Below, piece after piece: positions 1 through 64,000 of a stretch of DNA of 64,000 bases. Position numbers and translations under genes: made by a program. Source of the stretch: Thermoplasmata archaeon (lineage in GTDB: Archaea > Thermoplasmatota > Thermoplasmata > Thermoplasmatales > GCA-001856825). Position 1 is the stretch's first letter. Each line of letters begins with the position of its first letter. The notes beneath the pieces were generated by a model. The model ran no database searches. It worked only from the letters and a program-made list of their open reading frames with translations, and was not told the origin of the DNA. The stretch is taken from NCBI GenBank assembly GCA_021816725.1, contig JAKAXD010000004.1, forward strand, positions 1-64,000. The letters run 5' to 3'.

Positions 1-47
1 GCAGGGTACTCCCCCGTAGTCCAGTGCATGGATCCTACACTTAATCC

Positions 48-224
48 TTACAGACCCGACGAAGGTGATTTTGGAGAAACAGTCAGTGTAACTTTGAGCT
101 TGATAGAGTAAACGACTGCAGCCATAACGGCAACAGCTATTATACAGTAGAAAAGTGCAACTGTGAAATGCTCTGCAGCCGGAAGCTCGATGAATGCCTT
201 TGATTGTAATGATGATACAATCAA
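48..224 (-). pseudogene. possible remnant of a membrane protein gene
   Basis: An open frame on the minus strand encodes about 59 residues from a TTG. It includes one strongly hydrophobic helix (residues roughly 20-42, with FTVALFYCIIAVAV) followed by a basic, serine-rich tail. The frame stays open for only a few codons upstream of the TTG before a stop, and no plausible ATG or ribosome binding site is seen. It resembles the last helix and C-terminal tail of a polytopic transporter, so I read it as a decayed gene end rather than a gene. The rest of the first 300 bases holds nothing else I can support, apart from the promoter of the next gene. Confidence 0.25.
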
Positions 225-275
225 CTTTCCTCCTGTGCCTACCGGATGATAAACACCATAATAAGGTACGAATTA

Positions 276-283
276 TTTATATA
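276..283 (+). promoter_or_regulatory. TATA box of the HExxH protein gene
   Basis: TTTATATA is centred about 25 nt before the ATG at 304, the archaeal TATA-to-start-site spacing, so the transcript is probably leaderless. Confidence 0.55.
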
Positions 284-303
284 GAAGAGATAATTCGCAT
301 TTA

Positions 304-888
304 ATGAATTTCATATCAAGGCTTGACAATTTGGGACAGCACAATGTGAGCAATGCGATAAACTCACCATCAATCAAAACAAGAGTGAACTTTTCTTTAG
401 AACTCAACAGACTTGGTGATTCCAACGGTCACAATACAGATTATAATTCCATATTTTCCCTTGTCAGGAAAGCGGTAAAATCCACTATCAGAAAGGAGAG
501 AGTAGGGCTTGGCCTAGCGCTTGCAGACCTACCGGCACAGCTTGGGGCGTTTTGGGAAGTGGGAGGAAACTACATTGTGATGAACAGAAATCTTCTGTAT
601 GCACTCAAGGTTGCCAATCGCTCTGATACAGAAGTGAATTCGTTCGTCTTCGTTATCTTGATGCATGAATATCTCCACTCACTTGGTGTTTTGGATGAGA
701 ACAGGGCAAGGGAAATGACTGCCAGAATTTGTGCGACGATATTCGAGGAAGGGCATCCGGCATTTGAAATTGGTACCAAAGATCCGTGGCAGGTTTATCC
801 ATTTCTCATGAAAATACCAAATGGAAATGGTGGGAACCTGAAATTCATAACCAATTTTGATTCCGATGCCGTATCATACATAATGTGA
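304..888 (+). CDS. small HExxH putative metalloprotease-like protein
   Basis: The 194-residue protein carries HEYLH at residues 121-125, the zincin HExxH zinc-binding and catalytic signature. It lies at the end of a hydrophobic helix (FVFVILMHEYLHSLG), as in many zincins. A candidate third ligand is the glutamate of DENRAREMTAR about 12 residues further on, but this is not certain. There is no signal peptide or membrane helix, so it is predicted to be cytosolic. I do not recognise a named family, and the substrate is unknown. The ATG at 304 is favoured because a TATA box sits about 25 nt upstream. The gene stands alone beside what look like gene remnants, so it may belong to an accessory region. 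Confidence 0.6.
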   Translation: MNFISRLDNLGQHNVSNAINSPSIKTRVNFSLELNRLGDSNGHNTDYNSIFSLVRKAVKSTIRKERVGLGLALADLPAQLGAFWEVGGNYIVMNRNLLYALKVANRSDTEVNSFVFVILMHEYLHSLGVLDENRAREMTARICATIFEEGHPAFEIGTKDPWQVYPFLMKIPNGNGGNLKFITNFDSDAVSYIM

Positions 889-1031
889 CCTTTGAATAAA
901 TGCATAGTCCATCTTCGATCAACAAAAGTCAATGATAATCCTCACTACTGCATTCAGATGCCAGCAAATGCTACCTTTGCAACTTGTATAGGCTATTTCT
1001 TCCTGTTATTGATGGACTGTCCTGAGAAGCA

Positions 1032-1335
1032 ATGGAAACATCTGTTGTAATGAATAACGGTAGTTGTAAAGAAGCGATTGATTTAGTCAGGGAAAATATC
1101 GTGAAAGATTTGATGTTGATGAATATCAATGAGAACAATGCCGCACCTACCTAGTTCTATGGTGGACTGCTTGTGAAGACCAAGTTTGTTGTTTCTACTG
1201 GACCGTATACACCTAAAGACATTGCCTTATTAATCTGCTTATCCTGCTTATGAGATTAACAATGAACCATCTGAAAGCCAGCTTTGGCTTCAGGGACAGA
1301 ATTTATCCCATGAAATGACAGGCAATTCAAAGTAA
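1032..1335 (+). pseudogene. possible decayed gene, reading frame broken
   Basis: The 890-1363 gap has no intact gene. From an ATG at 1032 a frame runs 40 codons to a TAG at 1152, continues in the same frame for about 30 more sense codons, and after a shift near 1235 another coding-like stretch (ending SHEMTGNSK) runs to a TAA at 1333. The pieces read like one protein interrupted by a stop and a frameshift. I cannot name the parent family, and chance open frames are possible. Confidence 0.25.
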
Positions 1336-1363
1336 TCGCATATGTAGAACTCAAAAATAACAG

Positions 1364-2221
1364 TTAACCATTCGCAGATACCATCAAGCTGACTTCCGTC
1401 ACTTGCAGTGCGATTGGAATAGAAGTTGAATATAAGGAAATATAGTCATATCCTGCCGTACTGGCAACATACGATAGATGCAGGTTGTGAATTGGTGAGA
1501 GTTCCTGTTTGAGCACATTATAGAGCCTTTCACCTGAATTTGAAGAGCAGGTTATCGTCAGGTTGCCGGCCATAAGAATTGAAATTTTTGACAATGCTGT
1601 GAGACCAAGGCTAAATGGAGACTGAGTGGAAATGTTAAATGGCCCTCCCATGAGATTGAAAAGGTTCATTGAAAGATTAATTGAGCCGTTGGATGGAGGA
1701 TTAACCTGAACAAGGTTGGACTCAAAGATGGTATTAATAGGAGGATTGCTTCCCACCTGCTCGTAGAAAACAGTTGAAAACTCATAAGAGTATGCCTCAT
1801 CAACAAAATATCTGTTGTTGGTTACCACTGTCAAAACTCCCCCGGAACTGATTTTCTCTGTTGAGTTGCTGATCGAGAGGAATCCGCTAGATGCGCCATT
1901 TGAATAAGACAAGCTGAGTTCACCAACTGTAGGACTGGAGAAAAGTGGAATGTAATTCGACTGAAGATTGAAGGCAACTGCAGATGAAGAACCTTTCTGG
2001 TAGCTGGATGACAACTGGCTCAAGGTGCTAGTCAACTGTACCATTTCATTTTGTACACTTGACGAATATTGCTCCTCGTATGACCTCATTTCTGCAGGCA
2101 CATAGCTTGTTATGAAGAGGCTCAGAAGGAATATGAATATTAGTATGGCGAAAATTGCGCCGACCGCGGTAGCGACACCTTCTTCCTCATATCTCACCGG
2201 CTTCATCTCATTCACCACCAC
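1364..2221 (-). CDS. pilin-like / secreted protein of the Tad-like operon
   Basis: This 285-residue protein has a short charged N-terminus, then EEEGVATAVGAIFAIL and a single hydrophobic helix (about residues 17-40), followed by a long serine- and asparagine-rich extracellular-type domain. That layout is typical of archaeal type IV pilins and pilin-like accessory proteins processed at a class III signal, although no textbook basic residue plus glycine cleavage site is obvious. Its start overlaps the end of the preceding ATPase gene by 14 nt, so it is the last gene of the secretion operon. It is probably a filament subunit, minor pilin or anchored secretion component. Confidence 0.6.
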   Translation of the reverse strand: MVVNEMKPVRYEEEGVATAVGAIFAILIFIFLLSLFITSYVPAEMRSYEEQYSSSVQNEMVQLTSTLSQLSSSYQKGSSSAVAFNLQSNYIPLFSSPTVGELSLSYSNGASSGFLSISNSTEKISSGGVLTVVTNNRYFVDEAYSYEFSTVFYEQVGSNPPINTIFESNLVQVNPPSNGSINLSMNLFNLMGGPFNISTQSPFSLGLTALSKISILMAGNLTITCSSNSGERLYNVLKQELSPIHNLHLSYVASTAGYDYISLYSTSIPIALQVTEVSLMVSANG

Positions 2222-3797
2222 TGCCTAATTCCGGGCGAGCAGCGTGCGGAGATGACCCATATGCCAACCCGTTTATCATATCTGAGAACTTGTATATGTC
2301 CAACCGTGCCCCGTCCTTTATTTCTTCAAGAACCTTCTTCTTTCTATCCATAATGCTGTTCAGTTGTTCCGTAGTCATGTTTTCCGATCTTAGGACCCTG
2401 TCGTGCAGGTATGAGTGGCCACTGTACAGGAACCGGTCCGTATTTTGGTCCCAGTCGAACACTGTATTGGTTATTACTTCGTTTGTCTGTTTTTCGACCC
2501 CAACAACTTCAACTACCTTCTGTATCCGCCTGACGTTCCTTCCGCCGACTTTCACTATTCCCTGCAGCAATATTATGTTGAGAGATGAAATCATCGACCT
2601 TGGAATGTTCAATGGTTCACCCTCCAGCCTATGAATGAACGACGGTATGTCGTTGGAATGGAATGTACTGATTGCTGTGTGGCCAACTGCCATCGACTGG
2701 AAAACCGTGTAGGCCTCCCTTCCCCTTACCTCTCCTACGATGATATAATCAGGGCGCTGTCTTAAACTATTAACAAGAAGGTCGAACATGCTCACCTCCC
2801 CAATCCTTTTCCCAGTAGCGGGGTTAACGTCCCCTGTCCCCTGCCTTGTAAGAGCCTGGACCCAGTTCTCGTGAGGTATATTCAACTCCTTTGTGTCCTC
2901 TATGCTCACAATCTTCTTGTCAGTTGGGATGAAGGAGAGAATTGCATTTAGGGTTGTTGTTTTCCCGGAAGCCGTCCCTCCGACGATAAAAATGTTTTGC
3001 CCCACCTCAAGTGCATGCCAGATATATGTGGCAATGTCAGCACTCATCGTTCCAAGCTTGATAAGGTCTATTGGAGTGAACGGGTCATTTCTGAACCTCC
3101 TTATGGTGAATGTTGACCCATTCTTTGTGACCTCCCTTCCAAGCGTAGCCTGGATCCTGGAACCGTCAGGAAGCGAGCAGTCAACCATGGGAACTGCTAT
3201 GGAAATGTGCTTCCCTGAGCGTTGTACAATTAACCTGACGAAGTCATCCAAATCTTGCTCTGTTTCAAAAATCATGCTTGTTGCAATGGAACCAAACTTC
3301 CTGTGAACAACGTAAATAGGAGTGTTTGGGCCGACGCAAGAAATGTCTTCTATCGTCTCGTCCAGTAGAGGAACCTGAATCTTCCCAAATCCCTCGAGCT
3401 CCCTGTAGAAGTAATAGAAAGCCTTCTCGAGCTCTATATCGGGAATGTTGGATTTTGACAGTACTTTGAACTGTTCCAGTGATTTCCTCATGACCGCTAT
3501 CCTTTCTTCCTTATTTTCTGGAAATGCATTTACTGAAGCCAAAAAATAATTCCTTGCATTGGAAATGAATGAGAGTGTTTCCTTTCCCAAGATTGGCTCT
3601 ACTACAACATAAGAATACATTCCAGTCCCCCTTTCCTTCAGGATCCTTGCTGAACTGAAGGGAGGTTCTATCTGATACTCTTCCACGATCTCCTGGTATT
3701 CAGCTAAAGGTTCCCCTTTGCATAACTCCTCGTGAGAGAATTTACTATCAATCTTGTATTTGGTCTGCGATGATTGGGACGAATACACCATTGCCAT
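2208..3797 (-). CDS. type II/IV secretion ATPase, VirB11/TadA family (second copy)
   Basis: This 529-residue secretion ATPase powers assembly of type IV pilus-like filaments at the cytoplasmic face of the membrane. It shows the family N-terminal domain (DETIEDISC region, near residue 155), Walker A GGTASGKTTT near residues 273-282, the Asp box region SIEDTKELNIPHENW, and SLRQRPDYIIVGEVRGREA with the Walker B and arginine elements. The length fits archaeal TadA/FlaI relatives. It starts 2 nt after the tadC-like gene and overlaps the pilin-like gene downstream. It is clearly paralogous to the ATPase at 5549-7108 but differs in the P-loop (GGTASGKT against GGTGVGKT) and in both termini. Confidence 0.88.
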   Translation of the reverse strand: MAMVYSSQSSQTKYKIDSKFSHEELCKGEPLAEYQEIVEEYQIEPPFSSARILKERGTGMYSYVVVEPILGKETLSFISNARNYFLASVNAFPENKEERIAVMRKSLEQFKVLSKSNIPDIELEKAFYYFYRELEGFGKIQVPLLDETIEDISCVGPNTPIYVVHRKFGSIATSMIFETEQDLDDFVRLIVQRSGKHISIAVPMVDCSLPDGSRIQATLGREVTKNGSTFTIRRFRNDPFTPIDLIKLGTMSADIATYIWHALEVGQNIFIVGGTASGKTTTLNAILSFIPTDKKIVSIEDTKELNIPHENWVQALTRQGTGDVNPATGKRIGEVSMFDLLVNSLRQRPDYIIVGEVRGREAYTVFQSMAVGHTAISTFHSNDIPSFIHRLEGEPLNIPRSMISSLNIILLQGIVKVGGRNVRRIQKVVEVVGVEKQTNEVITNTVFDWDQNTDRFLYSGHSYLHDRVLRSENMTTEQLNSIMDRKKKVLEEIKDGARLDIYKFSDMINGLAYGSSPHAARPELGSGGE

Positions 3798-3799
3798 AG

Positions 3800-4633
3800 C
3801 TAAATACCTCCCACCAGTAGAAGAACAACATACCCTGCTGATGCCAGGACGGCAGCATAGAGCATTCCACTGAGATATCTCCCGTCTCCCAGCACGCCTG
3901 ACATAAACCCGCTTCCGATACCCTGTATGATCACTACCCCTGTCAGGATGTTCTCGATCTCAGGGATGGACGTAAGATTGAGGAGATATAACGATGACGC
4001 TGTATTTCCAGGAACTAGTTGCTGTGCCATCTTCGGGAAGAACTGCAAGTCAAGGATCACGACAGTGAGGAGAAATACTACGTAGGATATCACTATTATA
4101 ATTATGTAGCTCCTCAGTTGGGAATATTTTTCCCTCGTTAGGAACTGGGTTTCCTTGGACGTGTTGGCTATCAAGTTCAGGACTTCAGACAGGTTTCCTC
4201 CGGACCTGTTGCATTCAATCACAGTGCTTATAAGCTTGACAACAAATGGAGTATTGTTCCTTGCTGCAAATTGCGACAGCGCTTCGTCAACCGATACTCC
4301 CCACCTGATCTGCAATGCCACCTTCTTTACTTCCCCGCTCAGGATTCCGTACTGGCCTTCAGAGGCTACAGTTATGGAATCGGCAAGGTTCGTGCCAAAT
4401 TTAGATGCCTCTGCCACGTCCCTGATGAAGTCTGGAAGCCTGCTTTCTATGGCTTTTATCCTCCTCCTCTTAAGGAGGTCATCAAGCCCTGGGGGCACCA
4501 AGATCATGACTGTGCCAAGAACAATGAAATCGAACGAGAGCGAATAATTGCCTGAAAATCGTAGGTGGAAGTACAGGGCAATAATAAGTGAAACAACGCC
4601 AAGTGAAACACCAGATAGAGAGAGCCTGTTCAA
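3800..4633 (-). CDS. TadC-like pilus/secretion platform protein (T2SSF family)
   Basis: This 277-residue membrane protein has two N-terminal helices (about residues 5-50), a central cytoplasmic helical domain with the conserved feature GTNLADSITVASEGQYG, and a C-terminal hydrophobic part of several helices. It matches the GspF/TadC membrane platform that couples the ATPase to the filament. The ATG overlaps the stop of the tadB-like gene by 4 nt, which supports the start and translational coupling. Archaeal Tad-like systems normally pair one TadB and one TadC, as seen here. Confidence 0.8.
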   Translation of the reverse strand: MNRLSLSGVSLGVVSLIIALYFHLRFSGNYSLSFDFIVLGTVMILVPPGLDDLLKRRRIKAIESRLPDFIRDVAEASKFGTNLADSITVASEGQYGILSGEVKKVALQIRWGVSVDEALSQFAARNNTPFVVKLISTVIECNRSGGNLSEVLNLIANTSKETQFLTREKYSQLRSYIIIIVISYVVFLLTVVILDLQFFPKMAQQLVPGNTASSLYLLNLTSIPEIENILTGVVIIQGIGSGFMSGVLGDGRYLSGMLYAAVLASAGYVVLLLVGGI

Positions 4634-5556
4634 GATATATTCACCTCCTTGTTCACACTTGAGATTACCAGCACGAACGCAGCTATCATCACTGGAAGCA
4701 CAAGGAATGAGAAGACAAGCAGGAATGAAATCGTTGCACCGCTCGCATTTCTTGCAATTACGGACATCACGGCCAGGATCACGATCAGGAAGAGGGGAAA
4801 GGCAACGCCTATAGTTACGTAAGTTTCAGCGAAGACTGAAACGCTCTCTGAATTCTTCTTCAGGGATACTCTCAGCATATTCTGGTATTCCATTGCCTTG
4901 TTTACGAAGTACGGCTTCAACCTGGCACCAGCAGCGGATGCAGTGACCGCACCCTGAAGGAATTTCTGCCATTCTACCGATGGACTCTTCCTGGCAACTT
5001 CTTCTATTGCACTGAATATGTCCATTCCCATGAGTTCCGTGCGATTAGCTATCTTCGAAGCTTCCCTGCTGACTTCCCCGTATTCATTCATACTCGAAAG
5101 CTTCACCATTATCGTGTTTATGGGAACGTCTGCATTTGACATCGCCGATATGAATGCCAGCGCCGACCCAAGGTTCTCATCAATCTTCTTCCCCCTCGAG
5201 GATGACCTCATTTGTGGCAGATATAGCCCGATTCCAATGACAAGAATGATTGATGTTGGTAAAGCTAGGGCAACGACAGGGGGGTGAAATTTCAGGAGAT
5301 AAGCAGTCAGCGCTAAAATCGCAAAAACTATGCCGACGATGAGACCTGAAAAAAAGACCTCGCTTGTGTATGCTGCAGACGACAAGTCCATCTCTGCCCT
5401 GTCGAGTTGCATTTGTAAATTTTCAAGGAAACCTGACTTTTTGTCTTCAAGAAAAAAGGAAAATATCCTTTCTGAGGTCTTCCTGAATGCGCTTCTCTCT
5501 TTCGACAATTTTTCACCGCTGGATATGGTAACATCTTGATCGAACGGATCAGGCAT
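4630..5556 (-). CDS. TadB-like pilus/secretion platform protein (T2SSF family)
   Basis: This 308-residue membrane protein has a charged N-terminal segment of about 65 residues, two helices (about 68-115), a cytoplasmic T2SSF domain with an SAMSNADVPINTIM segment, and two C-terminal helices. It is the partner of the TadC-like protein in the inner-membrane platform. It overlaps the preceding ATPase gene by 8 nt and the tadC-like gene by 4 nt, so the operon is tightly coupled. TadB and TadC assignments follow gene order and could be swapped. Confidence 0.8.
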   Translation of the reverse strand: MPDPFDQDVTISSGEKLSKERSAFRKTSERIFSFFLEDKKSGFLENLQMQLDRAEMDLSSAAYTSEVFFSGLIVGIVFAILALTAYLLKFHPPVVALALPTSIILVIGIGLYLPQMRSSSRGKKIDENLGSALAFISAMSNADVPINTIMVKLSSMNEYGEVSREASKIANRTELMGMDIFSAIEEVARKSPSVEWQKFLQGAVTASAAGARLKPYFVNKAMEYQNMLRVSLKKNSESVSVFAETYVTIGVAFPLFLIVILAVMSVIARNASGATISFLLVFSFLVLPVMIAAFVLVISSVNKEVNIS

Positions 5557-7108
5557 CTGGTCCCCCCTCTCTTTTCCTTCCCCCTGCTAACTCCGAGTAG
5601 GCCTTTTCGGAATCCAGCGAGTACTTTATTAGGTACTTCCACAGTTCGCTGTACCCACCCATATTATGTTCAGCGAGGAAACTGATTATCTCATTTCTCT
5701 GCCTGAAGTCATCCATCAATCCTTCAAGGAATACTGACTCCCCTGTCATGACTAGCATGTCTTTGGATTGGTCCCATGCGAATATTGTGTTGAACGTGAT
5801 CTCATTAGTATCGGGGTCCATCTGGCCAATCTCTGAGACGTCCGTTATCCTCCTATTTGACGTTCCACCGATCCTTACAATGGACTCTTTTACGACTATG
5901 TTTATGGACGGAATCATTGTCCTAGGTATATTGAGAGGCTGGTTCTCGAGCCTTGTTATCATGTTCTCTACTGATTCTGCATGCATTGTTGTTAGTGTTG
6001 TCTGCCCCATTGTCATCGCCTGGAAGAGGTTGTAAGCTTCCTTCCCCCTTACTTCCCCTACAAGCATGTAATCCGGCCTCTGCCTAAGTGAACTCATCAG
6101 CAGATCGAACATGTCTATTTCCCCTGCAGATTTTCCGGATACAAACTTCCCCTCTCCCACCCCTGTCCTTGTCACGGCTGCGATCCAGTTCCTGTGTGGG
6201 ATGTTTATCTCCTTTGTATCTTCGATGCTCACTATCTTGGATGATGGAGGAATGAACAGGGAGATGGCATTGAGCGTAGACGTTTTCCCGACCCCCGTTC
6301 CTCCCGTGATGATTATGTTCTTGCCATGCCCTATCGCAAGCCAGAGGTAGGCCATTAACTCCGATGACGCTGTTTCCGTGACAACAAGGTCTATTGGCGT
6401 AAGAGGCGTGTGCTTGAATAATCGTATTGAAAATGTTCCACCCCTTGGTGTCACTTCGTTGCCGAAGGTAGCATTTATCCTGTTACCCTCCGGGGAGGTT
6501 GCATCAAGTATCGGGTCAGATATGGATATCTGCTTGTTCCCTTTTTGGGCAAGGAGCACTGCGAAATTGTTAAGCTCCCTGTCGCTATCGAATTTCACAT
6601 TTGTCTTCATGTTCTGGTACTTTTTGTGATAGACGTATATTGGAATGTTTACGCCATCGCATGAGATGTCCTCTATGTTGCTGTCGTTCATTATCGGGTC
6701 TATCTTTCCATATCCCATGAACTCTCTTGTGAATAGGTACTGTAAGTGATCCATAGATTCCCTGCTCACGCTTTTCTCCCTCTCCAGAAAATATTTTTCA
6801 ATCTCCTTTCTCAGATTGATCTCGATATTCTTCCTATCAATAGACACTGGAATCTCCCCCAGTGCCTTTAGCAATGCTTTCCTCAGTTCACCTATTTCCT
6901 CTTCCGCTTCATTCCCCAGTTCAGCATCCACCAGATTGTAGCACATTCTTGCACTGGTGCGATGCCTGCTTATCTCCACCATAACGTACGGATTGATGGA
7001 ATATGCTTCTATCAGCTCCTGGTCTGCATTGTCCTTCGTCGCGCTAATGCCCCCTTTGGAATCATCGTCGCGAAAAGAAATCTTGCCCTCAGGAGGAAAG
7101 CGGTCCAC
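5549..7108 (-). CDS. type II/IV secretion ATPase, VirB11/TadA family (first copy)
   Basis: This 519-residue secretion ATPase has Walker A GGTGVGKTSTLNAI near residue 272, the SIEDTKEINIPHRNW region, and SLRQRPDYMLVGEVRGKEA. The N-terminal domain has DSNIEDISCDGVNIPIYVYH, shared with the second ATPase of the operon. It is the first gene of a five-gene unit (ATPase, TadB, TadC, ATPase, pilin-like). The GTG at 7108 is supported by a TATA box centred 25 nt upstream, implying a leaderless message. Two full ATPases in one operon suggest division of labour or a hetero-oligomeric motor. Confidence 0.88.
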   Translation of the reverse strand: MDRFPPEGKISFRDDDSKGGISATKDNADQELIEAYSINPYVMVEISRHRTSARMCYNLVDAELGNEAEEEIGELRKALLKALGEIPVSIDRKNIEINLRKEIEKYFLEREKSVSRESMDHLQYLFTREFMGYGKIDPIMNDSNIEDISCDGVNIPIYVYHKKYQNMKTNVKFDSDRELNNFAVLLAQKGNKQISISDPILDATSPEGNRINATFGNEVTPRGGTFSIRLFKHTPLTPIDLVVTETASSELMAYLWLAIGHGKNIIITGGTGVGKTSTLNAISLFIPPSSKIVSIEDTKEINIPHRNWIAAVTRTGVGEGKFVSGKSAGEIDMFDLLMSSLRQRPDYMLVGEVRGKEAYNLFQAMTMGQTTLTTMHAESVENMITRLENQPLNIPRTMIPSINIVVKESIVRIGGTSNRRITDVSEIGQMDPDTNEITFNTIFAWDQSKDMLVMTGESVFLEGLMDDFRQRNEIISFLAEHNMGGYSELWKYLIKYSLDSEKAYSELAGGRKREGGPDA

Positions 7109-7127
7109 AGTGTTTATTTACACTTAG

Positions 7128-7138
7128 AATAAATATTG
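7128..7138 (-). promoter_or_regulatory. TATA box of the Tad-like operon
   Basis: CAATATTTATT on the minus strand is centred about 25 nt before the GTG at 7108. Confidence 0.5.
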
Positions 7139-7147
7139 TTTCACTAA

Positions 7148-9466
7148 TCAGAAGAAGTCCTCTAGAGTGCTCTTTCTCCTTACCTCTGCCGTTTTTAGAG
7201 ACGATTCATCCACATTGAACACCTCAGTTATCCTTGAAAGGGTCTGTGCAACCCTGTCAGCATAGTACTCGTAATCTGGCTTGTATTCAAAGGGAACGTT
7301 CGGTATGTAAGGCTCGACCACTTGCGGCCTCTTCTTGCTGTCCACGACAATCCACGAAACCTTCATCCCTGGAATGAACTCCCTTCCCATCTTCATCAAT
7401 TTCCTTGCTGCCTGTACGTTTGCGAGAGAATCCATTTCCTTGTAGAATTCGAAATCCTTTACAGACCTTGATATCACGAGCTTGTCTGCCTCAACCCTTC
7501 CTTCCCTCACGTCTGATATTATTTCCTTTGCCCTCCTGAGCGCACCGTTTACATCCCTGTCTAGGATGTGATTGAATATCTCCATAAGTGCATCCGACTG
7601 AAGGTCGAATGAGTCCGTCCTCCTTATCTCATAACCCCTTACGACCATGTTCCCCGCTTCCTGCTTGGGGAACAATATCTTGCCAGCGTACCTCTTCTTT
7701 GCACCGTGTGAAAACAGGGGGTCGAGGACCCTCTCCACTTCAATTATGATGCCCAGTTTCCTGAATATCTCCTCCTTCAACCCGTTCGTGAGCTGCAACG
7801 CTTCATCCACCGTCGCTTTCCCCGTCTTTATGAATATTGAATCTGTATCCCCGTATACTACCTGTATACCGTTGTGCGTGAAATCTGATATTATCCCCTT
7901 TATAGTATCCCTCGCGAATGCAGTGATGCTTGAACCTATGTTCTGATCGGTGAAACGGTAAAAGCTGGATGCGAAAACACCGTAAAATGAATTCATCAGG
8001 ATCTTGACCTGGCTCTGCATGCTGTCCAGGTATCTTCTCTTGTCAGGTTCCTTTTCCTTCTTCATCAGGTCCTTGTATCCGTCCCTTGTCTTCATCAGTT
8101 TTTCCAGGAGCTCCGGGATCAACCCTCTCTTTACGGACGGACTCAGGAACCGTGTGCCGTTTGGTGACACAATCTCCCCATCAGGGGACATTGTTGTAAA
8201 ACAGATGTTGTACTTTATCATGAGACTAGGGTACATGCTCTTGAAGTCCATTACGGCGACCATATCATAGAGACCGGGCTCAATGGAATGTACGTACCCC
8301 CCTTCGATCTTTTCTGCATTCTGGTTGACAAAATTGTTCATCGGGACTGCTATCTTCCTCCTGTCAGCCTCCCTTATGACCAGGGAATCGATGAGCGTGG
8401 AATTCCCAGAATTGAATACGTCATCCAGGGGTATCATTGCGACAGTGCTCATGTTCTCGTACTTCTCAATTACATCAATCTTTTCAAGTATCTTCAGGGC
8501 AAGAAGGGAGTCCCTTATGCAGTATTTTATCACCCTGTCCCTATCACGCACCCACTCCTGCTCAATGCTCAGCCTGTCCACATCTCCCTTTGCCTCCCCG
8601 AGGAGCTCCTGGGAAACATATGCGAGCGTCTCCTGTTTTGGATGAATCTCGCGCTTCACGTTCCACCAGGCATCTGCAACTACCCTGCCATGTATTCTCC
8701 AGAACTGGTCCTGTATCCTCTGTGGGCTGCTCAAATCCCTTCCCAGGAACATTGATATGTTCTCCTTGTTCGCAAGTTTTTCGAGGAATGGTAGGTCGTA
8801 GCCATCTATGTTATACCCCGTTATGATGTCCGGGTCTTCGTCCCTGATTGTCTTGAGGAATTTTTCAAGTATGTCCCTCGGCTCCCCGAAGATAGCCCCT
8901 TCCTCATACTTGCCCTTGAAGCTAGTGCTGTAGCCTATTACATAGAGCTTCTGGTCCTTTATGCTGTTCTCAATGTCGAAGCTGAGAATCTTTATCGGCG
9001 GGAGAAAGTCTGCTGTCCTTTCAAGTGTTTCCGCTACTACCACATGGTCCACCGAGAATCTGTCGCTCTCAATCTCAGTCCCTTTGAACTTGATGCAGCT
9101 CCCAAGGTCAAAATCGTAGAAGAACCTGAAGTGAAAGGGTATATCCGCTGCGAGTACCCTGTTTGCTTCCGATATGTACTTCCTGAATTCCGGGACCCTC
9201 CATGGCGACTTGCAGGTGAATTTGAACGCCTTCCTCTCCGAGCCCTTGTACCATAGCTTGACCTCTTCAACACTGACCATCTCTTCGACTGACCTTAATC
9301 TGTTGAGTTCGTCTTCCCTTGGTTCAATGGCATAGAAGTAAGGCAGGAACTTTTTGTAAAGTACTGCAAAAGATTCGCCTTCCATGTTCCTTCCAAATAA
9401 CTCAATGACGGGTAACCCATTTTCATTATAATATGACGAGGTGATTACCCTAATTTCATTCTCCAT
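7148..9466 (-). CDS. polB: family B DNA polymerase
   Basis: This 772-residue replicative-type DNA polymerase has the full PolB order: N-terminal domain, 3'-5' exonuclease with Exo I SFDIENS (about residue 163) and Exo II GYNIDGYDLPFL, then polymerase motif A DFKSMYPSL (about 407), motif B KILMNSFYGVFAS, and motif C YGDTDS (about 539), so both activities look intact. There is no intein, and the length is normal for archaeal PolB. It is transcribed alone, divergently from pyrG. The ATG at 9466 has a TATA box 26 nt upstream, so the message is probably leaderless. The C-terminus ends in KSTLEDFF, compatible with a PCNA-interacting peptide (inference). Confidence 0.97.
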   Translation of the reverse strand: MENEIRVITSSYYNENGLPVIELFGRNMEGESFAVLYKKFLPYFYAIEPREDELNRLRSVEEMVSVEEVKLWYKGSERKAFKFTCKSPWRVPEFRKYISEANRVLAADIPFHFRFFYDFDLGSCIKFKGTEIESDRFSVDHVVVAETLERTADFLPPIKILSFDIENSIKDQKLYVIGYSTSFKGKYEEGAIFGEPRDILEKFLKTIRDEDPDIITGYNIDGYDLPFLEKLANKENISMFLGRDLSSPQRIQDQFWRIHGRVVADAWWNVKREIHPKQETLAYVSQELLGEAKGDVDRLSIEQEWVRDRDRVIKYCIRDSLLALKILEKIDVIEKYENMSTVAMIPLDDVFNSGNSTLIDSLVIREADRRKIAVPMNNFVNQNAEKIEGGYVHSIEPGLYDMVAVMDFKSMYPSLMIKYNICFTTMSPDGEIVSPNGTRFLSPSVKRGLIPELLEKLMKTRDGYKDLMKKEKEPDKRRYLDSMQSQVKILMNSFYGVFASSFYRFTDQNIGSSITAFARDTIKGIISDFTHNGIQVVYGDTDSIFIKTGKATVDEALQLTNGLKEEIFRKLGIIIEVERVLDPLFSHGAKKRYAGKILFPKQEAGNMVVRGYEIRRTDSFDLQSDALMEIFNHILDRDVNGALRRAKEIISDVREGRVEADKLVISRSVKDFEFYKEMDSLANVQAARKLMKMGREFIPGMKVSWIVVDSKKRPQVVEPYIPNVPFEYKPDYEYYADRVAQTLSRITEVFNVDESSLKTAEVRRKSTLEDFF

Positions 9467-9488
9467 TGACTAACCATGAAGTCTTTTC

Positions 9489-9496
9489 AAATATAC
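9489..9496 (-). promoter_or_regulatory. TATA box of polB
   Basis: GTATATTT on the minus strand is centred about 26 nt before the polB ATG. Confidence 0.55.
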
Positions 9497-9574
9497 TTTT
9501 TTGGACCGGTTCCATGGAGCATCGACTCAATTCTGGACCATTTTAAATACTAGGGGAGAAGCGACTCAAAAAAG

Positions 9575-9583
9575 ATTAATATC
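9575..9583 (+). promoter_or_regulatory. TATA box of pyrG
   Basis: ATTAATATC is centred about 23 nt before the pyrG ATG, giving a leaderless or nearly leaderless transcript. Confidence 0.45.
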
Positions 9584-9601
9584 CCCAGAGAAATAAGAGA
9601 T

Positions 9602-11233
9602 ATGCGTTTTGTAGTCGTTACGGGGGGAGTCATTTCTGGGATTGGGAAGGGGACAATAACATCTTCATTGGCATACATCCTCAGGGAAAGAAATTACAAG
9701 GTAGACATCGTAAAGATAGACCCATATATCAACTATGATGCTGGTACCATGAACCCTTACCAGCACGGAGAAGTTTTTGTGCTTAGCGATGGGACGGAGA
9801 CGGACCTTGATCTAGGGAATTATGAAAGGTTCCTCAGCAGGGACCTGAAGAGCGGGAACAACCTGACAACCGGGAAGATCTACAAATGGGTCATAGAGAA
9901 GGAACGGAGAGGGGACTTCCTTGGAAGCACCGTGCAGATTATCCCGCACGTAACAGATGAAATAAAGAGGAGGATAAGGTCCATCGGGCTTGAGGACAAT
10001 TCTGACATAGTGCTGATAGAGGTTGGGGGCGTGGTGGGTGATATAGAATCCATGCCATTCCTTGAAGCGCTTCGACAGATGAGACTGGAGGAGGATGGAA
10101 AGATATTCTTCATCCACGTAACCTACGTGCCTACTCTCAGGAGTGTAGGTGAGCCAAAGACAAAGCCGACGCAGCACAGCGTCAAGGAGCTGAGGTCAAT
10201 CGGTATTCAGCCAGACGCGATCATAGCAAGAAGCGAAACGGAACTGGACAGGGACCTGAAGGAGAAGATCGCTCTGTTCACCCAGGTTGACGAGAAGGCT
10301 GTCATAAGCGTGCCGGATGTTGGAGACATTTTCACGATGCCATTGCTGCTGAACGATACAGTTCTCCCCAATTATATGCTGGAAAAGATGGGGCTCAAAC
10401 CAAACGAGTCCGATATGGAATTCTGGAGAGGAATAGTTGAAAATATAAAGAAACCTTCGCATTACGTCACGATCGGGGTAGTCGGAAAGTACGTACAGAT
10501 AAAGGATTCGTACATATCCAACGAGCACTCCTTCATGCACGTGACTGGAAAGACTGGAATAGGGGTGAAGCTTAAATGGATTAATTCAGAGAAGGAGGAG
10601 AATATCGAGGAGATGCTGAATGATGTTGATGGAGTTCTCATACCTTGGGGTTACGGGCCAAGGGGGACGGAAGGTAAGATCAGGGCGATCAGATACGCAA
10701 GGGAGAACAAAGTCCCCCTGCTTGGCATCTGCTTTGGATTTCAACTGACTGTGGTAGAGTTTGCGAGGAATGTCCTAGGACTTGAGGGTGCCAATTCGAG
10801 TGAACTGAACCCTGACACTAAATACCCTGTCATAGACCTTCTGCCTGAGCAGGTGGGCCTTACAGACAAGGGAGGAACGATGAGGCTGGGCGATACGAAA
10901 GTTGTAATAAAGAAGGGGACCAAGGCATATGAGCTCTACGGTGAGGAAGTGGTGTATGAAAGGCACAGGCATAGATACGAGGTCAACCCGAAGTACATAG
11001 AATCCATAGAGAAGAATGGAATGCGTTTCTCTGCAACTGACGAAAGCGGAACTAGGATGGAAATTCTTGAGCTGGAAGACCACCCATTTTTCATGGGTTC
11101 CCAGTTCCATGCAGAGTTCAAAAGCAGGCCAGAGAAACCATCAATATTGCATGAGGCACTGGTGCTGGCTGCGTCCAGATATAATAACATTCGCAGAAAG
11201 AAATTTATAGAACAGGAAAAATTTGCGAAATAG
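9602..11233 (+). CDS. pyrG: CTP synthase
   Basis: This 543-residue enzyme converts UTP, ATP and glutamine to CTP. The N-terminal amidoligase domain begins with FVVVTGGVISGIGKG and carries DPYINYDAGTMNPYQHGEV. The C-terminal class I glutaminase has GICFGFQL with nucleophile Cys near residue 377 and the catalytic His-x-Glu in GSQFHAEFKSRPEKP. Length and both domains are complete. The first ATG coincides with the conserved family N-terminus. It heads a run with gar1 and tfb on the same strand, although gar1 has its own TATA box inside the pyrG end. Confidence 0.98.
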   Translation: MRFVVVTGGVISGIGKGTITSSLAYILRERNYKVDIVKIDPYINYDAGTMNPYQHGEVFVLSDGTETDLDLGNYERFLSRDLKSGNNLTTGKIYKWVIEKERRGDFLGSTVQIIPHVTDEIKRRIRSIGLEDNSDIVLIEVGGVVGDIESMPFLEALRQMRLEEDGKIFFIHVTYVPTLRSVGEPKTKPTQHSVKELRSIGIQPDAIIARSETELDRDLKEKIALFTQVDEKAVISVPDVGDIFTMPLLLNDTVLPNYMLEKMGLKPNESDMEFWRGIVENIKKPSHYVTIGVVGKYVQIKDSYISNEHSFMHVTGKTGIGVKLKWINSEKEENIEEMLNDVDGVLIPWGYGPRGTEGKIRAIRYARENKVPLLGICFGFQLTVVEFARNVLGLEGANSSELNPDTKYPVIDLLPEQVGLTDKGGTMRLGDTKVVIKKGTKAYELYGEEVVYERHRHRYEVNPKYIESIEKNGMRFSATDESGTRMEILELEDHPFFMGSQFHAEFKSRPEKPSILHEALVLAASRYNNIRRKKFIEQEKFAK

Positions 11234-11240
11234 TTATATA
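11234..11240 (+). promoter_or_regulatory. TATA box of gar1
   Basis: TTATATA overlaps the pyrG stop codon and is centred 27 nt before the gar1 ATG, so gar1-tfb can be transcribed independently as a leaderless message. Confidence 0.45.
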
Positions 11241-11263
11241 CTGAAAGGTTATATTAGTGGCCT

Positions 11264-11479
11264 ATGTCTAATTCTCTCAAGAAAGTAGGTAATGTTCTAG
11301 GAGTGAGGGAAGGAAAGTTGATTGCAAAGCTGGACAGGGAGGTTCAGTTGTCGACCAGAATATTTGGGAAGGACGGAAAACCTCTGGGGAAGATATCAAG
11401 ACTGTTCGGCCCCGTAAAAGCTCCCTATATCGCCATTGATTCTAAGGGAGTTATGGCAAAGGAAGTATACGTGAGGTGA
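11264..11479 (+). CDS. gar1: H/ACA RNP protein Gar1
   Basis: This 71-residue single-domain protein matches archaeal Gar1, a component of the H/ACA ribonucleoprotein that guides RNA pseudouridylation together with Cbf5, Nop10 and L7Ae. It has the six-stranded reductase/isomerase/EF barrel pattern, with KVGNVLG near the start and the conserved core [20 protein letters not shown]. The eukaryotic glycine/arginine-rich tails are absent, as in archaea. It lies directly before tfb, a gene neighbourhood common in Euryarchaeota, with only 4 nt between them. Confidence 0.88.
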
Positions 11480-11483
11480 AAGA

Positions 11484-12434
11484 ATGGTGGAAGGAGAAAG
11501 CAAGAAGAATAAGAGAGACTTATTCGAGGAAGTGACAAATTGCCCGGAGTGTGGTTCCACTCACCTAGTGAGGGACTACGAGAGGGGGGAACTCGTGTGC
11601 CAGGACTGCGGGCTTGTCATAGACGACAGCTTCATTGACCAAGGACCAGACTGGAGGGCGTTTGATTCTGAGCAGTCGGAAGCAAGAGCGAGAACCGGAG
11701 CTCCGATGACATACACTATCCATGACAAGGGACTAAGCACTGAGATATCGTGGAAAAACAAGGACTCTTACGGAAAGAGTATCCCAACGAAGAGCAGGGC
11801 TCAGCTCTACAGGCTCAGGAAGTGGCAGAGGAGGATAAAGGTTTCCAACGCAGCAGAAAGAAACCTGGCTCAGGCACTGCAGGAACTGGAAAGGATGGCT
11901 TCGAATCTAAGTCTGCCAAAGGATGTCAGGGAAACAGCCGCCGTCATTTACAGGAGAGCGGTGAAGGAGAACATGATAAGGGGTAGGTCGATCGAGGGAG
12001 TAGTGGCCGGATCAATATACGGCGCTTGCAGACAGATGGGTGTGCCTAGAACCCTGGAAGAAATAGCTTCAGTGACAAGGATAAAGAAGAAGGAGATTGG
12101 AAGAACATACAGGATGATGAGCAGGATCCTGCAGCTTGGAATTTTCCCGTCAAGGCCTGAAGACTACATAAACAGATTCTGCAACAGGCTCAGGCTATCA
12201 AATGAGGCAAAGAAGAAGGCAATGGAAATACTGAAACTAGCCGAGAACAGGGACCTCACATCAGGAAGAGGACCCACTGGAGTAGCTGCTGCTGCAATAT
12301 ATATCGCAAGCATTTCCCTGAATGAAAGAAGGACTCAAAGAGAGGTTGCTGAAGTTGCGGGTGTGACCGAAGTAACTATAAGAAACAGGTACAAAGAACT
12401 CACAGAAAAACTTGGGATAAACGTAGAAGTCTGA
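11484..12434 (+). CDS. tfb: transcription initiation factor TFB
   Basis: This 316-residue TFIIB homologue recruits RNA polymerase to the TBP-TATA complex. The N-terminal zinc ribbon uses C20, C23, C39 and C42 (CPECG...CQDCG). It is followed by the B-finger/linker and two cyclin repeats (about 125-205 and 220-300), the second ending with the recognition helix [14 protein letters not shown] that contacts the BRE. A GAGGTGA ribosome binding site overlapping the gar1 stop supports the ATG at 11484. It is a complete, canonical member. Confidence 0.97.
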
Positions 12435-12441
12435 CCGATAA

Positions 12442-12452
12442 TTTTTATATTT
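12442..12452 (+). promoter_or_regulatory. TATA box of tRNA-Lys
   Basis: TTTTTATATTT is centred 25 nt before the mature 5' end of the tRNA, so the tRNA has its own promoter and little or no 5' leader. Confidence 0.6.
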
Positions 12453-12471
12453 TCTTCACCTATACCGCCTG

Positions 12472-12545
12472 GGGCCCGTAGCTCAGCTCGGTAGAGCATC
12501 TGGCTTTTAACCAGGTGGTCGTGGGTTCGAATCCCACTGGGCCCG
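12472..12545 (+). tRNA. tRNA-Lys (anticodon TTT)
   Basis: The 74-nt cloverleaf has acceptor GGGCCCG paired with TGGGCCC (one G-U), a D arm GCTC/GAGC, anticodon stem TCTGG/CCAGG around loop CTTTTAA, a 5-nt variable loop, and T arm GTGGG-TTCGAAT-CCCAC. The anticodon is UUU. The discriminator is G, there is no encoded CCA, and no intron is present. Confidence 0.97.
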
Positions 12546-12893
12546 TTCTCAACATGGTATAAATGCTCTACTATTCCGGAAATCAGTGGGAATGAGCGGC
12601 AGCCTTTCTTCCTTATGTAAATTTAAGCGCCCCACATACGGCTATTGTTTGAACTTCTAGAGAACTCCCCCTTTGTTTCACCTAAGTTGATACTTTCTTA
12701 TTCGGTGCGCTTACTTCTTTATGTCGTTTATGACTTTTGGCTACTTGACAGATACCAGGGAGTTTGTAGAACATTCCCCGTCCAGAATGAAAGATACTGG
12801 AATAGCGTATTACCTGACCTTTTTCTTGATTGTGTACTTCGGTGAGACAGAAGAATATAGAAAGAATGTAAATTTTACATCCTCAGGATATAA
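12546..12893 (+). other. 348-nt gap without a supported gene
   Basis: It contains a T-rich stretch after the tRNA that may end transcription, and an open frame at 12645-12845 that lacks a ribosome binding site and reads as low-complexity hydrophobic sequence. A TATA-like AT-rich segment precedes the gene at 12894. I see no RNA gene or repeat. Confidence 0.4.
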
Positions 12894-13205
12894 ATGAAAA
12901 TTGATAAAGCAGAAACCAGAAAACTTCCCAGAAAGTTTGAATTTCCGTGGGGAAGGGGTATGATTACAGAAGAGGCGTCAATAAGATGCACTTTAACAGC
13001 CAATGGATTGAAGGAGCGTTGGGAACCAACTATTCAGCTGCTTAAATTCGAGAATGGGGAAAGCGCATTGAGATTCTGCGTTTACAGCAAGGGAAGGCTG
13101 AGAAGGATGCCAATGATACTTGACGATGCACAAGCAAGAATGATGGCATCTGAAATTAAAGTCAATAGAAAGCTCAAGGCAATCTTAAGAAATCTATTGA
13201 TGTAA
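12894..13205 (+). CDS. hypothetical protein, 103 aa
   Basis: I do not recognise the family. The protein is basic with no membrane helix, signal peptide or cysteine motif. The first half looks beta-rich (FEFPWGRGMITEEASIRCTL) and the C-terminal 30 residues form an amphipathic, lysine/arginine-rich helix. The codon use resembles that of its neighbours. It is a lone gene with gaps on both sides. A role in nucleic acid binding would be a guess from charge only. Confidence 0.5.
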   Translation: MKIDKAETRKLPRKFEFPWGRGMITEEASIRCTLTANGLKERWEPTIQLLKFENGESALRFCVYSKGRLRRMPMILDDAQARMMASEIKVNRKLKAILRNLLM

Positions 13206-13637
13206 TTCGTTTGCCCCAACTGTCAGAACACGAAAGCAATATAGAAACTGACATGTGATGAAAACGATACTTTTAGTTTCTTCTATTGAGCACATTTATT
13301 TTTAGAGGTTTTTCAAATACTCTTTGATAAATATAACATAATAACAGTTAAGGCACCGTCAAATTTACATTATTTTTAGATTGAATCCATAATTGACTGT
13401 CTGCATGCTCTTTTCACTTTGCCATTAGTTGTTGATTTTCGCTGAAACAGAAAGTTATTACGTTATACAATTGGTCCGGATTTCCCTGAATTTGTAAGTT
13501 GCCTTAGAATTTCAAATTTCAAGTGAGGTATGAATTCATAAGATTCTTTTTAGAAATAATCAATCTTCAATAACAGTTTAAAAAAATATAATGGATACTT
13601 TGTGTAGATATCCTTTCTCCATTTGGAGATGAATAGC
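13206..13637 (+). other. 432-nt AT-rich gap
   Basis: This stretch is markedly more AT-rich than its surroundings and has stops in all frames. Directly after the stop of the 12894 gene, the same frame reads FVCPNCQNTKAI and then stops, which may be chance or a lost C-terminal extension. No tRNA, repeat or intact gene was seen. Confidence 0.35.
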
Positions 13638-14075
13638 CTACCAGTATCCTTTCCCCAAATTTTTCCCATATTCTAGGTAAACTTTTAGGGAAGAGAGCAT
13701 AACGCTCCATCCTTCGCAGTGGGAGTAGGAGTCTTGTAGTCCCTTATCATCCGGCTTATGCCCGGAGTGTTTGATTGAAACCATTGTCTCGTTATCTCCT
13801 AATTTATCAAACTTTATCAGAACATGAGTCTTAGATCCATCATCTTTGAACCAGTCCAGTTCTACTTCCTTGTTCTTCTCTAATCTGACCACTTTCATCG
13901 CTTGAACACAAGAAACATCTGGAAAAGTCCAAGTTATTTCAGCTCCCTCAACCATAGGACCGCTGACACCACCTGGTACAAAATAGCTACCAATCTTGTC
14001 TGGGTCAACAACGGCATCAAAAACTTTCTCAATGGGTTTTCTGATTCTGGTGCTCACCTGAAACTCCAATTTCAA
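13638..14075 (-). CDS. SRPBCC / AHSA1-type protein
   Basis: This 145-residue protein has the START-like helix-grip fold of the AHSA1 (Hsp90 activator-homologue) family: the N-terminal STRIRKPIEKVFDAVVDPDKIGSYF, the central WTFPDV strand, and a C-terminal helix with DSYSHCEGWSVMLSSLKVYLE. The family binds hydrophobic ligands, and the function of stand-alone members is mostly unknown. It is divergent from an ArsR-type regulator, a pairing common for SRPBCC genes. The TTG at 14075 is supported by a TATA-like CCAAAATATGG centred about 26 nt upstream. Confidence 0.82.
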   Translation of the reverse strand: MKLEFQVSTRIRKPIEKVFDAVVDPDKIGSYFVPGGVSGPMVEGAEITWTFPDVSCVQAMKVVRLEKNKEVELDWFKDDGSKTHVLIKFDKLGDNETMVSIKHSGHKPDDKGLQDSYSHCEGWSVMLSSLKVYLEYGKNLGKGYW

Positions 14076-14103
14076 TACGGTTCACCCTGATGCCATATTT
14101 TGG

Positions 14104-14154
14104 TTAAATATAAATGTTATGAAAATATAACATGTTGGGATAACCATAACATGT
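14104..14154 (+). promoter_or_regulatory. promoter and probable operator of the ArsR-type gene
   Basis: TTAAATATAAATG (14104-14116) is a good TATA box. Downstream, GTTAT-gaaaat-ATAAC forms an inverted repeat, and TAACATGT occurs twice (14128-14135 and 14147-14154), the second copy covering the ATG at 14151. Binding here would block initiation of the regulator itself, which suggests autoregulation. Confidence 0.45.
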
Positions 14155-14507
14155 CTGCTAAAAATGAAGACTCTAATGGAGATGGAAAAGTCTTTAAGGC
14201 ACTTGCTGACAACAAGAGGAGACAAATTCTGGACCTCCTAAAATCAAGACCAAAAACAACTGGTGAATTGTGCGACCAATTCAAGGAAGTAGATAGATGT
14301 ACCATCTTAATGCATCTAGAAATACTCAGGAAATCAGGACTTGTAATATCAAAGAAGGAAGGCAGATTTGTATGGAATTACCTAGATTCACTTCCCATAA
14401 AGAGAATCCACGACAGATGGATAGAAGAGTATGCAATCTACGCAGTAGGTGTACTCGAAGGGCTAAAGAGGAGTCTTGAAACCCAAGAGCCTGCAGAAGA
14501 TTTGTAA
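14151..14507 (+). CDS. ArsR-family winged-helix regulator
   Basis: The protein (118 residues from ATG 14151) has the ArsR core: KVFKALADNKRRQILDLLKSRPKTTGELCDQF, a recognition helix near CTILMHLEILRKSGLV, and the wing ISKKEGRFVWNY. No cysteine metal-site motif is obvious, so it is probably not a classical arsenic sensor. A longer reading to 14100 is possible but would begin upstream of the TATA box, so the ATG at 14151 is preferred. It is divergent from the SRPBCC gene and probably controls that gene and itself. Confidence 0.85.
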   Translation: MSAKNEDSNGDGKVFKALADNKRRQILDLLKSRPKTTGELCDQFKEVDRCTILMHLEILRKSGLVISKKEGRFVWNYLDSLPIKRIHDRWIEEYAIYAVGVLEGLKRSLETQEPAEDL

Positions 14508-14710
14508 GATCACAACATACTTTTGGCAGGATTTCCAACCGGAATATCAACTAAAATATGCATTTTGCCTAAATAACGGACAAAAGTAATTTCAATAAAT
14601 TATTATGCAGTAACTGCTTCAATCATTATGGCACCAGGCGTGTCAAAAATAGTCTTGTCCAATGTTTGGAGAATTAGACTCGTCGTAATCCGTGAAGAGC
14701 GTGAATATAT

Positions 14711-15628
14711 ATGAAACATATAGACGGGAGTAATGAAGGAAACATCCACTATTTTTGGGACAACAGTAACAGTCCTATTGCCAGAATAAATCAAAATGAG
14801 GTGTTTACTTTAAGCATACCTGACTCTTCCACATTCCAGATAAATAGGAAATCGACCAAGGAAGACCTGAAGAGTATAAACTGGGATAAGGTGGACGGTG
14901 CAGTTGGCCCAGTTTTCGTAGAAGGTGCTAAACCAGGGGATGCGCTGAAGATAGAGTTACTAGAAGTCGAATCCGGAGACTGGGGCTGGACGGCCATTTT
15001 TGAAAATTTTGGTGTCCTGGCGAATGAATTCAAGGACGATATCGTGATATGGGATATCAAGCAAGGGACTGCGAGGTCGGTCAAGAAAGGTTTTCTTGAA
15101 GGCGTAGAAATTCCTGTTAGTCCATTTCTCGGCATAGTTGGCACCGCCCCTAAAAACGGGAAACACACGATGATTCCGCCACAATATTTTGGTGGCAATA
15201 TGGACAACAAACTGCTGAAAGCAGGATCAATTCTCCATCTTCCTGTAAGCGTTGAGGGAGGATTGGTTTCATTTGCTGATCCACACGCAGCTCAAGGTGA
15301 CGGGGAGGTCTGCGGCACAGCGATAGAAACTACAGCGAACATCAAGGTAAAAATAGAAGTTGAAAGTAATAGGAAGTTGAAAATGCCGTACGTGGAAAGC
15401 TCAGACCTGCAGGAAGGAAGGATAATGACATCCATGGGAATCGGCCCTGATATGAGGGAGGCTGCAAAGAAAGCTGTTGCTGAAATGATTCGTCATCTTA
15501 GTGATGCAGGATACTCCAGGGAAGAAGCATATGTACTGTGCAGCGTTGCAGGGAATCTCAGGGTTTCAGAAATGGTGGATATGCCAAATTTCGTCGTCTC
15601 GATGACTATGCCCTTTCATCTGTTTTAA
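14711..15628 (+). CDS. acetamidase/formamidase family hydrolase
   Basis: This 305-residue protein matches the FmdA/AmdA family, which hydrolyses formamide or short amides to ammonia and the acid. It shows HYFWDNSNSPIARI near the N-terminus, the conserved GPVFVEGAKPGDALKIELLEVE, the PPQYFGGNMD loop, and SFADPHAAQGDGEVCGTAIE with metal-site histidine and acids. Length is normal. The start is uncertain because an AT-rich TATA-like stretch touches the ATG at 14711. The gene stands alone, so nitrogen scavenging is inferred from family only. Confidence 0.88.
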   Translation: MKHIDGSNEGNIHYFWDNSNSPIARINQNEVFTLSIPDSSTFQINRKSTKEDLKSINWDKVDGAVGPVFVEGAKPGDALKIELLEVESGDWGWTAIFENFGVLANEFKDDIVIWDIKQGTARSVKKGFLEGVEIPVSPFLGIVGTAPKNGKHTMIPPQYFGGNMDNKLLKAGSILHLPVSVEGGLVSFADPHAAQGDGEVCGTAIETTANIKVKIEVESNRKLKMPYVESSDLQEGRIMTSMGIGPDMREAAKKAVAEMIRHLSDAGYSREEAYVLCSVAGNLRVSEMVDMPNFVVSMTMPFHLF

Positions 15629-15656
15629 AGAAAAAGATTGTTGAAACTCTAATAGG

Positions 15657-15760
15657 CCCAAATCAGAAATTTGGGAAAGGGTATTCCAAGAATAAATCTT
15701 GGTATTGACAGCTAAATCTGTATGTAAATAGGACCTGTCCCTCCTTCCAAGGAATGGAGG
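15657..15760 (+). terminator. cluster of three hairpins between convergent genes
   Basis: Three inverted repeats follow each other: CCCAAAT/ATTTGGG (15657-15675), CCAAGA/TCTTGG (15686-15702) and CCTCCTTCC with GGAATGGAGG (15740-15760, one bulged base). They lie between the convergent formamidase-type and threonine dehydratase genes, which fits a bidirectional end-of-transcription or mRNA 3' stability region. Archaeal termination does not need hairpins, so the role is inferred. Confidence 0.35.
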
Positions 15761-15832
15761 AGTTTGGGATTTTCGTTTAGTTAAATCCTAATGGTCATGC
15801 ATACTTGAAATCATCGAATATAGGAAGCACCA

Positions 15833-16813
15833 TCAGGGTATTTCCATCTGAAGCAGTTTCTTGAGATAACCAATGTTTATATTACCACCACTCAGGATCA
15901 CCGCCACTTTGTTGCTCCTTGAATCTATTGAGCTTCCATTAAGTAGACTTGCCAAGGGGGCAGCGCCTGAAGGCTCAACTAGGAAATGGTCATTCTTCAG
16001 GAGAGAGATAAGAGACTTTTCTATCTCTTCTTCCTTAACGGTCACCATGCTTTCGACGTTCCTCTTGATTATTTCCATCGTAACTCTGCTTGCCATTTTT
16101 GTTATCAGGCCGTCTGCAATGCTCTCTCTTATTTCCCCATTTATTTCCTTCCCATAGTAAGCATTTACAGATGTTGGATTGTTTTCGCTCTGCACGCCGA
16201 CTACCCTGATTCCTGGATTCAATGATTTCAGGGCAGTAGATATCCCAGAGATCAACCCACCGCCTCCGACAGGTACCACAACAGTATCAATTTCCGGCTT
16301 GTCCTCAAAAATCTCGAGGCCGATCGTCCCCTGGCCGGCAATAACGTAAGGATCCTCGAAAGGATGTATAAACTCTGCATCTACTTCAGTGGAATACTTT
16401 ACCGCCTGCGCATTTGCGGCCTCATAACTGTCTCCACCAACCGTGACTTCTGCACCAAATGAAGTTATGGCCTTCACCTTGTCTGGATTTGCCCATTCTG
16501 GAACGAATATCCTCGCCTTCTTCCGGAAAATTTTCGATGCATAAGCAAGCGAGAGTCCGTGGTTACCTGAGGAGGCTGTAACTACCATTTCCGCATCACG
16601 AAGTGATTGAAGTTTATTCACAATCCCCCTCAGCTTGAATACCCTAGTTGGCTGGAAGATCTCGGCCTTCAGATAGACTTCCTTTCCAGTTTTGTCGCTG
16701 AAATATGGGGAAAATATCAATGGGCTCCTAGTCACATAACCCCCGATGTTTTCTGCCGCCTCTTCAATATCCTCAATGGTAACGAAATTTCCCCTTGAAT
16801 CCGCATTGTTCAC
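15833..16813 (-). CDS. threonine/serine dehydratase (PLP fold type II)
   Basis: This 326-residue enzyme deaminates threonine to 2-oxobutyrate, a first step to isoleucine. The PLP lysine lies in RVFKLRGIVNKL (about residue 60), the asparagine loop is SSGNHGLSLAYASK, and the phosphate-binding glycine loop is PVGGGGLISGIS. There is no C-terminal ACT/regulatory domain, so it is the short, catabolic-like or racemase-like form. A serine/threonine racemase or a 3-hydroxyaspartate dehydratase cannot be excluded. It is monocistronic, convergent with the formamidase-type gene. Confidence 0.87.
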   Translation of the reverse strand: MNNADSRGNFVTIEDIEEAAENIGGYVTRSPLIFSPYFSDKTGKEVYLKAEIFQPTRVFKLRGIVNKLQSLRDAEMVVTASSGNHGLSLAYASKIFRKKARIFVPEWANPDKVKAITSFGAEVTVGGDSYEAANAQAVKYSTEVDAEFIHPFEDPYVIAGQGTIGLEIFEDKPEIDTVVVPVGGGGLISGISTALKSLNPGIRVVGVQSENNPTSVNAYYGKEINGEIRESIADGLITKMASRVTMEIIKRNVESMVTVKEEEIEKSLISLLKNDHFLVEPSGAAPLASLLNGSSIDSRSNKVAVILSGGNINIGYLKKLLQMEIP

Positions 16814-16955
16814 TGCAACAGTACCAATGGTTGATTTATTAATTTATCCGTTGTCTTGTAAGAAAACTCATTGTATATACCCCAAAGATATAGATGTAGA
16901 CACAAGTTAGCAATGCACAGCATTAAATTTCTAAACGCTCTTCCGGAGGTATATA

Positions 16956-18167
16956 ATGAATGATAAACTAAACTCCCTAGTTTTCACTTCACTAAGCCAC
17001 TTCTCAGTGGACGGTAACTTCCTTCTATTTCCAGTCCTACTAACCTACTACACTGGAATCAGGGGTCTATCGTTCTTCGTCATAGGGCTAATGCCCGTTC
17101 TATACAACCTGATATCAGGTTTTCTCAGCGTCTACGTTGGTTCTTATGCTGACCGTGTAGACAGGGACGCTTCAATTCTTACATTTGGGCTCATCCTTAA
17201 CGGCCTTGCTGCCTTCTTCTTCTCCATTCCTTTCGTGTTCCATGGTGCTGCATACGAATTCATGATCCTGGGATCAGTATTACTTGGTGTTGGGCAGTCC
17301 ATTTATCATCCCATAGGTGCCACTATACTGTCCCATACATTTGGACCAAAGGGGTCTGCATCTTACATGGGCATAAATGGTTCATTTGGCAGCCTTGGAA
17401 GGAGTGCATTTCCGCCCATGCTGGTATTCATTGCAAGCTTTGTAGGGATTGTTTTAGGACTGGAAGTAATTGTCATATACTTCCTGGTAGCTGCAATCTT
17501 TGTGTTCATAGGGCTCAAGTTCTTCAGGAGGAAGAACTACGAGTATAGCATACCGGCCATAAGCAAGGAGAAAAGCGCAGTCAAAGGCAAGGAGGGTGCA
17601 TTACCCGTTTTCCTGCTAATGCTAGTCGTGCTTGTTTTCCTGAGATCGATGTTTATAACTGTCACAACTACTTACATTCCCACCTACCTGGATGGCATTT
17701 TCAATTCAAAGCATCTCATGGCCCTTATACTTGGAATAGCATTCCTTGCACCGGTACTGGGGCAGCCGCTATTTGGATACTTGACTTCAAGGTTCGGGGG
17801 AAGATTTACAGTATCCATTTCATCCATAGGGTCAGTGGCATTCTTCGTCGTCTTCCTTTATCTTTCTAAGGATTTCCTGACAGTACTTGTGAGCTATACT
17901 TTCTTCGCATTCTTTGCATATACAGGTTTCCCTGTCCTGATGGGATACGTTTCGCAGACCGTGCCAAGGGAACATTCGACTCGTGCAAATGCCCTGGTAT
18001 GGGGTGTGGGTAATACAATAGGAGGCAGCATAGGACTACTCCTATTCGATGGTGTACACATATTCACAAGTCTATACCTCTCTTTCACTATACTCCTTGT
18101 CTTTGCCGTGGTGTCCCTAGGGTTCCTCGTTTACTTACCAAGAAGACCTAAGGGTATTCCCTCATGA
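16956..18167 (+). CDS. MFS transporter, fosmidomycin-resistance-like
   Basis: This 403-residue transporter has about 12 membrane helices and the loop GSYADRVDRDAS between helices 2 and 3, typical of the major facilitator superfamily. The segment GVGQSIYHPIGATILSHTFGPKGSA resembles the conserved YHP region of Fsr-type efflux pumps. A GGAGGT ribosome binding site 5 nt before the ATG at 16956 fixes the start. The substrate is unknown; export of a small molecule is likely. Confidence 0.85.
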   Translation: MNDKLNSLVFTSLSHFSVDGNFLLFPVLLTYYTGIRGLSFFVIGLMPVLYNLISGFLSVYVGSYADRVDRDASILTFGLILNGLAAFFFSIPFVFHGAAYEFMILGSVLLGVGQSIYHPIGATILSHTFGPKGSASYMGINGSFGSLGRSAFPPMLVFIASFVGIVLGLEVIVIYFLVAAIFVFIGLKFFRRKNYEYSIPAISKEKSAVKGKEGALPVFLLMLVVLVFLRSMFITVTTTYIPTYLDGIFNSKHLMALILGIAFLAPVLGQPLFGYLTSRFGGRFTVSISSIGSVAFFVVFLYLSKDFLTVLVSYTFFAFFAYTGFPVLMGYVSQTVPREHSTRANALVWGVGNTIGGSIGLLLFDGVHIFTSLYLSFTILLVFAVVSLGFLVYLPRRPKGIPS

Positions 18168-18281
18168 CCAATCAACAACAACATCTTCCTTTTCTCAAAG
18201 TATGATTTGTGAACGTTCGCTGGTATTTCATTGGCCTTTCAGTAAACAGAAAAGTGAAATACTCAAGTCTAATGGAAATCA

Positions 18282-18452
18282 ATGGCAGAAGAAGAATCAA
18301 TAATTGAGAGTTTCATAAAAGCGATAGAGGGGACACAAAGCTCTGCGGAATTCAACTTTGACAACCTGACCGTGAGATTGTCTGGCACAGTATCAATAGT
18401 CGTAAACGGAAAGGTTACAGTGACGGCCAGACCTATACATGACAGAGCCTAA
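18282..18452 (+). CDS. hypothetical small acidic protein, 56 aa
   Basis: This short frame begins MAEEESIIESFIKAIEG and continues into a beta-rich part (NLTVRLSGTVSIVVNGKVTV). I do not recognise it. It overlaps the next small gene by 14 nt in another frame, and the two share a pattern: both contain a VRLSGTVSIVVNGK / VRVVLNGRDFAVRL type strand repeat. They are probably co-translated. There is no membrane helix. Confidence 0.55.
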   Translation: MAEEESIIESFIKAIEGTQSSAEFNFDNLTVRLSGTVSIVVNGKVTVTARPIHDRA

Positions 18453-18777
18453 GGGCAGGTATCCCATTCTTGAAGGCTCGGTCAGAGTTGTATTGAATGG
18501 AAGAGATTTTGCTGTAAGACTCGATGAGAGGAAAGTATCAATAATAGCTAAGGAAGATGACATCAAGTCCTCCCTCTCTTTCCTGAATGTAAAGGTGAGA
18601 GACGCCGGAGAAATCCGTAAGATCGCAAAATTGGCATTTAATCTGGGATTCACTGTAAGACTGGAGGACAGCAGAGGCACCTTCTTATCCTTCGGCAAGG
18701 GTATTTGGTCCCCAATGGGCCATTTTTCCTTCAAGCCTAGGATCAGGAAATACCTTAAGGATGAACGGCGAGACTAA
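18439..18777 (+). CDS. hypothetical protein, 112 aa
   Basis: The N-terminal half is beta-rich (SVRVVLNGRDFAVRLDERKVSII). The C-terminal half has an alternating strand/helix layout (DAGEIRKIAKLAFNLGFTVRLEDSRGTFLSFGKG) and a basic tail. No family is recognised. It begins inside the preceding small gene and is followed by a convergent-free gap. The coupled arrangement suggests the two products interact. Confidence 0.6.
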   Translation: MTEPKGRYPILEGSVRVVLNGRDFAVRLDERKVSIIAKEDDIKSSLSFLNVKVRDAGEIRKIAKLAFNLGFTVRLEDSRGTFLSFGKGIWSPMGHFSFKPRIRKYLKDERRD

Positions 18778-18844
18778 AATTCAGTATTGAACATAAGCAC
18801 GTTACCTATCCTCCTTAAAATTTCCGTAGCTGGACCCTTGACGT

Positions 18845-18857
18845 CAAATAATATATT
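18845..18857 (+). promoter_or_regulatory. TATA box of the Gfo/Idh/MocA gene
   Basis: CAAATAATATATT is centred about 26 nt before the ATG at 18878, giving a leaderless transcript. Confidence 0.5.
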
Positions 18858-18877
18858 CCAACCACTCATCAGGACAT

Positions 18878-19834
18878 ATGGAATTCGGGATAATTTCGCT
18901 AGGAAATCATGCCACTACAAGAATGATTCCTTCCATCACTAAGTCGGGTTCAAGGATAACACACATCTATTCTAGAGACCGCGACAAGGGGGAGAAAATA
19001 TCCAGGGAATATGGGGCGCAGTTCTTCGGGAACTTAGAAGAATTTATCAGGCAACCCTTTGAAGCCGTTTATATTTCGTCACCAAACTCCCTGCATTTCA
19101 TCCATGCAAAGATGGCATTTGAAGCAGGGAAAAGCGTCCTCCTCGAGAAACCTGTCACACTGAGCATCAGAGACACAGAAGAACTGGCCAGCCTATCGAG
19201 GAAGATGGACTTGAAGTTCGGAATCGGCTTCCACCTCAGATTTCATCCAGCAGTCGAGGAAGTTAAGAAATATCTCTCGAACAAAAGCATCGGTGAGACA
19301 AGGATCGCATCAGGGAAATTCACTAGCAATTCCGTATCTTCTCACGACGGCACATGGTGGGAAATTCCTGAGATGGCTGGGGGAGGATCCATCGCCGGGA
19401 GGGGTGTTCATGTCTTCGACAGTTTCATAAATCTATTCGGAAAGGAAGTAAATCTGGTGAAGGCATCCAATTTACCCAAGTGTGCTGTAATAGAGGACAC
19501 CATGCAAGCAACGTTCGAATTCAAAAGTGGCATTATTGCAAATGCACTTTCCTCTAGGGTTATATCATCAAGTAGTAATGACCTTATGATATTCGGGAGC
19601 GATGGAAACCTCATGGTCACGAATTTCTACGCCACTTCAGTATCATCTGCAATCTACCTGAATGGCAAGATGATTAGGGAATTTGACGGCAGGACGAATA
19701 TGTATGAAGAAGAGGTCAAGGATTTTACGGGCGATTTCAGGAAGATAGCTGGCCCTGAAGAGGCAATACTATCGACAAAGATGCACCTTTTATCCCAAAA
19801 AGCAGCCTGTACAGGAAGATCCGTTAAAGTCTAG
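18878..19834 (+). CDS. Gfo/Idh/MocA family NAD(P)-dependent oxidoreductase
   Basis: This 318-residue enzyme has an N-terminal Rossmann domain (starting FGIISLGNHATTRMIPSI) with YISSPNSLHFIHAKMAFEAGKSVLLEKPVTL, containing the EKP lysine of the family. A C-terminal alpha/beta substrate domain follows, with GGGSIAGRGVHVFDSF, where the histidine corresponds to the usual catalytic position. Members oxidise or reduce sugars and inositols, and the substrate here is unknown. The nucleotide-binding glycine loop is atypical (GNHATTRM), so cofactor preference is uncertain. Confidence 0.85.
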   Translation: MEFGIISLGNHATTRMIPSITKSGSRITHIYSRDRDKGEKISREYGAQFFGNLEEFIRQPFEAVYISSPNSLHFIHAKMAFEAGKSVLLEKPVTLSIRDTEELASLSRKMDLKFGIGFHLRFHPAVEEVKKYLSNKSIGETRIASGKFTSNSVSSHDGTWWEIPEMAGGGSIAGRGVHVFDSFINLFGKEVNLVKASNLPKCAVIEDTMQATFEFKSGIIANALSSRVISSSSNDLMIFGSDGNLMVTNFYATSVSSAIYLNGKMIREFDGRTNMYEEEVKDFTGDFRKIAGPEEAILSTKMHLLSQKAACTGRSVKV

Positions 19835-19851
19835 TGATTGAAAAATAGAAA

Positions 19852-20355
19852 TTACTGCCTTGCTGCCTTCTTCATGTACTGATTCCTTACAACAAAGTTT
19901 AGGCCGATACTGATCACGAACACTATGAGGATGCCTACCAAGAAATCATTGTAAACAAAGAACGAGTGGTATAGATAATAGAGCGCATAGAGAACGACGT
20001 AGCCAAGCAGCAGCACTATCAATGAGAGGTACCTGTAAATCGCAGGCATTGACTGAATGCTTAGCATACCAGGATGACTCTTGTAATACTCTATGCTCCT
20101 CAACATCTGGTCTGTTGCCTTGGTCCTGGGGCAAAGTGGATCCTGAAGTGTCTTGCTTGCATCGTTCAGCATCTGGTCAGACATCATCTTGTTGCCAACG
20201 TCTGCATAAAGTTGCGTAAGCTGGAGCTGAACCCTTGCAATGTTTTCGCAGTTGCTTCCATATGAGCTGTTAGTCCTGAGATTAGTGAGTTGTTCTTCCA
20301 ACCTGCGAATCCTTTCTTCCTTATTTGATGTGAATGGCAATCTATTCCTCTCCAT
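19852..20355 (-). CDS. hypothetical protein with two C-terminal membrane helices
   Basis: In this 167-residue protein the first 100 residues form a predicted helical, partly coiled-coil cytoplasmic domain (KEERIRRLEEQLTNLR), containing two cysteines. Residues about 105-130 and 135-157 are membrane helices with a short loop, and the tail is basic. It is not a recognised family. It is convergent with the oxidoreductase and precedes another membrane protein on the same strand, but the gap between them makes an operon uncertain. Confidence 0.6.
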   Translation of the reverse strand: MERNRLPFTSNKEERIRRLEEQLTNLRTNSSYGSNCENIARVQLQLTQLYADVGNKMMSDQMLNDASKTLQDPLCPRTKATDQMLRSIEYYKSHPGMLSIQSMPAIYRYLSLIVLLLGYVVLYALYYLYHSFFVYNDFLVGILIVFVISIGLNFVVRNQYMKKAARQ

Positions 20356-20464
20356 TGCACGCTATGAAGTGTGCACCATTGTTAGTCTATTTTATTATAA
20401 AAATATACCTTTTATTTAGCAAATGACTGCTCAGTTGGTTGCTATTTATTCGAAAATGCACTAA

Positions 20465-21142
20465 TCAGATAGTGTTTTCTTCCACTTTGCTGGCATAAAG
20501 ACGCCTCCTGTATTTCATTCCAATAACAAATGCTGCAATGGAGATACAGATTGTCACTGCCCAGAATACTGCAATTACCTCAGTATAAAGATTCTTGTGG
20601 AGAAGGACATAAATGTCTGCGTAAACCAGCCCTCCATCCTCGATTCCATGAAGCAGTATTGTGAAAAGCAGGAAATAGATTCCCTTCCTTACTGTCCGTC
20701 CATATTTCAGCATCAGAGCGGTACCAGGGTGAAATATCAACGATGAAAAAGTGTTCAGCGCTATCAAAATCAGCAAAGTCCAGGAGAATGACGTGATCAG
20801 TGCAGAACCGCTTTCAAAAAACAGGACCGCAATGTCTACCAAGGCAAATCCAAGCCCTATCCATATTGTAAGATACTTGGATTGGGTATTGACTGAAAAA
20901 AATTTCATTGATTCCTGATAAACTGCCGCTGTCCCTCCGACGAAAAGTGCCCAGATGATGGGGTTGGAAAGTTCAAATGTTGTCATAATTTTTATAAGGT
21001 TCCCCACACCATACCTAACAAGTATGATGATTGTCGGTATCTCCTGTGTTATGAACTGCGGAATGAGGGCAAGCACCATGAACGCTATCCCTACTCCTAC
21101 TGCCACGATCTTGTCCTTCCCGGTTGGCAATCTTACATCCAT
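20465..21142 (-). CDS. polytopic membrane protein, YhfC-like
   Basis: This 225-residue protein has about seven hydrophobic helices. The pattern YQESMKFFSV after helix 3, IGLGFALVDIAV in helix 4, FHPGTALMLKYG near helix 5 and LLFTILLHGIEDGG in helix 6 is reminiscent of the YhfC family, whose members are related to CPBP-type intramembrane proteins. This is a tentative resemblance only. The function is unknown. Confidence 0.55.
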   Translation of the reverse strand: MDVRLPTGKDKIVAVGVGIAFMVLALIPQFITQEIPTIIILVRYGVGNLIKIMTTFELSNPIIWALFVGGTAAVYQESMKFFSVNTQSKYLTIWIGLGFALVDIAVLFFESGSALITSFSWTLLILIALNTFSSLIFHPGTALMLKYGRTVRKGIYFLLFTILLHGIEDGGLVYADIYVLLHKNLYTEVIAVFWAVTICISIAAFVIGMKYRRRLYASKVEENTI

Positions 21143-21233
21143 TCCCTACCGCCGATTCAGGGGATATAGCTCGGTACCTTAAATTTCTTGTCTGGACTGC
21201 CTGGCAATGGATGGAAGGAATGCATGGAAATTT

Positions 21234-21419
21234 TTACTTCTCGCCTTCGCCCTTTAATTGCCTCAGGAACCTTTCATAGTTCTTGTCATCAAACTCAAAA
21301 ATAACGCTTCCTACATAGCCGCAGTCAAAGCACTTGTATTTTCCCGTGATATAACCAGTTTCAAAATCAATATGTTCAGACCCGCACTGCGGGCACACTC
21401 GATGGTTCATTGCTTTCAT
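21234..21419 (-). CDS. small zinc-ribbon protein
   Basis: This 61-residue protein has one rubredoxin-like zinc ribbon, CPQCG (residues 9-13) and CFDCG (about 30-34), followed by an acidic/basic helical tail (YERFLRQLKGEGEK). Such single-ribbon archaeal proteins are common and mostly uncharacterised; some assist transcription or translation complexes. The ATG at residue 4 is an alternative start. It stands between a membrane protein and the flavoprotein gene on the same strand. Confidence 0.7.
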   Translation of the reverse strand: MKAMNHRVCPQCGSEHIDFETGYITGKYKCFDCGYVGSVIFEFDDKNYERFLRQLKGEGEK

Positions 21420-21479
21420 ATAGCCTTCGCATCAATATATTTTTCTTGAATCATCGAAAGGTTTCATTTACTGTGCAGC

Positions 21480-23126
21480 TTAAATGAACTCATTCTCCCT
21501 CTCTGCAATGAACTGCTTCACCTTAGTGACTCCAAGACTGATTGCTTTCATAACGTCATACTGGTCATTCACCATAAGCCTGAAATCATAATTTCCTCCA
21601 TCCACGAACTCTACCCCCTTCTCTTCGGCCAGCTTTACGTACCCCATCTTCCTCCCCCTGTCAAGGCTGTTCAGGCTCTCCCTTCCTACCTTTATCTTCT
21701 TCTGCCCTGCCATTCGTATGAACCAGTCGTGGTTTGCATATACGTTGCTTTCGAACAATTCGCCGCCCTCTGGAGGTTCCTGGTAGATAACGGGTGGAAG
21801 ACACTCTATCCCTCTGCCGTTATAATTGGTTTCAAGGACCAAGGTGATATTGGTAAGCCTTAGGGCATGCTCGTAATATTTTAGAAGTGCAGAAAATGCC
21901 ATTTTCTTATAAGGATCGTATATTTTATTCAGCTGCCCTCCTATCCTGTCCTCCTTCTCATAGAGTGTTACGCTGAGACCCCGTTTCGATGCGTAAAGGG
22001 CAGCTTCGAGACCCTGTACCCCGCCCCCCTTTATGATCACTTCCCCCTTGAGTTTATGACCCTGTCTCTCCTCGTGTCCAACATTTATGTTTACTGTGCA
22101 TCTCACCTCCCCCGGTGTGAGGTCCCTGCAGCCCTGGTTGCATCTTATGCATGGCCTTAGCAACCCTGGGTCCCTCTCTAGCTTGAATGTGAAATAAGGG
22201 TCCGCAAGGTGCCCCCTGCCAACAGATACGAAGTCGCAAACCGACATTACCCTTTCAACGCCTTCCCTGTCAACAACTGATCCAACAAGCATTGTCGTTA
22301 TACTCGGCTTTCTCTTTAGCCTCGGCAGAATGTGAGTTTCTGGCGAATAGAATGAAGCAGATGATCCTGGTGGGGAAAAGTTTCCAGCCGAGAAATGCAC
22401 ATAGTCAAGGTTCTTCAAGGAATCTATGACCTTGAGGCCGTAATCCTCGTTCCATCCGTTCGGGTCATCCTCATAGAGACTCAATCTTATCCCTACTGGA
22501 AAATCTGTAACTGACCTAACAGCATCTATTATGGCCTGCGGGAATGTTAGCCTCTTCTCGAATGTGCCTCCGTACCTGTCCTGCCTCAAATTCAACGTGG
22601 GAGAAAGGAACTGGTGTATAAGGTAGCCATGTGCGCCGTGTATTTCAATTCCATCGAATTTTGACGATTTCACAATCCTGGCCGCATTCTCGAATGATCT
22701 TATGACGCCTTCAATATCTTCTTCATTCATTTCCCTAGGTACTTTCCCGAGATAGTCGACTGCAGAAGGTGCCATCGGTTCTTCTGGATTTTGACCTGAC
22801 AGTGCCTTCCCTCCTGCGTGAACAAGCTGCATAAACACCCTTGCGCCGTATGGATGGATAGCCTCAGGAATTCTCCTGAGCTTTGGGGTAAGTATCTGGC
22901 TGTATGCACCCAGCTCGTTTCTTGAACCTCTGGAATTCCTGTTGTCTACGTAGGTATACTCAGTTATTATCAGACCGGTCCCACCCTTCGCTCGTTCCTC
23001 CAGGTATCTCGTTATGGTCTCATTGGCTGATCCATCTGGATTGGCAAGGTTGGATATCATGGGTGCCATGACTATCCTATTCTTGATTTCCAAATTTCCT
23101 ATGAACCCTGATTCGAAGGCCTTCAC
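21480..23126 (-). CDS. old-yellow-enzyme family NADH:flavin oxidoreductase, shortened C-terminus
   Basis: This 548-residue protein has an FMN TIM barrel (about 1-330) with KNRIVMAPM, QLVHAGGKA and GIEIHGAHGYLIHQFLSP. An iron-sulfur motif CIRCNQGC...C follows near residue 330, and then an FAD-type Rossmann start GGGVQGLEAALYASKRG with GGQL. This is the plan of 2,4-dienoyl-CoA reductase and trimethylamine dehydrogenase, which usually reach about 640-730 residues. Here the second nucleotide-binding domain appears eroded or replaced by about 130 unfamiliar residues. It probably reduces enoyl-type substrates or moves electrons, but NAD(P)H use is doubtful. Confidence 0.8.
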   Translation of the reverse strand: MKAFESGFIGNLEIKNRIVMAPMISNLANPDGSANETITRYLEERAKGGTGLIITEYTYVDNRNSRGSRNELGAYSQILTPKLRRIPEAIHPYGARVFMQLVHAGGKALSGQNPEEPMAPSAVDYLGKVPREMNEEDIEGVIRSFENAARIVKSSKFDGIEIHGAHGYLIHQFLSPTLNLRQDRYGGTFEKRLTFPQAIIDAVRSVTDFPVGIRLSLYEDDPNGWNEDYGLKVIDSLKNLDYVHFSAGNFSPPGSSASFYSPETHILPRLKRKPSITTMLVGSVVDREGVERVMSVCDFVSVGRGHLADPYFTFKLERDPGLLRPCIRCNQGCRDLTPGEVRCTVNINVGHEERQGHKLKGEVIIKGGGVQGLEAALYASKRGLSVTLYEKEDRIGGQLNKIYDPYKKMAFSALLKYYEHALRLTNITLVLETNYNGRGIECLPPVIYQEPPEGGELFESNVYANHDWFIRMAGQKKIKVGRESLNSLDRGRKMGYVKLAEEKGVEFVDGGNYDFRLMVNDQYDVMKAISLGVTKVKQFIAERENEFI

Positions 23127-23290
23127 AGTAAGGAAAGTCCTGAAAACTATTAAAACCCTGAGAGTGCAACGTCTCCCCTTGGAATTTGGATAGTTATGCA
23201 GCCATAATATGGGCCTTGCAGATTTTCAGAAAACGATAATTTTCGCATAAAAGTTAAATTTTCGAACTAAATAAGCCTCGCCTGAGGGTT

Positions 23291-24181
23291 ATGATGATTG
23301 ATTCGCTTACGGAATTAGAGAATAAAAGATTGGCTATTAAGAAGGACCTTGATGAAAGCAGAAAAAGAAGGGACGACCTTCGTGAAGAAATGGACAGGTT
23401 CGCCGACGAAAGGGACGTCCTGAATAATAAAGTTAAGGAACTGATAAAATCACTGAGAGAAATGAAGAGCACGAAGGACGAATTGTCCAACAAGGCTGCT
23501 GACCTGAAGGCGAAGAAGGATAAGCTCTCCTCTGAATTCAGGAAGGAGATTAACGAAAGGAGGTCTCTCCGCTCATCAATACTGAGGGACAAGGGGAAAC
23601 AGATTGATTTAAGAAAGCTGAAGAAGGAAAGGGACGACCTAATTCGGAGACAGATGACAGGCGTTTACAACAAGAAGGAAGAGGAGGAGATCGTAAAGCG
23701 AATAAGGGGCGTAGACAAGACCGTCAAGGATTACGAGAAGGAGTCTGAGAAGATTGCGCTTGACGATGCAAGTTACAAGAAACTGGATGAAGACATAAAG
23801 ACGAACAAGGAAGAGATAAAGAAGCTGCAGGACGAATACACAAACACAGTCAAGGAAGTCATCAAGCTAAGGGACGGGCAGAACAAGATCTACGAGGAAA
23901 TGATAGAAACCAAGGGGAAAGCGGACGAGATACACGAGAAATATCTGCAGGTTCAGGCCGAACTTTTCAAGGAAAACCAGAAACTGGACGAACTGTTCAA
24001 CACGATAAGGGAATATGAGAAGCTCATACTTGCCATGAAGCAGAGACAGTCCAAGGAAAAGAGGAAGGGAAGGGAGAACGAGGCTAAGGCAAAGGCCGAG
24101 GAAATTTACGAGAAATTCAAAACGGGAGTATCCCTCTCCACCGAAGACATCCTCATACTCCAGAAGGCAGGATTCCTCTAG
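23291..24181 (+). CDS. archaeal coiled-coil protein (COG1340-like)
   Basis: This 296-residue protein is almost entirely charged heptad coiled coil (about residues 5-270, rich in K, E, D and R) and ends in a compact segment TGVSLSTEDILILQKAGFL. The composition and the C-terminal STEDIL motif match an archaeal family of uncharacterised coiled-coil proteins (COG1340-like), often annotated as phosphoserine phosphatase-associated. There is no ATPase head, so it is not an SMC. A structural or scaffold role is likely. Confidence 0.75.
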   Translation: MMIDSLTELENKRLAIKKDLDESRKRRDDLREEMDRFADERDVLNNKVKELIKSLREMKSTKDELSNKAADLKAKKDKLSSEFRKEINERRSLRSSILRDKGKQIDLRKLKKERDDLIRRQMTGVYNKKEEEEIVKRIRGVDKTVKDYEKESEKIALDDASYKKLDEDIKTNKEEIKKLQDEYTNTVKEVIKLRDGQNKIYEEMIETKGKADEIHEKYLQVQAELFKENQKLDELFNTIREYEKLILAMKQRQSKEKRKGRENEAKAKAEEIYEKFKTGVSLSTEDILILQKAGFL

Positions 24182-24286
24182 AGCAATTTCCAGGGGTGAC
24201 AATAAGAGTCATCCTAACTCTGTTATGAATTCTGAGAAGCAGGGGAAAGCTCTAAATGTAAAATTCCCTAGGAAGGATCTGGGAAA

Positions 24287-24682
24287 TTGAAACCCATTAC
24301 CTCCTTCCTAATTGCCGCGGTTTTATTTGTTGTATCAGAGGCTTATCTCGCCTATTTTGGATATGTCAAGATATACGTCATATTTTTCATACCTGTCTTC
24401 GTTTCATCCTCAATAGTGGCCTTCCTTCCACTCCTGTTCTTCCTTCTGCCCGTAATTTACTCTTTAAGGTCGGTGGATGAAAGCTACAGTTACTATATCC
24501 CCGGTACGGAGAATCACGAAGAGAACTTGGATAGGCGGAAGAATGAGACAAGATTCGGGGGCGTAGTAATGATAGGCCCAATTCCGATTGTTTTTGGAAA
24601 AGGTATTAGCGGAAAGGTCCTCATCATCCTTGCAGTCATCATGCTGGTCTTAATAATCGCCTGGTTTGTCCTCTCCAAGTGA
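24287..24682 (+). CDS. DUF131 / TIGR00304 family membrane protein
   Basis: This 131-residue protein has two N-terminal helices (about 5-27 and 30-58), a hydrophilic middle, the family signature RFGGVVMIGPIPIVFGKG (about 88-106), and a C-terminal helix. This is the archaeal DUF131 family, of unknown function. The start is a TTG preceded by a GGAAGG-like site. The last 33 nt overlap the convergent nucleotidyltransferase gene. Confidence 0.8.
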   Translation: MKPITSFLIAAVLFVVSEAYLAYFGYVKIYVIFFIPVFVSSSIVAFLPLLFFLLPVIYSLRSVDESYSYYIPGTENHEENLDRRKNETRFGGVVMIGPIPIVFGKGISGKVLIILAVIMLVLIIAWFVLSK

Positions 24683-25678
24683 AACTACTGTTCCCTCTAT
24701 CTTCCCCCCCTTTCTGAGAAGCAACCCTCCACCGATCACTGAATCTGATATTATGACACCCTCTCCGAGTACGGAACCGAATGAAAGTATTGAATCCTCA
24801 ATCTTGCTTCCACCACCCACAGATGAGTTGTCATAGACTACAGAATTCTTAATCCTGACATTGTCCTCTATCACCGCACCATCATATACTGCTACATCCT
24901 CAAGGACGCAGTTCTTTCCTATCCTCACGTTCTTGCCAAGGTATATCTTCCCCTTGAGCTTTGAACCATGTACTTTTCTAGTGGCTTTACCTGCAACGAA
25001 AACGTTGGCCTTGATGAGGTCCCTTGGCCTGCCAATATCTATCCAGGTGCCTTTCATCCTGAAGCCTCCTATTCTCTTGCCATCGTGCTGAAGGGCCGGA
25101 AGCATCTCCTTTGCGACATCCACCTGCTTCCCCTTTTCTATGTAATCGAAAATCTCCGGTTCCATGACGTAAACACCAACGTTTGCCAGATTAGAGATGG
25201 GATTGGTTTTCGGTTTCTCCTGGAATTCGAGTATCCTGCCGTTCCTTACCTTGGCCACGCCATACTCCGAAGGGTCATCAACTGGGGTGAGACCGAGTGT
25301 TACCGTATTCTTGTTCCTCCTGTGAAAATCAACCAGACCTCTCACGTCCTGCTGGAATATCGTGTCCGCATTTCCAACTATGAATGTCTCTTCTATGAAC
25401 TTCTCAACCTTCTTCAGTCCACCAGCGGTCCCTAGTGGCTCCTTTTCAACTGAGAATAGGATGTTCTTCCCCTTCACTGACTTCCCGGAAAAAAGGTCAA
25501 TCACTTTGTCATACCTGTAGCTCACAGTCAGGATGTAATCGTTTGAAACCCTGGCCAGGGCCTCCATAAGATAAAATACAACAGGTTTTCCCGCAACGGG
25601 TATAAGTGATTTGGGTATATTGTCAGTAATGGGCCGGAGCCTGGTTCCCAGGCCACCGGCCATTATTATTGATTTCAC
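24650..25678 (-). CDS. sugar-phosphate nucleotidyltransferase with left-handed beta-helix
   Basis: This 342-residue enzyme activates a sugar 1-phosphate with an NTP to give an NDP-sugar. The N-terminal domain starts MAGGLGTRLRPITDNIPKSLIPVAGKP, the nucleotide loop and catalytic lysine of this family. The C-terminal about 110 residues show hexapeptide-type repeats (GKNVRIGKNCVLEDVAVYDGA) forming a beta-helix. Glucose-1-phosphate or mannose-1-phosphate are both possible substrates. It ends 10 nt before the ftsZ stop side on the same strand, so it is downstream of and possibly co-transcribed with ftsZ. Confidence 0.87.
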   Translation of the reverse strand: MKSIIMAGGLGTRLRPITDNIPKSLIPVAGKPVVFYLMEALARVSNDYILTVSYRYDKVIDLFSGKSVKGKNILFSVEKEPLGTAGGLKKVEKFIEETFIVGNADTIFQQDVRGLVDFHRRNKNTVTLGLTPVDDPSEYGVAKVRNGRILEFQEKPKTNPISNLANVGVYVMEPEIFDYIEKGKQVDVAKEMLPALQHDGKRIGGFRMKGTWIDIGRPRDLIKANVFVAGKATRKVHGSKLKGKIYLGKNVRIGKNCVLEDVAVYDGAVIEDNVRIKNSVVYDNSSVGGGSKIEDSILSFGSVLGEGVIISDSVIGGGLLLRKGGKIEGTVVSLGEDKPGDY

Positions 25679-25687
25679 GTCTGTTCT

Positions 25688-26878
25688 TCAGACAGAGTCT
25701 ATATTCCAGTCCAGTCCCTTTGCGCCGGCAGCCTTTGCGATTGTGCTGAGTTCTCCCTTGGCTCCAAGCATGTAAGGTGACTTGACCCCAGTAAGAACAA
25801 CAAGCACTCTTATTGCTCCCTTCATGCTAGGATCTATAGATGCACCCCATATGATTCTTGCAGATGGGCTTACCTTTTGCTGAACCATTCTCACTGCCCC
25901 TTCAGCTTCAGCTACAGACATCTGATCGTCTCCAACAACCCTTACCAGAGCTCCCTTTGCCTCTGATATGTCGGCCTCAATAAGCGGGGAAGCTATGGCT
26001 TCCTGAACTGCCTGTTCTATTTTGTTTTGGCCAGTTCCTTCCGACTCTCCGATACCGATCATTGCGACGCCTCCGCCCGCCATTATGGTCTTTATATCTG
26101 CATAATCAAGGTTGACCAGACCTGGTTTAGTGATTATCTCCGTCAATCCCTTTAACGCCTCCATCAAGATACCATCAGCAACCTTGAATGCCTGGTCTAG
26201 TGGCAGCCTGGGGACCAACTGAAGAAGTTTGTCGTTAGGTATGACTATCGTGGTGTCAGAATTTCTCCTTATCTTCTCTAGCCCAAACAGAGCATTCTCC
26301 ATCCTTACCCTGCCTTCAGAAGAAAATGGCAGCGTGACCACACTTATAACAAGTGCCTTCTGTCTCTTTGCTATGTCAGCAACGATAGGAGCGGATCCAG
26401 TACCTGTTCCCCCTCCCATTCCGGCTGTTACAAATGCAATGTCAACTCTCCCAAGTGCATTTACAAGATCATCTTCCGCTTCTCTTGCAGCCTCTTCCCC
26501 TACCTGCGGAAGTGCTCCTGCGCCTAGCCCCCTGGTGATCCTCTTGCCAAGCAGAACTTTCCTGTGTGCCTTTATGGTCAACAGGTGTTTTGCATCAGTA
26601 TTTGCTGCTACCATCTCAGCTCCAAAAACTCCCTCTTCCATGCACCTATTCACTGTGTTGCTTCCTCCTCCGCCGCAACCAACTATCTTAATCCCAACCT
26701 TCAGTTGTTCAACTATCTTAGCAAGCTCCTCGTCATCAGGAGATGCTAGCGGAGCCCTTGGACCCTGAATTCCTAGAACACCGGGACCTGTATTCGTTTG
26801 ATCGTTCATAGAATTTCCCTCTTCCCCGAGAGCACTCTTAATAATCGATTTCATTGGCATATCAATTACCCCTGTCAT
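25688..26878 (-). CDS. ftsZ: cell division GTPase FtsZ
   Basis: This 396-residue tubulin-like GTPase forms the division ring. It has CGGGGSNTVNR near residue 62, NTDAKHLL, the G-box GMGGGTGTGSAP (about 153-164), and the catalytic T7 loop NLDYADIKTIM. The N-terminus carries about 50 extra residues, and the C-terminus stops soon after the globular domain. An AT-rich TATA box lies about 22-25 nt before the ATG at 26878, which supports this start over the internal ATGs. Confidence 0.97.
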   Translation of the reverse strand: MTGVIDMPMKSIIKSALGEEGNSMNDQTNTGPGVLGIQGPRAPLASPDDEELAKIVEQLKVGIKIVGCGGGGSNTVNRCMEEGVFGAEMVAANTDAKHLLTIKAHRKVLLGKRITRGLGAGALPQVGEEAAREAEDDLVNALGRVDIAFVTAGMGGGTGTGSAPIVADIAKRQKALVISVVTLPFSSEGRVRMENALFGLEKIRRNSDTTIVIPNDKLLQLVPRLPLDQAFKVADGILMEALKGLTEIITKPGLVNLDYADIKTIMAGGGVAMIGIGESEGTGQNKIEQAVQEAIASPLIEADISEAKGALVRVVGDDQMSVAEAEGAVRMVQQKVSPSARIIWGASIDPSMKGAIRVLVVLTGVKSPYMLGAKGELSTIAKAAGAKGLDWNIDSV

Positions 26879-26892
26879 CTATATGTATGACG

Positions 26893-26907
26893 CTATATAT
26901 ATATTTT
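26893..26907 (-). promoter_or_regulatory. TATA box of ftsZ
   Basis: AAAATATATATATAG on the minus strand is positioned for a leaderless ftsZ transcript. The 26908-27130 stretch between ftsZ and VAT holds nothing else I can support. Confidence 0.5.
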
Positions 26908-27130
26908 ACTAACTAAGTAGACATTCAACAATGTAGGCATATTCAGGTTCAGGCCAAAAATGACGAAGTATAACATTCTTAGATATTTTACTATTCGTCC
27001 GACATTTGTCATATTTTCGACAATGGGCCCAAGATTTATTCGCAATAATGCAAACACATTTTAACGTCCGGATGGTTATATGGAAGGCCATTATCCATAG
27101 AGCGAGAACGTTGTAGAGAACAAAGAAATG

Positions 27131-27143
27131 ATTAAATATTAAT
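27131..27143 (+). promoter_or_regulatory. TATA box of the VAT operon
   Basis: ATTAAATATTAAT is centred about 31 nt before the ATG at 27168, giving a 5' leader of only a few nucleotides. Confidence 0.45.
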
Positions 27144-27167
27144 GTTAAATAACGAACTAGTGAAATT

Positions 27168-29390
27168 ATGGTTGATTACATAAATCTAGTTGTCTGGGAA
27201 GCGCTCCAGGAAGACGTAGGACTTATAAGAGCAAGGATAGACCAGGCCACAAGAGAGGCACTAGGTGTATCAATAGGCGAAATAATCAAGATAGAGGGGA
27301 AGAAGGTCACGGCAGCTAGAGTGTTTAGGCTGAGTGAAGAAGAAGAGAATAGAGGCATAATCAGGATTGACCCATTGGTTAGACAGAATTCCGGAGTCAG
27401 GGTTGGAGACAAGATAAAGGTCTCAAGGGCGGATGTGAAACCCGCAGAAACTCTAGTTCTTGCGCCGATCATCGCTGAGAACCAAAGGATAAGATTTGCA
27501 CCAGGAATAGAAGATTACGTGAGGAGATCCCTTCTCAGGAGACCGATAGTCGAAGGCGATATCATATCTGTCCAGGGACTGGCCCTGACGAGCAAGGGAG
27601 GCGTTTCTTTCAAGGTCGCAAAGGTGGGGGGTGGAAGGGGAATATTCATGGTCACAGAAGAGACCATGATAGAAATGCGGGAAGAAGCCATTACAGCCGA
27701 GGAGGAAGGGGAGAAGATAACCTACGAGGATATAGGGGGCCTGGGAGAGGAGTTGAGAAAGGTCAGGGAGATGATAGAGCTCCCCCTGAAACACCCTGAA
27801 CTTTTCGAGAGACTTGGAATTGATCCTCCAAAAGGCGTCATCCTTTTCGGTCCACCGGGAACCGGAAAGACGCTAATAGCCAAGGCCGTTGCTAATGAAT
27901 CTGGAGCAAGATTTTATTCCATCAACGGACCTGAAATCATTAACAAGTTCTATGGTGAGAGCGAGAAAGCTCTCAGAGAGACATTTGATAAGGCAGCGAA
28001 AGAATCGCCATCTATAATATTCATTGACGAAATTGATTCTATAGCACCAAAAAGGGAAGAGACTCAGGGAGAGCTCGAGAGAAGGGTTGTAGCACAACTA
28101 TTGACCCTGATGGACGGTCTCAAGAGCAGGGGACAGGTAATTGTCATTGCAGCAACTAACCGACTGGAAGCAGTGGATCCTGCCCTCAGGAGACCTGGAA
28201 GATTTGACAGGGAAATAGAGATCGGTGTGCCCGACAAGAAGGGTAGAAAGGAAATACTTCAGATTCACTCGAGAGGAATGCCGTTCGAGGGGAAAAATGA
28301 AGAAAGGGAGAGACTTCTTGAAGAACTCGCTTCCCTTACGCACGGATTTGTAGGGGCAGACCTTGCGGCCTTATCAAGGGAGGCTGCGATGAAAGCTTTG
28401 AGAAGGTATCTCCCAGAAATAGATTTAGACAATCCGATACCAACCGAGATACTGGAAAAAATGCACGTATCTAGCGAGGATTTCTTCACCGCTTTAAAGG
28501 AAATAGAACCATCATCTCTACGTGAAGTAACGATAGAAGTACCCAATGTCAGGTGGGAAGAGGTAGGCAACCTTGAGGACGTAAAGAAGGAATTGACAGA
28601 AACTATTGAAATGCCCGTAAAGAGCCCAGAAATATTTGAAAGGATGGGACTTAAGCCGTCAAGGGGGATACTATTCTTCGGGCCACCGGGAACAGGGAAA
28701 ACGCTCTTGGCCAAGGCAGTAGCGACAGAAACACAATCAAATTTCATATCTATAAAGGGACCGGAGGTAATGAGCAAGTGGGTAGGGGAGTCGGAGAAGG
28801 CAGTCAGGGAGATTTTCAAGAAAGCAAAACAGAGTGCACCTACGATTGTTTTCCTCGATGAGCTAGATGCGATAGCGCCAAGGAGAGGCATGTTCGCATC
28901 TTCCGGCGTCACAGACAGGATCGTCAACCAGCTTCTGACCAGCATGGACGGCATGGAAGCAATGAAGGGAGTGGTTATCCTTGCAGCAACCAACAGGTTG
29001 GATATAATCGATCCGGCACTGCTAAGGGCTGGCAGGTTTGACAGGATAATATTCATTGGCCCCCCGACAAAGGAAGCAAGGCTCAAGATACTCAAGGTTC
29101 ACACCAAAAATATGCCAATTGACTCTGACGTCGACCTCGTTAAAATTGCTGATAAAACGGTCAATTATACGGGTGCGGATCTTCAGAATCTAGTAAGGGA
29201 GGCTGGCCTTGAGGCGATCAGGAAGAACATCAATGCAAAAACAGTTTCGATGGACGATTTCGATGAAGCTATGAGGAAGGTCAAACCCAGTCTGGACGAG
29301 GAAACAATAAAATATTACGAAGAAGTATCTAAGAACATGAGCAGGGAGTACAAGCCTGCTCGTAAGGAAGATCTGGTGTATTACAGGTGA
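27168..29390 (+). CDS. VAT / CDC48-type double AAA ATPase
   Basis: This 740-residue hexameric unfoldase feeds proteins to the proteasome. Its layout is an N-domain (about 1-185, double-psi barrel), D1 with Walker [19 protein letters not shown] (about 228) and Walker [15 protein letters not shown], and D2 with [18 protein letters not shown] (about 505) and [15 protein letters not shown]. Both modules have arginine-rich RRPGRFDRE / RAGRFDR second-region-of-homology motifs. The length equals the classical Thermoplasma VAT. The stop overlaps the next ATG (ATGA), so a PRC-barrel protein is co-translated. Confidence 0.96.
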
Positions 29391-29635
29391 ATGAAATGAG
29401 AAAATTCGTAACAGAGCTGAAAGGGAAAACGGTAATGACAAGCGAGGGCCTCATACTGGGAACAATATCAAATTTCATGGTTGATACAGACACCGGGCAG
29501 ATCAACCATGTGCTAGTTCATCCGGCTGAAGATATAGCCACTGACTCCCAAGAAAAGGATGCTCAAGGGAGGCTAGTGATCCCATTCAAGACTATGAGGT
29601 CTGTAAAAGACGTTGTAGTCCTGGAAATGAAGTAG
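29387..29635 (+). CDS. PRC-barrel domain protein
   Basis: This 82-residue protein consists of one PRC-barrel: FVTELKGKTVMTSEGLILGTISNFMVDTDTGQIN, then a second beta half ending RSVKDVVVLEM. In archaea such proteins are widespread small partners in RNA processing, photosystem-like or division contexts; stand-alone archaeal PRC-barrel proteins have been linked to FtsZ-based division. The ATGA overlap with the VAT ATPase, and ftsZ lying divergently upstream, make an ATPase-linked or division-linked role worth considering. Confidence 0.85.
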   Translation: MNEMRKFVTELKGKTVMTSEGLILGTISNFMVDTDTGQINHVLVHPAEDIATDSQEKDAQGRLVIPFKTMRSVKDVVVLEMK

Positions 29636-29684
29636 ATCAATTTTCTATCATTTATTTTTTCTTCAACTGCCAGTTTTTAGTAAC

Positions 29685-29698
29685 CGTTATAATATACA
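29685..29698 (+). promoter_or_regulatory. TATA box of the eL41/tRNA-Trp unit
   Basis: CGTTATAATATACA predicts a start near 29718. It is the only good TATA element before both eL41 and tRNA-Trp. Confidence 0.5.
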
Positions 29699-29743
29699 AA
29701 CCCTTAAATTGACCTCGTAATAAGGGTTAGAAAAGGTGCTCTG

Positions 29744-29851
29744 ATGAGAAGGAGTTCTAGGGATTGGAAGAAAAGACACAATATGCGATGGAAGTGGCGG
29801 AAGAAAAGAATGCGGAGACTAAAGAGGATCAGACGGGCATCTAGGAGTTAA
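29744..29851 (+). CDS. rpl41e: large-subunit ribosomal protein eL41
   Basis: This is a very short arginine/lysine/tryptophan-rich frame. From the inner ATG at 29783 it reads MRWKWRKKRMRRLKR and ends after 22 residues, nearly identical in pattern to eL41, the smallest ribosomal protein (about 25 residues in eukaryotes), a single helix at the subunit interface. The outer ATG at 29744 has an AAGGTG ribosome binding site 5 nt upstream and would add 13 basic residues; the inner ATG has none. I give the outer start, but the mature protein may be the 22-mer. The gene ends 3 nt before tRNA-Trp. Confidence 0.85.
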   Translation: MRRSSRDWKKRHNMRWKWRKKRMRRLKRIRRASRS

Positions 29852-29854
29852 ACT

Positions 29855-29993
29855 GGGCGCATGGGGTAGTCAGGCATCCTAGCGGGCTCCAGTTAGGGTT
29901 TGATTAAATGTGGGTCATCTGATGTTGATGATAAACTGGAGCGATGACCCTAAGAGATACCCGCAGATCTGGGTTCAAATCCCAGTGCGCCCA
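29855..29993 (+). tRNA. tRNA-Trp (anticodon CCA) with intron
   Basis: The mature parts are 29855-29892 and 29959-29993. Acceptor GGGCGCA pairs with TGCGCCC, the D arm resembles other archaeal tRNA-Trp, anticodon stem GCGGG (29882-29886) pairs with CCCGC (29960-29964), the CCA anticodon is 29889-29891, and the T arm is CTGGG-TTCAAAT-CCCAG. The discriminator is A and CCA is not encoded. The 66-nt intron lies at the canonical 37/38 site; both junctions sit in 3-nt bulges flanking a short helix (CUC/GAG plus one C-A mismatch), with an inner helix UAGGG/CCCUA, a bulge-helix-bulge for the splicing endonuclease. Confidence 0.95.
29893..29958 (+). ncRNA. tRNA-Trp intron: box C/D methylation guide RNA
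   Basis: The intron carries box C UGAUUA (29901-29906), D' CUGA (29919-29922), C' UGAUGA (29926-29931) and D AUGA (29944-29947). The guide before D (29934-29942) pairs perfectly with 29886-29894, placing the fifth base upstream of D opposite C34. The guide before D' (29909-29915) pairs with 29959-29965 (one G-U), placing the fifth base opposite C39. This follows the D+5 rule for 2'-O-methylation by fibrillarin. Guide introns in tRNA-Trp are known in Euryarchaeota such as Haloferax, targeting positions 34 and 39. Confidence 0.88.
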
Positions 29994-30092
29994 CTGAAAT
30001 TTAAGTTATATCAAAGTTTGATTTTATCTTGACAAATTTTATTCCATAAGATACAAGTTGATTACAGTGTATCAGTAAATTAGGAAATTACA

Positions 30093-30533
30093 ATGCGGCA
30101 GAACAGCAAAAGGAAAGGGCAATCTTCAACAAAATCCATTGATACGAAAGGCAGAAATCCTAAATCACCTGAAGACAGTGCTAATGAAACTCGCCGATGG
30201 CAGAAAGAGAAACTGGAGATTATTAGAAGTATCATAAAACTTGCTGAACCGGATGTGACTGAAAAGATTAAATGGAGAAAACCTAGCAACCCAGAGGGAG
30301 TTGTTGTCTGGTCCCTGTCTGGCATAATATGTACGGGTGAAATTTACAAGAAGCATTTAAGGATCACCTTTCACCGGGGTGCCTTTATTGATGATCCAGA
30401 TAGGCTATTCAATTCGGGTACAGAGGGGAGGGCATTCAGGGCTATAGTGGTAAAGGAGGAAGACAGAATCAATGAAACTGCCTTTATGGATCTGGTGAGG
30501 AGATCGATACTCCTCAATGCAAAGAAGAAGTGA
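30093..30533 (+). CDS. DUF1801-like protein
   Basis: This 146-residue protein has a basic, low-complexity N-terminus of about 30 residues followed by a YdhG/DUF1801-type domain: IIKLAEPDVTEKIKWRKPSNPEGVVVWSLSGIICTGEIYKKHLRITFHRGA, with the family WRKP and KLTF-type motifs. The family is widespread, often horizontally moved, and of unknown function; some members resemble iron-chaperone frataxin-like folds. It is monocistronic after tRNA-Trp. Confidence 0.78.
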   Translation: MRQNSKRKGQSSTKSIDTKGRNPKSPEDSANETRRWQKEKLEIIRSIIKLAEPDVTEKIKWRKPSNPEGVVVWSLSGIICTGEIYKKHLRITFHRGAFIDDPDRLFNSGTEGRAFRAIVVKEEDRINETAFMDLVRRSILLNAKKK

Positions 30534-30577
30534 CCTGAGTTGAAATCAGGAGTGCCTTCTAGCAACTCATTACTCTA

Positions 30578-30733
30578 TCAATGCCGATATTTGAGCGCTG
30601 CTTTTCTAAAATTGACCTGTTCCTCCCTTTTACTGTGAGCTACTTCGCCCTCATCCCCATCAGTATTGGACTTGATCAATTTCAGCACCAGCTTATAAGG
30701 TTCTTCAGAGAACCCCTGGATTACTATCCCCAT
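30578..30733 (-). CDS. possible small protein, 51 aa (second half of a split frame?)
   Basis: This frame begins MGIVIQGFSEEPYKLVLKLIKS, is acidic in the middle and basic at the end. The ATG has a GGGAGGGAG purine-rich site 7-8 nt upstream. It overlaps the end of the preceding small frame by 10 nt. It may be a separate, translationally coupled gene, or the 3' part of one gene broken by a frameshift near 30730. No family is recognised. Confidence 0.4.
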   Translation of the reverse strand: MGIVIQGFSEEPYKLVLKLIKSNTDGDEGEVAHSKREEQVNFRKAALKYRH

Positions 30734-30876
30734 AGATAACTCCCTCCCGGTGATTCATGTAGTTCAAAATCAGCCCCTGTTCCTTGTAAAGGTTCCATTA
30801 CCAGTTCTTCCTTAAATTTACTCAATCTCAATCTTCCTAAGATTCGCGATTTAGCCCTAATTCCTACCACCAGCAT
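30724..30876 (-). CDS. possible small basic protein, 50 aa (first half of a split frame?)
   Basis: The frame begins with MLVVGIRAKSRILGRLRLSK and continues FKEELVMEPLQGTGADFELHESPGGSY before a TAG. Amino-acid and codon use look coding. The next frame picks up at once with no gap. If joined, the product would be about 99 residues. The remainder of the 30534-30969 gap is AT-rich and holds only promoter-like sequence. Confidence 0.35.
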   Translation of the reverse strand: MLVVGIRAKSRILGRLRLSKFKEELVMEPLQGTGADFELHESPGGSYLWG

Positions 30877-30969
30877 CAGGGATATTCATTTCTTATTATA
30901 GAACATTATCTATTACCTAATCTATAATACAAGATTACTCATTATTTAGTGCGTAATTAATATTGAGAC

Positions 30970-31248
30970 ATGGTATTGGTTAAGGCACTGGAGACACAGT
31001 CTGGTGCTATGCGCCTACTTCTATATCTATTGAAGGGGCCGTCTTATGTGACTCTTATATTGAAGGAAACGGATATACCTAACATTCAGCTATTAAGATC
31101 AATAGAATTGCTCTTAGACCTTAAGCTGATTCAAAAGAAAGTTGACACCACCACCTACCCCAAACGGAATATCATCTCTCTAACGAACAAGGGAAAGCAA
31201 ATTGCACAAAAGGTAAAAGAAATAGAGTTGCTTCTCAAGGAACCGTAG
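30970..31248 (+). CDS. small winged-helix DNA-binding protein
   Basis: In this 92-residue protein the helices AMRLLLYLLKGPSYVTLILKETDIPNIQLLRSIELLLDLKLI and the wing KKVDTTTYPKRNIISLTNKGKQIAQKV give the layout of archaeal one-domain winged-helix regulators (MarR/PadR-like). There is no ligand domain. It ends 2 nt before the convergent 78-residue gene. The target is unknown. Confidence 0.7.
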   Translation: MVLVKALETQSGAMRLLLYLLKGPSYVTLILKETDIPNIQLLRSIELLLDLKLIQKKVDTTTYPKRNIISLTNKGKQIAQKVKEIELLLKEP

Positions 31249-31250
31249 GG

Positions 31251-31487
31251 CTAATCTTCATGGTAATAATGGTCTATCAGTTCGATTTCTCTCTGCAGGT
31301 TCCTTGCTCTTTCAAATGCCAGGCGTGATATGATGAGCGACATCTTGTCCCTATAGACCCTGATCAGGTCCTCCCTGGATTTTGTTTCTTTAACGCTTTC
31401 CCAAAAAGTTGTCAGATCGAGATCATACTGGTCTCGTCGTCCGGTGATATATTCCTTGTCTATATTCCCCTCCCTCATGCTCCTCAA
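31251..31487 (-). CDS. hypothetical protein, 78 aa
   Basis: This is an all-helical, charged small protein (DLIRVYRDKMSLIISRLAFERARNLQREIELIDHYYHED). It may start at TTG 31487 or, more likely, ATG 31478, because a TATA-like TATTAATATAAG predicts initiation close to 31483. No family is recognised, and it has no membrane helix. The histidine/acid-rich C-terminus could bind a metal, which is speculative. Confidence 0.5.
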   Translation of the reverse strand: MRSMREGNIDKEYITGRRDQYDLDLTTFWESVKETKSREDLIRVYRDKMSLIISRLAFERARNLQREIELIDHYYHED

Positions 31488-31719
31488 TTAATATTTAATC
31501 GCTTATATTAATACTTTTTCTGAACCTTACGAAATGAAAAAAATGAATAAATGAATTGAGAGAAGATTCATTCAACTTGATATGAACGGATAGCATCAGA
31601 CAGCGTACATTATTCAATCTCCCTAGACACGGTGCAATTCCTCGTGTTAAATGGGACAATTGTCTAATCCTTCGATGCTTGTACCATAATGCTTATGACC
31701 ATTTCTGAATCCTTATTTT

Positions 31720-31896
31720 ATGGCAATAGCAGCAATAGGAATTGCAAAGGGACTAGCAATAGCAGCTGGAGTAACAGGGAGCGTAGTAGCAGCAGCTCAT
31801 GTGGGAAACCTTGTTGGGTTGACAAACGCCTTTAGCCATGTACCAACCTGGACGCACGCACATTCCGTGATATCGAATCTTATGCAGAAACGGTAA
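31720..31896 (+). CDS. small hydrophobic alanine/glycine-rich peptide, 58 aa
   Basis: This frame encodes MAIAAIGIAKGLAIAAGVTG and continues with an alanine/valine run (about residues 2-26 could span a membrane), then a histidine-containing tail NAFSHVPTWTHAHSVISN and a basic end. Composition is far from random, and the alanine codons vary (GCA, GCT, GCC). Only a weak TATA-like element precedes it. It resembles tiny membrane or secreted bacteriocin-like peptides in composition only; no homologue is recognised. Confidence 0.45.
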   Translation: MAIAAIGIAKGLAIAAGVTGSVVAAAHVGNLVGLTNAFSHVPTWTHAHSVISNLMQKR

Positions 31897-32139
31897 AATC
31901 TTCCTGTCGCGACGTTTGTATTCTGTAACAAGCAAGCTTTCCCTCAGGGAAGTTAATCAATTATTTCTTTTATCTTCATTTTGCCATTCATTTATTTCAT
32001 ACCGAATCTCTTTGCATTATAGAAATACGAGGCACCTGAACCCATTGATAATTGACGCAAGTCTGTTCACTTCTGTAATCCAAGTTTTCATTGGAGGTTC
32101 AATGTCCCTGAAGAGAGGTGAATATCTTAATTATCCTAT

Positions 32140-33297
32140 TCAATCTGATTTTAATAATACTTCCTCCGCAGCGATAAGTCCAGATCCCGTCCTGATATTT
32201 TTTCCTCCCTTGTTTAGCGCTCTCTCGATTGCACTTAGTGACAACAGTACTTCTGTTGAGTTGATGCTTCCCATGTGACCAATCCTGAAGTATTTACCTG
32301 CAATGCCCCTTATCAACCCAGAAGCGAAAACTACCCCCATTTTCTCTGCGTCTGATAGGAATTTCTTCGAGTCCGCTCCTTCAGGGAGATATACTGCTGA
32401 CACGGTGTTCGCGAACGATTTCTTTGCCATAATTTCGAGCCCCATGCCTTCAATTCCGGCCCTCAGTGCTGAAGACATCAGCCTATGCCTGGCAATTCTC
32501 TTCTCCATCCCCTCATTGAGTATGTTTGACAGGCTCACTCCTAGAGCGGTTATCAGGTTTACATTCGGAGTGCCAAAATAACCACCGTTCGAAGCAAGCA
32601 CGCCCCTAGAGACCGCCTCCCACTTCCTCAAGTCTGAGAAGAATGTAAGCGGCTTTACATTTGCCATCCTTTCCAATGCCCTCTTCCCGGCAACACCTAC
32701 TGCCAGACCTGGAGGAGTGCCAAGTGCCTTCTGCGATGCAGTAAACGCGACGTCGATCCCCCATTTCATGTCGAATTCCTCGCCGCCAACCGAGCAGACA
32801 CCGTCCACCACAAGCAGCGTTTCAGATCCCCTGGAAGCTTCGGCTATCTTCCTGACGTCGTTCCTCACTCCCGTACTGGTGTCAACGTGAGTCACTGTCA
32901 TCATCTCATACTCGTTAGTTTCCAGCTTTTCCTTTATGACTCCAGGCTCAGAAGCTTCCCCAAGGGGAGGCCTGATCTGCTCTATCTTGTCTGTGAACCT
33001 TGAGAATAGTTCTACAAACCTGTCTCCAAAGTAGCCCGTATTGACAACAAGCACTTTTGAATCCCTTTTTATGAAGTTGACAGTTGAAACCTCCATCCCG
33101 AGCGTCCCGGAACCAGATATGATGAAAGGTAGTGAGTCAGTAACATCAGAACCGAAGACCGTGGACACATTCTGGAGAGCTTCCCTGTAGATTGAAATGA
33201 ATTCAGGAGATGAATGGGAGATTGTTGGCAGGGACATTGCGTTCAGCACATTGCTTTCATATTCAATTGGACCCGGTATCATCAGCAACTTTCTCAT
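32140..33297 (-). CDS. class V aminotransferase (alanine-glyoxylate / serine-pyruvate type)
   Basis: This 385-residue PLP enzyme begins KLLMIPGPIEYESNVLNAMSLPTISHSSPEF, the family N-terminus, has SGSGTLGMEVSTVNFI for phosphate binding, VVDGVCSVGGEEFDMKWGIDV with the PLP-contacting Asp, and the Schiff-base lysine in TASQKALGTPPGLAVG. It transfers an amino group between alanine or serine and glyoxylate or pyruvate, or acts in archaeal serine/phosphoserine metabolism. It is monocistronic, and the length is normal. Confidence 0.88.
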   Translation of the reverse strand: MRKLLMIPGPIEYESNVLNAMSLPTISHSSPEFISIYREALQNVSTVFGSDVTDSLPFIISGSGTLGMEVSTVNFIKRDSKVLVVNTGYFGDRFVELFSRFTDKIEQIRPPLGEASEPGVIKEKLETNEYEMMTVTHVDTSTGVRNDVRKIAEASRGSETLLVVDGVCSVGGEEFDMKWGIDVAFTASQKALGTPPGLAVGVAGKRALERMANVKPLTFFSDLRKWEAVSRGVLASNGGYFGTPNVNLITALGVSLSNILNEGMEKRIARHRLMSSALRAGIEGMGLEIMAKKSFANTVSAVYLPEGADSKKFLSDAEKMGVVFASGLIRGIAGKYFRIGHMGSINSTEVLLSLSAIERALNKGGKNIRTGSGLIAAEEVLLKSD

Positions 33298-33416
33298 ATC
33301 TGAGATATTCCTACCCTGTTATTTTACGTTTTCATCTTTCATGCGAAGTGATTACATTGGTCAATTTGAGTTGGCAATATAGTCCTGAATTTTTGGGGAT
33401 TGGTGCCATTCAAAAT

Positions 33417-34007
33417 CTACAACTGGTCATGCCTGAAACAAGATGTTATGTGGTCATTCACCAGACCTACAGCCTGCATGTAGGAATAACATATTGTTGG
33501 TCCCACAAACCTGAAACCTCTCCCCATCAGGTCCTTACTCATGCTGACTGAGACGCCTGTTTTAGCAGGTATGAGGCGAAGTGTCGACCAATTGTTCTTG
33601 ATCCTTCTTCCACCCACGAATTTCCATATATAACTGTCGAAAGTCCCGAACTCCTCCCTTACCTTAAGCAGTGCCTTTGCATTTGCGACAACTGATTCTA
33701 TCTTGAGCCTATTCCTTATTATCCCTTTCTCAGCGAGCAACTGGGTGACCTTCTTTCGGTCATAGCTTGCAATTATTTCGAAATCGAACCCGTCAAACGC
33801 CTCCCTGTAGCTCTCCCTTTTTTTAAGGACCGTCACCCAGTTCAAACCTGCCTGCGCCCCTTCCAAGACGAGGAATTCAAAGAGAGTCTTATCATCGTGA
33901 ACTGGCACCCCCCATTCTTCGTCGTGGTATTCAATAAGCGACGCGTCTCCGGAGGCCCACCCGCATCTGATTTTCTCTGAAGTCGCTTTGATATCTTTTG
34001 ATTTCAC
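33417..34007 (-). CDS. tag: DNA-3-methyladenine glycosylase I
   Basis: This 196-residue base-excision repair enzyme has the Tag signature: RCGWA near the N-terminus, EYHDEEWGVPVHDDKTLFEFLVLEGAQAGLNWVTVLKKRE, and FRFVGPTICYSYMQAVGLVNDH. The structural zinc ligands known from E. coli Tag appear conserved (Cys of RCGWA, His of YHDEEWG, and the HITSC His and Cys near residue 188-192). It removes 3-methyladenine from alkylated DNA. An extra about 11 residues precede the usual start. Confidence 0.93.
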   Translation of the reverse strand: MKSKDIKATSEKIRCGWASGDASLIEYHDEEWGVPVHDDKTLFEFLVLEGAQAGLNWVTVLKKRESYREAFDGFDFEIIASYDRKKVTQLLAEKGIIRNRLKIESVVANAKALLKVREEFGTFDSYIWKFVGGRRIKNNWSTLRLIPAKTGVSVSMSKDLMGRGFRFVGPTICYSYMQAVGLVNDHITSCFRHDQL

Positions 34008-34060
34008 GGTTCTAACCTATCTGGAATCAGGAGATAAAATGTACTGAGGGGGCGCCACAT

Positions 34061-34729
34061 TCAGTCTGGAAGGATGTCTGCGAAATAGAAGTTATCCCTC
34101 AATACTGTCTCCCCCTTCTTGACCGTAATGGGAGCGCTGAATATCGGTCCATCATAGACGAATGTGTGGAATTCTCCATTCTCCCCGCACGGGTCCACTC
34201 CCTCAGGCAGGGATGAAATGAAATCTTCATCAAACTCCCTGCCTGCGAACTCCCCTCCAAGTTTACGTGGGTCGACGGTGCAAACTATTGCCCTGAAGCC
34301 GGACTTTATGAAATATCTGGCAAGATCCAGCGTGTTCTCTTTCCAGAGCGGGAACACGCATGTCATCCCTGTACCTGCCATCCTGTCTTCCCTGTATTTT
34401 CTAATGTCTTCCAGGAACAAGTCACCAAATGCGATTGTCTTAATCCCCTCATCAAGGTATTTGCCTATTTTCTCCCTCATTACACCCTCATACTCCTTGT
34501 TATTTGCACCTTTTGAGATGTATGCTATGTCGGGTTCAACGGATGCCATCCTCGCCTGCTCCAGTAGTAATTCTTTTCTTACCCCGTGCATGCTTATCCT
34601 GTCAAAATCCCTTGTAACAGTTGTGAGGAGGTATCTCACTTCATACTTCTTCTCATTAAGCAGCCTGTGCAAGGCCAAAGAGCTATCTTTTCCCCCGCTC
34701 CAGGATAGGACTATCTGGATTTTATCCAT
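34061..34729 (-). CDS. dph6: diphthine-ammonia ligase (Dph6-type ATP pyrophosphatase)
   Basis: This 222-residue protein has the PP-loop VLSWSGGKDSSLALHRLL at the N-terminus and the diagnostic C-terminal EGVDPCGENGEFHTFVYDGP. It amidates diphthine on elongation factor 2, the last step of diphthamide formation, using ATP and ammonium. The length matches the archaeal single-domain form. The gene follows the tag gene on the same strand with about 50 nt between them; no functional link is implied. Confidence 0.9.
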   Translation of the reverse strand: MDKIQIVLSWSGGKDSSLALHRLLNEKKYEVRYLLTTVTRDFDRISMHGVRKELLLEQARMASVEPDIAYISKGANNKEYEGVMREKIGKYLDEGIKTIAFGDLFLEDIRKYREDRMAGTGMTCVFPLWKENTLDLARYFIKSGFRAIVCTVDPRKLGGEFAGREFDEDFISSLPEGVDPCGENGEFHTFVYDGPIFSAPITVKKGETVLRDNFYFADILPD

Positions 34730-34827
34730 CTATCACCGGATTCTGATTATGGAATTTAATCCTTCTTGCCTTTGTTGACTGAATTTCACACCGCGAAAAT
34801 TCTATTCAGGTAAAATCACTGTTTGTT

Positions 34828-36393
34828 ATGGACGGTAAGGGGGCAATAAAGCTATTTTATAATGGGCACATTTACACAAAATTTGACAAAAGGTCTCCCG
34901 TGGAATCCATAGTGATAAAGGAAGACAGGATTGCATTTTATGGCACGTCTGAAGAGTCCATGAGGAGATATGCAAACATCGCTGAACAAGTAATAAACCT
35001 GGAGCAGAGGGTGGTTTTCCCGGGTTTTGTCGATTCACACCTTCATCTCGATGACCTAGGCAGCTCACTTACATATCTCGACCTGCGTGGAACCGGTTCA
35101 ATTATGGAATTGAAGGAGAGGCTGCGAAATTATAGGTCAAGAAACCCTGGCGCAAGGGTTATCATAGGGATGGGATGGGACCAGGAATCTTTTTCAGAAG
35201 GCAGGTGGCCCGAAAGATCAGACCTGGATGAAATCATAAATGACGTTCCAGTATTTCTTGAGAGATTTTGTGAACATGCTGGAGTGATTAATTCAAAGAT
35301 GCTCGATAGCATGGAATCAGTTTCATTTCCTGAGCAGGTGCTGCCACGCTCCCCTGATAGAAGACCAAATGGAATCGTCAAGGAAGAGGCAGCTTCATAC
35401 TTCAAGAAAATGGCTCACGACATGACTGGGAATGAGGTTGGTAATCTTTCTGTTGCATCCAATTATCTTCTCTCCCTCGGGATCACGACCATCGGCTTCG
35501 TATCGTGCGGAACAGAATCAGTGGAATACCTGGCAACTGAGGCTTCGAGGATTGGAATTAGGGTCAGGGTCTACCTGAGGGAAGAGGAGGCAGATGGGAT
35601 AGAAGGAATGAGGATGAGATTAGGGGAGAACAGTTACCTCAGGTTAAACGGGATAAAGCTCTTTGCTGATGGAGCCCTCGGGGCCGCAACAGCCGCTCTG
35701 AGGGAACCTTATGATGATAGTAAGGACAACAGGGGAATGTTGGTGCTAGACTCAAGAAGTCTTGAAAGGGAGTTCGAGAAATATGATGGCAGGAATGTTC
35801 AATTCGCAATGCACGCTATCGGCGACAGGGGTATAGATGCAGTTATAGAGGCAGTTTCAAACTTCGGACGAGACAGGCTGATAGAACCCAGGATAGAACA
35901 CTGCACTGTCCTTCGGAAAGATCACATCAGTAGACTTAAGGAGTTAAGGATCGGGGTGTCAACCCAGCCAGCGTTCGTCATAGATGACTGGTGGGCAGTT
36001 AATAGACTAGGAAATGAGCGAAGCAGGCTTTCATATCCGCTTGCTACGCTGCAAAAGGAACAACTGAAACTCGGGCTATCAACTGATTCTCCCGTAGAAC
36101 CGCCAAATCCTTGGGTCACAGTGGATGCAGCCGTGAACAGAGGGGAAAGGGAAAGGAGGGAAATATTGAAATATTCAGGGGAGGAGAGGGTAAATATTTT
36201 GACTGCACTTTATTTGTACACAACAGGCTCGGCATCATTACTGATGGACTCGGAAGTTGGGTCCCTTGATGTTGGCAATTTCGCCGATTTTATCATTCTG
36301 GACAGTGACCCATTTGAATTGCAGGACGTGCGGAAGATACAGGTTCTGGAGACCTATGTCGGGGGTGTTTCACGGTTCAGGACCAAACAATGA
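34828..36393 (+). CDS. YtcJ-like metal-dependent amidohydrolase
   Basis: This 521-residue amidohydrolase_3 family protein has metal ligands in GFVDSHLHLDDLG, then GMGWDQESFSEGRWP, GIKLFADGALGAATAAL, MHAIGDRGIDAVIEA, RIEHC and LGLSTDSPVEPPNPW, i.e. all catalytic blocks. Relatives act on N-substituted formamides and related amides; the substrate is unknown here. It is convergent with glycerate kinase, 10 nt apart. Confidence 0.87.
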   Translation: MDGKGAIKLFYNGHIYTKFDKRSPVESIVIKEDRIAFYGTSEESMRRYANIAEQVINLEQRVVFPGFVDSHLHLDDLGSSLTYLDLRGTGSIMELKERLRNYRSRNPGARVIIGMGWDQESFSEGRWPERSDLDEIINDVPVFLERFCEHAGVINSKMLDSMESVSFPEQVLPRSPDRRPNGIVKEEAASYFKKMAHDMTGNEVGNLSVASNYLLSLGITTIGFVSCGTESVEYLATEASRIGIRVRVYLREEEADGIEGMRMRLGENSYLRLNGIKLFADGALGAATAALREPYDDSKDNRGMLVLDSRSLEREFEKYDGRNVQFAMHAIGDRGIDAVIEAVSNFGRDRLIEPRIEHCTVLRKDHISRLKELRIGVSTQPAFVIDDWWAVNRLGNERSRLSYPLATLQKEQLKLGLSTDSPVEPPNPWVTVDAAVNRGERERREILKYSGEERVNILTALYLYTTGSASLLMDSEVGSLDVGNFADFIILDSDPFELQDVRKIQVLETYVGGVSRFRTKQ

Positions 36394-36403
36394 CATCCCT
36401 ATG

Positions 36404-37669
36404 TCAACCAGTTCCTGCGTAGTAACCTACGAATATGTCTGATACATTCGTGCCTGTCGGTCCCGTAAAGAGCACATCCTGGCTTATTATGAGCGGACGG
36501 AGGCTCTCGCTCCTGGACAGGCTGTCCAGGATGAGTTCCCTGTCAAGTATTCTAAGTGTTTCATCATCGACTATTGCACCCATTGCATTGCTGGAGCCGT
36601 CCATTCCGTCGGTACCGATGCTACCGAAGGTAAATTCCTCGTTCTTATCCATCAAAAGCAGAACTCTCAGGGCAAGCTCAAGGTTGCGTCCGCCTTTTCC
36701 ATTACCAATTCGCTTTGTGAAAGTCTCTCCACCGCCCACAACAGTCACTGGACCGTTCGTCTTCCTGTATTCAGACCTCATCCTGCCTACCAGGAATCTA
36801 GCAACATTTTCCGTATCCCCCTCAATCCCTGACCCTACATCTATTCCCCTGAGTCCGTGATGTTCGACCCTCTGAACGATGGATTTCACGAAATCAGAAT
36901 TCCTCAGCACAACATAGTTTTCGGCCCCGTAGGAGCTCCTTCTGGATCCCTTAATATCATTGGGCAAAGTGCATATCCTGCCATACTTTGCAATTACATT
37001 TTCGATCACCTGTCGTTCCGGTGGTCTGGATGTCGGACCAGATGCAACTGTTTCCTCCTTGTCACCCGGGACATCGGAGACAATCAAGCCCAGCACCCTT
37101 GCAGGGTGTGCGAATTCCAGTAGACCTCCTCCCTTCGTCTTGGAATATAGGTAACGGACTGCATTCAGCTCAGTTATATTAGCACCGTTACGCATCAAGC
37201 AGTTGACGGTTTCATTGTATCTGCTGAGTTCCACGCCGTCCCTTAGGACTTCGAACAACGACGAACCTCCTCCGGAAATAAGAACTATTACAAAGTCATC
37301 CTTTGTGAGCCCCCGGAGCAATTCCAAAATCTTTTTGGAACTTTCAATAGATTCCTTTCCCAGTAACGGATGATTGCCTTGCAGGAATGGGGGTTCAAAT
37401 TTTTCCCCTTCAGCCAGTGGCAGTATGACTCCCGCACGTGATATTTTTTCTCCGAAGAATTTCTTTGCCCCTTTATACATTCCCCGTGCAGCCTTGCCAA
37501 ACCCTATTATCCTCAATTCTCCATCAAAATCGCCAAGCCGGAACTTGCTCAGAAAGGAATATACCCTGTTTTCAGGCGAATTTTGTTCAAATGCGTAGTC
37601 TATGGATTCCACGAGCACGTCCCTTATGGGAGACCCCCTGAACCCTCTAGCCTGACCGAGAATTTCCAC
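36404..37669 (-). CDS. glycerate 2-kinase, MOFRL family
   Basis: This 421-residue kinase forms 2-phosphoglycerate from glycerate and ATP. It shows the N-terminal DUF4147 domain with VLISGGGSSLFEVLRDG and LNAVRYLYSKTKGGGLLEFAHPARVLGLIVSDVPGD, and the C-terminal MOFRL domain with VVGGGETF, NGKGGRNLELAL and GTDGMDGSSNAMGAIVDD. In Thermoplasmatales this enzyme closes the non-phosphorylative Entner-Doudoroff pathway. The GTG at 37669 lies about 26 nt from a TATA element shared with the divergent amidohydrolase gene. Confidence 0.92.
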   Translation of the reverse strand: MEILGQARGFRGSPIRDVLVESIDYAFEQNSPENRVYSFLSKFRLGDFDGELRIIGFGKAARGMYKGAKKFFGEKISRAGVILPLAEGEKFEPPFLQGNHPLLGKESIESSKKILELLRGLTKDDFVIVLISGGGSSLFEVLRDGVELSRYNETVNCLMRNGANITELNAVRYLYSKTKGGGLLEFAHPARVLGLIVSDVPGDKEETVASGPTSRPPERQVIENVIAKYGRICTLPNDIKGSRRSSYGAENYVVLRNSDFVKSIVQRVEHHGLRGIDVGSGIEGDTENVARFLVGRMRSEYRKTNGPVTVVGGGETFTKRIGNGKGGRNLELALRVLLLMDKNEEFTFGSIGTDGMDGSSNAMGAIVDDETLRILDRELILDSLSRSESLRPLIISQDVLFTGPTGTNVSDIFVGYYAGTG

Positions 37670-37688
37670 AGATAGCTATATCTTTGGA

Positions 37689-37701
37689 TTAAAATATTTA
37701 A
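37689..37701. promoter_or_regulatory. shared bidirectional TATA element
   Basis: TTAAAATATTTAA is nearly symmetric and centred at 37695, about 26 nt from the minus-strand GTG at 37669 and 28 nt from the plus-strand GTG at 37723. It could serve both leaderless genes; no other well-placed TATA box lies in the 53-nt gap. Confidence 0.5.
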
Positions 37702-37722
37702 CCATATACATTATCGGAAAGA

Positions 37723-38763
37723 GTGAAAGATTTCGTAATAAGCGGTTCGGTATTCCAGGACGGAGAGATGAAGAAAGGCACGTTCAGCACACTCAAGGGG
37801 AAGTTTGTAGATGAATCCACATCCTCGAACATGGAGGGGACGCTGATAAGTGCACCCATTAATTTCCACACTCATCTCGGCGACTCCTTTATCGGAATAG
37901 AACCAGAAGGGGACATCGAGGAAATAGTAGGTCCGGGTGGCTTCAAGATAAGGGCACTGAACGAAGCTAAACCTTCCCTTATTAAATCTTACATCGTGAA
38001 GTCAGTTGAATTCATGAGGGAAAGGGGTACCGCAGCCTTCTTTGATTTCAGGGAATCAGGAATCAAGGGTCTGCGCCTTGCTCCCGTGTTAGATGGCATA
38101 ACTGGTTTCTTCCTCACAAGACCGAACACTCCCCAAGAGATCGACCCATTAATCGACCGTTCCGCAGGATTCGGGATGAGTGCCATTTCTGATTACGATT
38201 TCAGTTACCTTGAGGGTCTTTCCAAAGCCGCGCACGGCAAAGGAAAGCTGTTTGCACTTCATTTCAGCGAGAAAAAGAGGGAGAACGTGAGGCGTCTCCT
38301 AGCACTGGGACCTGATTTTGTGATCCACTGTATAGAAGCATCAGACAGTGACCTCGAAGAACTGAGGAGACTAGATATTCCCGTTTCAATAACGCCGAGA
38401 TCCAATATCTTCCACGGTAAGAGACCTGATTACTCTCGACTCTTCAGGAGAGGGTTAACCGTTACTCTTGGAACGGACAACGTATTCATCACTGAACCAG
38501 ACATACTCGCAGAAGCTGAGTTCCTCTACAGGTACCAGAGAAAATTGAACAGGTTAAGTCCGGAACAGGTACTTTCTGCAATTACGGACAACCCGAGGAG
38601 GGTGATGAAGAAACTCAACATCAAGATGAACGAAGAAAAATTCCTCTTTTTCCCCAACGAATTTCTCACCCCTTACCAACTGGTTACAAGGCCGAACTAT
38701 TTCCCAAAAATCCTGATTATCAAGAGAAGCAATGGGATAACCTTTTTTCCCAGTAAACATTGA
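37723..38763 (+). CDS. metal-dependent amidohydrolase (COG0402-like)
   Basis: This 346-residue protein has metal ligands in PINFHTHLGDSF (about residues 46-57), a later histidine in LFALHFSE, a histidine in FVIHCIEA, and the catalytic aspartate in VTLGTDNVFITEP. This is the layout of chlorohydrolase/cytosine-deaminase-like enzymes. The substrate is not recognisable. The GTG start is supported by the shared TATA element. Its stop overlaps the RPA gene, so it heads an operon with two single-strand DNA-binding genes; the link is unexplained. Confidence 0.8.
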   Translation: MKDFVISGSVFQDGEMKKGTFSTLKGKFVDESTSSNMEGTLISAPINFHTHLGDSFIGIEPEGDIEEIVGPGGFKIRALNEAKPSLIKSYIVKSVEFMRERGTAAFFDFRESGIKGLRLAPVLDGITGFFLTRPNTPQEIDPLIDRSAGFGMSAISDYDFSYLEGLSKAAHGKGKLFALHFSEKKRENVRRLLALGPDFVIHCIEASDSDLEELRRLDIPVSITPRSNIFHGKRPDYSRLFRRGLTVTLGTDNVFITEPDILAEAEFLYRYQRKLNRLSPEQVLSAITDNPRRVMKKLNIKMNEEKFLFFPNEFLTPYQLVTRPNYFPKILIIKRSNGITFFPSKH

Positions 38764-40028
38764 AGATGCGGGGTAGAAGCGACTTGGGTGGTAACGATTT
38801 TATCAATCAATATTTGAAGAGATTTAGTGATGCCGTTCGGGAAAATGAAGAAGCTGTAACAGAGTTCAAGAAGAAATTGGATTCGGGTGGTTCAGCTCCA
38901 ATAAAGCTCGCACTAGAGCTGCTCAGGAAGTATTCAGGAGACATGAACTCATTCTTTCAGGCTGTTCCCCTGAAGGATGTAAACGAAGGATATTCTGGCA
39001 ATATACTTGGAAATGTGAGTTCAGTCAGGTGCATAGAGTATGAGAAGAATGGGGAGAAGAGGATAAGATGTGTTGGGACCCTTGAAGACAAGACAGGGAA
39101 GCTTTCGTTCACCGAATTTCCAGAATCAGCAAGCAGGCTCTCACGGGGAGATTTAGTTCTTATTGTAAACACCCAGGTTGGTAGCTACAACAACAGACCT
39201 TACCTGACAATTTCAGCAAAGAATGAAATAAATGTGCTGGAAAAGTCAAGCTTCAAGAGTGCCATGGGAGAGAACCTACTCGTGAGGGACCTTAGGCCCG
39301 ATATGTATGACGTTACTATACGAGGAACGCTTAGGTCTTTGCGATCAAAGGAAAACGTGGGGAAGGACTCTGTAACCCTCTACTCGGGCATATTGAATGA
39401 TGATTCAGGTAACGTCTCGGTTCAGAGCTGGGGTACTCCGCTGCCTGATGGGATCGTTGAAATAAGTGGCGCATCTGTGAAGCAGTTCAAGGAGAAGCTT
39501 TACCTACAGATCGGCAAGGGAACAAAGATTACGGTAATAAGCAAGGAGAGCGGCCAGTTTGCGAACCTGGAACAGCTTTCCAAGTCCCAGAGCGGCACTG
39601 TGAAGGGGAACGGCATAGTCCTGAAGATTTTGGACAAGAACTTGGTTGTATCAGTCTGTTCCGTATGCCAGCGCGTGGCCAAGGAGGGAAGATGCCAGGT
39701 ACACCCTGATGCGCCTGTTGAAAGGATACTCCGTTTATCCATGATCATAGACGATGGCTACTATTCCCCGTTGGTCTATGTGTACCAGAAGGCCCTTGAG
39801 GGGTATGTGGAAGAGGGCAAAGAGGGCATCAAGGCTGCAATAGGCAATGGGAAGGAGCTGGATATTTTCAACAAGCTGAAACAAAAGATTGAAATGAAGC
39901 CGGTGCAGTTTGTAATCTATGGATTCAAGGGATCATCCGGAACGTATATGGAGGCACAGGAACTGGTACTCCTGGACAATAATGCTTTAGGCGAAGAATA
40001 CCAGAGGGCGATAGAGGGATTGAAATGA
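38760..40028 (+). CDS. replication protein A (RPA), single-stranded DNA-binding protein
   Basis: This 422-residue protein has tandem OB-folds (about 65-165 and 170-260, then a third) and a C-terminal zinc finger CSVC...CQVH near residue 300, typical of archaeal RPA. It protects single-stranded DNA in replication and repair. The listed TTG start overlaps the upstream stop; an ATG two codons downstream (38766) is equally likely. It overlaps the next gene by 4 nt, the conserved pairing of RPA with its COG3390 partner. Confidence 0.88.
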   Translation: MKMRGRSDLGGNDFINQYLKRFSDAVRENEEAVTEFKKKLDSGGSAPIKLALELLRKYSGDMNSFFQAVPLKDVNEGYSGNILGNVSSVRCIEYEKNGEKRIRCVGTLEDKTGKLSFTEFPESASRLSRGDLVLIVNTQVGSYNNRPYLTISAKNEINVLEKSSFKSAMGENLLVRDLRPDMYDVTIRGTLRSLRSKENVGKDSVTLYSGILNDDSGNVSVQSWGTPLPDGIVEISGASVKQFKEKLYLQIGKGTKITVISKESGQFANLEQLSKSQSGTVKGNGIVLKILDKNLVVSVCSVCQRVAKEGRCQVHPDAPVERILRLSMIIDDGYYSPLVYVYQKALEGYVEEGKEGIKAAIGNGKELDIFNKLKQKIEMKPVQFVIYGFKGSSGTYMEAQELVLLDNNALGEEYQRAIEGLK

Positions 40029-40795
40029 AGCAAAGAGAACCAGCCGTCAGGATAACCACTTCGGAGCTACTTGGAATAGACGAGGTATATGAGGAGAACG
40101 AGACGTCGTTTGGATTATCAGAACTTGGGCTGTTGATCAACAGGTTCCTTCTTGCTGGAAAATTTGTCGGGAAATCGGACGAGGATGAAAGATCCATTGT
40201 AAGGGTCAAGGATTCTTTCAACGAAGTTTCCCTTTACGTTGGTTCCTACTACTCAGACAGCCTGGAAATACTTGAAGAGCTGACCGAGGACGATAACGTG
40301 ATAATCGTTGGGAAGGTTTCGATTTCCAATTCCCAGACGCAGTTTTCAAAGAGGTTTTACCTTGAGAATATTTCAAAGGCCACAGAACTTGAGAGAAAAT
40401 ACTTCGAGTCAAAAGCTGTGCAGTTCCTTAACGAAAGAGTGAGGAAGATCGCAAGGGCAATCTCTTCAGGCATTAGGGGAAAAGAAGAGCTTTCAGTCCT
40501 GATGGATTCAGAGAGAAATGGGATGGGTCTTTCCAGGCGGTTTGAAGTCAAGGGTTCATTAGATGTTGAAAAGTTCTCAGATCAGGTCAGCACCTTCCTT
40601 CAGCAAGTTAACAAGGGGAACAGGGAAAGCATTCTCAGGGAGATCAAGAATTTCAGGGAAATATCAATGGCGGAAATAGCCGATAAATTTGAGGGAAAGA
40701 TCCCACGTGAGGAACTTGAGGAGGAGATAAGGAACCTGATGAATGATGGCGAAATAATGGAGATCAAGACCGGTATTTACCGGTACGTTCCTTAG
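40025..40795 (+). CDS. RPA-associated OB-fold protein (COG3390 type)
   Basis: This 256-residue protein has an N-terminal OB-fold (FVGKSDEDERSIVRVKDSFNEVSLYVGSYYSDSLEIL...VIIVGKVSI) and a helical C-terminal half with a winged-helix-like end (EELEEEIRNLMNDGEIMEIKTGIYRYVP). It is the usual companion of archaeal RPA and forms part of its complex. The ATG overlaps the RPA stop. It ends 1 nt before the convergent purH. Confidence 0.85.
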   Translation: MKQREPAVRITTSELLGIDEVYEENETSFGLSELGLLINRFLLAGKFVGKSDEDERSIVRVKDSFNEVSLYVGSYYSDSLEILEELTEDDNVIIVGKVSISNSQTQFSKRFYLENISKATELERKYFESKAVQFLNERVRKIARAISSGIRGKEELSVLMDSERNGMGLSRRFEVKGSLDVEKFSDQVSTFLQQVNKGNRESILREIKNFREISMAEIADKFEGKIPREELEEEIRNLMNDGEIMEIKTGIYRYVP

Positions 40796-40796
40796 G

Positions 40797-42272
40797 CTAA
40801 TGCCTGAAAGCCCTCTCCTTCACTTCGATGAACGTCATTCCCTTATTCTTTGCGTAGTCAATGACTTCCTTATCTCTTATTGATCCCATAGGGGCTGCAA
40901 TGTTCCTTATTCCAGAGGATTCGATCAGTTCGACGGAATCAGAGAATGGGAAGAAACCATCGGATATCAGGAGAGCATCAGGAGAAATCCTTCCAATACT
41001 CCTGGCCCGATCAAGTGCAATCCTTACAGAGTCGACCCTGTTTGGCTGACCGCCACACGAAGAGAGCAACCAACCTTCCTTTACGATTGCAATCGCGTTA
41101 CTTTTGATCGACTTGACCACTTCCCATCCGAATCTTGCATCCTCCTCCAGTCTTGTGCTTAGGGAGCCGCACATGCATTCCAAATTCAGATGAGACCTGA
41201 TATTCCAGTCCTGCACAAGCAACAGGTTTCCAGCGCTCCTTACGTCCGGAATCCTGTAGACATTTTCTCTCCCCCTGAGCAACCTGATGTTCTTCTTCTT
41301 ATCAAGCTGTTCAAGGGCTTCTTCATCGAAATCTCGTGCTATTATAACTTCAAGGAATTTGTCCTTAAGATATGAAACGTGACCAGCATCAATTACCCCG
41401 TTGAAAGCAAGTATTCCACCGTACGCAGATACCGGGTCTGATTCATATGCCCTCTTTATGGAGCCTGAGCCAGTGGCAGCTCCGCAGGGAGCAGCATGCT
41501 TTACAACAGAGCTAGAGCCATTCCCTAGCCTCAGCACGAGGTCCCATGCTGCCCACGCGTCTAAAATGTTGTTGAAGCTGACTTCCTTTCCCTTCTTTAG
41601 TACTTCAAAGAATGGAGGGTACATCGCATATGAATGGGCCTTCTGATGAGGGTTCTCTCCATATCTCAACTTGGAGTACCCCCTTCCTCCGGTGACAAAA
41701 ATATCGCTCTCTCCACCCATCCACTGTGAAATGGCTTGATCATAGTAAGCTGTCAACCTGAATGTCTCTCCCGCGAGCTCCCTTCTGAGTTCAAGATTTA
41801 CTTCCCCATCTTTCATTTTTTCCATGACTCTTTCCATTGAATTCCTTCCGGGAACCGGAATTACCCTCTGGAAATTCTTTGCTGCTGCCCTAAGAAGTGT
41901 CACTCCGCCGATGTCTATAAACTCGACGAGGTCCTCAGAGTTGGAAAGGAAATGACCAATGAAATCGTAAAGTTCAACGTAAACGAGATCAACCGCCTTG
42001 TAGGAAAATTTCTTGAGGTCCTCGTCCTCTCGGTCCTTTGAGAGGATCCCTGCAAGAAGGGAAGTTGAAAGCGTTTTTACCCTTCCGCCAAGTATTTCGG
42101 GATTCCCTGTCAGCTTCTCAACACTCTCGCAGTTGACCCCATTCTCCTCCAGATAATTTTTTGTTCCGGAAGTACCGAAAATTCTATAGTTATTGGACAG
42201 AAGGAACTGCCCGACCTTTTCTAGGCCCTGCTTATCTGAAATTGAAATTACGGCATTCTTCTCTTTTTCCAC
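40797..42272 (-). CDS. purH: bifunctional AICAR formyltransferase / IMP cyclohydrolase
   Basis: This 491-residue enzyme carries out the last two steps of purine synthesis. The N-terminal MGS-like cyclohydrolase domain (1-190) has AVISISDKQGLEKVGQFLL, FGTSGTKNYL and GGRVKTLS. The C-terminal formyltransferase has LRYGENPHQKAHSY, SVVKHAAPCGAATG, SNAIAIVKEG and ISDGFFPFSDSVE. The length is slightly below bacterial PurH but all blocks are present. Few archaea carry the fused bacterial-type PurH; Thermoplasmatales are among those that do (recalled, not checked). Confidence 0.96.
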   Translation of the reverse strand: MEKEKNAVISISDKQGLEKVGQFLLSNNYRIFGTSGTKNYLEENGVNCESVEKLTGNPEILGGRVKTLSTSLLAGILSKDREDEDLKKFSYKAVDLVYVELYDFIGHFLSNSEDLVEFIDIGGVTLLRAAAKNFQRVIPVPGRNSMERVMEKMKDGEVNLELRRELAGETFRLTAYYDQAISQWMGGESDIFVTGGRGYSKLRYGENPHQKAHSYAMYPPFFEVLKKGKEVSFNNILDAWAAWDLVLRLGNGSSSVVKHAAPCGAATGSGSIKRAYESDPVSAYGGILAFNGVIDAGHVSYLKDKFLEVIIARDFDEEALEQLDKKKNIRLLRGRENVYRIPDVRSAGNLLLVQDWNIRSHLNLECMCGSLSTRLEEDARFGWEVVKSIKSNAIAIVKEGWLLSSCGGQPNRVDSVRIALDRARSIGRISPDALLISDGFFPFSDSVELIESSGIRNIAAPMGSIRDKEVIDYAKNKGMTFIEVKERAFRH

Positions 42273-42727
42273 ATGTCACATATCATTGAACCGTATTAAA
42301 CTGTTATTTTGATTTAAATTTCCTAAGCAAAGATGAATTATTCGTTCTCTACACTTGCGTCATGCACCTCATGTGCTTTAGAGCCCGTATGAGATCAACT
42401 GCACAAATGCTCTATTCAAAATAATTGACTCTCTATACTGCGGAAGATGGGGATTTATCCATTGAAGGAGCTTTATGAATTTTTTCTGTCGTTTCATTTA
42501 TGCTTACGTAGAACATAGCTTAATTAAGATTGCTATGGCAACGATTCCATCCCCACTTACCTTAAGCATCGAAATGCACCTCCTTTCCATCGGAATCCTA
42601 TGAAGATGGTGGTTCCTGATAGTGACTAACCTTTTGTTTTATCCGAGCTTTTACACACTGAACGCCCAATGTTTTGTCACTACTTCGTAGAGGAACAAAA
42701 TAACAAAAATTTTAATCATAAAAGGAA
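42273..42727. other. 455-nt gap between divergent purH and metK
   Basis: There is no convincing gene. On the minus strand, AAGGAGGTG (42577-42585), a perfect anti-16S match, stands 7 nt before an ATG at 42569 that opens a 21-codon frame ending at 42504; it could be a leader peptide of purH or chance. Near 42708-42716 AATTTTAAT is the likely TATA box of metK. No known riboswitch pattern was recognised. Confidence 0.35.
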
Positions 42728-43951
42728 ATGGTCGTTAATATGGAGGAATCCGTAATGCCAAGGAATATAGTGGTTGAATCTCTGCCTCAGGCCCTAGTTG
42801 AGCAGAGAGAAGTCGAAATAGTGGAACGAAAAGGAATCGGTCATCCTGACTCCGTATCTGACGGAATAGCCGAAGCAGTGAGCAGGTCTCTGTCCAAATA
42901 TTACATAGAAAACTACGGAAGAATACTGCATCACAATACCGATCAGGTAGAAGTGGTTGGAGGTCAATCTCAACCGGAATTTAATGGAGGGACTATTTTA
43001 GAGCCCGTCTACATATTGCTTTCTGGTAGGGCAACCACCACTGTAAATGGAAAGAGGATACCCTATAGAAGCATCGCAATAAAGGCGGCTTCCGACTATC
43101 TGAAGAACAGGTTTGATACTATAAATATAGAAAGTGACGTGATGATAGACTGCAGGATAGGTCACGGTTCTGTAGACCTAAGATCCCTGTACGATACGAG
43201 GAAACTGCTCTCAAACGATACATCATTTGGTGTGGGCTTTGCACCTTTCTCAGAGACAGAGAATGCTGTCATGAGGGCAGAGAACTTTGTGAACAATGAC
43301 CTGAAAAAGACGATACCTGCACTCGGATACGATGTTAAGGTAATGGGTTTCAGGAATAAGGATACCATTAACCTGACCATTGCTGCGGCAATGGTTGGAA
43401 AGTACATCAAGGACGGAGAAGATTACGTAGACAAGAAGGAAAAGGCAAGAGAACTTGTCCAAAAATACGTCCAGAAAGACTCAAAACGTGAGATTAAGGT
43501 GTCGATAAATACTGCCGACAACCCTAAGGACAATCTCTATTATCTGACTGTCACAGGTCTATCGATGGAGAATGGGGACGATGGATCCGTTGGAAGGGGG
43601 AACAGGGTAACAGGGTTGATAACGCCTTACAGGCCCATGAGCATGGAAGCTGCAGCTGGGAAGAACCCGGTGACACACGTTGGAAAACTTTACAACCTTG
43701 CGGCCATGAAAATAGCAGAGCAGTGCATAAAGGAATCTGGAGGAGAAGTGCCTGAAATACACGTCAGGATTGTATCACAGATAGGAAGGCCTATTGACGA
43801 CCCTCACGTGGCGAATCTTCAGATTGTGGGAGCGAGTGAACAGGTTTCAAAGAAATACCTGAAAGATTTCACCAGGATTGCGGACGACTGGCTGGCGAAT
43901 CTGAACAGGATAACGAATATGCTGGTAGCAGGTGAAATAAACACATTCTGA
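42728..43951 (+). CDS. metK: archaeal S-adenosylmethionine synthetase
   Basis: The archaeal-type MAT (407 residues as given) makes S-adenosylmethionine from methionine and ATP. It has IVERKGIGHPDSVSDGIAEAVS, HHNTDQVEVVGGQSQPEF, MIDCRIGHGSVDLRSLYD and GDDGSVGRGNRVTGLITPYRPMSMEAAAGKNPVTHVGKLYN, all characteristic of the archaeal family. The ATG at 42728 probably lies upstream of the transcript; the likely start is ATG 42755 (MPRNIVVE, family N-terminus) with GGAGG 8 nt before it, or 42740. A GNAT gene follows after 6 nt. Confidence 0.96.
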   Translation: MVVNMEESVMPRNIVVESLPQALVEQREVEIVERKGIGHPDSVSDGIAEAVSRSLSKYYIENYGRILHHNTDQVEVVGGQSQPEFNGGTILEPVYILLSGRATTTVNGKRIPYRSIAIKAASDYLKNRFDTINIESDVMIDCRIGHGSVDLRSLYDTRKLLSNDTSFGVGFAPFSETENAVMRAENFVNNDLKKTIPALGYDVKVMGFRNKDTINLTIAAAMVGKYIKDGEDYVDKKEKARELVQKYVQKDSKREIKVSINTADNPKDNLYYLTVTGLSMENGDDGSVGRGNRVTGLITPYRPMSMEAAAGKNPVTHVGKLYNLAAMKIAEQCIKESGGEVPEIHVRIVSQIGRPIDDPHVANLQIVGASEQVSKKYLKDFTRIADDWLANLNRITNMLVAGEINTF

Positions 43952-43957
43952 AGTCAC

Positions 43958-44407
43958 ATGTTTGTCCAGTTCAGATTGTTCAACCCCTCTCAGCTCAGCG
44001 ACATAATAGAGATTGCAAGGAAGAACCTGACTGAGAGGTACAACGATTTTGTTTATCTGGACATACAGAAGTCCTGGCCATCGGCCTTCATTGTAGGCAT
44101 GTCAGACCAGACCATTGCGGGGTTCATATGCGGAGGCATCTCAGGGGACAAGGAGGCGAGAATACTGATGCTGGCGGTGGACACACCCTTCAGGCACAAC
44201 GGGATAGGATCGGGGCTCATGTCACTTTTTGAGCAGGAAGCTCAGAAGGTGAAGGTGGGCAAAATCAGGCTGGAGGTCAGAACTGACAATCTAGAGGCTA
44301 TAAACTTCTACAAGAACCACGGATTTGCGGTCTCGAACCTCCTTCCATCCTATTACAATGACGGTTCCGATGCATACACAATGGAGAAGATACTGGTCAA
44401 GACCTGA
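43958..44407 (+). CDS. GNAT N-acetyltransferase, RimI/Ard1-like
   Basis: This 149-residue protein shows the GNAT fold: N-terminal LFNPSQLSDIIEIARKNL, the acetyl-CoA loop LMLAVDTPFRHNGIGSGLMSLFEQEA, and LEVRTDNLEAINFYKNHGFAV. It resembles archaeal N-terminal protein acetyltransferases (Ard1/RimI). It follows metK closely and is probably co-transcribed. The substrate protein set is unknown. Confidence 0.88.
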   Translation: MFVQFRLFNPSQLSDIIEIARKNLTERYNDFVYLDIQKSWPSAFIVGMSDQTIAGFICGGISGDKEARILMLAVDTPFRHNGIGSGLMSLFEQEAQKVKVGKIRLEVRTDNLEAINFYKNHGFAVSNLLPSYYNDGSDAYTMEKILVKT

Positions 44408-44523
44408 TCCTGGATTAATGCCGGATAGATTCTTTTTTCATTCTCCTTTCTATTGCCCCATGTATCCGTCAGCTTTCAGAAAGAGGTAAAGTTTAGGACA
44501 CGCCTGCACCAAGTCAAGGCATT

Positions 44524-45303
44524 TCAGACCGCGAAATCGTCGTCTTCAAGCTTCACTTCAGGAACAGGAGCTGTAGTTCCATCCCTCTTCAACATCTTTA
44601 TCCATATGTTCCCAAATGGTATCTCCTGGTTCAGTTCAATGCGTCCATAGTACGCGAGGAAAAGAGATGACTGGAATACGTTTATGAGGTCATCAGATGA
44701 GTCCTTTGATATTGATTCCATTGTGAAGTGGTCCTTCTTCGATTCGAGCATCCTCGTCCATATCTCCCTGATTATGACCTGGAAATCCTCAGGATGGGCC
44801 GTTTCCTGGAAAATGATCTTCCTTGCCTTCTTGACTGTGTTCCTAAGGAAACTGAGAGGCGTATTCTTTATCGCTTCAACTATGTCCTCGATTGTGACAT
44901 TCCTCTTCTCGACTGGAAGATAACCAAGAGAGATGTCTGGAATTGCCATCTGTTCCTCGCTGACATCCATCGGTTCGTCCATAAGCTCTTCCTGCTCCTC
45001 AGGTTGAGGAAGGAGGAGCTCGCTCTTGTTCCTTATATTAATCCATGCGAAATAGACTATCTTTCCTGCTACGGGAAAATCCCTGAAGTATTGGTTCACC
45101 TCATTCAGGAAGACAGAAGTGAACTTCTCCAGGTCTATGTTCCATGGATCAAGATCGTACTTGTCGACGACCTCCAGCACTTTCAGTATAACCTCTCCCT
45201 TCTTCTTTTCCAGCTCTGGGGATATCTCCTCCTGCATGATCTTCTCTATTACCGCCTGGTCCCTGTTTGCGTTCAATATCTCCGAAACAATTTCCGTGGT
45301 CAT
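44524..45303 (-). CDS. scpA: segregation and condensation protein ScpA
   Basis: This 259-residue kleisin links the SMC heads. The N-terminal helical domain (EKIMQEEISPELEKKKGEVILKVLEVVDKYDLDPWNIDLEKFTSVFLNEV) and the C-terminal winged helix (DLINVFQSSLFLAYYGRIELNQEIPFGNIWIK) are typical of archaeal ScpA, joined by an acidic linker (EEQEELMDEPMDVSEE). The ATG overlaps the smc stop (ATGA). No scpB is seen nearby. Confidence 0.92.
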   Translation of the reverse strand: MTTEIVSEILNANRDQAVIEKIMQEEISPELEKKKGEVILKVLEVVDKYDLDPWNIDLEKFTSVFLNEVNQYFRDFPVAGKIVYFAWINIRNKSELLLPQPEEQEELMDEPMDVSEEQMAIPDISLGYLPVEKRNVTIEDIVEAIKNTPLSFLRNTVKKARKIIFQETAHPEDFQVIIREIWTRMLESKKDHFTMESISKDSSDDLINVFQSSLFLAYYGRIELNQEIPFGNIWIKMLKRDGTTAPVPEVKLEDDDFAV

Positions 45304-48300
45304 GTGGCAGCAGCCTCCTCAGTTTCTAGTTCCTTGGTGAACACCGTACTGTTCTTGTCCTGGAAGGTGACGCCAATTATCTGGTGTGCATACTTCATTG
45401 TTGCCTTTCTCAGCGTGACAGCTATGATCTGTGCACTCTCTGAATTCCTCCTGAAGAGTCTTCCCACATTTTCGGCATTCACGCCATCTAAGAACATGTC
45501 AACCTCGTCCATGAAGTAGATCGGTGAAGGATCGTAGTTCTGTATAGCTATTATGAACGATAGAGCTGCTATACTCTTCTCCCCGCCGCTCAAGGATGCA
45601 AGGTTATCCACCTTCTTACCCTTGGATGATGCCTTTATGACGAGGCCTCCCTGGAATGGATTGGTTACGTTCTCCAGCATCAGGTAGCCCTCTCCGCCGT
45701 TTGTCAGTTCCTTGTATATGCCAATGAAATTCTTGTTGACTGCTTCGAAGACCTCGAGGAATACGACCTTCTTCTGATCCTCCAGTTTGCTCTCCAGCTC
45801 TCCCAGTCTCTTCATCTCCTCTTCAAGTCGTTCCTTCTTGCCCACGAGCTCATCCAGTCTTGCCTTCTCTTCCGCATAGTCATTGATGCTCTTAAGATTG
45901 ATTGGTTCCATCTCGTGAAGCTGGTTTTCTAGCACGTTAATCTCCTTCTTTATCTCCTCTGCGGACCTGCGGTCCTCTACAATTTCGAATTTCTTCTCCT
46001 CTATTGTCTTTGTCAAGTCCGCTATTCTCTGCGAGGCCTCTTCCATCTTTGCCTGCAATGACAGAAGGAAGTCCATTTTTGTCTTCTTTATGGTTGTCTT
46101 GGAATCAACCTCTGACCTGATCTTGAACCTCTCATTAGTAATCCTCTCTATCTCCTCTCCCCTCTTCTTGAGCGTACCTTCCCTAGACTGATACAGCGAG
46201 GAAAGAGTGTCAAGTTCCATCTTCACTTTCTGGAGAGAAGCCTGCATCTCATCAGACGTTTTCTTCCCACTGGAAAGCTCGTCTTGCTTTGATTCTATAG
46301 ACTCCTCCACGGAATCGTGATTTGCCTTGAGCCCGCTGAGGATCATCTTCTGGGAGTTCAGCATTGATGTCTGTTCCTCCACTTCTCTCTTCAGGTCTGA
46401 CACCTTCTGCTTCATTGATCTTATCTCCTCCCTTGTCTTCTTGTCCATCGCCTTGTCCTTCTCTGAGTTCAGCTTCTCGATGCGATTATTCAAGGCCACT
46501 AGCTCTGAGTTGATCTGGTCGATGGCACTGTTCTCCGCGCGCTCATCGGCAGTTCCGAGTTCCAGCAGTTTCTTCCTCTCCTCCAGATACCCCTTCTTCT
46601 TTCTCATTTGCTCTTCGAGTTCCTTCTTCCTGTTCACCAGCTGCGTGAGCTCTCCCTCGCTCTTGCCAACTTCTAGGTGCGCCTTGTTAATCCTCTCTGC
46701 AAGGGTCCTAAGTTCATTCTCCAGGGCCGATAGTTCATTCCTGATCTCCACCCTTCTACCCTTTAGCGCAGAAAGTTTCGCCGTCAGTCCCTCCAAGTCC
46801 TTGCCGACCTCCCTTTTAGGAAGTGTTCCGCCGGTCATTGCGTTGCTTGGATCAATGAGGTCACCATCTAGCGTGACTATCCTCACCCCGCCCATCACTT
46901 CCCTCGCAACTTTCATTTCCTTTACGAGCAACGTGTCGGAGAAGACATAGCTGACTATGTCCTTCAATGAATCGTCTGCGGTTATTTTCTCTGAAAGGAA
47001 GCCCATCGTCGATTTGTCCTGTGAGAGCATGACCGCCTTCCCCCTTGGCCTGAGCGGGATTATCTTGTTCAGTGGAAGGAAAGTCAGTCTTCCCTTTCCC
47101 TTCCTCTTCAGTGACTCAATAGCTGACTGTGCATCCTCATCCTTCTCCACCACGATGCTGAACAGCCTGTTGCCTCCGGCTGCCCTCACCGCCTTTTCAT
47201 AATCAGCAGAATAAGAAATGAGGGAATCAACCGTTCCTTTTATTCCCTTGAGGCTGCCGCCTGCAGATTCCATGTTTATGAAATTGATACTCTCCCATAC
47301 GCCGGATAACTTTACCCCCTGAACCTTTCCAACTTCGCTTTCAACCTTCTCTATCTGGTTTGTAAGCTCTTCCTCATCCTTCCTCAACTGTTCTATCTTC
47401 TTCTTTGTTTCAAGGTAGGCCTTGTTTGCTCCTTCACCTTGAGGATCTACCTTCTTCAGGTTCTTTGTCCTCCAGTCCGCATCCTTTATCGAGAATTCAA
47501 GTGTCTGGAGCTCTTCCTCTATCTTTGATATCTCCTCCATGACGCCTGTATTCCTTGCCTGAATTGAGGACAGGTTTGATTTGTGTTTTGCAAGTTCGTT
47601 TAGCGTATCCTCCTTCTGCTTGTTTACGTCGTTCATTGCCTTCGTCAGGTCTTCGAACTTGTCAAATGACGTTGCAGACTTATTTTCCATGTCCTGAATC
47701 GTCAGTTCTAGCTCTTTCAACGCATCGTTTCTAGACTTCAGGTCTTCCTCCATTTTCTTGACCTTTGTCTCGCTCTGCCTTACATCGTTCTCAAGTTTCT
47801 TCTTCCTTGCCAGAAGTTCTGATATCTCCTTCTTGATCTGTGATATGGTTCCCTGAAGATTCTCGTGCTCCATGTTGATCTTGGCGTAGTTGAGTTTGCT
47901 TGAATCCAGGTCCCCCTTAATACGCTGGAATTCTTCCAGTTCCTTGTTGTTCTGCTTGAGCGTCTCTATCTTCCTGTCAAGCTCGTCTCCCTTTGAGATC
48001 AGCTCCTTGACCTTTTCATCTGCAGATTTTATCTCTCCCTCTATCTTCTCAATTTGTTCCTTTATTGTATTGATCTCATTCTCCGTCTCGCTCTTCTTCC
48101 TGAAAAGGAGAATTGACTCGTCCTTATCGACCTCCTTCTTCTTGGCAAGATAAGCTTCAGCCTGCTCCTTTTCAGCTGTAAGGAGTTCAACCCTTCCTGA
48201 AAGTTCGGCCACGAGCGCCTGGACTGTAACCATATTCTCCCTTGTCTTGTCTTTCTCGTTGTTTGCCTTCTCTATTTCATTATTATAGACGGAAATACCA

Positions 48301-48818
48301 CCAACCTCCTCGAGGATTCCACGCCTTTCGAGTGGCGTCATTTCCACTATGCCAGTTATGTCTCCCTGCCTGACGAAGTTGTAGCCGTCTGCGAAAATCT
48401 TCACCTTTTCAAGAAGATATTCGAAGTCCTGTAGCCTGGCCTTGTCATCGTTTATGTAATAATAAGAAGAATAGTCCTGTTCATTATTCTCTGAAAGCTT
48501 GACTACCCTGGTAAAGGTGACTTCATTTGATTCTATGGGCACAAGCTTGTCACTGTTGTCGAACGTCACGCTAGCCTTCAGGTAAGGCGATGGCTTTCCG
48601 GATTGATTACGGTGAATCAGGTCGGTCAGTTTCTGTGCCCTGAGTGACTTGTTGCTTTTGGTACCCAGAACAAAAAGCAATGCATCTCCTATGTTGCTCT
48701 TTCCAGATGCATTCGGTCCTGTGACTGACGTATAACCTGACCTGAAGTCTATGACGGTCTTTCTACCAAATGATTTGAAATTCTCCATTTCTATTCTTTT
48801 TAGGAACATATTTTTCAC
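45300..48818 (-). CDS. smc: chromosome segregation ATPase SMC
   Basis: This 1172-residue protein has Walker A GPNASGKSN (about residues 34-42), two long coiled-coil arms (about 170-500 and 670-1010), a hinge domain (about 510-650, with GIKGTVDSLI and MTGGTLPKRE region), then the signature SLSGGEKSIAALSF (about 1074) and Walker B YFMDEVDMFLDG (about 1100). It compacts and organises the chromosome. The GTG at 48818 or the ATG at 48809 (MFLKRIEMENFKSF, the usual SMC N-terminus) may be the start; a TATATGG lies at 48836-48843. Confidence 0.97.
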   Translation of the reverse strand: MKNMFLKRIEMENFKSFGRKTVIDFRSGYTSVTGPNASGKSNIGDALLFVLGTKSNKSLRAQKLTDLIHRNQSGKPSPYLKASVTFDNSDKLVPIESNEVTFTRVVKLSENNEQDYSSYYYINDDKARLQDFEYLLEKVKIFADGYNFVRQGDITGIVEMTPLERRGILEEVGGISVYNNEIEKANNEKDKTRENMVTVQALVAELSGRVELLTAEKEQAEAYLAKKKEVDKDESILLFRKKSETENEINTIKEQIEKIEGEIKSADEKVKELISKGDELDRKIETLKQNNKELEEFQRIKGDLDSSKLNYAKINMEHENLQGTISQIKKEISELLARKKKLENDVRQSETKVKKMEEDLKSRNDALKELELTIQDMENKSATSFDKFEDLTKAMNDVNKQKEDTLNELAKHKSNLSSIQARNTGVMEEISKIEEELQTLEFSIKDADWRTKNLKKVDPQGEGANKAYLETKKKIEQLRKDEEELTNQIEKVESEVGKVQGVKLSGVWESINFINMESAGGSLKGIKGTVDSLISYSADYEKAVRAAGGNRLFSIVVEKDEDAQSAIESLKRKGKGRLTFLPLNKIIPLRPRGKAVMLSQDKSTMGFLSEKITADDSLKDIVSYVFSDTLLVKEMKVAREVMGGVRIVTLDGDLIDPSNAMTGGTLPKREVGKDLEGLTAKLSALKGRRVEIRNELSALENELRTLAERINKAHLEVGKSEGELTQLVNRKKELEEQMRKKKGYLEERKKLLELGTADERAENSAIDQINSELVALNNRIEKLNSEKDKAMDKKTREEIRSMKQKVSDLKREVEEQTSMLNSQKMILSGLKANHDSVEESIESKQDELSSGKKTSDEMQASLQKVKMELDTLSSLYQSREGTLKKRGEEIERITNERFKIRSEVDSKTTIKKTKMDFLLSLQAKMEEASQRIADLTKTIEEKKFEIVEDRRSAEEIKKEINVLENQLHEMEPINLKSINDYAEEKARLDELVGKKERLEEEMKRLGELESKLEDQKKVVFLEVFEAVNKNFIGIYKELTNGGEGYLMLENVTNPFQGGLVIKASSKGKKVDNLASLSGGEKSIAALSFIIAIQNYDPSPIYFMDEVDMFLDGVNAENVGRLFRRNSESAQIIAVTLRKATMKYAHQIIGVTFQDKNSTVFTKELETEEAAAT

Positions 48819-49019
48819 CGTATGACAGTTGTCTGTTATATGGCATCAATATGTCATACTTTGTATATATAGTTTTCTGTTGAATGGGCTATGACAACGG
48901 TGCGTCCTTGAGCTCTTGACTCAGCACTTTTACACTGATATAATATGCAGTTTTCTGAGACTCGTCACTTTTGGCTGACACAAATCATTCGCTGTAGAGC
49001 CGGTCAGGTGTGTTATACA

Positions 49020-51278
49020 TCAAGACCTGTCTTCCTTCTTGCCTGACCTGCTTGGACACCTGGGATTGAGGCACTGCTCAACGTCATTTTTCCCGTACTT
49101 GAATATTGCAATTGGGAAGCCGTCAACGGGGCATACCTTTGATGTTGGAATGATATCTACCTTCTGTGGTACCGACAGCGTGACCTTGCAGCTTGGGTAG
49201 TTTGAGCACCCTATGAAGCGTGTAGACATCCTGCTCCTCCTCATTACGAGATTGCCTCCATCTGACGGGCACTTTCCGAATGTTTCCCTGTCCGTATTGT
49301 ATGCACACTTGTTGTCGACGCACCTGATTTCCGGTTTCTCCCCCTTCCTGATGACCTTGATCAGGAATAGCCCGCAGACAGGACATTTCTCGTCAGTAAC
49401 TTCTATCTTCCCCGTTCTTGGGAGGAACTGGAAGAAGTCATTTGAAGGGCCTGTACACTTTATGAATCTTGCATTGTTTGCGTAATCCATTATCAGGTCA
49501 GACCCGCACTTAGGGCATTTGCCGACAACCTTTTCCAACTTAAGTGTCTCGTAAAACTTTTCACTGATCCTGTCAGATTTTGATATGAGGTCATCGAGTA
49601 AATTGTCAAGTATGGAACGGCTGTCCTCTATCACTTCTTCCTTCCTTTTGGATCCTGCTGCTATCTGGTCCATTTCCTTTTCCAGCTTTGCAGTCATTTC
49701 AGGTCTTGCGACGGCCTCTGAATTCATTATCAGCGACTCCCCCATTGCCATCCCGAGCGGCTTGACCCTGATCGGATTGCCCTCGATGAAGCCGCGGTCG
49801 TAAAGTTTCTGAATGATCTCGTGCCTTGTACTCTTTGTTCCCAGCAGTTCCTTCTCCATCTTTTCCAGTAAAGAACCCTGGGTAAACCTGGGAGGCGGAT
49901 TGGTATTCCTCTCATCAACCTTCGGAAGTTCGAACGCTTTCTCATCCCCCACATTCAATTCCGGGTCCCTCTTTTCCTGGTAATAAACGATGGGGTAGTA
50001 ATCCATCCAGCCCCTGTTCACTGCTTTTGACGCTGTATATACAAATTTGAGGCCTCCAGTTTCTGCAACATAATCCGTTTCTTTGATGTCTGCGTTCTCT
50101 GCAACTGTTGCCATGTACCTCCTCGCAACGAGGTCATAAATCTTGAAATAATCGCCCTTTAGCTCACTTTTCTTCATCGGAGCAGTAGGGTATATTGGCG
50201 GGTGGTCAGTCGTCTCCACCCTTCCCCTTGAAGGGACAAGCTTGCTGTTCTCCACCAGATGGTCCACTTCCTTCTTAAGGTATGAATCTGAAAGGTTTGA
50301 TAGGATTGACTTTACGCTCAACGTCCTCGGATAGACCGTATTGTCAGTTCTTGGATATGATATCTTGCCGTGCTGGTAAAGTGTTTCAGCGATGGCCATT
50401 GCCCTCTCCACTGAAACGCCTATCCTGTTTGCGTCACGCAGAAATTCAGTGGTTGAAAAAGGAACAGGCCTGTATATCTTCCTTTCCCTGTCACTCTTCT
50501 CCTTTATTGTTACTCCAGTGCTTTCCTTAAGATTGTCAAGCAGCTTATCGGCTTCTTCCTTTGACTTGATGGGGTTTCCTTCATAATTGAACTTGACTCC
50601 ATTCACAACTATGCTTAACTCATAGTACTTCTCAGGTATGAAGTCCCTGATCTCCTTCTCCCTTTCCACCAGTATGGTCAGGGTAGGACTCTGCACCCTT
50701 CCAACTGAAATGAATTCACCTCCGAGCCTCTTTGTCGTCACGCTGAAGAACCTTGTAAGGGCAGCACCCCACATCAGGTCGATTACACCCCTTGCCTCGG
50801 CAGATCCTGCCAGGTTGTAATCAACTTCTGCTAGATTCTCGAACGACTGCACAAGATCGTATTTTGTGAGTGCACTGAACCTTGCCCTCCTTATCCCGTC
50901 GCTCCTTTCCATTAACCTGAGTGTTTCAACTCCAATCAGCTCTCCCTCTCGATCATAATCTGTTGCAACTATGACCTCATTATTTTCGGAGTTCAGTTTC
51001 TTCAGCACATGATCGAGACCCTTGACCTTCACGTTTTCAACAGGATTGACCCTTATGAGTTCTTTAAGATTGTCTATCTTCCAGCTGCTGAATTCCTTTG
51101 GATAGTCCAGTTCAATGATGTGCCCCCTGAGCGACAGGACGGAGTATTCCCTGTCACCCCTGGAGAACCTGAGTATCGTCGATGCGCCAACCTTTACCCT
51201 GCTCACCTTTCCATCGCTAAGGGAGGTGGCGATCCTGAGGGCAACGTTCGCCTTCTCTGCGATTATTAAGCTTGACAC
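49020..51278 (-). CDS. topA: DNA topoisomerase I (type IA)
   Basis: This 752-residue enzyme has an N-terminal Toprim domain (SSLIIAEKANVALRIA...VATDYDREGELIG), the cleavage domain with the active tyrosine in HGKISYPRTDNTVYPRT (about residue 307), and four C-terminal zinc ribbons (CPKCG, CPVCG, CPSDG and CPVDG starts). The third ribbon keeps YPSC but has Asp in place of one Cys. It relaxes negative supercoils. There is no helicase domain, so it is not reverse gyrase. Confidence 0.95.
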   Translation of the reverse strand: MSSLIIAEKANVALRIATSLSDGKVSRVKVGASTILRFSRGDREYSVLSLRGHIIELDYPKEFSSWKIDNLKELIRVNPVENVKVKGLDHVLKKLNSENNEVIVATDYDREGELIGVETLRLMERSDGIRRARFSALTKYDLVQSFENLAEVDYNLAGSAEARGVIDLMWGAALTRFFSVTTKRLGGEFISVGRVQSPTLTILVEREKEIRDFIPEKYYELSIVVNGVKFNYEGNPIKSKEEADKLLDNLKESTGVTIKEKSDRERKIYRPVPFSTTEFLRDANRIGVSVERAMAIAETLYQHGKISYPRTDNTVYPRTLSVKSILSNLSDSYLKKEVDHLVENSKLVPSRGRVETTDHPPIYPTAPMKKSELKGDYFKIYDLVARRYMATVAENADIKETDYVAETGGLKFVYTASKAVNRGWMDYYPIVYYQEKRDPELNVGDEKAFELPKVDERNTNPPPRFTQGSLLEKMEKELLGTKSTRHEIIQKLYDRGFIEGNPIRVKPLGMAMGESLIMNSEAVARPEMTAKLEKEMDQIAAGSKRKEEVIEDSRSILDNLLDDLISKSDRISEKFYETLKLEKVVGKCPKCGSDLIMDYANNARFIKCTGPSNDFFQFLPRTGKIEVTDEKCPVCGLFLIKVIRKGEKPEIRCVDNKCAYNTDRETFGKCPSDGGNLVMRRSRMSTRFIGCSNYPSCKVTLSVPQKVDIIPTSKVCPVDGFPIAIFKYGKNDVEQCLNPRCPSRSGKKEDRS

Positions 51279-51359
51279 CGAGCCTCAATGCTTAGGACTT
51301 ATAAAAGATGCTTGTATTATTTTTGATTTTCATGAGACGTCTGACTAGCGAAGCAACAA

Positions 51360-53030
51360 TCAATTCAGTATTTTGAAAATTATCAGGGAAAGCGCTATTG
51401 AGACAAGTATAGATGCGACACTTAGAACCTTTGCCTTGTTGACAGAGCTTCTAATGACAGCATTCAGCTTCTCCCACTGATTCTCGCCTGCGACCTTCAG
51501 CCAGATTTCCCTCTTAACATATTCTGTTGCAGCTTCCTTCTGCAGCTGATTCTTGCCCTCCAACTCCTTGACAATTTTCACTATTTCATCATGGTTGGAA
51601 AACGTGCCGACAGGATTGACGTTCAGTCCGTTCGTGTTTACGACATGATTATCAGTCGTGCATACAAGGACCCTGTCATAGCCTGGCAAGGCACCTTCAA
51701 TTTTCTGCCTTATGTCAAGCCTCATGTTATTTCCATCGACCAGGACTATGGCCAGCTTCTTCGCACCGACTGATATGGAAACGAATGATATTCCACCCGG
51801 GCCGATGTCCTTTGCATCGATGGATACGCTGCTCTGAGCAACCATAAGTGCCTTCTTGTTCCTTCTTCCCTTAACCGCCTGTTCAACTTCTTCAAGCAGG
51901 TAAGAGACATCCTTCAGCTCCATAGGTTCGTCCATGTTATTGTCGTGCTGGTCTACAGCAACAGCCCATTTCAGCCCTCTAGATTTTGCCTTTCTGACTA
52001 TCTTCCTTCCCTCCGAGATCTTCACGTCGTCAAATCTGGGATCATCAGGAGAAAGAAAGAATATCCCTCCGTCCCCTATCGGCAGAAATGTAAGATACTT
52101 GCCAAAAAATGGTTCGTAACTGTAGCTATATTTTTTTCCGTTCTCGTCGAGGACCTTTGAAATTTTTTCAATTTCTGAGTCGCCAGCACAATTGTCATCA
52201 TGGGTTGTGGTTGTATGGAAGACTAGAAGGTTCTGGTCAGAATGCCTTCTCTGGAGTTTTGCAGTTATATTAGAACTTCCTAGGTCTCCCAATGGTCCGG
52301 GATGAACGTAAGGGAAGACCATCGTGAACCCATGGTCTGCAGATTTGAACCTAATAAGGGAGACTTCGCGTGGAGCAAGAGTGGTATACATATCCTCGAA
52401 GAAGTTCTTGAGAATCACGTTGTAGGAAATATCAGAAGTAACAGTATTCACGAATTCCCTGAGTATCTTCATCGGGTCAGTGCTGAACTCCTTTACAAAC
52501 CCGGATACAGATAATTTCACGAACAGGTTTGATGCAAGTGAGTAAACTATAGAAGAAAGGATCAGCGGTGCAACGAAGATCACATACCTTGGCGATATGA
52601 TTGCAACAAAGAGGGAGAAGAAGAGGGAAAATGATATTGCAAGCAGGTGGACCACCACGGGGTTCTTTCCAGCAAAGGCAACATAAACCATTGCCCTCAA
52701 GAAGGGGACGGTCGTGATGGAGAGCAGGAGCGCGACTGGTGGTTGGAGGAAGTGTAAAGCTATGAGGATGAAATAGAACACTATTGCTATATACAAGCTC
52801 ACAAGGTTCAGGAACAGAGCCCTGGGAGCTGGAAATTTGAACTTTAGAATCCTGGGCGAAATGATGTCCCAGACCATGATGGATACAAGAGACAGGGAGA
52901 AGATCAGAGTGAATCTCAGGTTAAGTGAGGAGAAGTAGAACAATGGAATCAGGAGGAGTATTACTGGTATTGCGAGATAGGATTTTGGGGAGTGAAATGC
53001 GAATCTCCTCAGCCTTTGGCTTTCATTCAA
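51360..53030 (-). CDS. DUF2070 family membrane protein
   Basis: The 556-residue protein has about seven membrane helices in the first 185 residues, a long soluble domain with VHPGPLGDLGSSN (about 243) and TTTTHDDNCAGDSE (about 280), and one C-terminal helix (about 530-555). The conserved histidines and acids suggest a metal-dependent hydrolase-like site facing one side of the membrane. This is the archaeal DUF2070 family, function unknown. It ends the run radical SAM, glycosyltransferase, flippase-like protein, DUF2070, which hints at an envelope or lipid task. Confidence 0.88.
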   Translation of the reverse strand: MNESQRLRRFAFHSPKSYLAIPVILLLIPLFYFSSLNLRFTLIFSLSLVSIMVWDIISPRILKFKFPAPRALFLNLVSLYIAIVFYFILIALHFLQPPVALLLSITTVPFLRAMVYVAFAGKNPVVVHLLAISFSLFFSLFVAIISPRYVIFVAPLILSSIVYSLASNLFVKLSVSGFVKEFSTDPMKILREFVNTVTSDISYNVILKNFFEDMYTTLAPREVSLIRFKSADHGFTMVFPYVHPGPLGDLGSSNITAKLQRRHSDQNLLVFHTTTTHDDNCAGDSEIEKISKVLDENGKKYSYSYEPFFGKYLTFLPIGDGGIFFLSPDDPRFDDVKISEGRKIVRKAKSRGLKWAVAVDQHDNNMDEPMELKDVSYLLEEVEQAVKGRRNKKALMVAQSSVSIDAKDIGPGGISFVSISVGAKKLAIVLVDGNNMRLDIRQKIEGALPGYDRVLVCTTDNHVVNTNGLNVNPVGTFSNHDEIVKIVKELEGKNQLQKEAATEYVKREIWLKVAGENQWEKLNAVIRSSVNKAKVLSVASILVSIALSLIIFKILN

Positions 53031-53061
53031 TCGAATCGTAGGTAAATGGAGACTTTATTAT

Positions 53062-54063
53062 TTATTTTGTCACAAGATAGTGAATTGAGAGGGAGCCAAT
53101 GATTAGATTGAAGTAGAAAGTGATGAAACGCCACAATATAACGAAAGCAACTATCCTTCCATCAGGCAAGAACGGGGAGAAAGTTGCTATCATCAGTATT
53201 TCCATTATTCCAGCAGATCCTGGTGTAACTGGGATTAACGATATGAGGACCAGTATTATCTGGATGAATATTATGTCCAGTAGGTCTGGCATAACGCCAA
53301 ATCCTATCATCAGGACTGCCGGTATCATAAATGTTGAGAGCCAGAGAAGAGAGGTGACGGCTACTCCAAGTACCAGCGCACCGGGATGGTGAAAGAAAAT
53401 CTTCTTGGTGGAGGATGCATACGTCTCAATCTGCTCGAATACCTTTGGAAGGGACTCCTCATATTTCTTCCCCTTCCTGTCAAACCTCTTTGCAACCCTG
53501 CCAACCCACCCTGTGAATCTTTTCATCAATGATCCTGCACCCATTGAGACCAGCAGGAACCCAATGAAAATTACGAGGATCACCACTCCTATCATAGCGA
53601 GCAGCCTCAGGCTGCCAGATAGGACCTCCAGGCCTGAGAGGATGGCGAATGCAAAGACACCTATGAAGAATATCGAGTCAAACCCCCTTTCGCCGAGCGC
53701 AATGGCTGTCGCAGTACCTGCAGGTTCCCCGTAATCTATTAGCTTCTTTATCCTTACCGGTTCCCCCCCGACATACCCTGGAGTTATTGATGCAGCAAAG
53801 AGAGATGTTATGACCGCTATGAACGTCTTGTAGAGTGGTATCTTATAACCGTTCGTCCTGGAAAGCATCTTTATTCTCAGCGCCCAGAAGACGAATGAAA
53901 GGACTTGCAGCGAAATTGCGAGCAGGAAATAGAGGATGAAGTTATTCGGCAGATTTGAGAACGTCCTGATCAGGGTGTAAGGACCGTATACGATCACGAA
54001 GACGAGAAGCGTGACTGCAGAGACCGCGATTCCTATGAACTTGCTACCCGACTTTAGATTCAA
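53062..54063 (-). CDS. flippase-like / LPG synthase transmembrane family protein (UPF0104)
   Basis: This 333-residue protein has about eight membrane helices. It shows AASITPGYVGGEPVRIKKLIDYGEPAGTATAIALGERGFDSIFFI, the conserved cytoplasmic loop of the UPF0104/LPG-synthase-TM family, and VTPGSAGIMEILMIATFSPFLP near the C-terminus. Members move or modify lipid-linked groups. It overlaps the glycosyltransferase gene by 20 nt, so the two products probably act on the same lipid. Confidence 0.88.
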   Translation of the reverse strand: MNLKSGSKFIGIAVSAVTLLVFVIVYGPYTLIRTFSNLPNNFILYFLLAISLQVLSFVFWALRIKMLSRTNGYKIPLYKTFIAVITSLFAASITPGYVGGEPVRIKKLIDYGEPAGTATAIALGERGFDSIFFIGVFAFAILSGLEVLSGSLRLLAMIGVVILVIFIGFLLVSMGAGSLMKRFTGWVGRVAKRFDRKGKKYEESLPKVFEQIETYASSTKKIFFHHPGALVLGVAVTSLLWLSTFMIPAVLMIGFGVMPDLLDIIFIQIILVLISLIPVTPGSAGIMEILMIATFSPFLPDGRIVAFVILWRFITFYFNLIIGSLSIHYLVTK

Positions 54064-55114
54064 TTAATTCACCATAAATTGACTCCAGGAGGTCTGCCGT
54101 TGTCTGTATGGAATAGTTCTTGCTGGATTTATATGCGTTATCTGAATAAGTCTTCAGGTCCACGCTGTCCAGCTCCCTCAACTTGCTGACCAGTGCACTC
54201 GCATCTCCGTATCTGACGAACCATCCGTTATAGTTGTCCTTCAGGATCCCTATTTCCCTTGTTTCAGATGAACCGATGACAGGAGTCCCAGATGCCATTG
54301 CCTCTATGAAGACAACACCAAATGTTTCTGCTCTTGATGGTGCAACAAGAAGCTTTGCATTCTTCAGCAGTTCAATCTTTTCTGCTTCAGAAACGTAGCC
54401 GAGATATTCTATGTTCTTGAACCTCTGTGCGTAATCCATCACGGTATTCTTTAGTGGACCAGTACCCGCAATCTTGAACCTCTTTTCAGGGAGCTGGGAT
54501 GCTGCCTCTAGAAGCTCAAGTACGCCCTTATCGGTTGTCAGTCTCCCAACGAAGAAATAGTAATCCTGCTTACTGTCGCTAAAAATGAATTTGCTCAGGT
54601 CTATTCCAACAGGAACTATTCTCGATTCATTGCCAAATGCCTTGAGGTAGTCTGCAACCAGTTTTGAAGGTGATATGACCATATCCAGCTTCGAATAAAG
54701 GTGCATGTTGTACTGGAATCCAATGTTCAGTATGCTCCTTATGAAGGGGAACTTGATTGTATTGTCCATGTTCACGAAATCCGTGTGGTATGTACCAATT
54801 GTGGGTATTTCCCTCTTCTTTGCAAACCTGTATCCCATAGTGCCGAGCGTGAACGGGGTATGAATGTGTATGACATCAGGGTCAAAACGCTGGAGATCAC
54901 GGTACATCTCGTAGACAGGTATTCCAATCCTGTATTCCTTGTAAAGAGGAAACCTGTAGGATGGCAGCCCAAAAACGCCATCGTTGTTGGAAAAAACAGT
55001 ATAGACTCTTACCGAATGCCCTCTCCTTTCAAGTTCAGCCTTGTAATCAACTAGATGATTTGCAACACCGTCAGCTATCGGGTGGTACGTATCGCTGCAT
55101 AGGGCTATTCGCAT
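54044..55114 (-). CDS. GT4-type glycosyltransferase
   Basis: This 356-residue GT-B enzyme has N-terminal ALCSDTYHPIADGVANHLVDYKAEL, FVGRLTTDKGVLELLEAA, and the EX7E motif in RAETFGVVFIEAMASGTPVIGS, which contacts the NDP-sugar. It resembles mannosyl/glucosyl transferases acting on archaeal glycolipids or S-layer glycans. It starts 44 nt inside the radical SAM gene, an unusually long overlap, suggesting coupled translation. Confidence 0.9.
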   Translation of the reverse strand: MRIALCSDTYHPIADGVANHLVDYKAELERRGHSVRVYTVFSNNDGVFGLPSYRFPLYKEYRIGIPVYEMYRDLQRFDPDVIHIHTPFTLGTMGYRFAKKREIPTIGTYHTDFVNMDNTIKFPFIRSILNIGFQYNMHLYSKLDMVISPSKLVADYLKAFGNESRIVPVGIDLSKFIFSDSKQDYYFFVGRLTTDKGVLELLEAASQLPEKRFKIAGTGPLKNTVMDYAQRFKNIEYLGYVSEAEKIELLKNAKLLVAPSRAETFGVVFIEAMASGTPVIGSSETREIGILKDNYNGWFVRYGDASALVSKLRELDSVDLKTYSDNAYKSSKNYSIQTTADLLESIYGELIESKVG

Positions 55115-56021
55115 TAGGAGTCGAGTGACCGATATTTTTACGATTATAAAGATATATCCTACTTACGAGCTTCGCCTGCTCGAAAATATTGTTCATTGAG
55201 GGCTCCCTGAAACACTGGATGAAACAGTCATTGCACGTGTTGGTATAGTCGTCCCATTTCCTGTTTGAGTTCAATTTTTTGGTAGTCTTGTAGAAGCAAG
55301 GGTATACATCACCGTGGTAGTCGGCGTAGAACACCTCTTCTCCTGCCCTGCATCTCTGGACATCCTTCTTCTCGATCCAGTCAACAGCTTCCTTGTAGTA
55401 TGTCCTTGTGTTCCCGAACTTGTACTCCTTGTAATTCTCGAACGCGAAATTGAATGCTTCCTTTATCTGCTCATCCTTCACGGGCACCTTCTCATAATAG
55501 TAGGAGCTGTTATCAGGGAAGCACATGGACACTGGAAGCCCGATCTCGGAGTTCACGTACTTTGCATAATCACCTATCTTGTCGTAGTTGAAGTCTGTGA
55601 CAAGTATATTTGAAGTGAGGACCTTTACCTTCGGCTTCAGGTATCTCATGCTCTCCACAACTACATCGAATATCTTCCTGCCCCTGTACTCATTGTGCAG
55701 TTCTGGAATGTGACTGTCAAGGCTTATTGTCGCAGCATCCAGGTAAGGGTAAATCTTGCTCAGAACGAACTTGTTCGTACCGTTGGTTGCTATGTGCGTA
55801 ATGAATTTGTGTTCCTTCAGTGTCTTCAATATCCTTGGAAGATCAGGATGCAGTGTTGGTTCCCCGCCTGTTACGGATACGATCTTAACCTTGTTATATT
55901 TCATCTCTTCTATGAAATCTTCAATTTTATCCTTGGGGAAGAGAACGTTTCCTTCGAAAGCGTTGCAGCCCTTGCAGAGAAGATTACACTTGAAATCGAT
56001 GTTCCATATGACTGTCCTCAT
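55071..56021 (-). CDS. radical SAM protein
   Basis: This 316-residue enzyme has the radical SAM cluster motif CNLLCKGC (residues 12-19), the SAM-binding VSVTGGEPTLHPDLPRIL, and a cysteine-rich C-terminal part (CRAGEEVF, CFYKTT, CNDCFIQC) that probably binds a second iron-sulfur cluster in SPASM style. The reaction is unknown. A TATA box 25 nt upstream gives it its own leaderless promoter, separate from the heme genes. Its operon partners suggest lipid or glycan modification. Confidence 0.85.
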   Translation of the reverse strand: MRTVIWNIDFKCNLLCKGCNAFEGNVLFPKDKIEDFIEEMKYNKVKIVSVTGGEPTLHPDLPRILKTLKEHKFITHIATNGTNKFVLSKIYPYLDAATISLDSHIPELHNEYRGRKIFDVVVESMRYLKPKVKVLTSNILVTDFNYDKIGDYAKYVNSEIGLPVSMCFPDNSSYYYEKVPVKDEQIKEAFNFAFENYKEYKFGNTRTYYKEAVDWIEKKDVQRCRAGEEVFYADYHGDVYPCFYKTTKKLNSNRKWDDYTNTCNDCFIQCFREPSMNNIFEQAKLVSRIYLYNRKNIGHSTPNANSPMQRYVPPDS

Positions 56022-56041
56022 TGCTCATTGAAATGGTGTTG

Positions 56042-56050
56042 AAATATAAA
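56042..56050 (-). promoter_or_regulatory. TATA box of the radical SAM/glycosyltransferase operon
   Basis: TTTATATTT on the minus strand is centred 25 nt before the ATG at 56021, marking a transcription boundary after hemB. Confidence 0.5.
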
Positions 56051-56072
56051 TAAATTTGAGTTTTGAAAGCGA

Positions 56073-57029
56073 CTAATTGCCCTCCTTCTTGAGAATGTAT
56101 TCGGTGAAATAGCTTATGACTATGTCGGCTCCTGCCCTGAATATTGAGCTTAGCGACTCGTCCACGACTGAATCCAGGTTTATTATTCCATTCCTTGCAG
56201 CAGACATTATAATAGAATATTCCGCACTCACGCTATACGCCGCTATCGGTAACATGAACCTGTTCCTTGCCTCCCTTATCAGATCTAGGTAGAACAGGGC
56301 TGGCTTGACCATGATTGCGTCGGCTCCTTCCTCAATGTCAAGCTCCATTTCGCGTATGGCCTCCCTCGCATTATTGTATGGCATCTGGTAAGTCCTCCTG
56401 TCGCCGAATGAAGGTGTGGAAAAGACTGCTTCCCTGAACGGTGCGTACATCGAGCTGGCAAATTTTGCGCTATATGCAAGTATGAGCGTATCTTCGTACC
56501 CCCGCGAATCCAGCTCCTTTCTTATTCTGCCAACCTGACCGTCCATCATGCCTGATGGAGCAACCCCGTCAACGCCCGCTTCCGCATAGCTGGATGCGAT
56601 CTTGGCATATGTATCAAGGGTAGAATCGTTGTCGATACTCTTCCCCTTTACGATCCCGCAGTGACCATGATCTGTATATTCGCAAAGGCAGAGGTCAGCA
56701 AAAACAACCAAGTTCGTCTCCTTCTTTATCTCCCTCACTGCTTTCTGGATCACACCGTTCCTGTCGTAGGAAGCGGACCCAGTGGAATCCTTGTGACCTG
56801 GCACTCCAAATAGCAGGATGCTCTTGATCCCTATGTCCTCATATTCCTTCGCCTTCGCCGTAATTTCGTTCAAGGGGAGCCTGAAGATATCCGGCATGTT
56901 CTTTATTTCTTCCTGCTTGGATATATTTTCATCGACAAACATGGGCATTATCAGCTTGCCCTTTCTCACCTCTGTTTCCGAGAAAACACTTCTTACTTCA
57001 GGTGACTTTCTTAACCTTCTTAGTCTCAT
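56073..57029 (-). CDS. hemB: porphobilinogen synthase (ALA dehydratase)
   Basis: This 318-residue enzyme condenses two 5-aminolevulinate molecules to porphobilinogen. Both active-site lysines are seen, in YSAKFASSMYAPFREA (about 200) and MVKPALFYLDLI (about 252). The metal site CLCEYTDHGHCG has the three-cysteine zinc form. It overlaps hemA by 32 nt and closes the minus-strand heme array. Confidence 0.97.
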   Translation of the reverse strand: MRLRRLRKSPEVRSVFSETEVRKGKLIMPMFVDENISKQEEIKNMPDIFRLPLNEITAKAKEYEDIGIKSILLFGVPGHKDSTGSASYDRNGVIQKAVREIKKETNLVVFADLCLCEYTDHGHCGIVKGKSIDNDSTLDTYAKIASSYAEAGVDGVAPSGMMDGQVGRIRKELDSRGYEDTLILAYSAKFASSMYAPFREAVFSTPSFGDRRTYQMPYNNAREAIREMELDIEEGADAIMVKPALFYLDLIREARNRFMLPIAAYSVSAEYSIIMSAARNGIINLDSVVDESLSSIFRAGADIVISYFTEYILKKEGN

Positions 57030-58221
57030 ATCTGGAAAAGTTCTCGTTCAATATCATCTCCATATTCGTTACTGTTTCCGAGGATCTGATGTCCTTCGCA
57101 TTCTTTATACCATTGATAACGAATCCAAGAAGTTTGTTCCTCGTGGATTCAAGCCCCTTCCTTATGGTTTCAGAGTCAGCTCTTTCTTTTGGCTTCCTTT
57201 CAAAGAACTTCATCTCTTCCTCAATCACGTTGTTCGAATAATCGAATATCTTCTTCAGGAGTTCTTCCTTTTCAGAACTCATCAGCTTCTTGGAAAATTT
57301 CTCGAACTCAGTGTTCACAGTCTTCAGGCTCTTTATGGCGTAATCGCTCGCCTTTTCATTATTGGGAATAATTGATTCAGAAAGGGATTCCATGTTGACG
57401 ATCTTTACCCCCTTTGGGAGGTCACTAGACACATTTGGAGGAACCCCAAGATCAAGCACCACCTTGATTTTGGACCCTGCAATATCGTTGCGTTTGAGCA
57501 GGACTTCCTCAGATTTAGTGGCAGTGATGATGACGTCGTAATTCTTCCACTTCTTCCTGTCAAAATCTTCGATGGAAGCTCCGAAAGCCTTTGATATTTC
57601 CCTTGCCTTCTCTGGACTCCTGTTGCTTATTGAAAACCTGATGCCATTTCTTGAAAGGAAGCTCGATATCTGTGTTCCGAGATCCCCTGCACCTATCACC
57701 AATACTTTCTGCCTCGGCGATATCTCTATCATGCTTAATGCTTCACTAGCTACGCTCCTAGCGCGTTTGCCGTTTCCATTTTCCCTCCTTGTCTTCCTTC
57801 CGACTTCGAGGGACTTCTTCAGCACCTCGTTGAGATTTGGACCCGACATCCCGTTCTTCCTCGAGACCTCCCACGCCTCTCTGACCTGGGCCAGTATTTC
57901 ATTTTCCCCAATGACCATAGAATCGAGGCCCGCCGAAACGAGAAAGAGGTGCTTGATTGCATCCATGCCGTGGACCACAGTATGTTTCAACGATTTGTCG
58001 TTTATGAAATCTTCAAGGAAATCTACCGTCTCCCTGTCCCCTGGATAGAAATATATCTCAAACCTGTTGCACGTCCAGAGCACCAAGGCTTCCTTGATTC
58101 TTTCATTCTTTTTTATGTAATCATATACTTCATCAAGCTGGAATTCCTTGATTGTAGAGAAATATAACGAGCCTAGGTCTCCGTAACTGACCCTTATAAG
58201 GAAGATACCGCCTTTCTCCAA
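56998..58221 (-). CDS. hemA: glutamyl-tRNA reductase
   Basis: This 407-residue enzyme reduces glutamyl-tRNA to glutamate-1-semialdehyde, the first step of the C5 route. It has the catalytic cysteine in LWTCNRFEIY (about residue 50), GMDAIKHLFLVSAGLDSMVIGENEILAQVREAW, NADPH-binding VIGAGDLGTQISSFLSRNG, and a C-terminal helical dimerisation domain. A TTG at 58221 is the best in-frame start, as the family N-terminus IFLIRVSYGDLG begins there. A TATA-like AAATATACA lies 30-38 nt upstream, so it may have its own promoter. Confidence 0.96.
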   Translation of the reverse strand: MEKGGIFLIRVSYGDLGSLYFSTIKEFQLDEVYDYIKKNERIKEALVLWTCNRFEIYFYPGDRETVDFLEDFINDKSLKHTVVHGMDAIKHLFLVSAGLDSMVIGENEILAQVREAWEVSRKNGMSGPNLNEVLKKSLEVGRKTRRENGNGKRARSVASEALSMIEISPRQKVLVIGAGDLGTQISSFLSRNGIRFSISNRSPEKAREISKAFGASIEDFDRKKWKNYDVIITATKSEEVLLKRNDIAGSKIKVVLDLGVPPNVSSDLPKGVKIVNMESLSESIIPNNEKASDYAIKSLKTVNTEFEKFSKKLMSSEKEELLKKIFDYSNNVIEEEMKFFERKPKERADSETIRKGLESTRNKLLGFVINGIKNAKDIRSSETVTNMEMILNENFSRYETKKVKKVT

Positions 58222-58257
58222 TTCATCGCACCTAAATCTTGAACGCAGACTGTATAT

Positions 58258-58908
58258 TTACCTTTTCGCGGAGAGCTGCCTAAGAATTTTTACAATGTCT
58301 GGATCATCGAAAGTTCCCCTCGGTTCATACCCCATATCCTTCATCGTTTCCCCTGTTGGCCTGCCAATTGCATACAATTCCTTCCCCTTAAGCAGTTTCA
58401 TTGCACGCCCCTGCGAGATTCTGAATGATTTGGATGAGCCGAATAGGATCCTCTTCGCCTCCATCAGAGGGCTGAAATCGACCTCCTCATTTTCCCTTAT
58501 TTCATATGCAACGGTTATCTTGACGCTTACGCCTGCGTCCTTTAGATGCTGGATGAATTTCTCGGACAACTGGTCGCTACCAACTATATGCACTGACTTC
58601 TCCGATCTTGTCAGCAGTTCGGCAAGACCTTCTGTGTTCTGTTGGTCCGGAACGTTGCACTTTCGCGAATATAGCCTTTCCAGGTATTCTGCCGTCTGCT
58701 TCCCTATGCAGTATGCCGCCTTTTCTCCAAGATTGATCTTGGACATCTTCATGGCGATCACTCCTCGTTTTGACGTTAGCACCAGAGGATCCTGGATTTT
58801 CCTCATACCTGAAATATCCCTGTATACAATCCTCAGAACTGGGACCTGTATCACGCCTTCAATATCCATTTCAAGGGGTGCACCTACATAGGCAACCTTA
58901 TCTTCCAA
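58258..58908 (-). CDS. hemD: uroporphyrinogen-III synthase
   Basis: This 216-residue protein matches the fast-evolving HemD family: two alpha/beta domains, VLTSKRGVIAM and GKQTAEYL in the first half, HIVGSDQLSEKFIQHLKDAGVSV, and the C-terminal FGSSKSFR...AIGRPTGETMKDMGYEPRGTFDDP. It closes the linear tetrapyrrole with inversion of ring D. It overlaps hemC by 11 nt, as expected for coupled enzymes. Confidence 0.9.
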   Translation of the reverse strand: MEDKVAYVGAPLEMDIEGVIQVPVLRIVYRDISGMRKIQDPLVLTSKRGVIAMKMSKINLGEKAAYCIGKQTAEYLERLYSRKCNVPDQQNTEGLAELLTRSEKSVHIVGSDQLSEKFIQHLKDAGVSVKITVAYEIRENEEVDFSPLMEAKRILFGSSKSFRISQGRAMKLLKGKELYAIGRPTGETMKDMGYEPRGTFDDPDIVKILRQLSAKR

Positions 58909-59743
58909 GTATATCCCTCATTTTCCGTATGTCGGATTCCTCTACCCTTTCCCTGAACGTCAGGTCATATCTTCTCTCCTCATTTGCATATGCAAACTTC
59001 ACCAGGTGCTGGGAACTGATGGCCCTGATGCTTGCAGCGAGATTGCACCCGAGCTCAAGCCTGACCATGATATTCCTCTCCATTGATGCTTCCCACATTG
59101 CATCTTTGTCCTGGATATTCTTCAAAATCCGCCCCAAATCAGTTCCCCTTTTTGTAACTACGGCTATGAAACCCTGGTTAGGGTCAGGGGGGCAGACATC
59201 CTCGCTTATCGTCTCCCCTGGAGGGGTGATCTTCAGTCTGTCCAATGCTGCCTTCGCCACCACCAGCGAGCCTACCTCGCCACCCCCCCATTTCCTGATC
59301 CTGGTATCTATGTTGCCCCTGATGTCGATAAACTTTAGATCTCTATTGAACAGGCGAAGGAACATCCTTCTCCTTATTGAGCTTGAACCCACCGTGCCCG
59401 AGAAAGTGCTAATTTGAGTGTTGGATACGAAATAGTCCCTTGGGTCTGCGCGCTTGGAGTAGTAGCTGATCTCAAGTTCAGGGTCGATCTCGTTCGGAAT
59501 ATCTTTTGCGGAATGCACCGCTGCATCAACTTCACCTTCCACTATCTTCTCATTCAGCCTCTTAACGAACACGCCCTGTTCATCCATCTTGTATAGGGGG
59601 GTATGAGTATCACTCTCTCCATGTGACCTTATCTCGACTGGACTGCAAATGATACCGTGCGCCGCCAGTAAATTTGATATTATTTCATACTGAACGAGTG
59701 CAAGCCTAGATCCCCTGGTGGCAATTCTCAGGTTCCCTTCCAT
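58898..59743 (-). CDS. hemC: hydroxymethylbilane synthase (porphobilinogen deaminase)
   Basis: This 281-residue enzyme joins four porphobilinogens. It starts RIATRGSRLALVQYE and has HSAKDIPNEI, SSIRRRMFL, RGNIDTRIRKW and the dipyrromethane-binding cysteine in RLELGCNLAASI (about residue 242). It is a little shorter than bacterial HemC because domain 3 is trimmed. It overlaps hemL by 16 nt. Confidence 0.95.
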   Translation of the reverse strand: MEGNLRIATRGSRLALVQYEIISNLLAAHGIICSPVEIRSHGESDTHTPLYKMDEQGVFVKRLNEKIVEGEVDAAVHSAKDIPNEIDPELEISYYSKRADPRDYFVSNTQISTFSGTVGSSSIRRRMFLRLFNRDLKFIDIRGNIDTRIRKWGGGEVGSLVVAKAALDRLKITPPGETISEDVCPPDPNQGFIAVVTKRGTDLGRILKNIQDKDAMWEASMERNIMVRLELGCNLAASIRAISSQHLVKFAYANEERRYDLTFRERVEESDIRKMRDILGR

Positions 59744-60876
59744 ATTTTTCTCGCTTCCTCCCCAAGTAATTCGAATGCTTCCTTCACGTCTTTTTCTGCA
59801 TGCTCAAAACTTATGAATATAGTCTCATCATAAGAAGGTGCAAGGAATATTCCCGCATCCAGAGCTTTCTCAAACAATTTGAAATAAAGGTCCTTTCTGG
59901 ATCTGAGTGCATCAGAAGCCCTCTCCACACTTCCGTCAGTGAAGAAAATGGAGAGCATCCCCGTTTGTGAGTTGACAGGCAATCCTGATTCCGAAAGACC
60001 CCTCCTTGCGACATCCGTAAGCCTTTCGAGATGGGAATAGTCTTTTTTGGACAGGATTTCCAGTGTTTCCAGGCCTGCGGCTACAGAGACTGGGTTTCCT
60101 GAGAAAGTACCTGCCTGAGGAAATGATCCTGAGGGTCTCACTTCCTTCATTATATCCTCTTTCCCTCCGTAAGCTGCCAGTGGGAGACCTCCGCCGATGA
60201 TCTTTGCAAATGTTGCCAGATCGGGTTCCAGTTTCAAGTGACGATAGTATGGATAGAAACCTGTCCTGTACCCTGTGATTACCTCGTCAAAAATCAGCAG
60301 TGTGCCTGTCCTTTCCGTTATTTCCCTTACGTTTTCAAGGAAGTCATCCCTGGGTGGAATGACTCCAATATTTCCCATCACAGGCTCTATGATGAAACAT
60401 GCGTACTCCCTCGTGGAAAGCTTATCCCTTAGTGCATCCTGACTGTTGAATTCAATTGACTCAACGAGATCAGAATCGAAATTGAATGGATGTGTGCCGT
60501 GATAGCCGCCCCTTACCTTCAGCACCTTCCTCCTACCCGTATGGTGCAATGCCAGCCTAATTGAGTGCATCGTTGCCTCAGTCCCTGAATTGACCAGCCT
60601 GACTTTATCCAGATTTGCTGATCTCGTAAGTAACTCACCGAACTTGACCTCTAGCTCAGTAGGAGCGCCGAAAACTGTTCCCCGCTGAACAGTTTCCATA
60701 ATCCTCTCGACAACCCTTTCGGGAGAGTGGCCGAGGATCAGCGGGCCGTATGCGAGAAGGAAGTCCTGGTATGACTTCCCGTCCACGTCCCATATTAATG
60801 CACCTTTCCCCCTACCTATGAACATCGGATATGGAGGGTAGTATCTTACCGGGCTGTTCACACCCTTCGGGAACAC
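59728..60876 (-). CDS. hemL: glutamate-1-semialdehyde 2,1-aminomutase
   Basis: The PLP enzyme converts glutamate-1-semialdehyde to 5-aminolevulinate. It has RLVNSGTEATMHSIRLA, GGYHGTHPFNF, FDEVITGYR and the PLP lysine in TFAKIIGGGLPLAAYGG. The first canonical start is the GTG at 60876, but in-frame codons upstream encode SKDLFERSTRVFPKGVNSP, which is the conserved HemL N-terminus. The real start is therefore probably CTG at 60915, preceded by AGGGGTG and overlapping the upstream stop as CTGA, giving 395 residues. Confidence 0.95.
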   Translation of the reverse strand: MFPKGVNSPVRYYPPYPMFIGRGKGALIWDVDGKSYQDFLLAYGPLILGHSPERVVERIMETVQRGTVFGAPTELEVKFGELLTRSANLDKVRLVNSGTEATMHSIRLALHHTGRRKVLKVRGGYHGTHPFNFDSDLVESIEFNSQDALRDKLSTREYACFIIEPVMGNIGVIPPRDDFLENVREITERTGTLLIFDEVITGYRTGFYPYYRHLKLEPDLATFAKIIGGGLPLAAYGGKEDIMKEVRPSGSFPQAGTFSGNPVSVAAGLETLEILSKKDYSHLERLTDVARRGLSESGLPVNSQTGMLSIFFTDGSVERASDALRSRKDLYFKLFEKALDAGIFLAPSYDETIFISFEHAEKDVKEAFELLGEEARKIWKGT

Positions 60877-60911
60877 CCTGGTTGACCTTTCAAACAGGTC
60901 TTTGCTATACT

Positions 60912-61418
60912 TCAGAAGAACACCCCTGCTAGAATTTCAGCAACCAATATTATTACCACCATAAGCCCAACTGTTATGAACGAAAGAAGGTGGGATATCC
61001 TCCTCATCCTCTTCAGTTCGTCAAATTTTCCGGCCTCTGCGAGCTTCGGGAACTTCTTGCCGTGCCAGAGATTGTTCCCATATAGGATTCCATACATTAA
61101 TGCAACTGCAACAATCTTGACTGTAAGGACATACCCCCACTGCGTCTGAATGGCACTTCCGAAAGAAGTGAAATAAGAAGGGCGGTAGAGGTAAACGAGA
61201 AGCAACCCCGTCAGAGTGAGAAGAATGATAGATACGTTCGTCCAGAGTGCGTATTTTTTCCCCATGACTGTCATGAACCTTGTCCTCTGCTTCTCTTCAG
61301 GCATGGCAATGCTGCTTGCGGGCCACACTATCACCCACACGAATATCGATGAACCAACAAGAAATATGGCACAGATTACGTGAATGAATAGGACCGTAAT
61401 CATCAATAGGTCATACAT
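60912..61418 (-). CDS. CopD/HemJ-like four-helix membrane protein
   Basis: This 168-residue protein has four membrane helices (about 4-30, 54-78, 91-113 and 141-166). A histidine lies in helix 1 (LFIHVICAIF), a lysine in helix 3 (YVLTVKIVAVALMYG), and a WHGKKF loop follows helix 3. This layout is shared by CopD/DUF2269 proteins and by HemJ, the heme-binding protoporphyrinogen oxidase. It stands directly before hemL in the heme array (CTGA overlap). I infer a porphyrinogen-oxidising or heme-handling role; family membership needs profile searches. Confidence 0.65.
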   Translation of the reverse strand: MYDLLMITVLFIHVICAIFLVGSSIFVWVIVWPASSIAMPEEKQRTRFMTVMGKKYALWTNVSIILLTLTGLLLVYLYRPSYFTSFGSAIQTQWGYVLTVKIVAVALMYGILYGNNLWHGKKFPKLAEAGKFDELKRMRRISHLLSFITVGLMVVIILVAEILAGVFF

Positions 61419-61430
61419 ATGAAGACCGAA

Positions 61431-62561
61431 TCACGTGGCGCTATTCAAAGCTTTCATGGCCTTTGGAACATAAGAGCAGCGCGGGTCCTCCTGGAACATA
61501 TCGCCGTAATAGCTGTACGCCCTTGACCTTGAGCCGCCGCATATGTCTGAATATTCACATGCTCCGCATCTTCCCTTGAAACTACTTGAATCCCTCAGTT
61601 TCACGAGTGTTTCGTTATTCCTGTAAATATCCGCAATTGACCTATCTTTCACGTTACCTAGCTTGATCGGAAGGAATCCTGATGGATTCACGTCACCATT
61701 GTGTGAAACGAATATCACCCCCTTCCCGTCCCTCGTCTGGCTCGTATGCCCCTTTGGCCTGTCTCCGGGTTTGCCCAAGAGCCCTATTGTTTCTTCCACT
61801 AGGCTGGAGTATAGGTTGCCTCCCCTGTAATCGCTCTTCTCCCTCTCAATGAGTATCCTCCTGAAGAATGGCGCTTCGACTGTCCTGATCGATATGCCGT
61901 ACCTTGATGCGAACTCCAGATAGTTGAACACGTCTTCATATGATTCTGAGTCAAGATCCTCCCTGTCTATTCCTCTTCCTGTTTTGATAAGCGAAAATAC
62001 TTCCCACGTCTTCACTTTCGTATCGATGAGTATCTTCAAGAGCTGAGGGAGTTCGTGAACATTCCTCTTGAATACTGTAGTATTTATCTGAAGCGTGAAA
62101 CCTTCCGATATGACCTTCCTCGCAAGGTCCAAGGTCTTGTCGAACGTTCCAATGTACCCCCGTAGCCAGTCGTGGGTGTCAGATGACGCCCCATCCAGGC
62201 TCAGTGACAGGGACTTCACACCGTATTTCTTCATCATTGCAAATGCATCATCGTTCAGCAGAGGGGTCGCGCTGGGTGACATGGATGCCGGTATGCCAAG
62301 CTCCTTTGTTCTCCTGAGTATATCTTCAAGCCCCCTCTTCTTCATTATGTCTCCGCCAGTCAGTATGAGCACAGGATACGGCATCCCGAATTCCTTCACC
62401 TGCTCAACGAACGAAAGAGATTGCTCTAACGTCATCTCGTCAGGTAGTGCATCAAGGAGTGCGGATGCTCTGCAGTGTTTGCAGGCCAGGTCGCAGGCCT
62501 TGGTAGTTTCCCAGAATATGAGTATGGGCTTTGAATTATAATCTATTGGACGTGGATTCAC
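61431..62561 (-). CDS. radical SAM/SPASM protein, AhbD-like
   Basis: This 376-residue enzyme has CDLACKHCRAS (CxxxCxxC, about residues 23-30), the glycine-rich LILTGGDIM, and a SPASM-type C-terminus with CGACEYSDICGGSRSRA and a final cysteine for an extra 4Fe-4S cluster. The sequence IFWETTKACDLACKHCRA is close to heme d1/AhbD-NirJ relatives, which decarboxylate Fe-coproporphyrin to heme. It heads the heme array. The GTG at 62561 has a TATA box 25 nt upstream. The role as late heme enzyme is inferred from similarity and place. Confidence 0.8.
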   Translation of the reverse strand: MNPRPIDYNSKPILIFWETTKACDLACKHCRASALLDALPDEMTLEQSLSFVEQVKEFGMPYPVLILTGGDIMKKRGLEDILRRTKELGIPASMSPSATPLLNDDAFAMMKKYGVKSLSLSLDGASSDTHDWLRGYIGTFDKTLDLARKVISEGFTLQINTTVFKRNVHELPQLLKILIDTKVKTWEVFSLIKTGRGIDREDLDSESYEDVFNYLEFASRYGISIRTVEAPFFRRILIEREKSDYRGGNLYSSLVEETIGLLGKPGDRPKGHTSQTRDGKGVIFVSHNGDVNPSGFLPIKLGNVKDRSIADIYRNNETLVKLRDSSSFKGRCGACEYSDICGGSRSRAYSYYGDMFQEDPRCSYVPKAMKALNSAT

Positions 62562-62581
62562 TGATGGTTGATTAATGAATT

Positions 62582-62590
62582 CTATTTAAG
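62582..62590 (-). promoter_or_regulatory. TATA box of the minus-strand heme operon
   Basis: CTTAAATAG on the minus strand is centred 25 nt before the GTG at 62561. Confidence 0.45.
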
Positions 62591-62790
62591 AGAAACGTAA
62601 CTTTGCAAGTCACTCATCATTAATGCTTCTGTTTCCCGCAACTGGTCATAGGCTACATGAAGGACAAATTACCGCATCCCTGCAAATCTAGGAGGGAAGT
62701 CGCATCCTGGAATCTCTGACCCGTCACCCCCATCTCACTTTCATCTTATTTTCAGGTAGAAGTCTCATCCGGCATTGTTCGTTTAAAAAT

Positions 62791-62798
62791 GATATATA
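62791..62798 (+). promoter_or_regulatory. TATA box of hemE-hemH
   Basis: GATATATA is centred about 26 nt before the ATG at 62821, which indicates that ATG, not the TTG at 62809, is the start of hemE. Confidence 0.5.
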
Positions 62799-62808
62799 CT
62801 CCAAAACA

Positions 62809-63789
62809 TTGAAGAGCGGGATGGAAGGGAAAAAGATACTGAAGATTGCAAAGGGAGAGCTTCAGGACAACGCAGTATGGTTCATGAGGCAAGCGGGTAG
62901 GTATCTCCCAGAGTATGAATCGCTGAAGGCAGGACGCCCGTTTCTCGAGTTCCTGAATGACCCCAAGACGATATTTGACGTCTCTTCCCTGCCTCTCAAG
63001 TATGTTGACGTTGATGCCATCGTTGTATTCACGGACATCCTGCTACCATTTACCAGGATGGGTTATACGGTGAAGTACGAGAACGGAATATCTGTGATGA
63101 GGAACGACAAGGAAGAATTCGATTATTATTCCTCCCTTTCTGCTGGAATTAAGAGAATTTCAGAGGGTCATCCTGAAAAGACGATAATTGGGGTGGTTGG
63201 GGGCCCCTTCACAACGCTATCATACCTGTATGATGGCGGGAACGGTGGGTACCGCAAGACCAAGGAGAAGTTGATTTCTGGTCAAGTGGAAACTCTATCC
63301 TTGTTGGCCGACAGGATCGTAGAATTTGCGAAGTCACAGTCGGATGCTGGCGCAGACGTGATACAAGTCTTCGACAGCTGGGTAGGAAATGTTTCCGAGA
63401 CTTTTTACATGAGACATATTAGGGAGATAGAGGCCCGTTTCTTGGAAAAGATCAAGGCGTTGGGGAAACCTGTCATTTTTTACAGTGAAGGGTCATCGCA
63501 CCTTTACAGGCAGTTTCTGGAACTGGAACCGGATGTATATTCAATCGACTGGAGGATGGACTTGGATGGATTCAGGGAAATATGCCGCAATTGCATAGTC
63601 CAGGGGAATCTAGACCCGAATATCCTGGGAGCTGACGACCTGTACTTGAGGGATGAGACGAGAAGGATCATGAAACAAGGGAGTAAGTTCAGGGGCCACA
63701 TATTCAATCTCGGCCACGGAGTGAAACCATGGACTGACTGGAAGAAACTGGCGCTCATAGCAAGAGAGGTCCATAAATTTGAAAGATAA
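62809..63789 (+). CDS. hemE: uroporphyrinogen decarboxylase
   Basis: This enzyme (326 residues from TTG 62809, or 322 from the better ATG 62821) removes four carboxyls to give coproporphyrinogen III. It has the signature WFMRQAGRYLPEY, PLKYVDVDAIVVFTDIL, GVVGGPFTTLSYL, and GNLDPNILGADD with the C-terminal FNLGHGVKPWTDW. Most archaea lack HemE and make heme from siroheme, so its presence is a lineage mark. It is followed by an overlapping hemH. Confidence 0.96.
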   Translation: MKSGMEGKKILKIAKGELQDNAVWFMRQAGRYLPEYESLKAGRPFLEFLNDPKTIFDVSSLPLKYVDVDAIVVFTDILLPFTRMGYTVKYENGISVMRNDKEEFDYYSSLSAGIKRISEGHPEKTIIGVVGGPFTTLSYLYDGGNGGYRKTKEKLISGQVETLSLLADRIVEFAKSQSDAGADVIQVFDSWVGNVSETFYMRHIREIEARFLEKIKALGKPVIFYSEGSSHLYRQFLELEPDVYSIDWRMDLDGFREICRNCIVQGNLDPNILGADDLYLRDETRRIMKQGSKFRGHIFNLGHGVKPWTDWKKLALIAREVHKFER

Positions 63790-64000
63790 AGCAGTAATAT
63801 TGATGTATTACGGCTTCCCCGAGAAAAGGGATGAGATGCGTGAATACCTGAAGGACATCCTCCATGGAAGGGAGCCTCCAGAAAATCTTATCAGGGAAAA
63901 TCTGGAAAAGCTTGATATCATCGGTGGGGAAACGCCTTCAACAAGGATAGTAAGGAGCATTAAGGAGAAAGTTTCACGAAGACTCGAGGGCATGGATTAC
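63779..64000 (+). CDS. hemH: ferrochelatase, N-terminal part (runs off the window)
   Basis: Only the first 74 codons are present. The TTG at 63779 has GAGAGGT 9 nt upstream and overlaps hemE by 11 nt; ATG 63803 is an alternative but would cut into the first strand. The protein reads KAVILMYYGFPEKRDEMREYL, then ILHGREPP and IIGGETPSTRIV, the N-terminal blocks of ferrochelatase. It inserts iron into protoporphyrin IX or, in the coproporphyrin branch, into coproporphyrin III; the fragment cannot decide which. Confidence 0.85.
   Translation, partial: MKDKAVILMYYGFPEKRDEMREYLKDILHGREPPENLIRENLEKLDIIGGETPSTRIVRSIKEKVSRRLEGMDY

What the first reader, a model, noticed from the sequence alone, without database searches (positions are those of the whole stretch)
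29855..29993. tRNA-Trp intron is a complete two-guide box C/D RNA for positions 34 and 39
Seen: in the 66-nt intron, 29934-29942 pairs perfectly with 29886-29894, and the fifth base before box D (29939) faces C34 (29889). The 29909-29915 guide pairs with 29959-29965, and the fifth base before D' (29914) faces C39 (29960). Both follow the D+5 rule. Known: such a guide intron was shown in Haloferax with targets 34 and 39; there position 39 is U, here it is C. Box C (UGAUUA) and D (AUGA) are each one base off consensus, and the intron is unusually compact.
Basis: partly seen in the sequence, partly recalled or inferred. Interest (0 to 1): 0.7.

Follow-up and report, generated by a model that had tools for sequence, protein, structure and literature searches.

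The report
Archaeal tRNA-Trp intron guiding two methylations
The intron of this archaeon's tryptophan tRNA gene is itself a small guide RNA that most likely directs methylation of two positions of the same tRNA, a known archaeal arrangement whose signature boxes have drifted here in a mutually compensating way across the whole phylum.

Summary
Confirmed. The window carries tRNA-Trp(CCA) at 29855-29993 with a 66-nt intron (29893-29958) that is a complete two-guide box C/D RNA. Both spacers are exactly 12 nt. The D guide pairs 9/9 across the 5' splice site and puts G29939 opposite C34. The D' guide pairs 7/7 (one G-U) and puts G29914 opposite C39. Dinucleotide shuffles of the intron reach both in only 2 of 100,000 cases. 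The intron is conserved in 50 of 61 relatives and widely in Thermoplasmatota.

This is the known sR50/tRNA-Trp-intron guide. Neither 66 nt (archaeal median 65) nor C39 (Cm39 is already listed) is unusual.

Box C UGAUUA with box D AUGA replaces the k-turn 4b:4n G-C pair by U-A. Among 141 distinct introns this pair is U-A 113, G-C 14, C-G 4, A-U 3 and not Watson-Crick 7. Stand-alone C/D RNAs found in the same genomes are canonical. The splice-site helix is mismatched at C34 in 113 of 141 introns, and at C35 in the window's family.

Methylation itself is inferred, not shown. Ordinary kind, with a modest new variation.

The parts
29744..29851 (+). rpl41e (35 aa ribosomal protein L41), stop codon 3 nt upstream of tRNA-Trp; neighbour, not part of the guide
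   Evidence: Pfam PF05162 E=3.2e-5; upstream of tRNA-Trp in 150 fetched loci
29855..29892 (+). tRNA-Trp 5' exon, nt 1-37; anticodon CCA 29889-29891; C34 = 29889
   Evidence: acceptor, anticodon and T stems pair; conserved in 50 of 61 relatives
29893..29958 (+). 66-nt intron = box C/D guide RNA
29893..29899 (+). stem I 5' strand (UUAGGGU), pairs with 29947-29953; shared with the outer helix of the splice-site bulge-helix-bulge
   Evidence: sequence; MFE of the intron alone
29901..29906 (+). box C, UGAUUA (U29905 = k-turn 4b)
   Evidence: covaries with box D nt 1
29909..29915 (+). D' guide, pairs with 29959-29965; G29914 faces C39 (29960)
29919..29922 (+). box D', CUGA
   Evidence: conserved in all BLAST-collected relatives
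29926..29931 (+). box C', UGAUGA
   Evidence: conserved in all BLAST-collected relatives
29934..29942 (+). D guide, pairs with 29886-29894 across the 5' splice site; G29939 faces C34 (29889)
29944..29947 (+). box D, AUGA (A29944 = k-turn 4n)
   Evidence: covaries with box C nt 5
29954..29958 (+). 3' end of the intron: GAG pairs with C32-U33-C34 in the bulge-helix-bulge; A29953 opposite C35 is a mismatch; bulge A29957-U29958|A29959
   Evidence: sequence; comparison
29959..29993 (+). tRNA-Trp 3' exon from A38; C39 = 29960

Best explanation
The intron of pre-tRNA-Trp is an archaeal dual-guide box C/D sRNA (the sR50 / tRNA-Trp intron type). L7Ae would bind the outer C/D k-turn and the inner C'/D' k-loop, and Nop5 and fibrillarin would join. 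The D guide would direct 2'-O-methylation of C34 and the D' guide of C39 before the splicing endonuclease cuts the bulge-helix-bulge and the exons are ligated. The D guide duplex includes the first two intron nucleotides, so its best substrate is unspliced pre-tRNA, in cis or from another intron in trans. The off-consensus outer boxes still form a k-turn because the two changes restore one Watson-Crick pair (U29905-A29944 for G-C). Shown here: sequence, pairing, conservation, covariation, presence of the protein genes. Inferred: RNP assembly, methylation, order of events.
For: Exact architecture with two 12-nt spacers and D+5 register for both sites. Chance 2 in 100,000 for both guides. Conservation in 50 of 61 relatives and a pattern match in 120 of 221 good phylum genomes (a few of its matches are chance). 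Guide-target covariation at the exon-intron boundaries: 141/141 paired against 116.6 in shuffles for guide D, 130/141 against 96.0 for guide D'. K-turn pair 4b:4n Watson-Crick in 134/141 with all four pair types, 0 of 20,000 shuffles reaching it, while registers slid by one or two nucleotides show little or no excess. Fibrillarin, Nop5 and L7Ae genes present. Published precedent: the tRNA-Trp intron guides Cm34 and Um39 or Cm39.
Against: No methylation data. The naked pre-tRNA is predicted to prefer another fold in which 29912-29919 pairs with 29943-29950, hiding guide D' and box D. In the window's genus the junction pair of the D' duplex is lost (C29916 faces U29958), leaving 7 pairs with one G-U. 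The splice-site central helix has a C35-A mismatch. Tree-based sign tests of the k-turn covariation have too few independent pairs to be significant (3-4 same way, 0 opposite). Splicing endonuclease was not found in this 79%-complete genome, though 8 of the 10 other genomes of the genus have it.
Confidence: 0.93

Rival explanations
1. Only the C34 guide is functional; the D' guide for C39 is weakening in this genus.
For: D' duplex is 7 pairs with one G-U, and the pair with the last intron nucleotide is broken in the window's genus (C/U or C/A) although kept in most of the phylum. A fold that hides guide D' is predicted.
Against: G facing C39 and the GGGU core are unchanged in the genus and its family, and 129/130 introns keep G opposite C39. 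A 12-nt spacer and canonical D'/C' are kept.
Confidence: 0.15
2. A plain spliced intron whose resemblance to a C/D RNA is an inherited relic without guide activity.
For: The outer boxes are off consensus. In Haloferax the intron is dispensable (PMC4090602, PMC11408192). One related family (G015) has cut the intron to 15 nt and lost the guide.
Against: Compensatory change keeps the k-turn pair and both guide duplexes across the phylum, which a relic would not do; where the guide is lost the intron has shrunk to a minimum.
Confidence: 0.05
3. Chance complementarity in an AU-rich intron.
For: None found.
Against: 2 in 100,000 shuffles, plus phylum-wide conservation.
Confidence: 0.01

Closest known systems
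tRNA-Trp intron box C/D guide (sR50) of Pyrococcus, Haloferax and other Euryarchaeota (Omer 2000; Clouet d'Orval 2001; Singh 2004)
   Same: Intron after nt 37 of tRNA-Trp(CCA), two guides for positions 34 and 39, C/D and C'/D' boxes; typical length (median 65 nt, PMC4090602).
   Different: Outer boxes are UGAUUA/AUGA, i.e. k-turn 4b:4n = U-A, where archaeal C/D k-turns are described as strongly conserved G:C (PMC5689011). Position 39 is C as predicted for P. furiosus, not U as in Haloferax.
Stand-alone box C/D sRNAs of the same genomes (for example G000:C18:3183-3236 and C23:91052-91098)
   Same: Two guides, 12-nt D spacer, C'/D' UGAUGA/CUGA.
   Different: Outer boxes canonical UGAUGA/CUGA; not inside a tRNA gene.
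Short tRNA-Trp intron of a related family (G015, 15 nt)
   Same: Same position and bulge-helix-bulge.
   Different: No guide RNA left.

Membership tests
tRNA-Trp intron box C/D guide (sR50 type) | Intron in tRNA-Trp(CCA) directly after nt 37 | tested here: met
   29893-29958 between G37 and A38
tRNA-Trp intron box C/D guide (sR50 type) | Boxes C, D', C', D in order, spacers about 12 nt | tested here: met
   Both spacers 12 nt; C and D each one base off consensus but mutually compensating
tRNA-Trp intron box C/D guide (sR50 type) | Guide with 5th base before D opposite C34 | tested here: met
   9 pairs, G29939-C29889
tRNA-Trp intron box C/D guide (sR50 type) | Guide with 5th base before D' opposite position 39 | tested here: met
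   7 pairs including one G-U, G29914-C29960
tRNA-Trp intron box C/D guide (sR50 type) | Guide duplexes span the exon-intron junctions | tested here: inconclusive
   Met for guide D (intron nt 1-2). For guide D' met in most of the phylum but not in the window's genus (C29916 opposite U29958)
tRNA-Trp intron box C/D guide (sR50 type) | L7Ae, Nop5 and fibrillarin encoded | tested here: met
tRNA-Trp intron box C/D guide (sR50 type) | 2'-O-methyl at 34 and 39 dependent on the intron | not testable with these tools
   needs RNA
Archaeal box C/D k-turn | Tandem G.A / A.G pairs next to a 3-nt bulge and stem I | tested here: met
   GA and AG at 1b:1n and 2b:2n in 130/130 and 129/130 introns
Archaeal box C/D k-turn | 4b:4n strongly conserved as G:C (PMC5689011) | tested here: not met
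   U-A in the window and 113/141 introns; G-C in 14
Canonical archaeal bulge-helix-bulge | 3-nt bulges around a fully paired 4-bp central helix | tested here: not met
   C35-A mismatch in the window; C34 mismatch in 113/141, full pairing in 18/141

The most novel reading that the evidence does not exclude
In Thermoplasmatota the tRNA-Trp intron has its own k-turn code: the outer C/D 'boxes' evolve as interchangeable Watson-Crick pairs (U-A, G-C, C-G, A-U) while stand-alone guides found in the same cells stay UGAUGA/CUGA. A conserved mismatch in the splice-site helix, placed at the methylation target C34 (or C35 in this family), keeps splicing weak enough for the guide duplex to form first, so that methylation precedes splicing.
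Probability: 0.2. Interest if true: 0.55.

Novelty: new member of a known kind. Interest (0 to 1): 0.33.

Why it matters
It extends a textbook case, an intron that guides modification of its own tRNA, across a large and mostly uncultured archaeal phylum. It also shows that box C and box D can be recognised by base-pair covariation instead of fixed letters, which matters for finding guide RNAs by sequence. The recurrent mismatch at C34 in the splicing motif gives a testable link between guide pairing and splicing.

Tried and rejected
A stand-alone C/D RNA with a tRNA-Met anticodon guide (G000:C18:3183-3236) was first suspected to be another tRNA intron; its flanks hold no tRNA. A stand-alone replacement for the Trp C34 guide in genomes without the intron guide was searched for and not found with one strict pattern. 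A link between canonical G-C k-turn and perfect splice helix (12 of 14 G-C introns against 6 of 127 others) rests on about three lineages and is not significant on the tree, so it is not claimed. The 8-bp alternative hairpin (29912-29919 with 29943-29950) was considered as a regulatory switch but is broken across family f6. Key primary papers (Clouet d'Orval 2001, Bortolin 2003, Joardar 2008, Hirata 2019) were not held; reviews were used instead. One search stopped with an error after printing its tables; the splice-helix part was redone.

Full report
What is there. The window holds tRNA-Trp(CCA) at 29855-29993 on the + strand, with a 66-nt intron 29893-29958 after nt 37. Neither ARAGORN nor Rfam reports it, presumably because of the long intron. 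The intron has box C UGAUUA (29901-29906), D' CUGA (29919-29922), C' UGAUGA (29926-29931) and D AUGA (29944-29947), with two spacers of exactly 12 nt. The D guide (29934-29942) pairs 9/9 with 29886-29894 and its fifth base before D faces C34. The D' guide (29909-29915) pairs 7/7, one of them G-U, with 29959-29965 and its fifth base before D' faces C39. In 100,000 dinucleotide shuffles of the intron both guides arise in order in 2.

Where it comes from. The genome is a 1.31-Mb, 79%-complete archaeal assembly. Fibrillarin, Nop5 and L7Ae are encoded. The splicing endonuclease was not found in this incomplete genome but is present in 8 of the 10 other genomes of the genus.

Conservation. The whole gene with its intron is found by similarity in 50 of 61 genomes, the window's own included (alignment). 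A strict pattern finds such introns in 153 of 392 phylum genomes, 120 of 221 good ones, with the reversed pattern giving none; a few of the listed matches are clearly chance, and pattern absence is not proof of absence. In 130 distinct introns G faces C34 in 130 and C39 in 129. The pattern used fixed the core of guide D and boxes D' and C', so those letters are not independent evidence in that set. The positions left free by it are evidence: the second intron nucleotide and its guide D partner are A-U 90, G-C 34, G-U 6; the last intron nucleotide and its guide D' partner pair in 119, mainly C-G 61 and U-A 55. Shuffling partners among sequences never reaches the observed pairing, though that control ignores relatedness. 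One related family (G015) has reduced the intron to 15 nt and lost the guide.

The off-consensus boxes. In k-turn terms, box C nt 5 of UGAUGA (4b) pairs with box D nt 1 of CUGA (4n). The window has U and A there in place of G and C, which is a compensating swap. Across 141 distinct introns the pair is U-A 113, G-C 14, C-G 4, A-U 3, other 7. Watson-Crick pairing is 134/141 against 97.7 expected from shuffles; registers slid by one or two nucleotides show little or no excess. On a tree built without these columns 4b changes at least 10 times, 4n 11 times and the joint state 13 times, so about eight changes coincide; the formal independent-pair test has too few pairs to be significant. The next pair, 3b:3n, also shows rare Watson-Crick swaps. 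Archaeal box C/D k-turns have been described as strongly conserved G:C at 4b:4n and U:U at 3b:3n (PMC5689011). In the 61 genomes, a canonical pattern finds stand-alone guides as well as the Trp introns of one family, while a U-A pattern finds tRNA-Trp introns in all but one of its matches. So in these genomes the variant was found only at this locus; stand-alone guides with other box variants were not exhaustively searched.

The splice site. The central helix of the bulge-helix-bulge should pair nt 32-35 with the intron's 3' end. In 113 of 141 introns nt 34, the methylation target, is mismatched; 18 are fully paired; the six introns of the window's family pair C34 but mismatch C35. The guide D duplex and this helix use the same nucleotides, so they exclude each other in cis. 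That a weakened splice helix favours methylation before splicing is my inference.

Folding. The naked intron folds with stem I as its ends, but the naked pre-tRNA is predicted to form an 8-bp hairpin of 29912-29919 with 29943-29950 that would hide guide D' and box D. Protein binding is expected to override it; this is untested.

Known or new. Reviews describe exactly this system: the tRNA-Trp intron guides Cm34 and Um39 or Cm39, in cis or in trans (PMC4090602; PMC7994747; PMC11408192; PMC6313347). C39 was predicted as a target in P. furiosus (PMC7668247). The median archaeal tRNA-Trp intron is 65 nt, so this one is not unusually compact. The finding is therefore a new member of a known kind; the covarying outer k-turn and the mismatch at the target are the new details. 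I found no report of either in the held papers, which is a limited search.

Noticed in passing
29744-29851 (+): rpl41e, a 35-aa ribosomal protein L41 gene with a conserved N-terminal extension, ends 3 nt before tRNA-Trp; the same gene pair stands in 150 fetched Thermoplasmatota loci, suggesting a shared transcript.
   Followed up: partly
L221 201-291 (G015:C4): tRNA-Trp of a related family with a 15-nt intron, TTCCCCCGAGGAGGC: the guide RNA has been lost while the bulge-helix-bulge is kept.
   Followed up: partly
L202 (G000:C18:3183-3236, minus strand): Stand-alone canonical C/D RNA whose D guide pairs 10 nt with ACUCAUAGGG of an intron-containing tRNA-Met (L242 1501-1600, called tRNA-Ser by ARAGORN), facing C34 and running into the intron; it lies directly before a protein gene in the same orientation. 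Its D' target was not identified.
   Followed up: partly
L022, L108, L138: Outer k-turn UGUUUA/AAGA: the A.G sheared position itself is altered (U in place of A) together with box D U to A, in three records with the same intron.
   Followed up: no
Introns of 91-111 nt, e.g. L052, L061, L065: Methanomassiliicoccales-type tRNA-Trp introns carry an extra conserved hairpin with GGGTCGCTCCC or GGGTAGCTCCC between the D box stem and the 3' splice site; function unknown.
   Followed up: no
G043:C10:116361-116492 and 118189-118321 (L051, L041): Two tRNA-Trp genes about 1.8 kb apart in one genome; the second has altered acceptor and T-arm sequence and may be a decaying copy.
   Followed up: no
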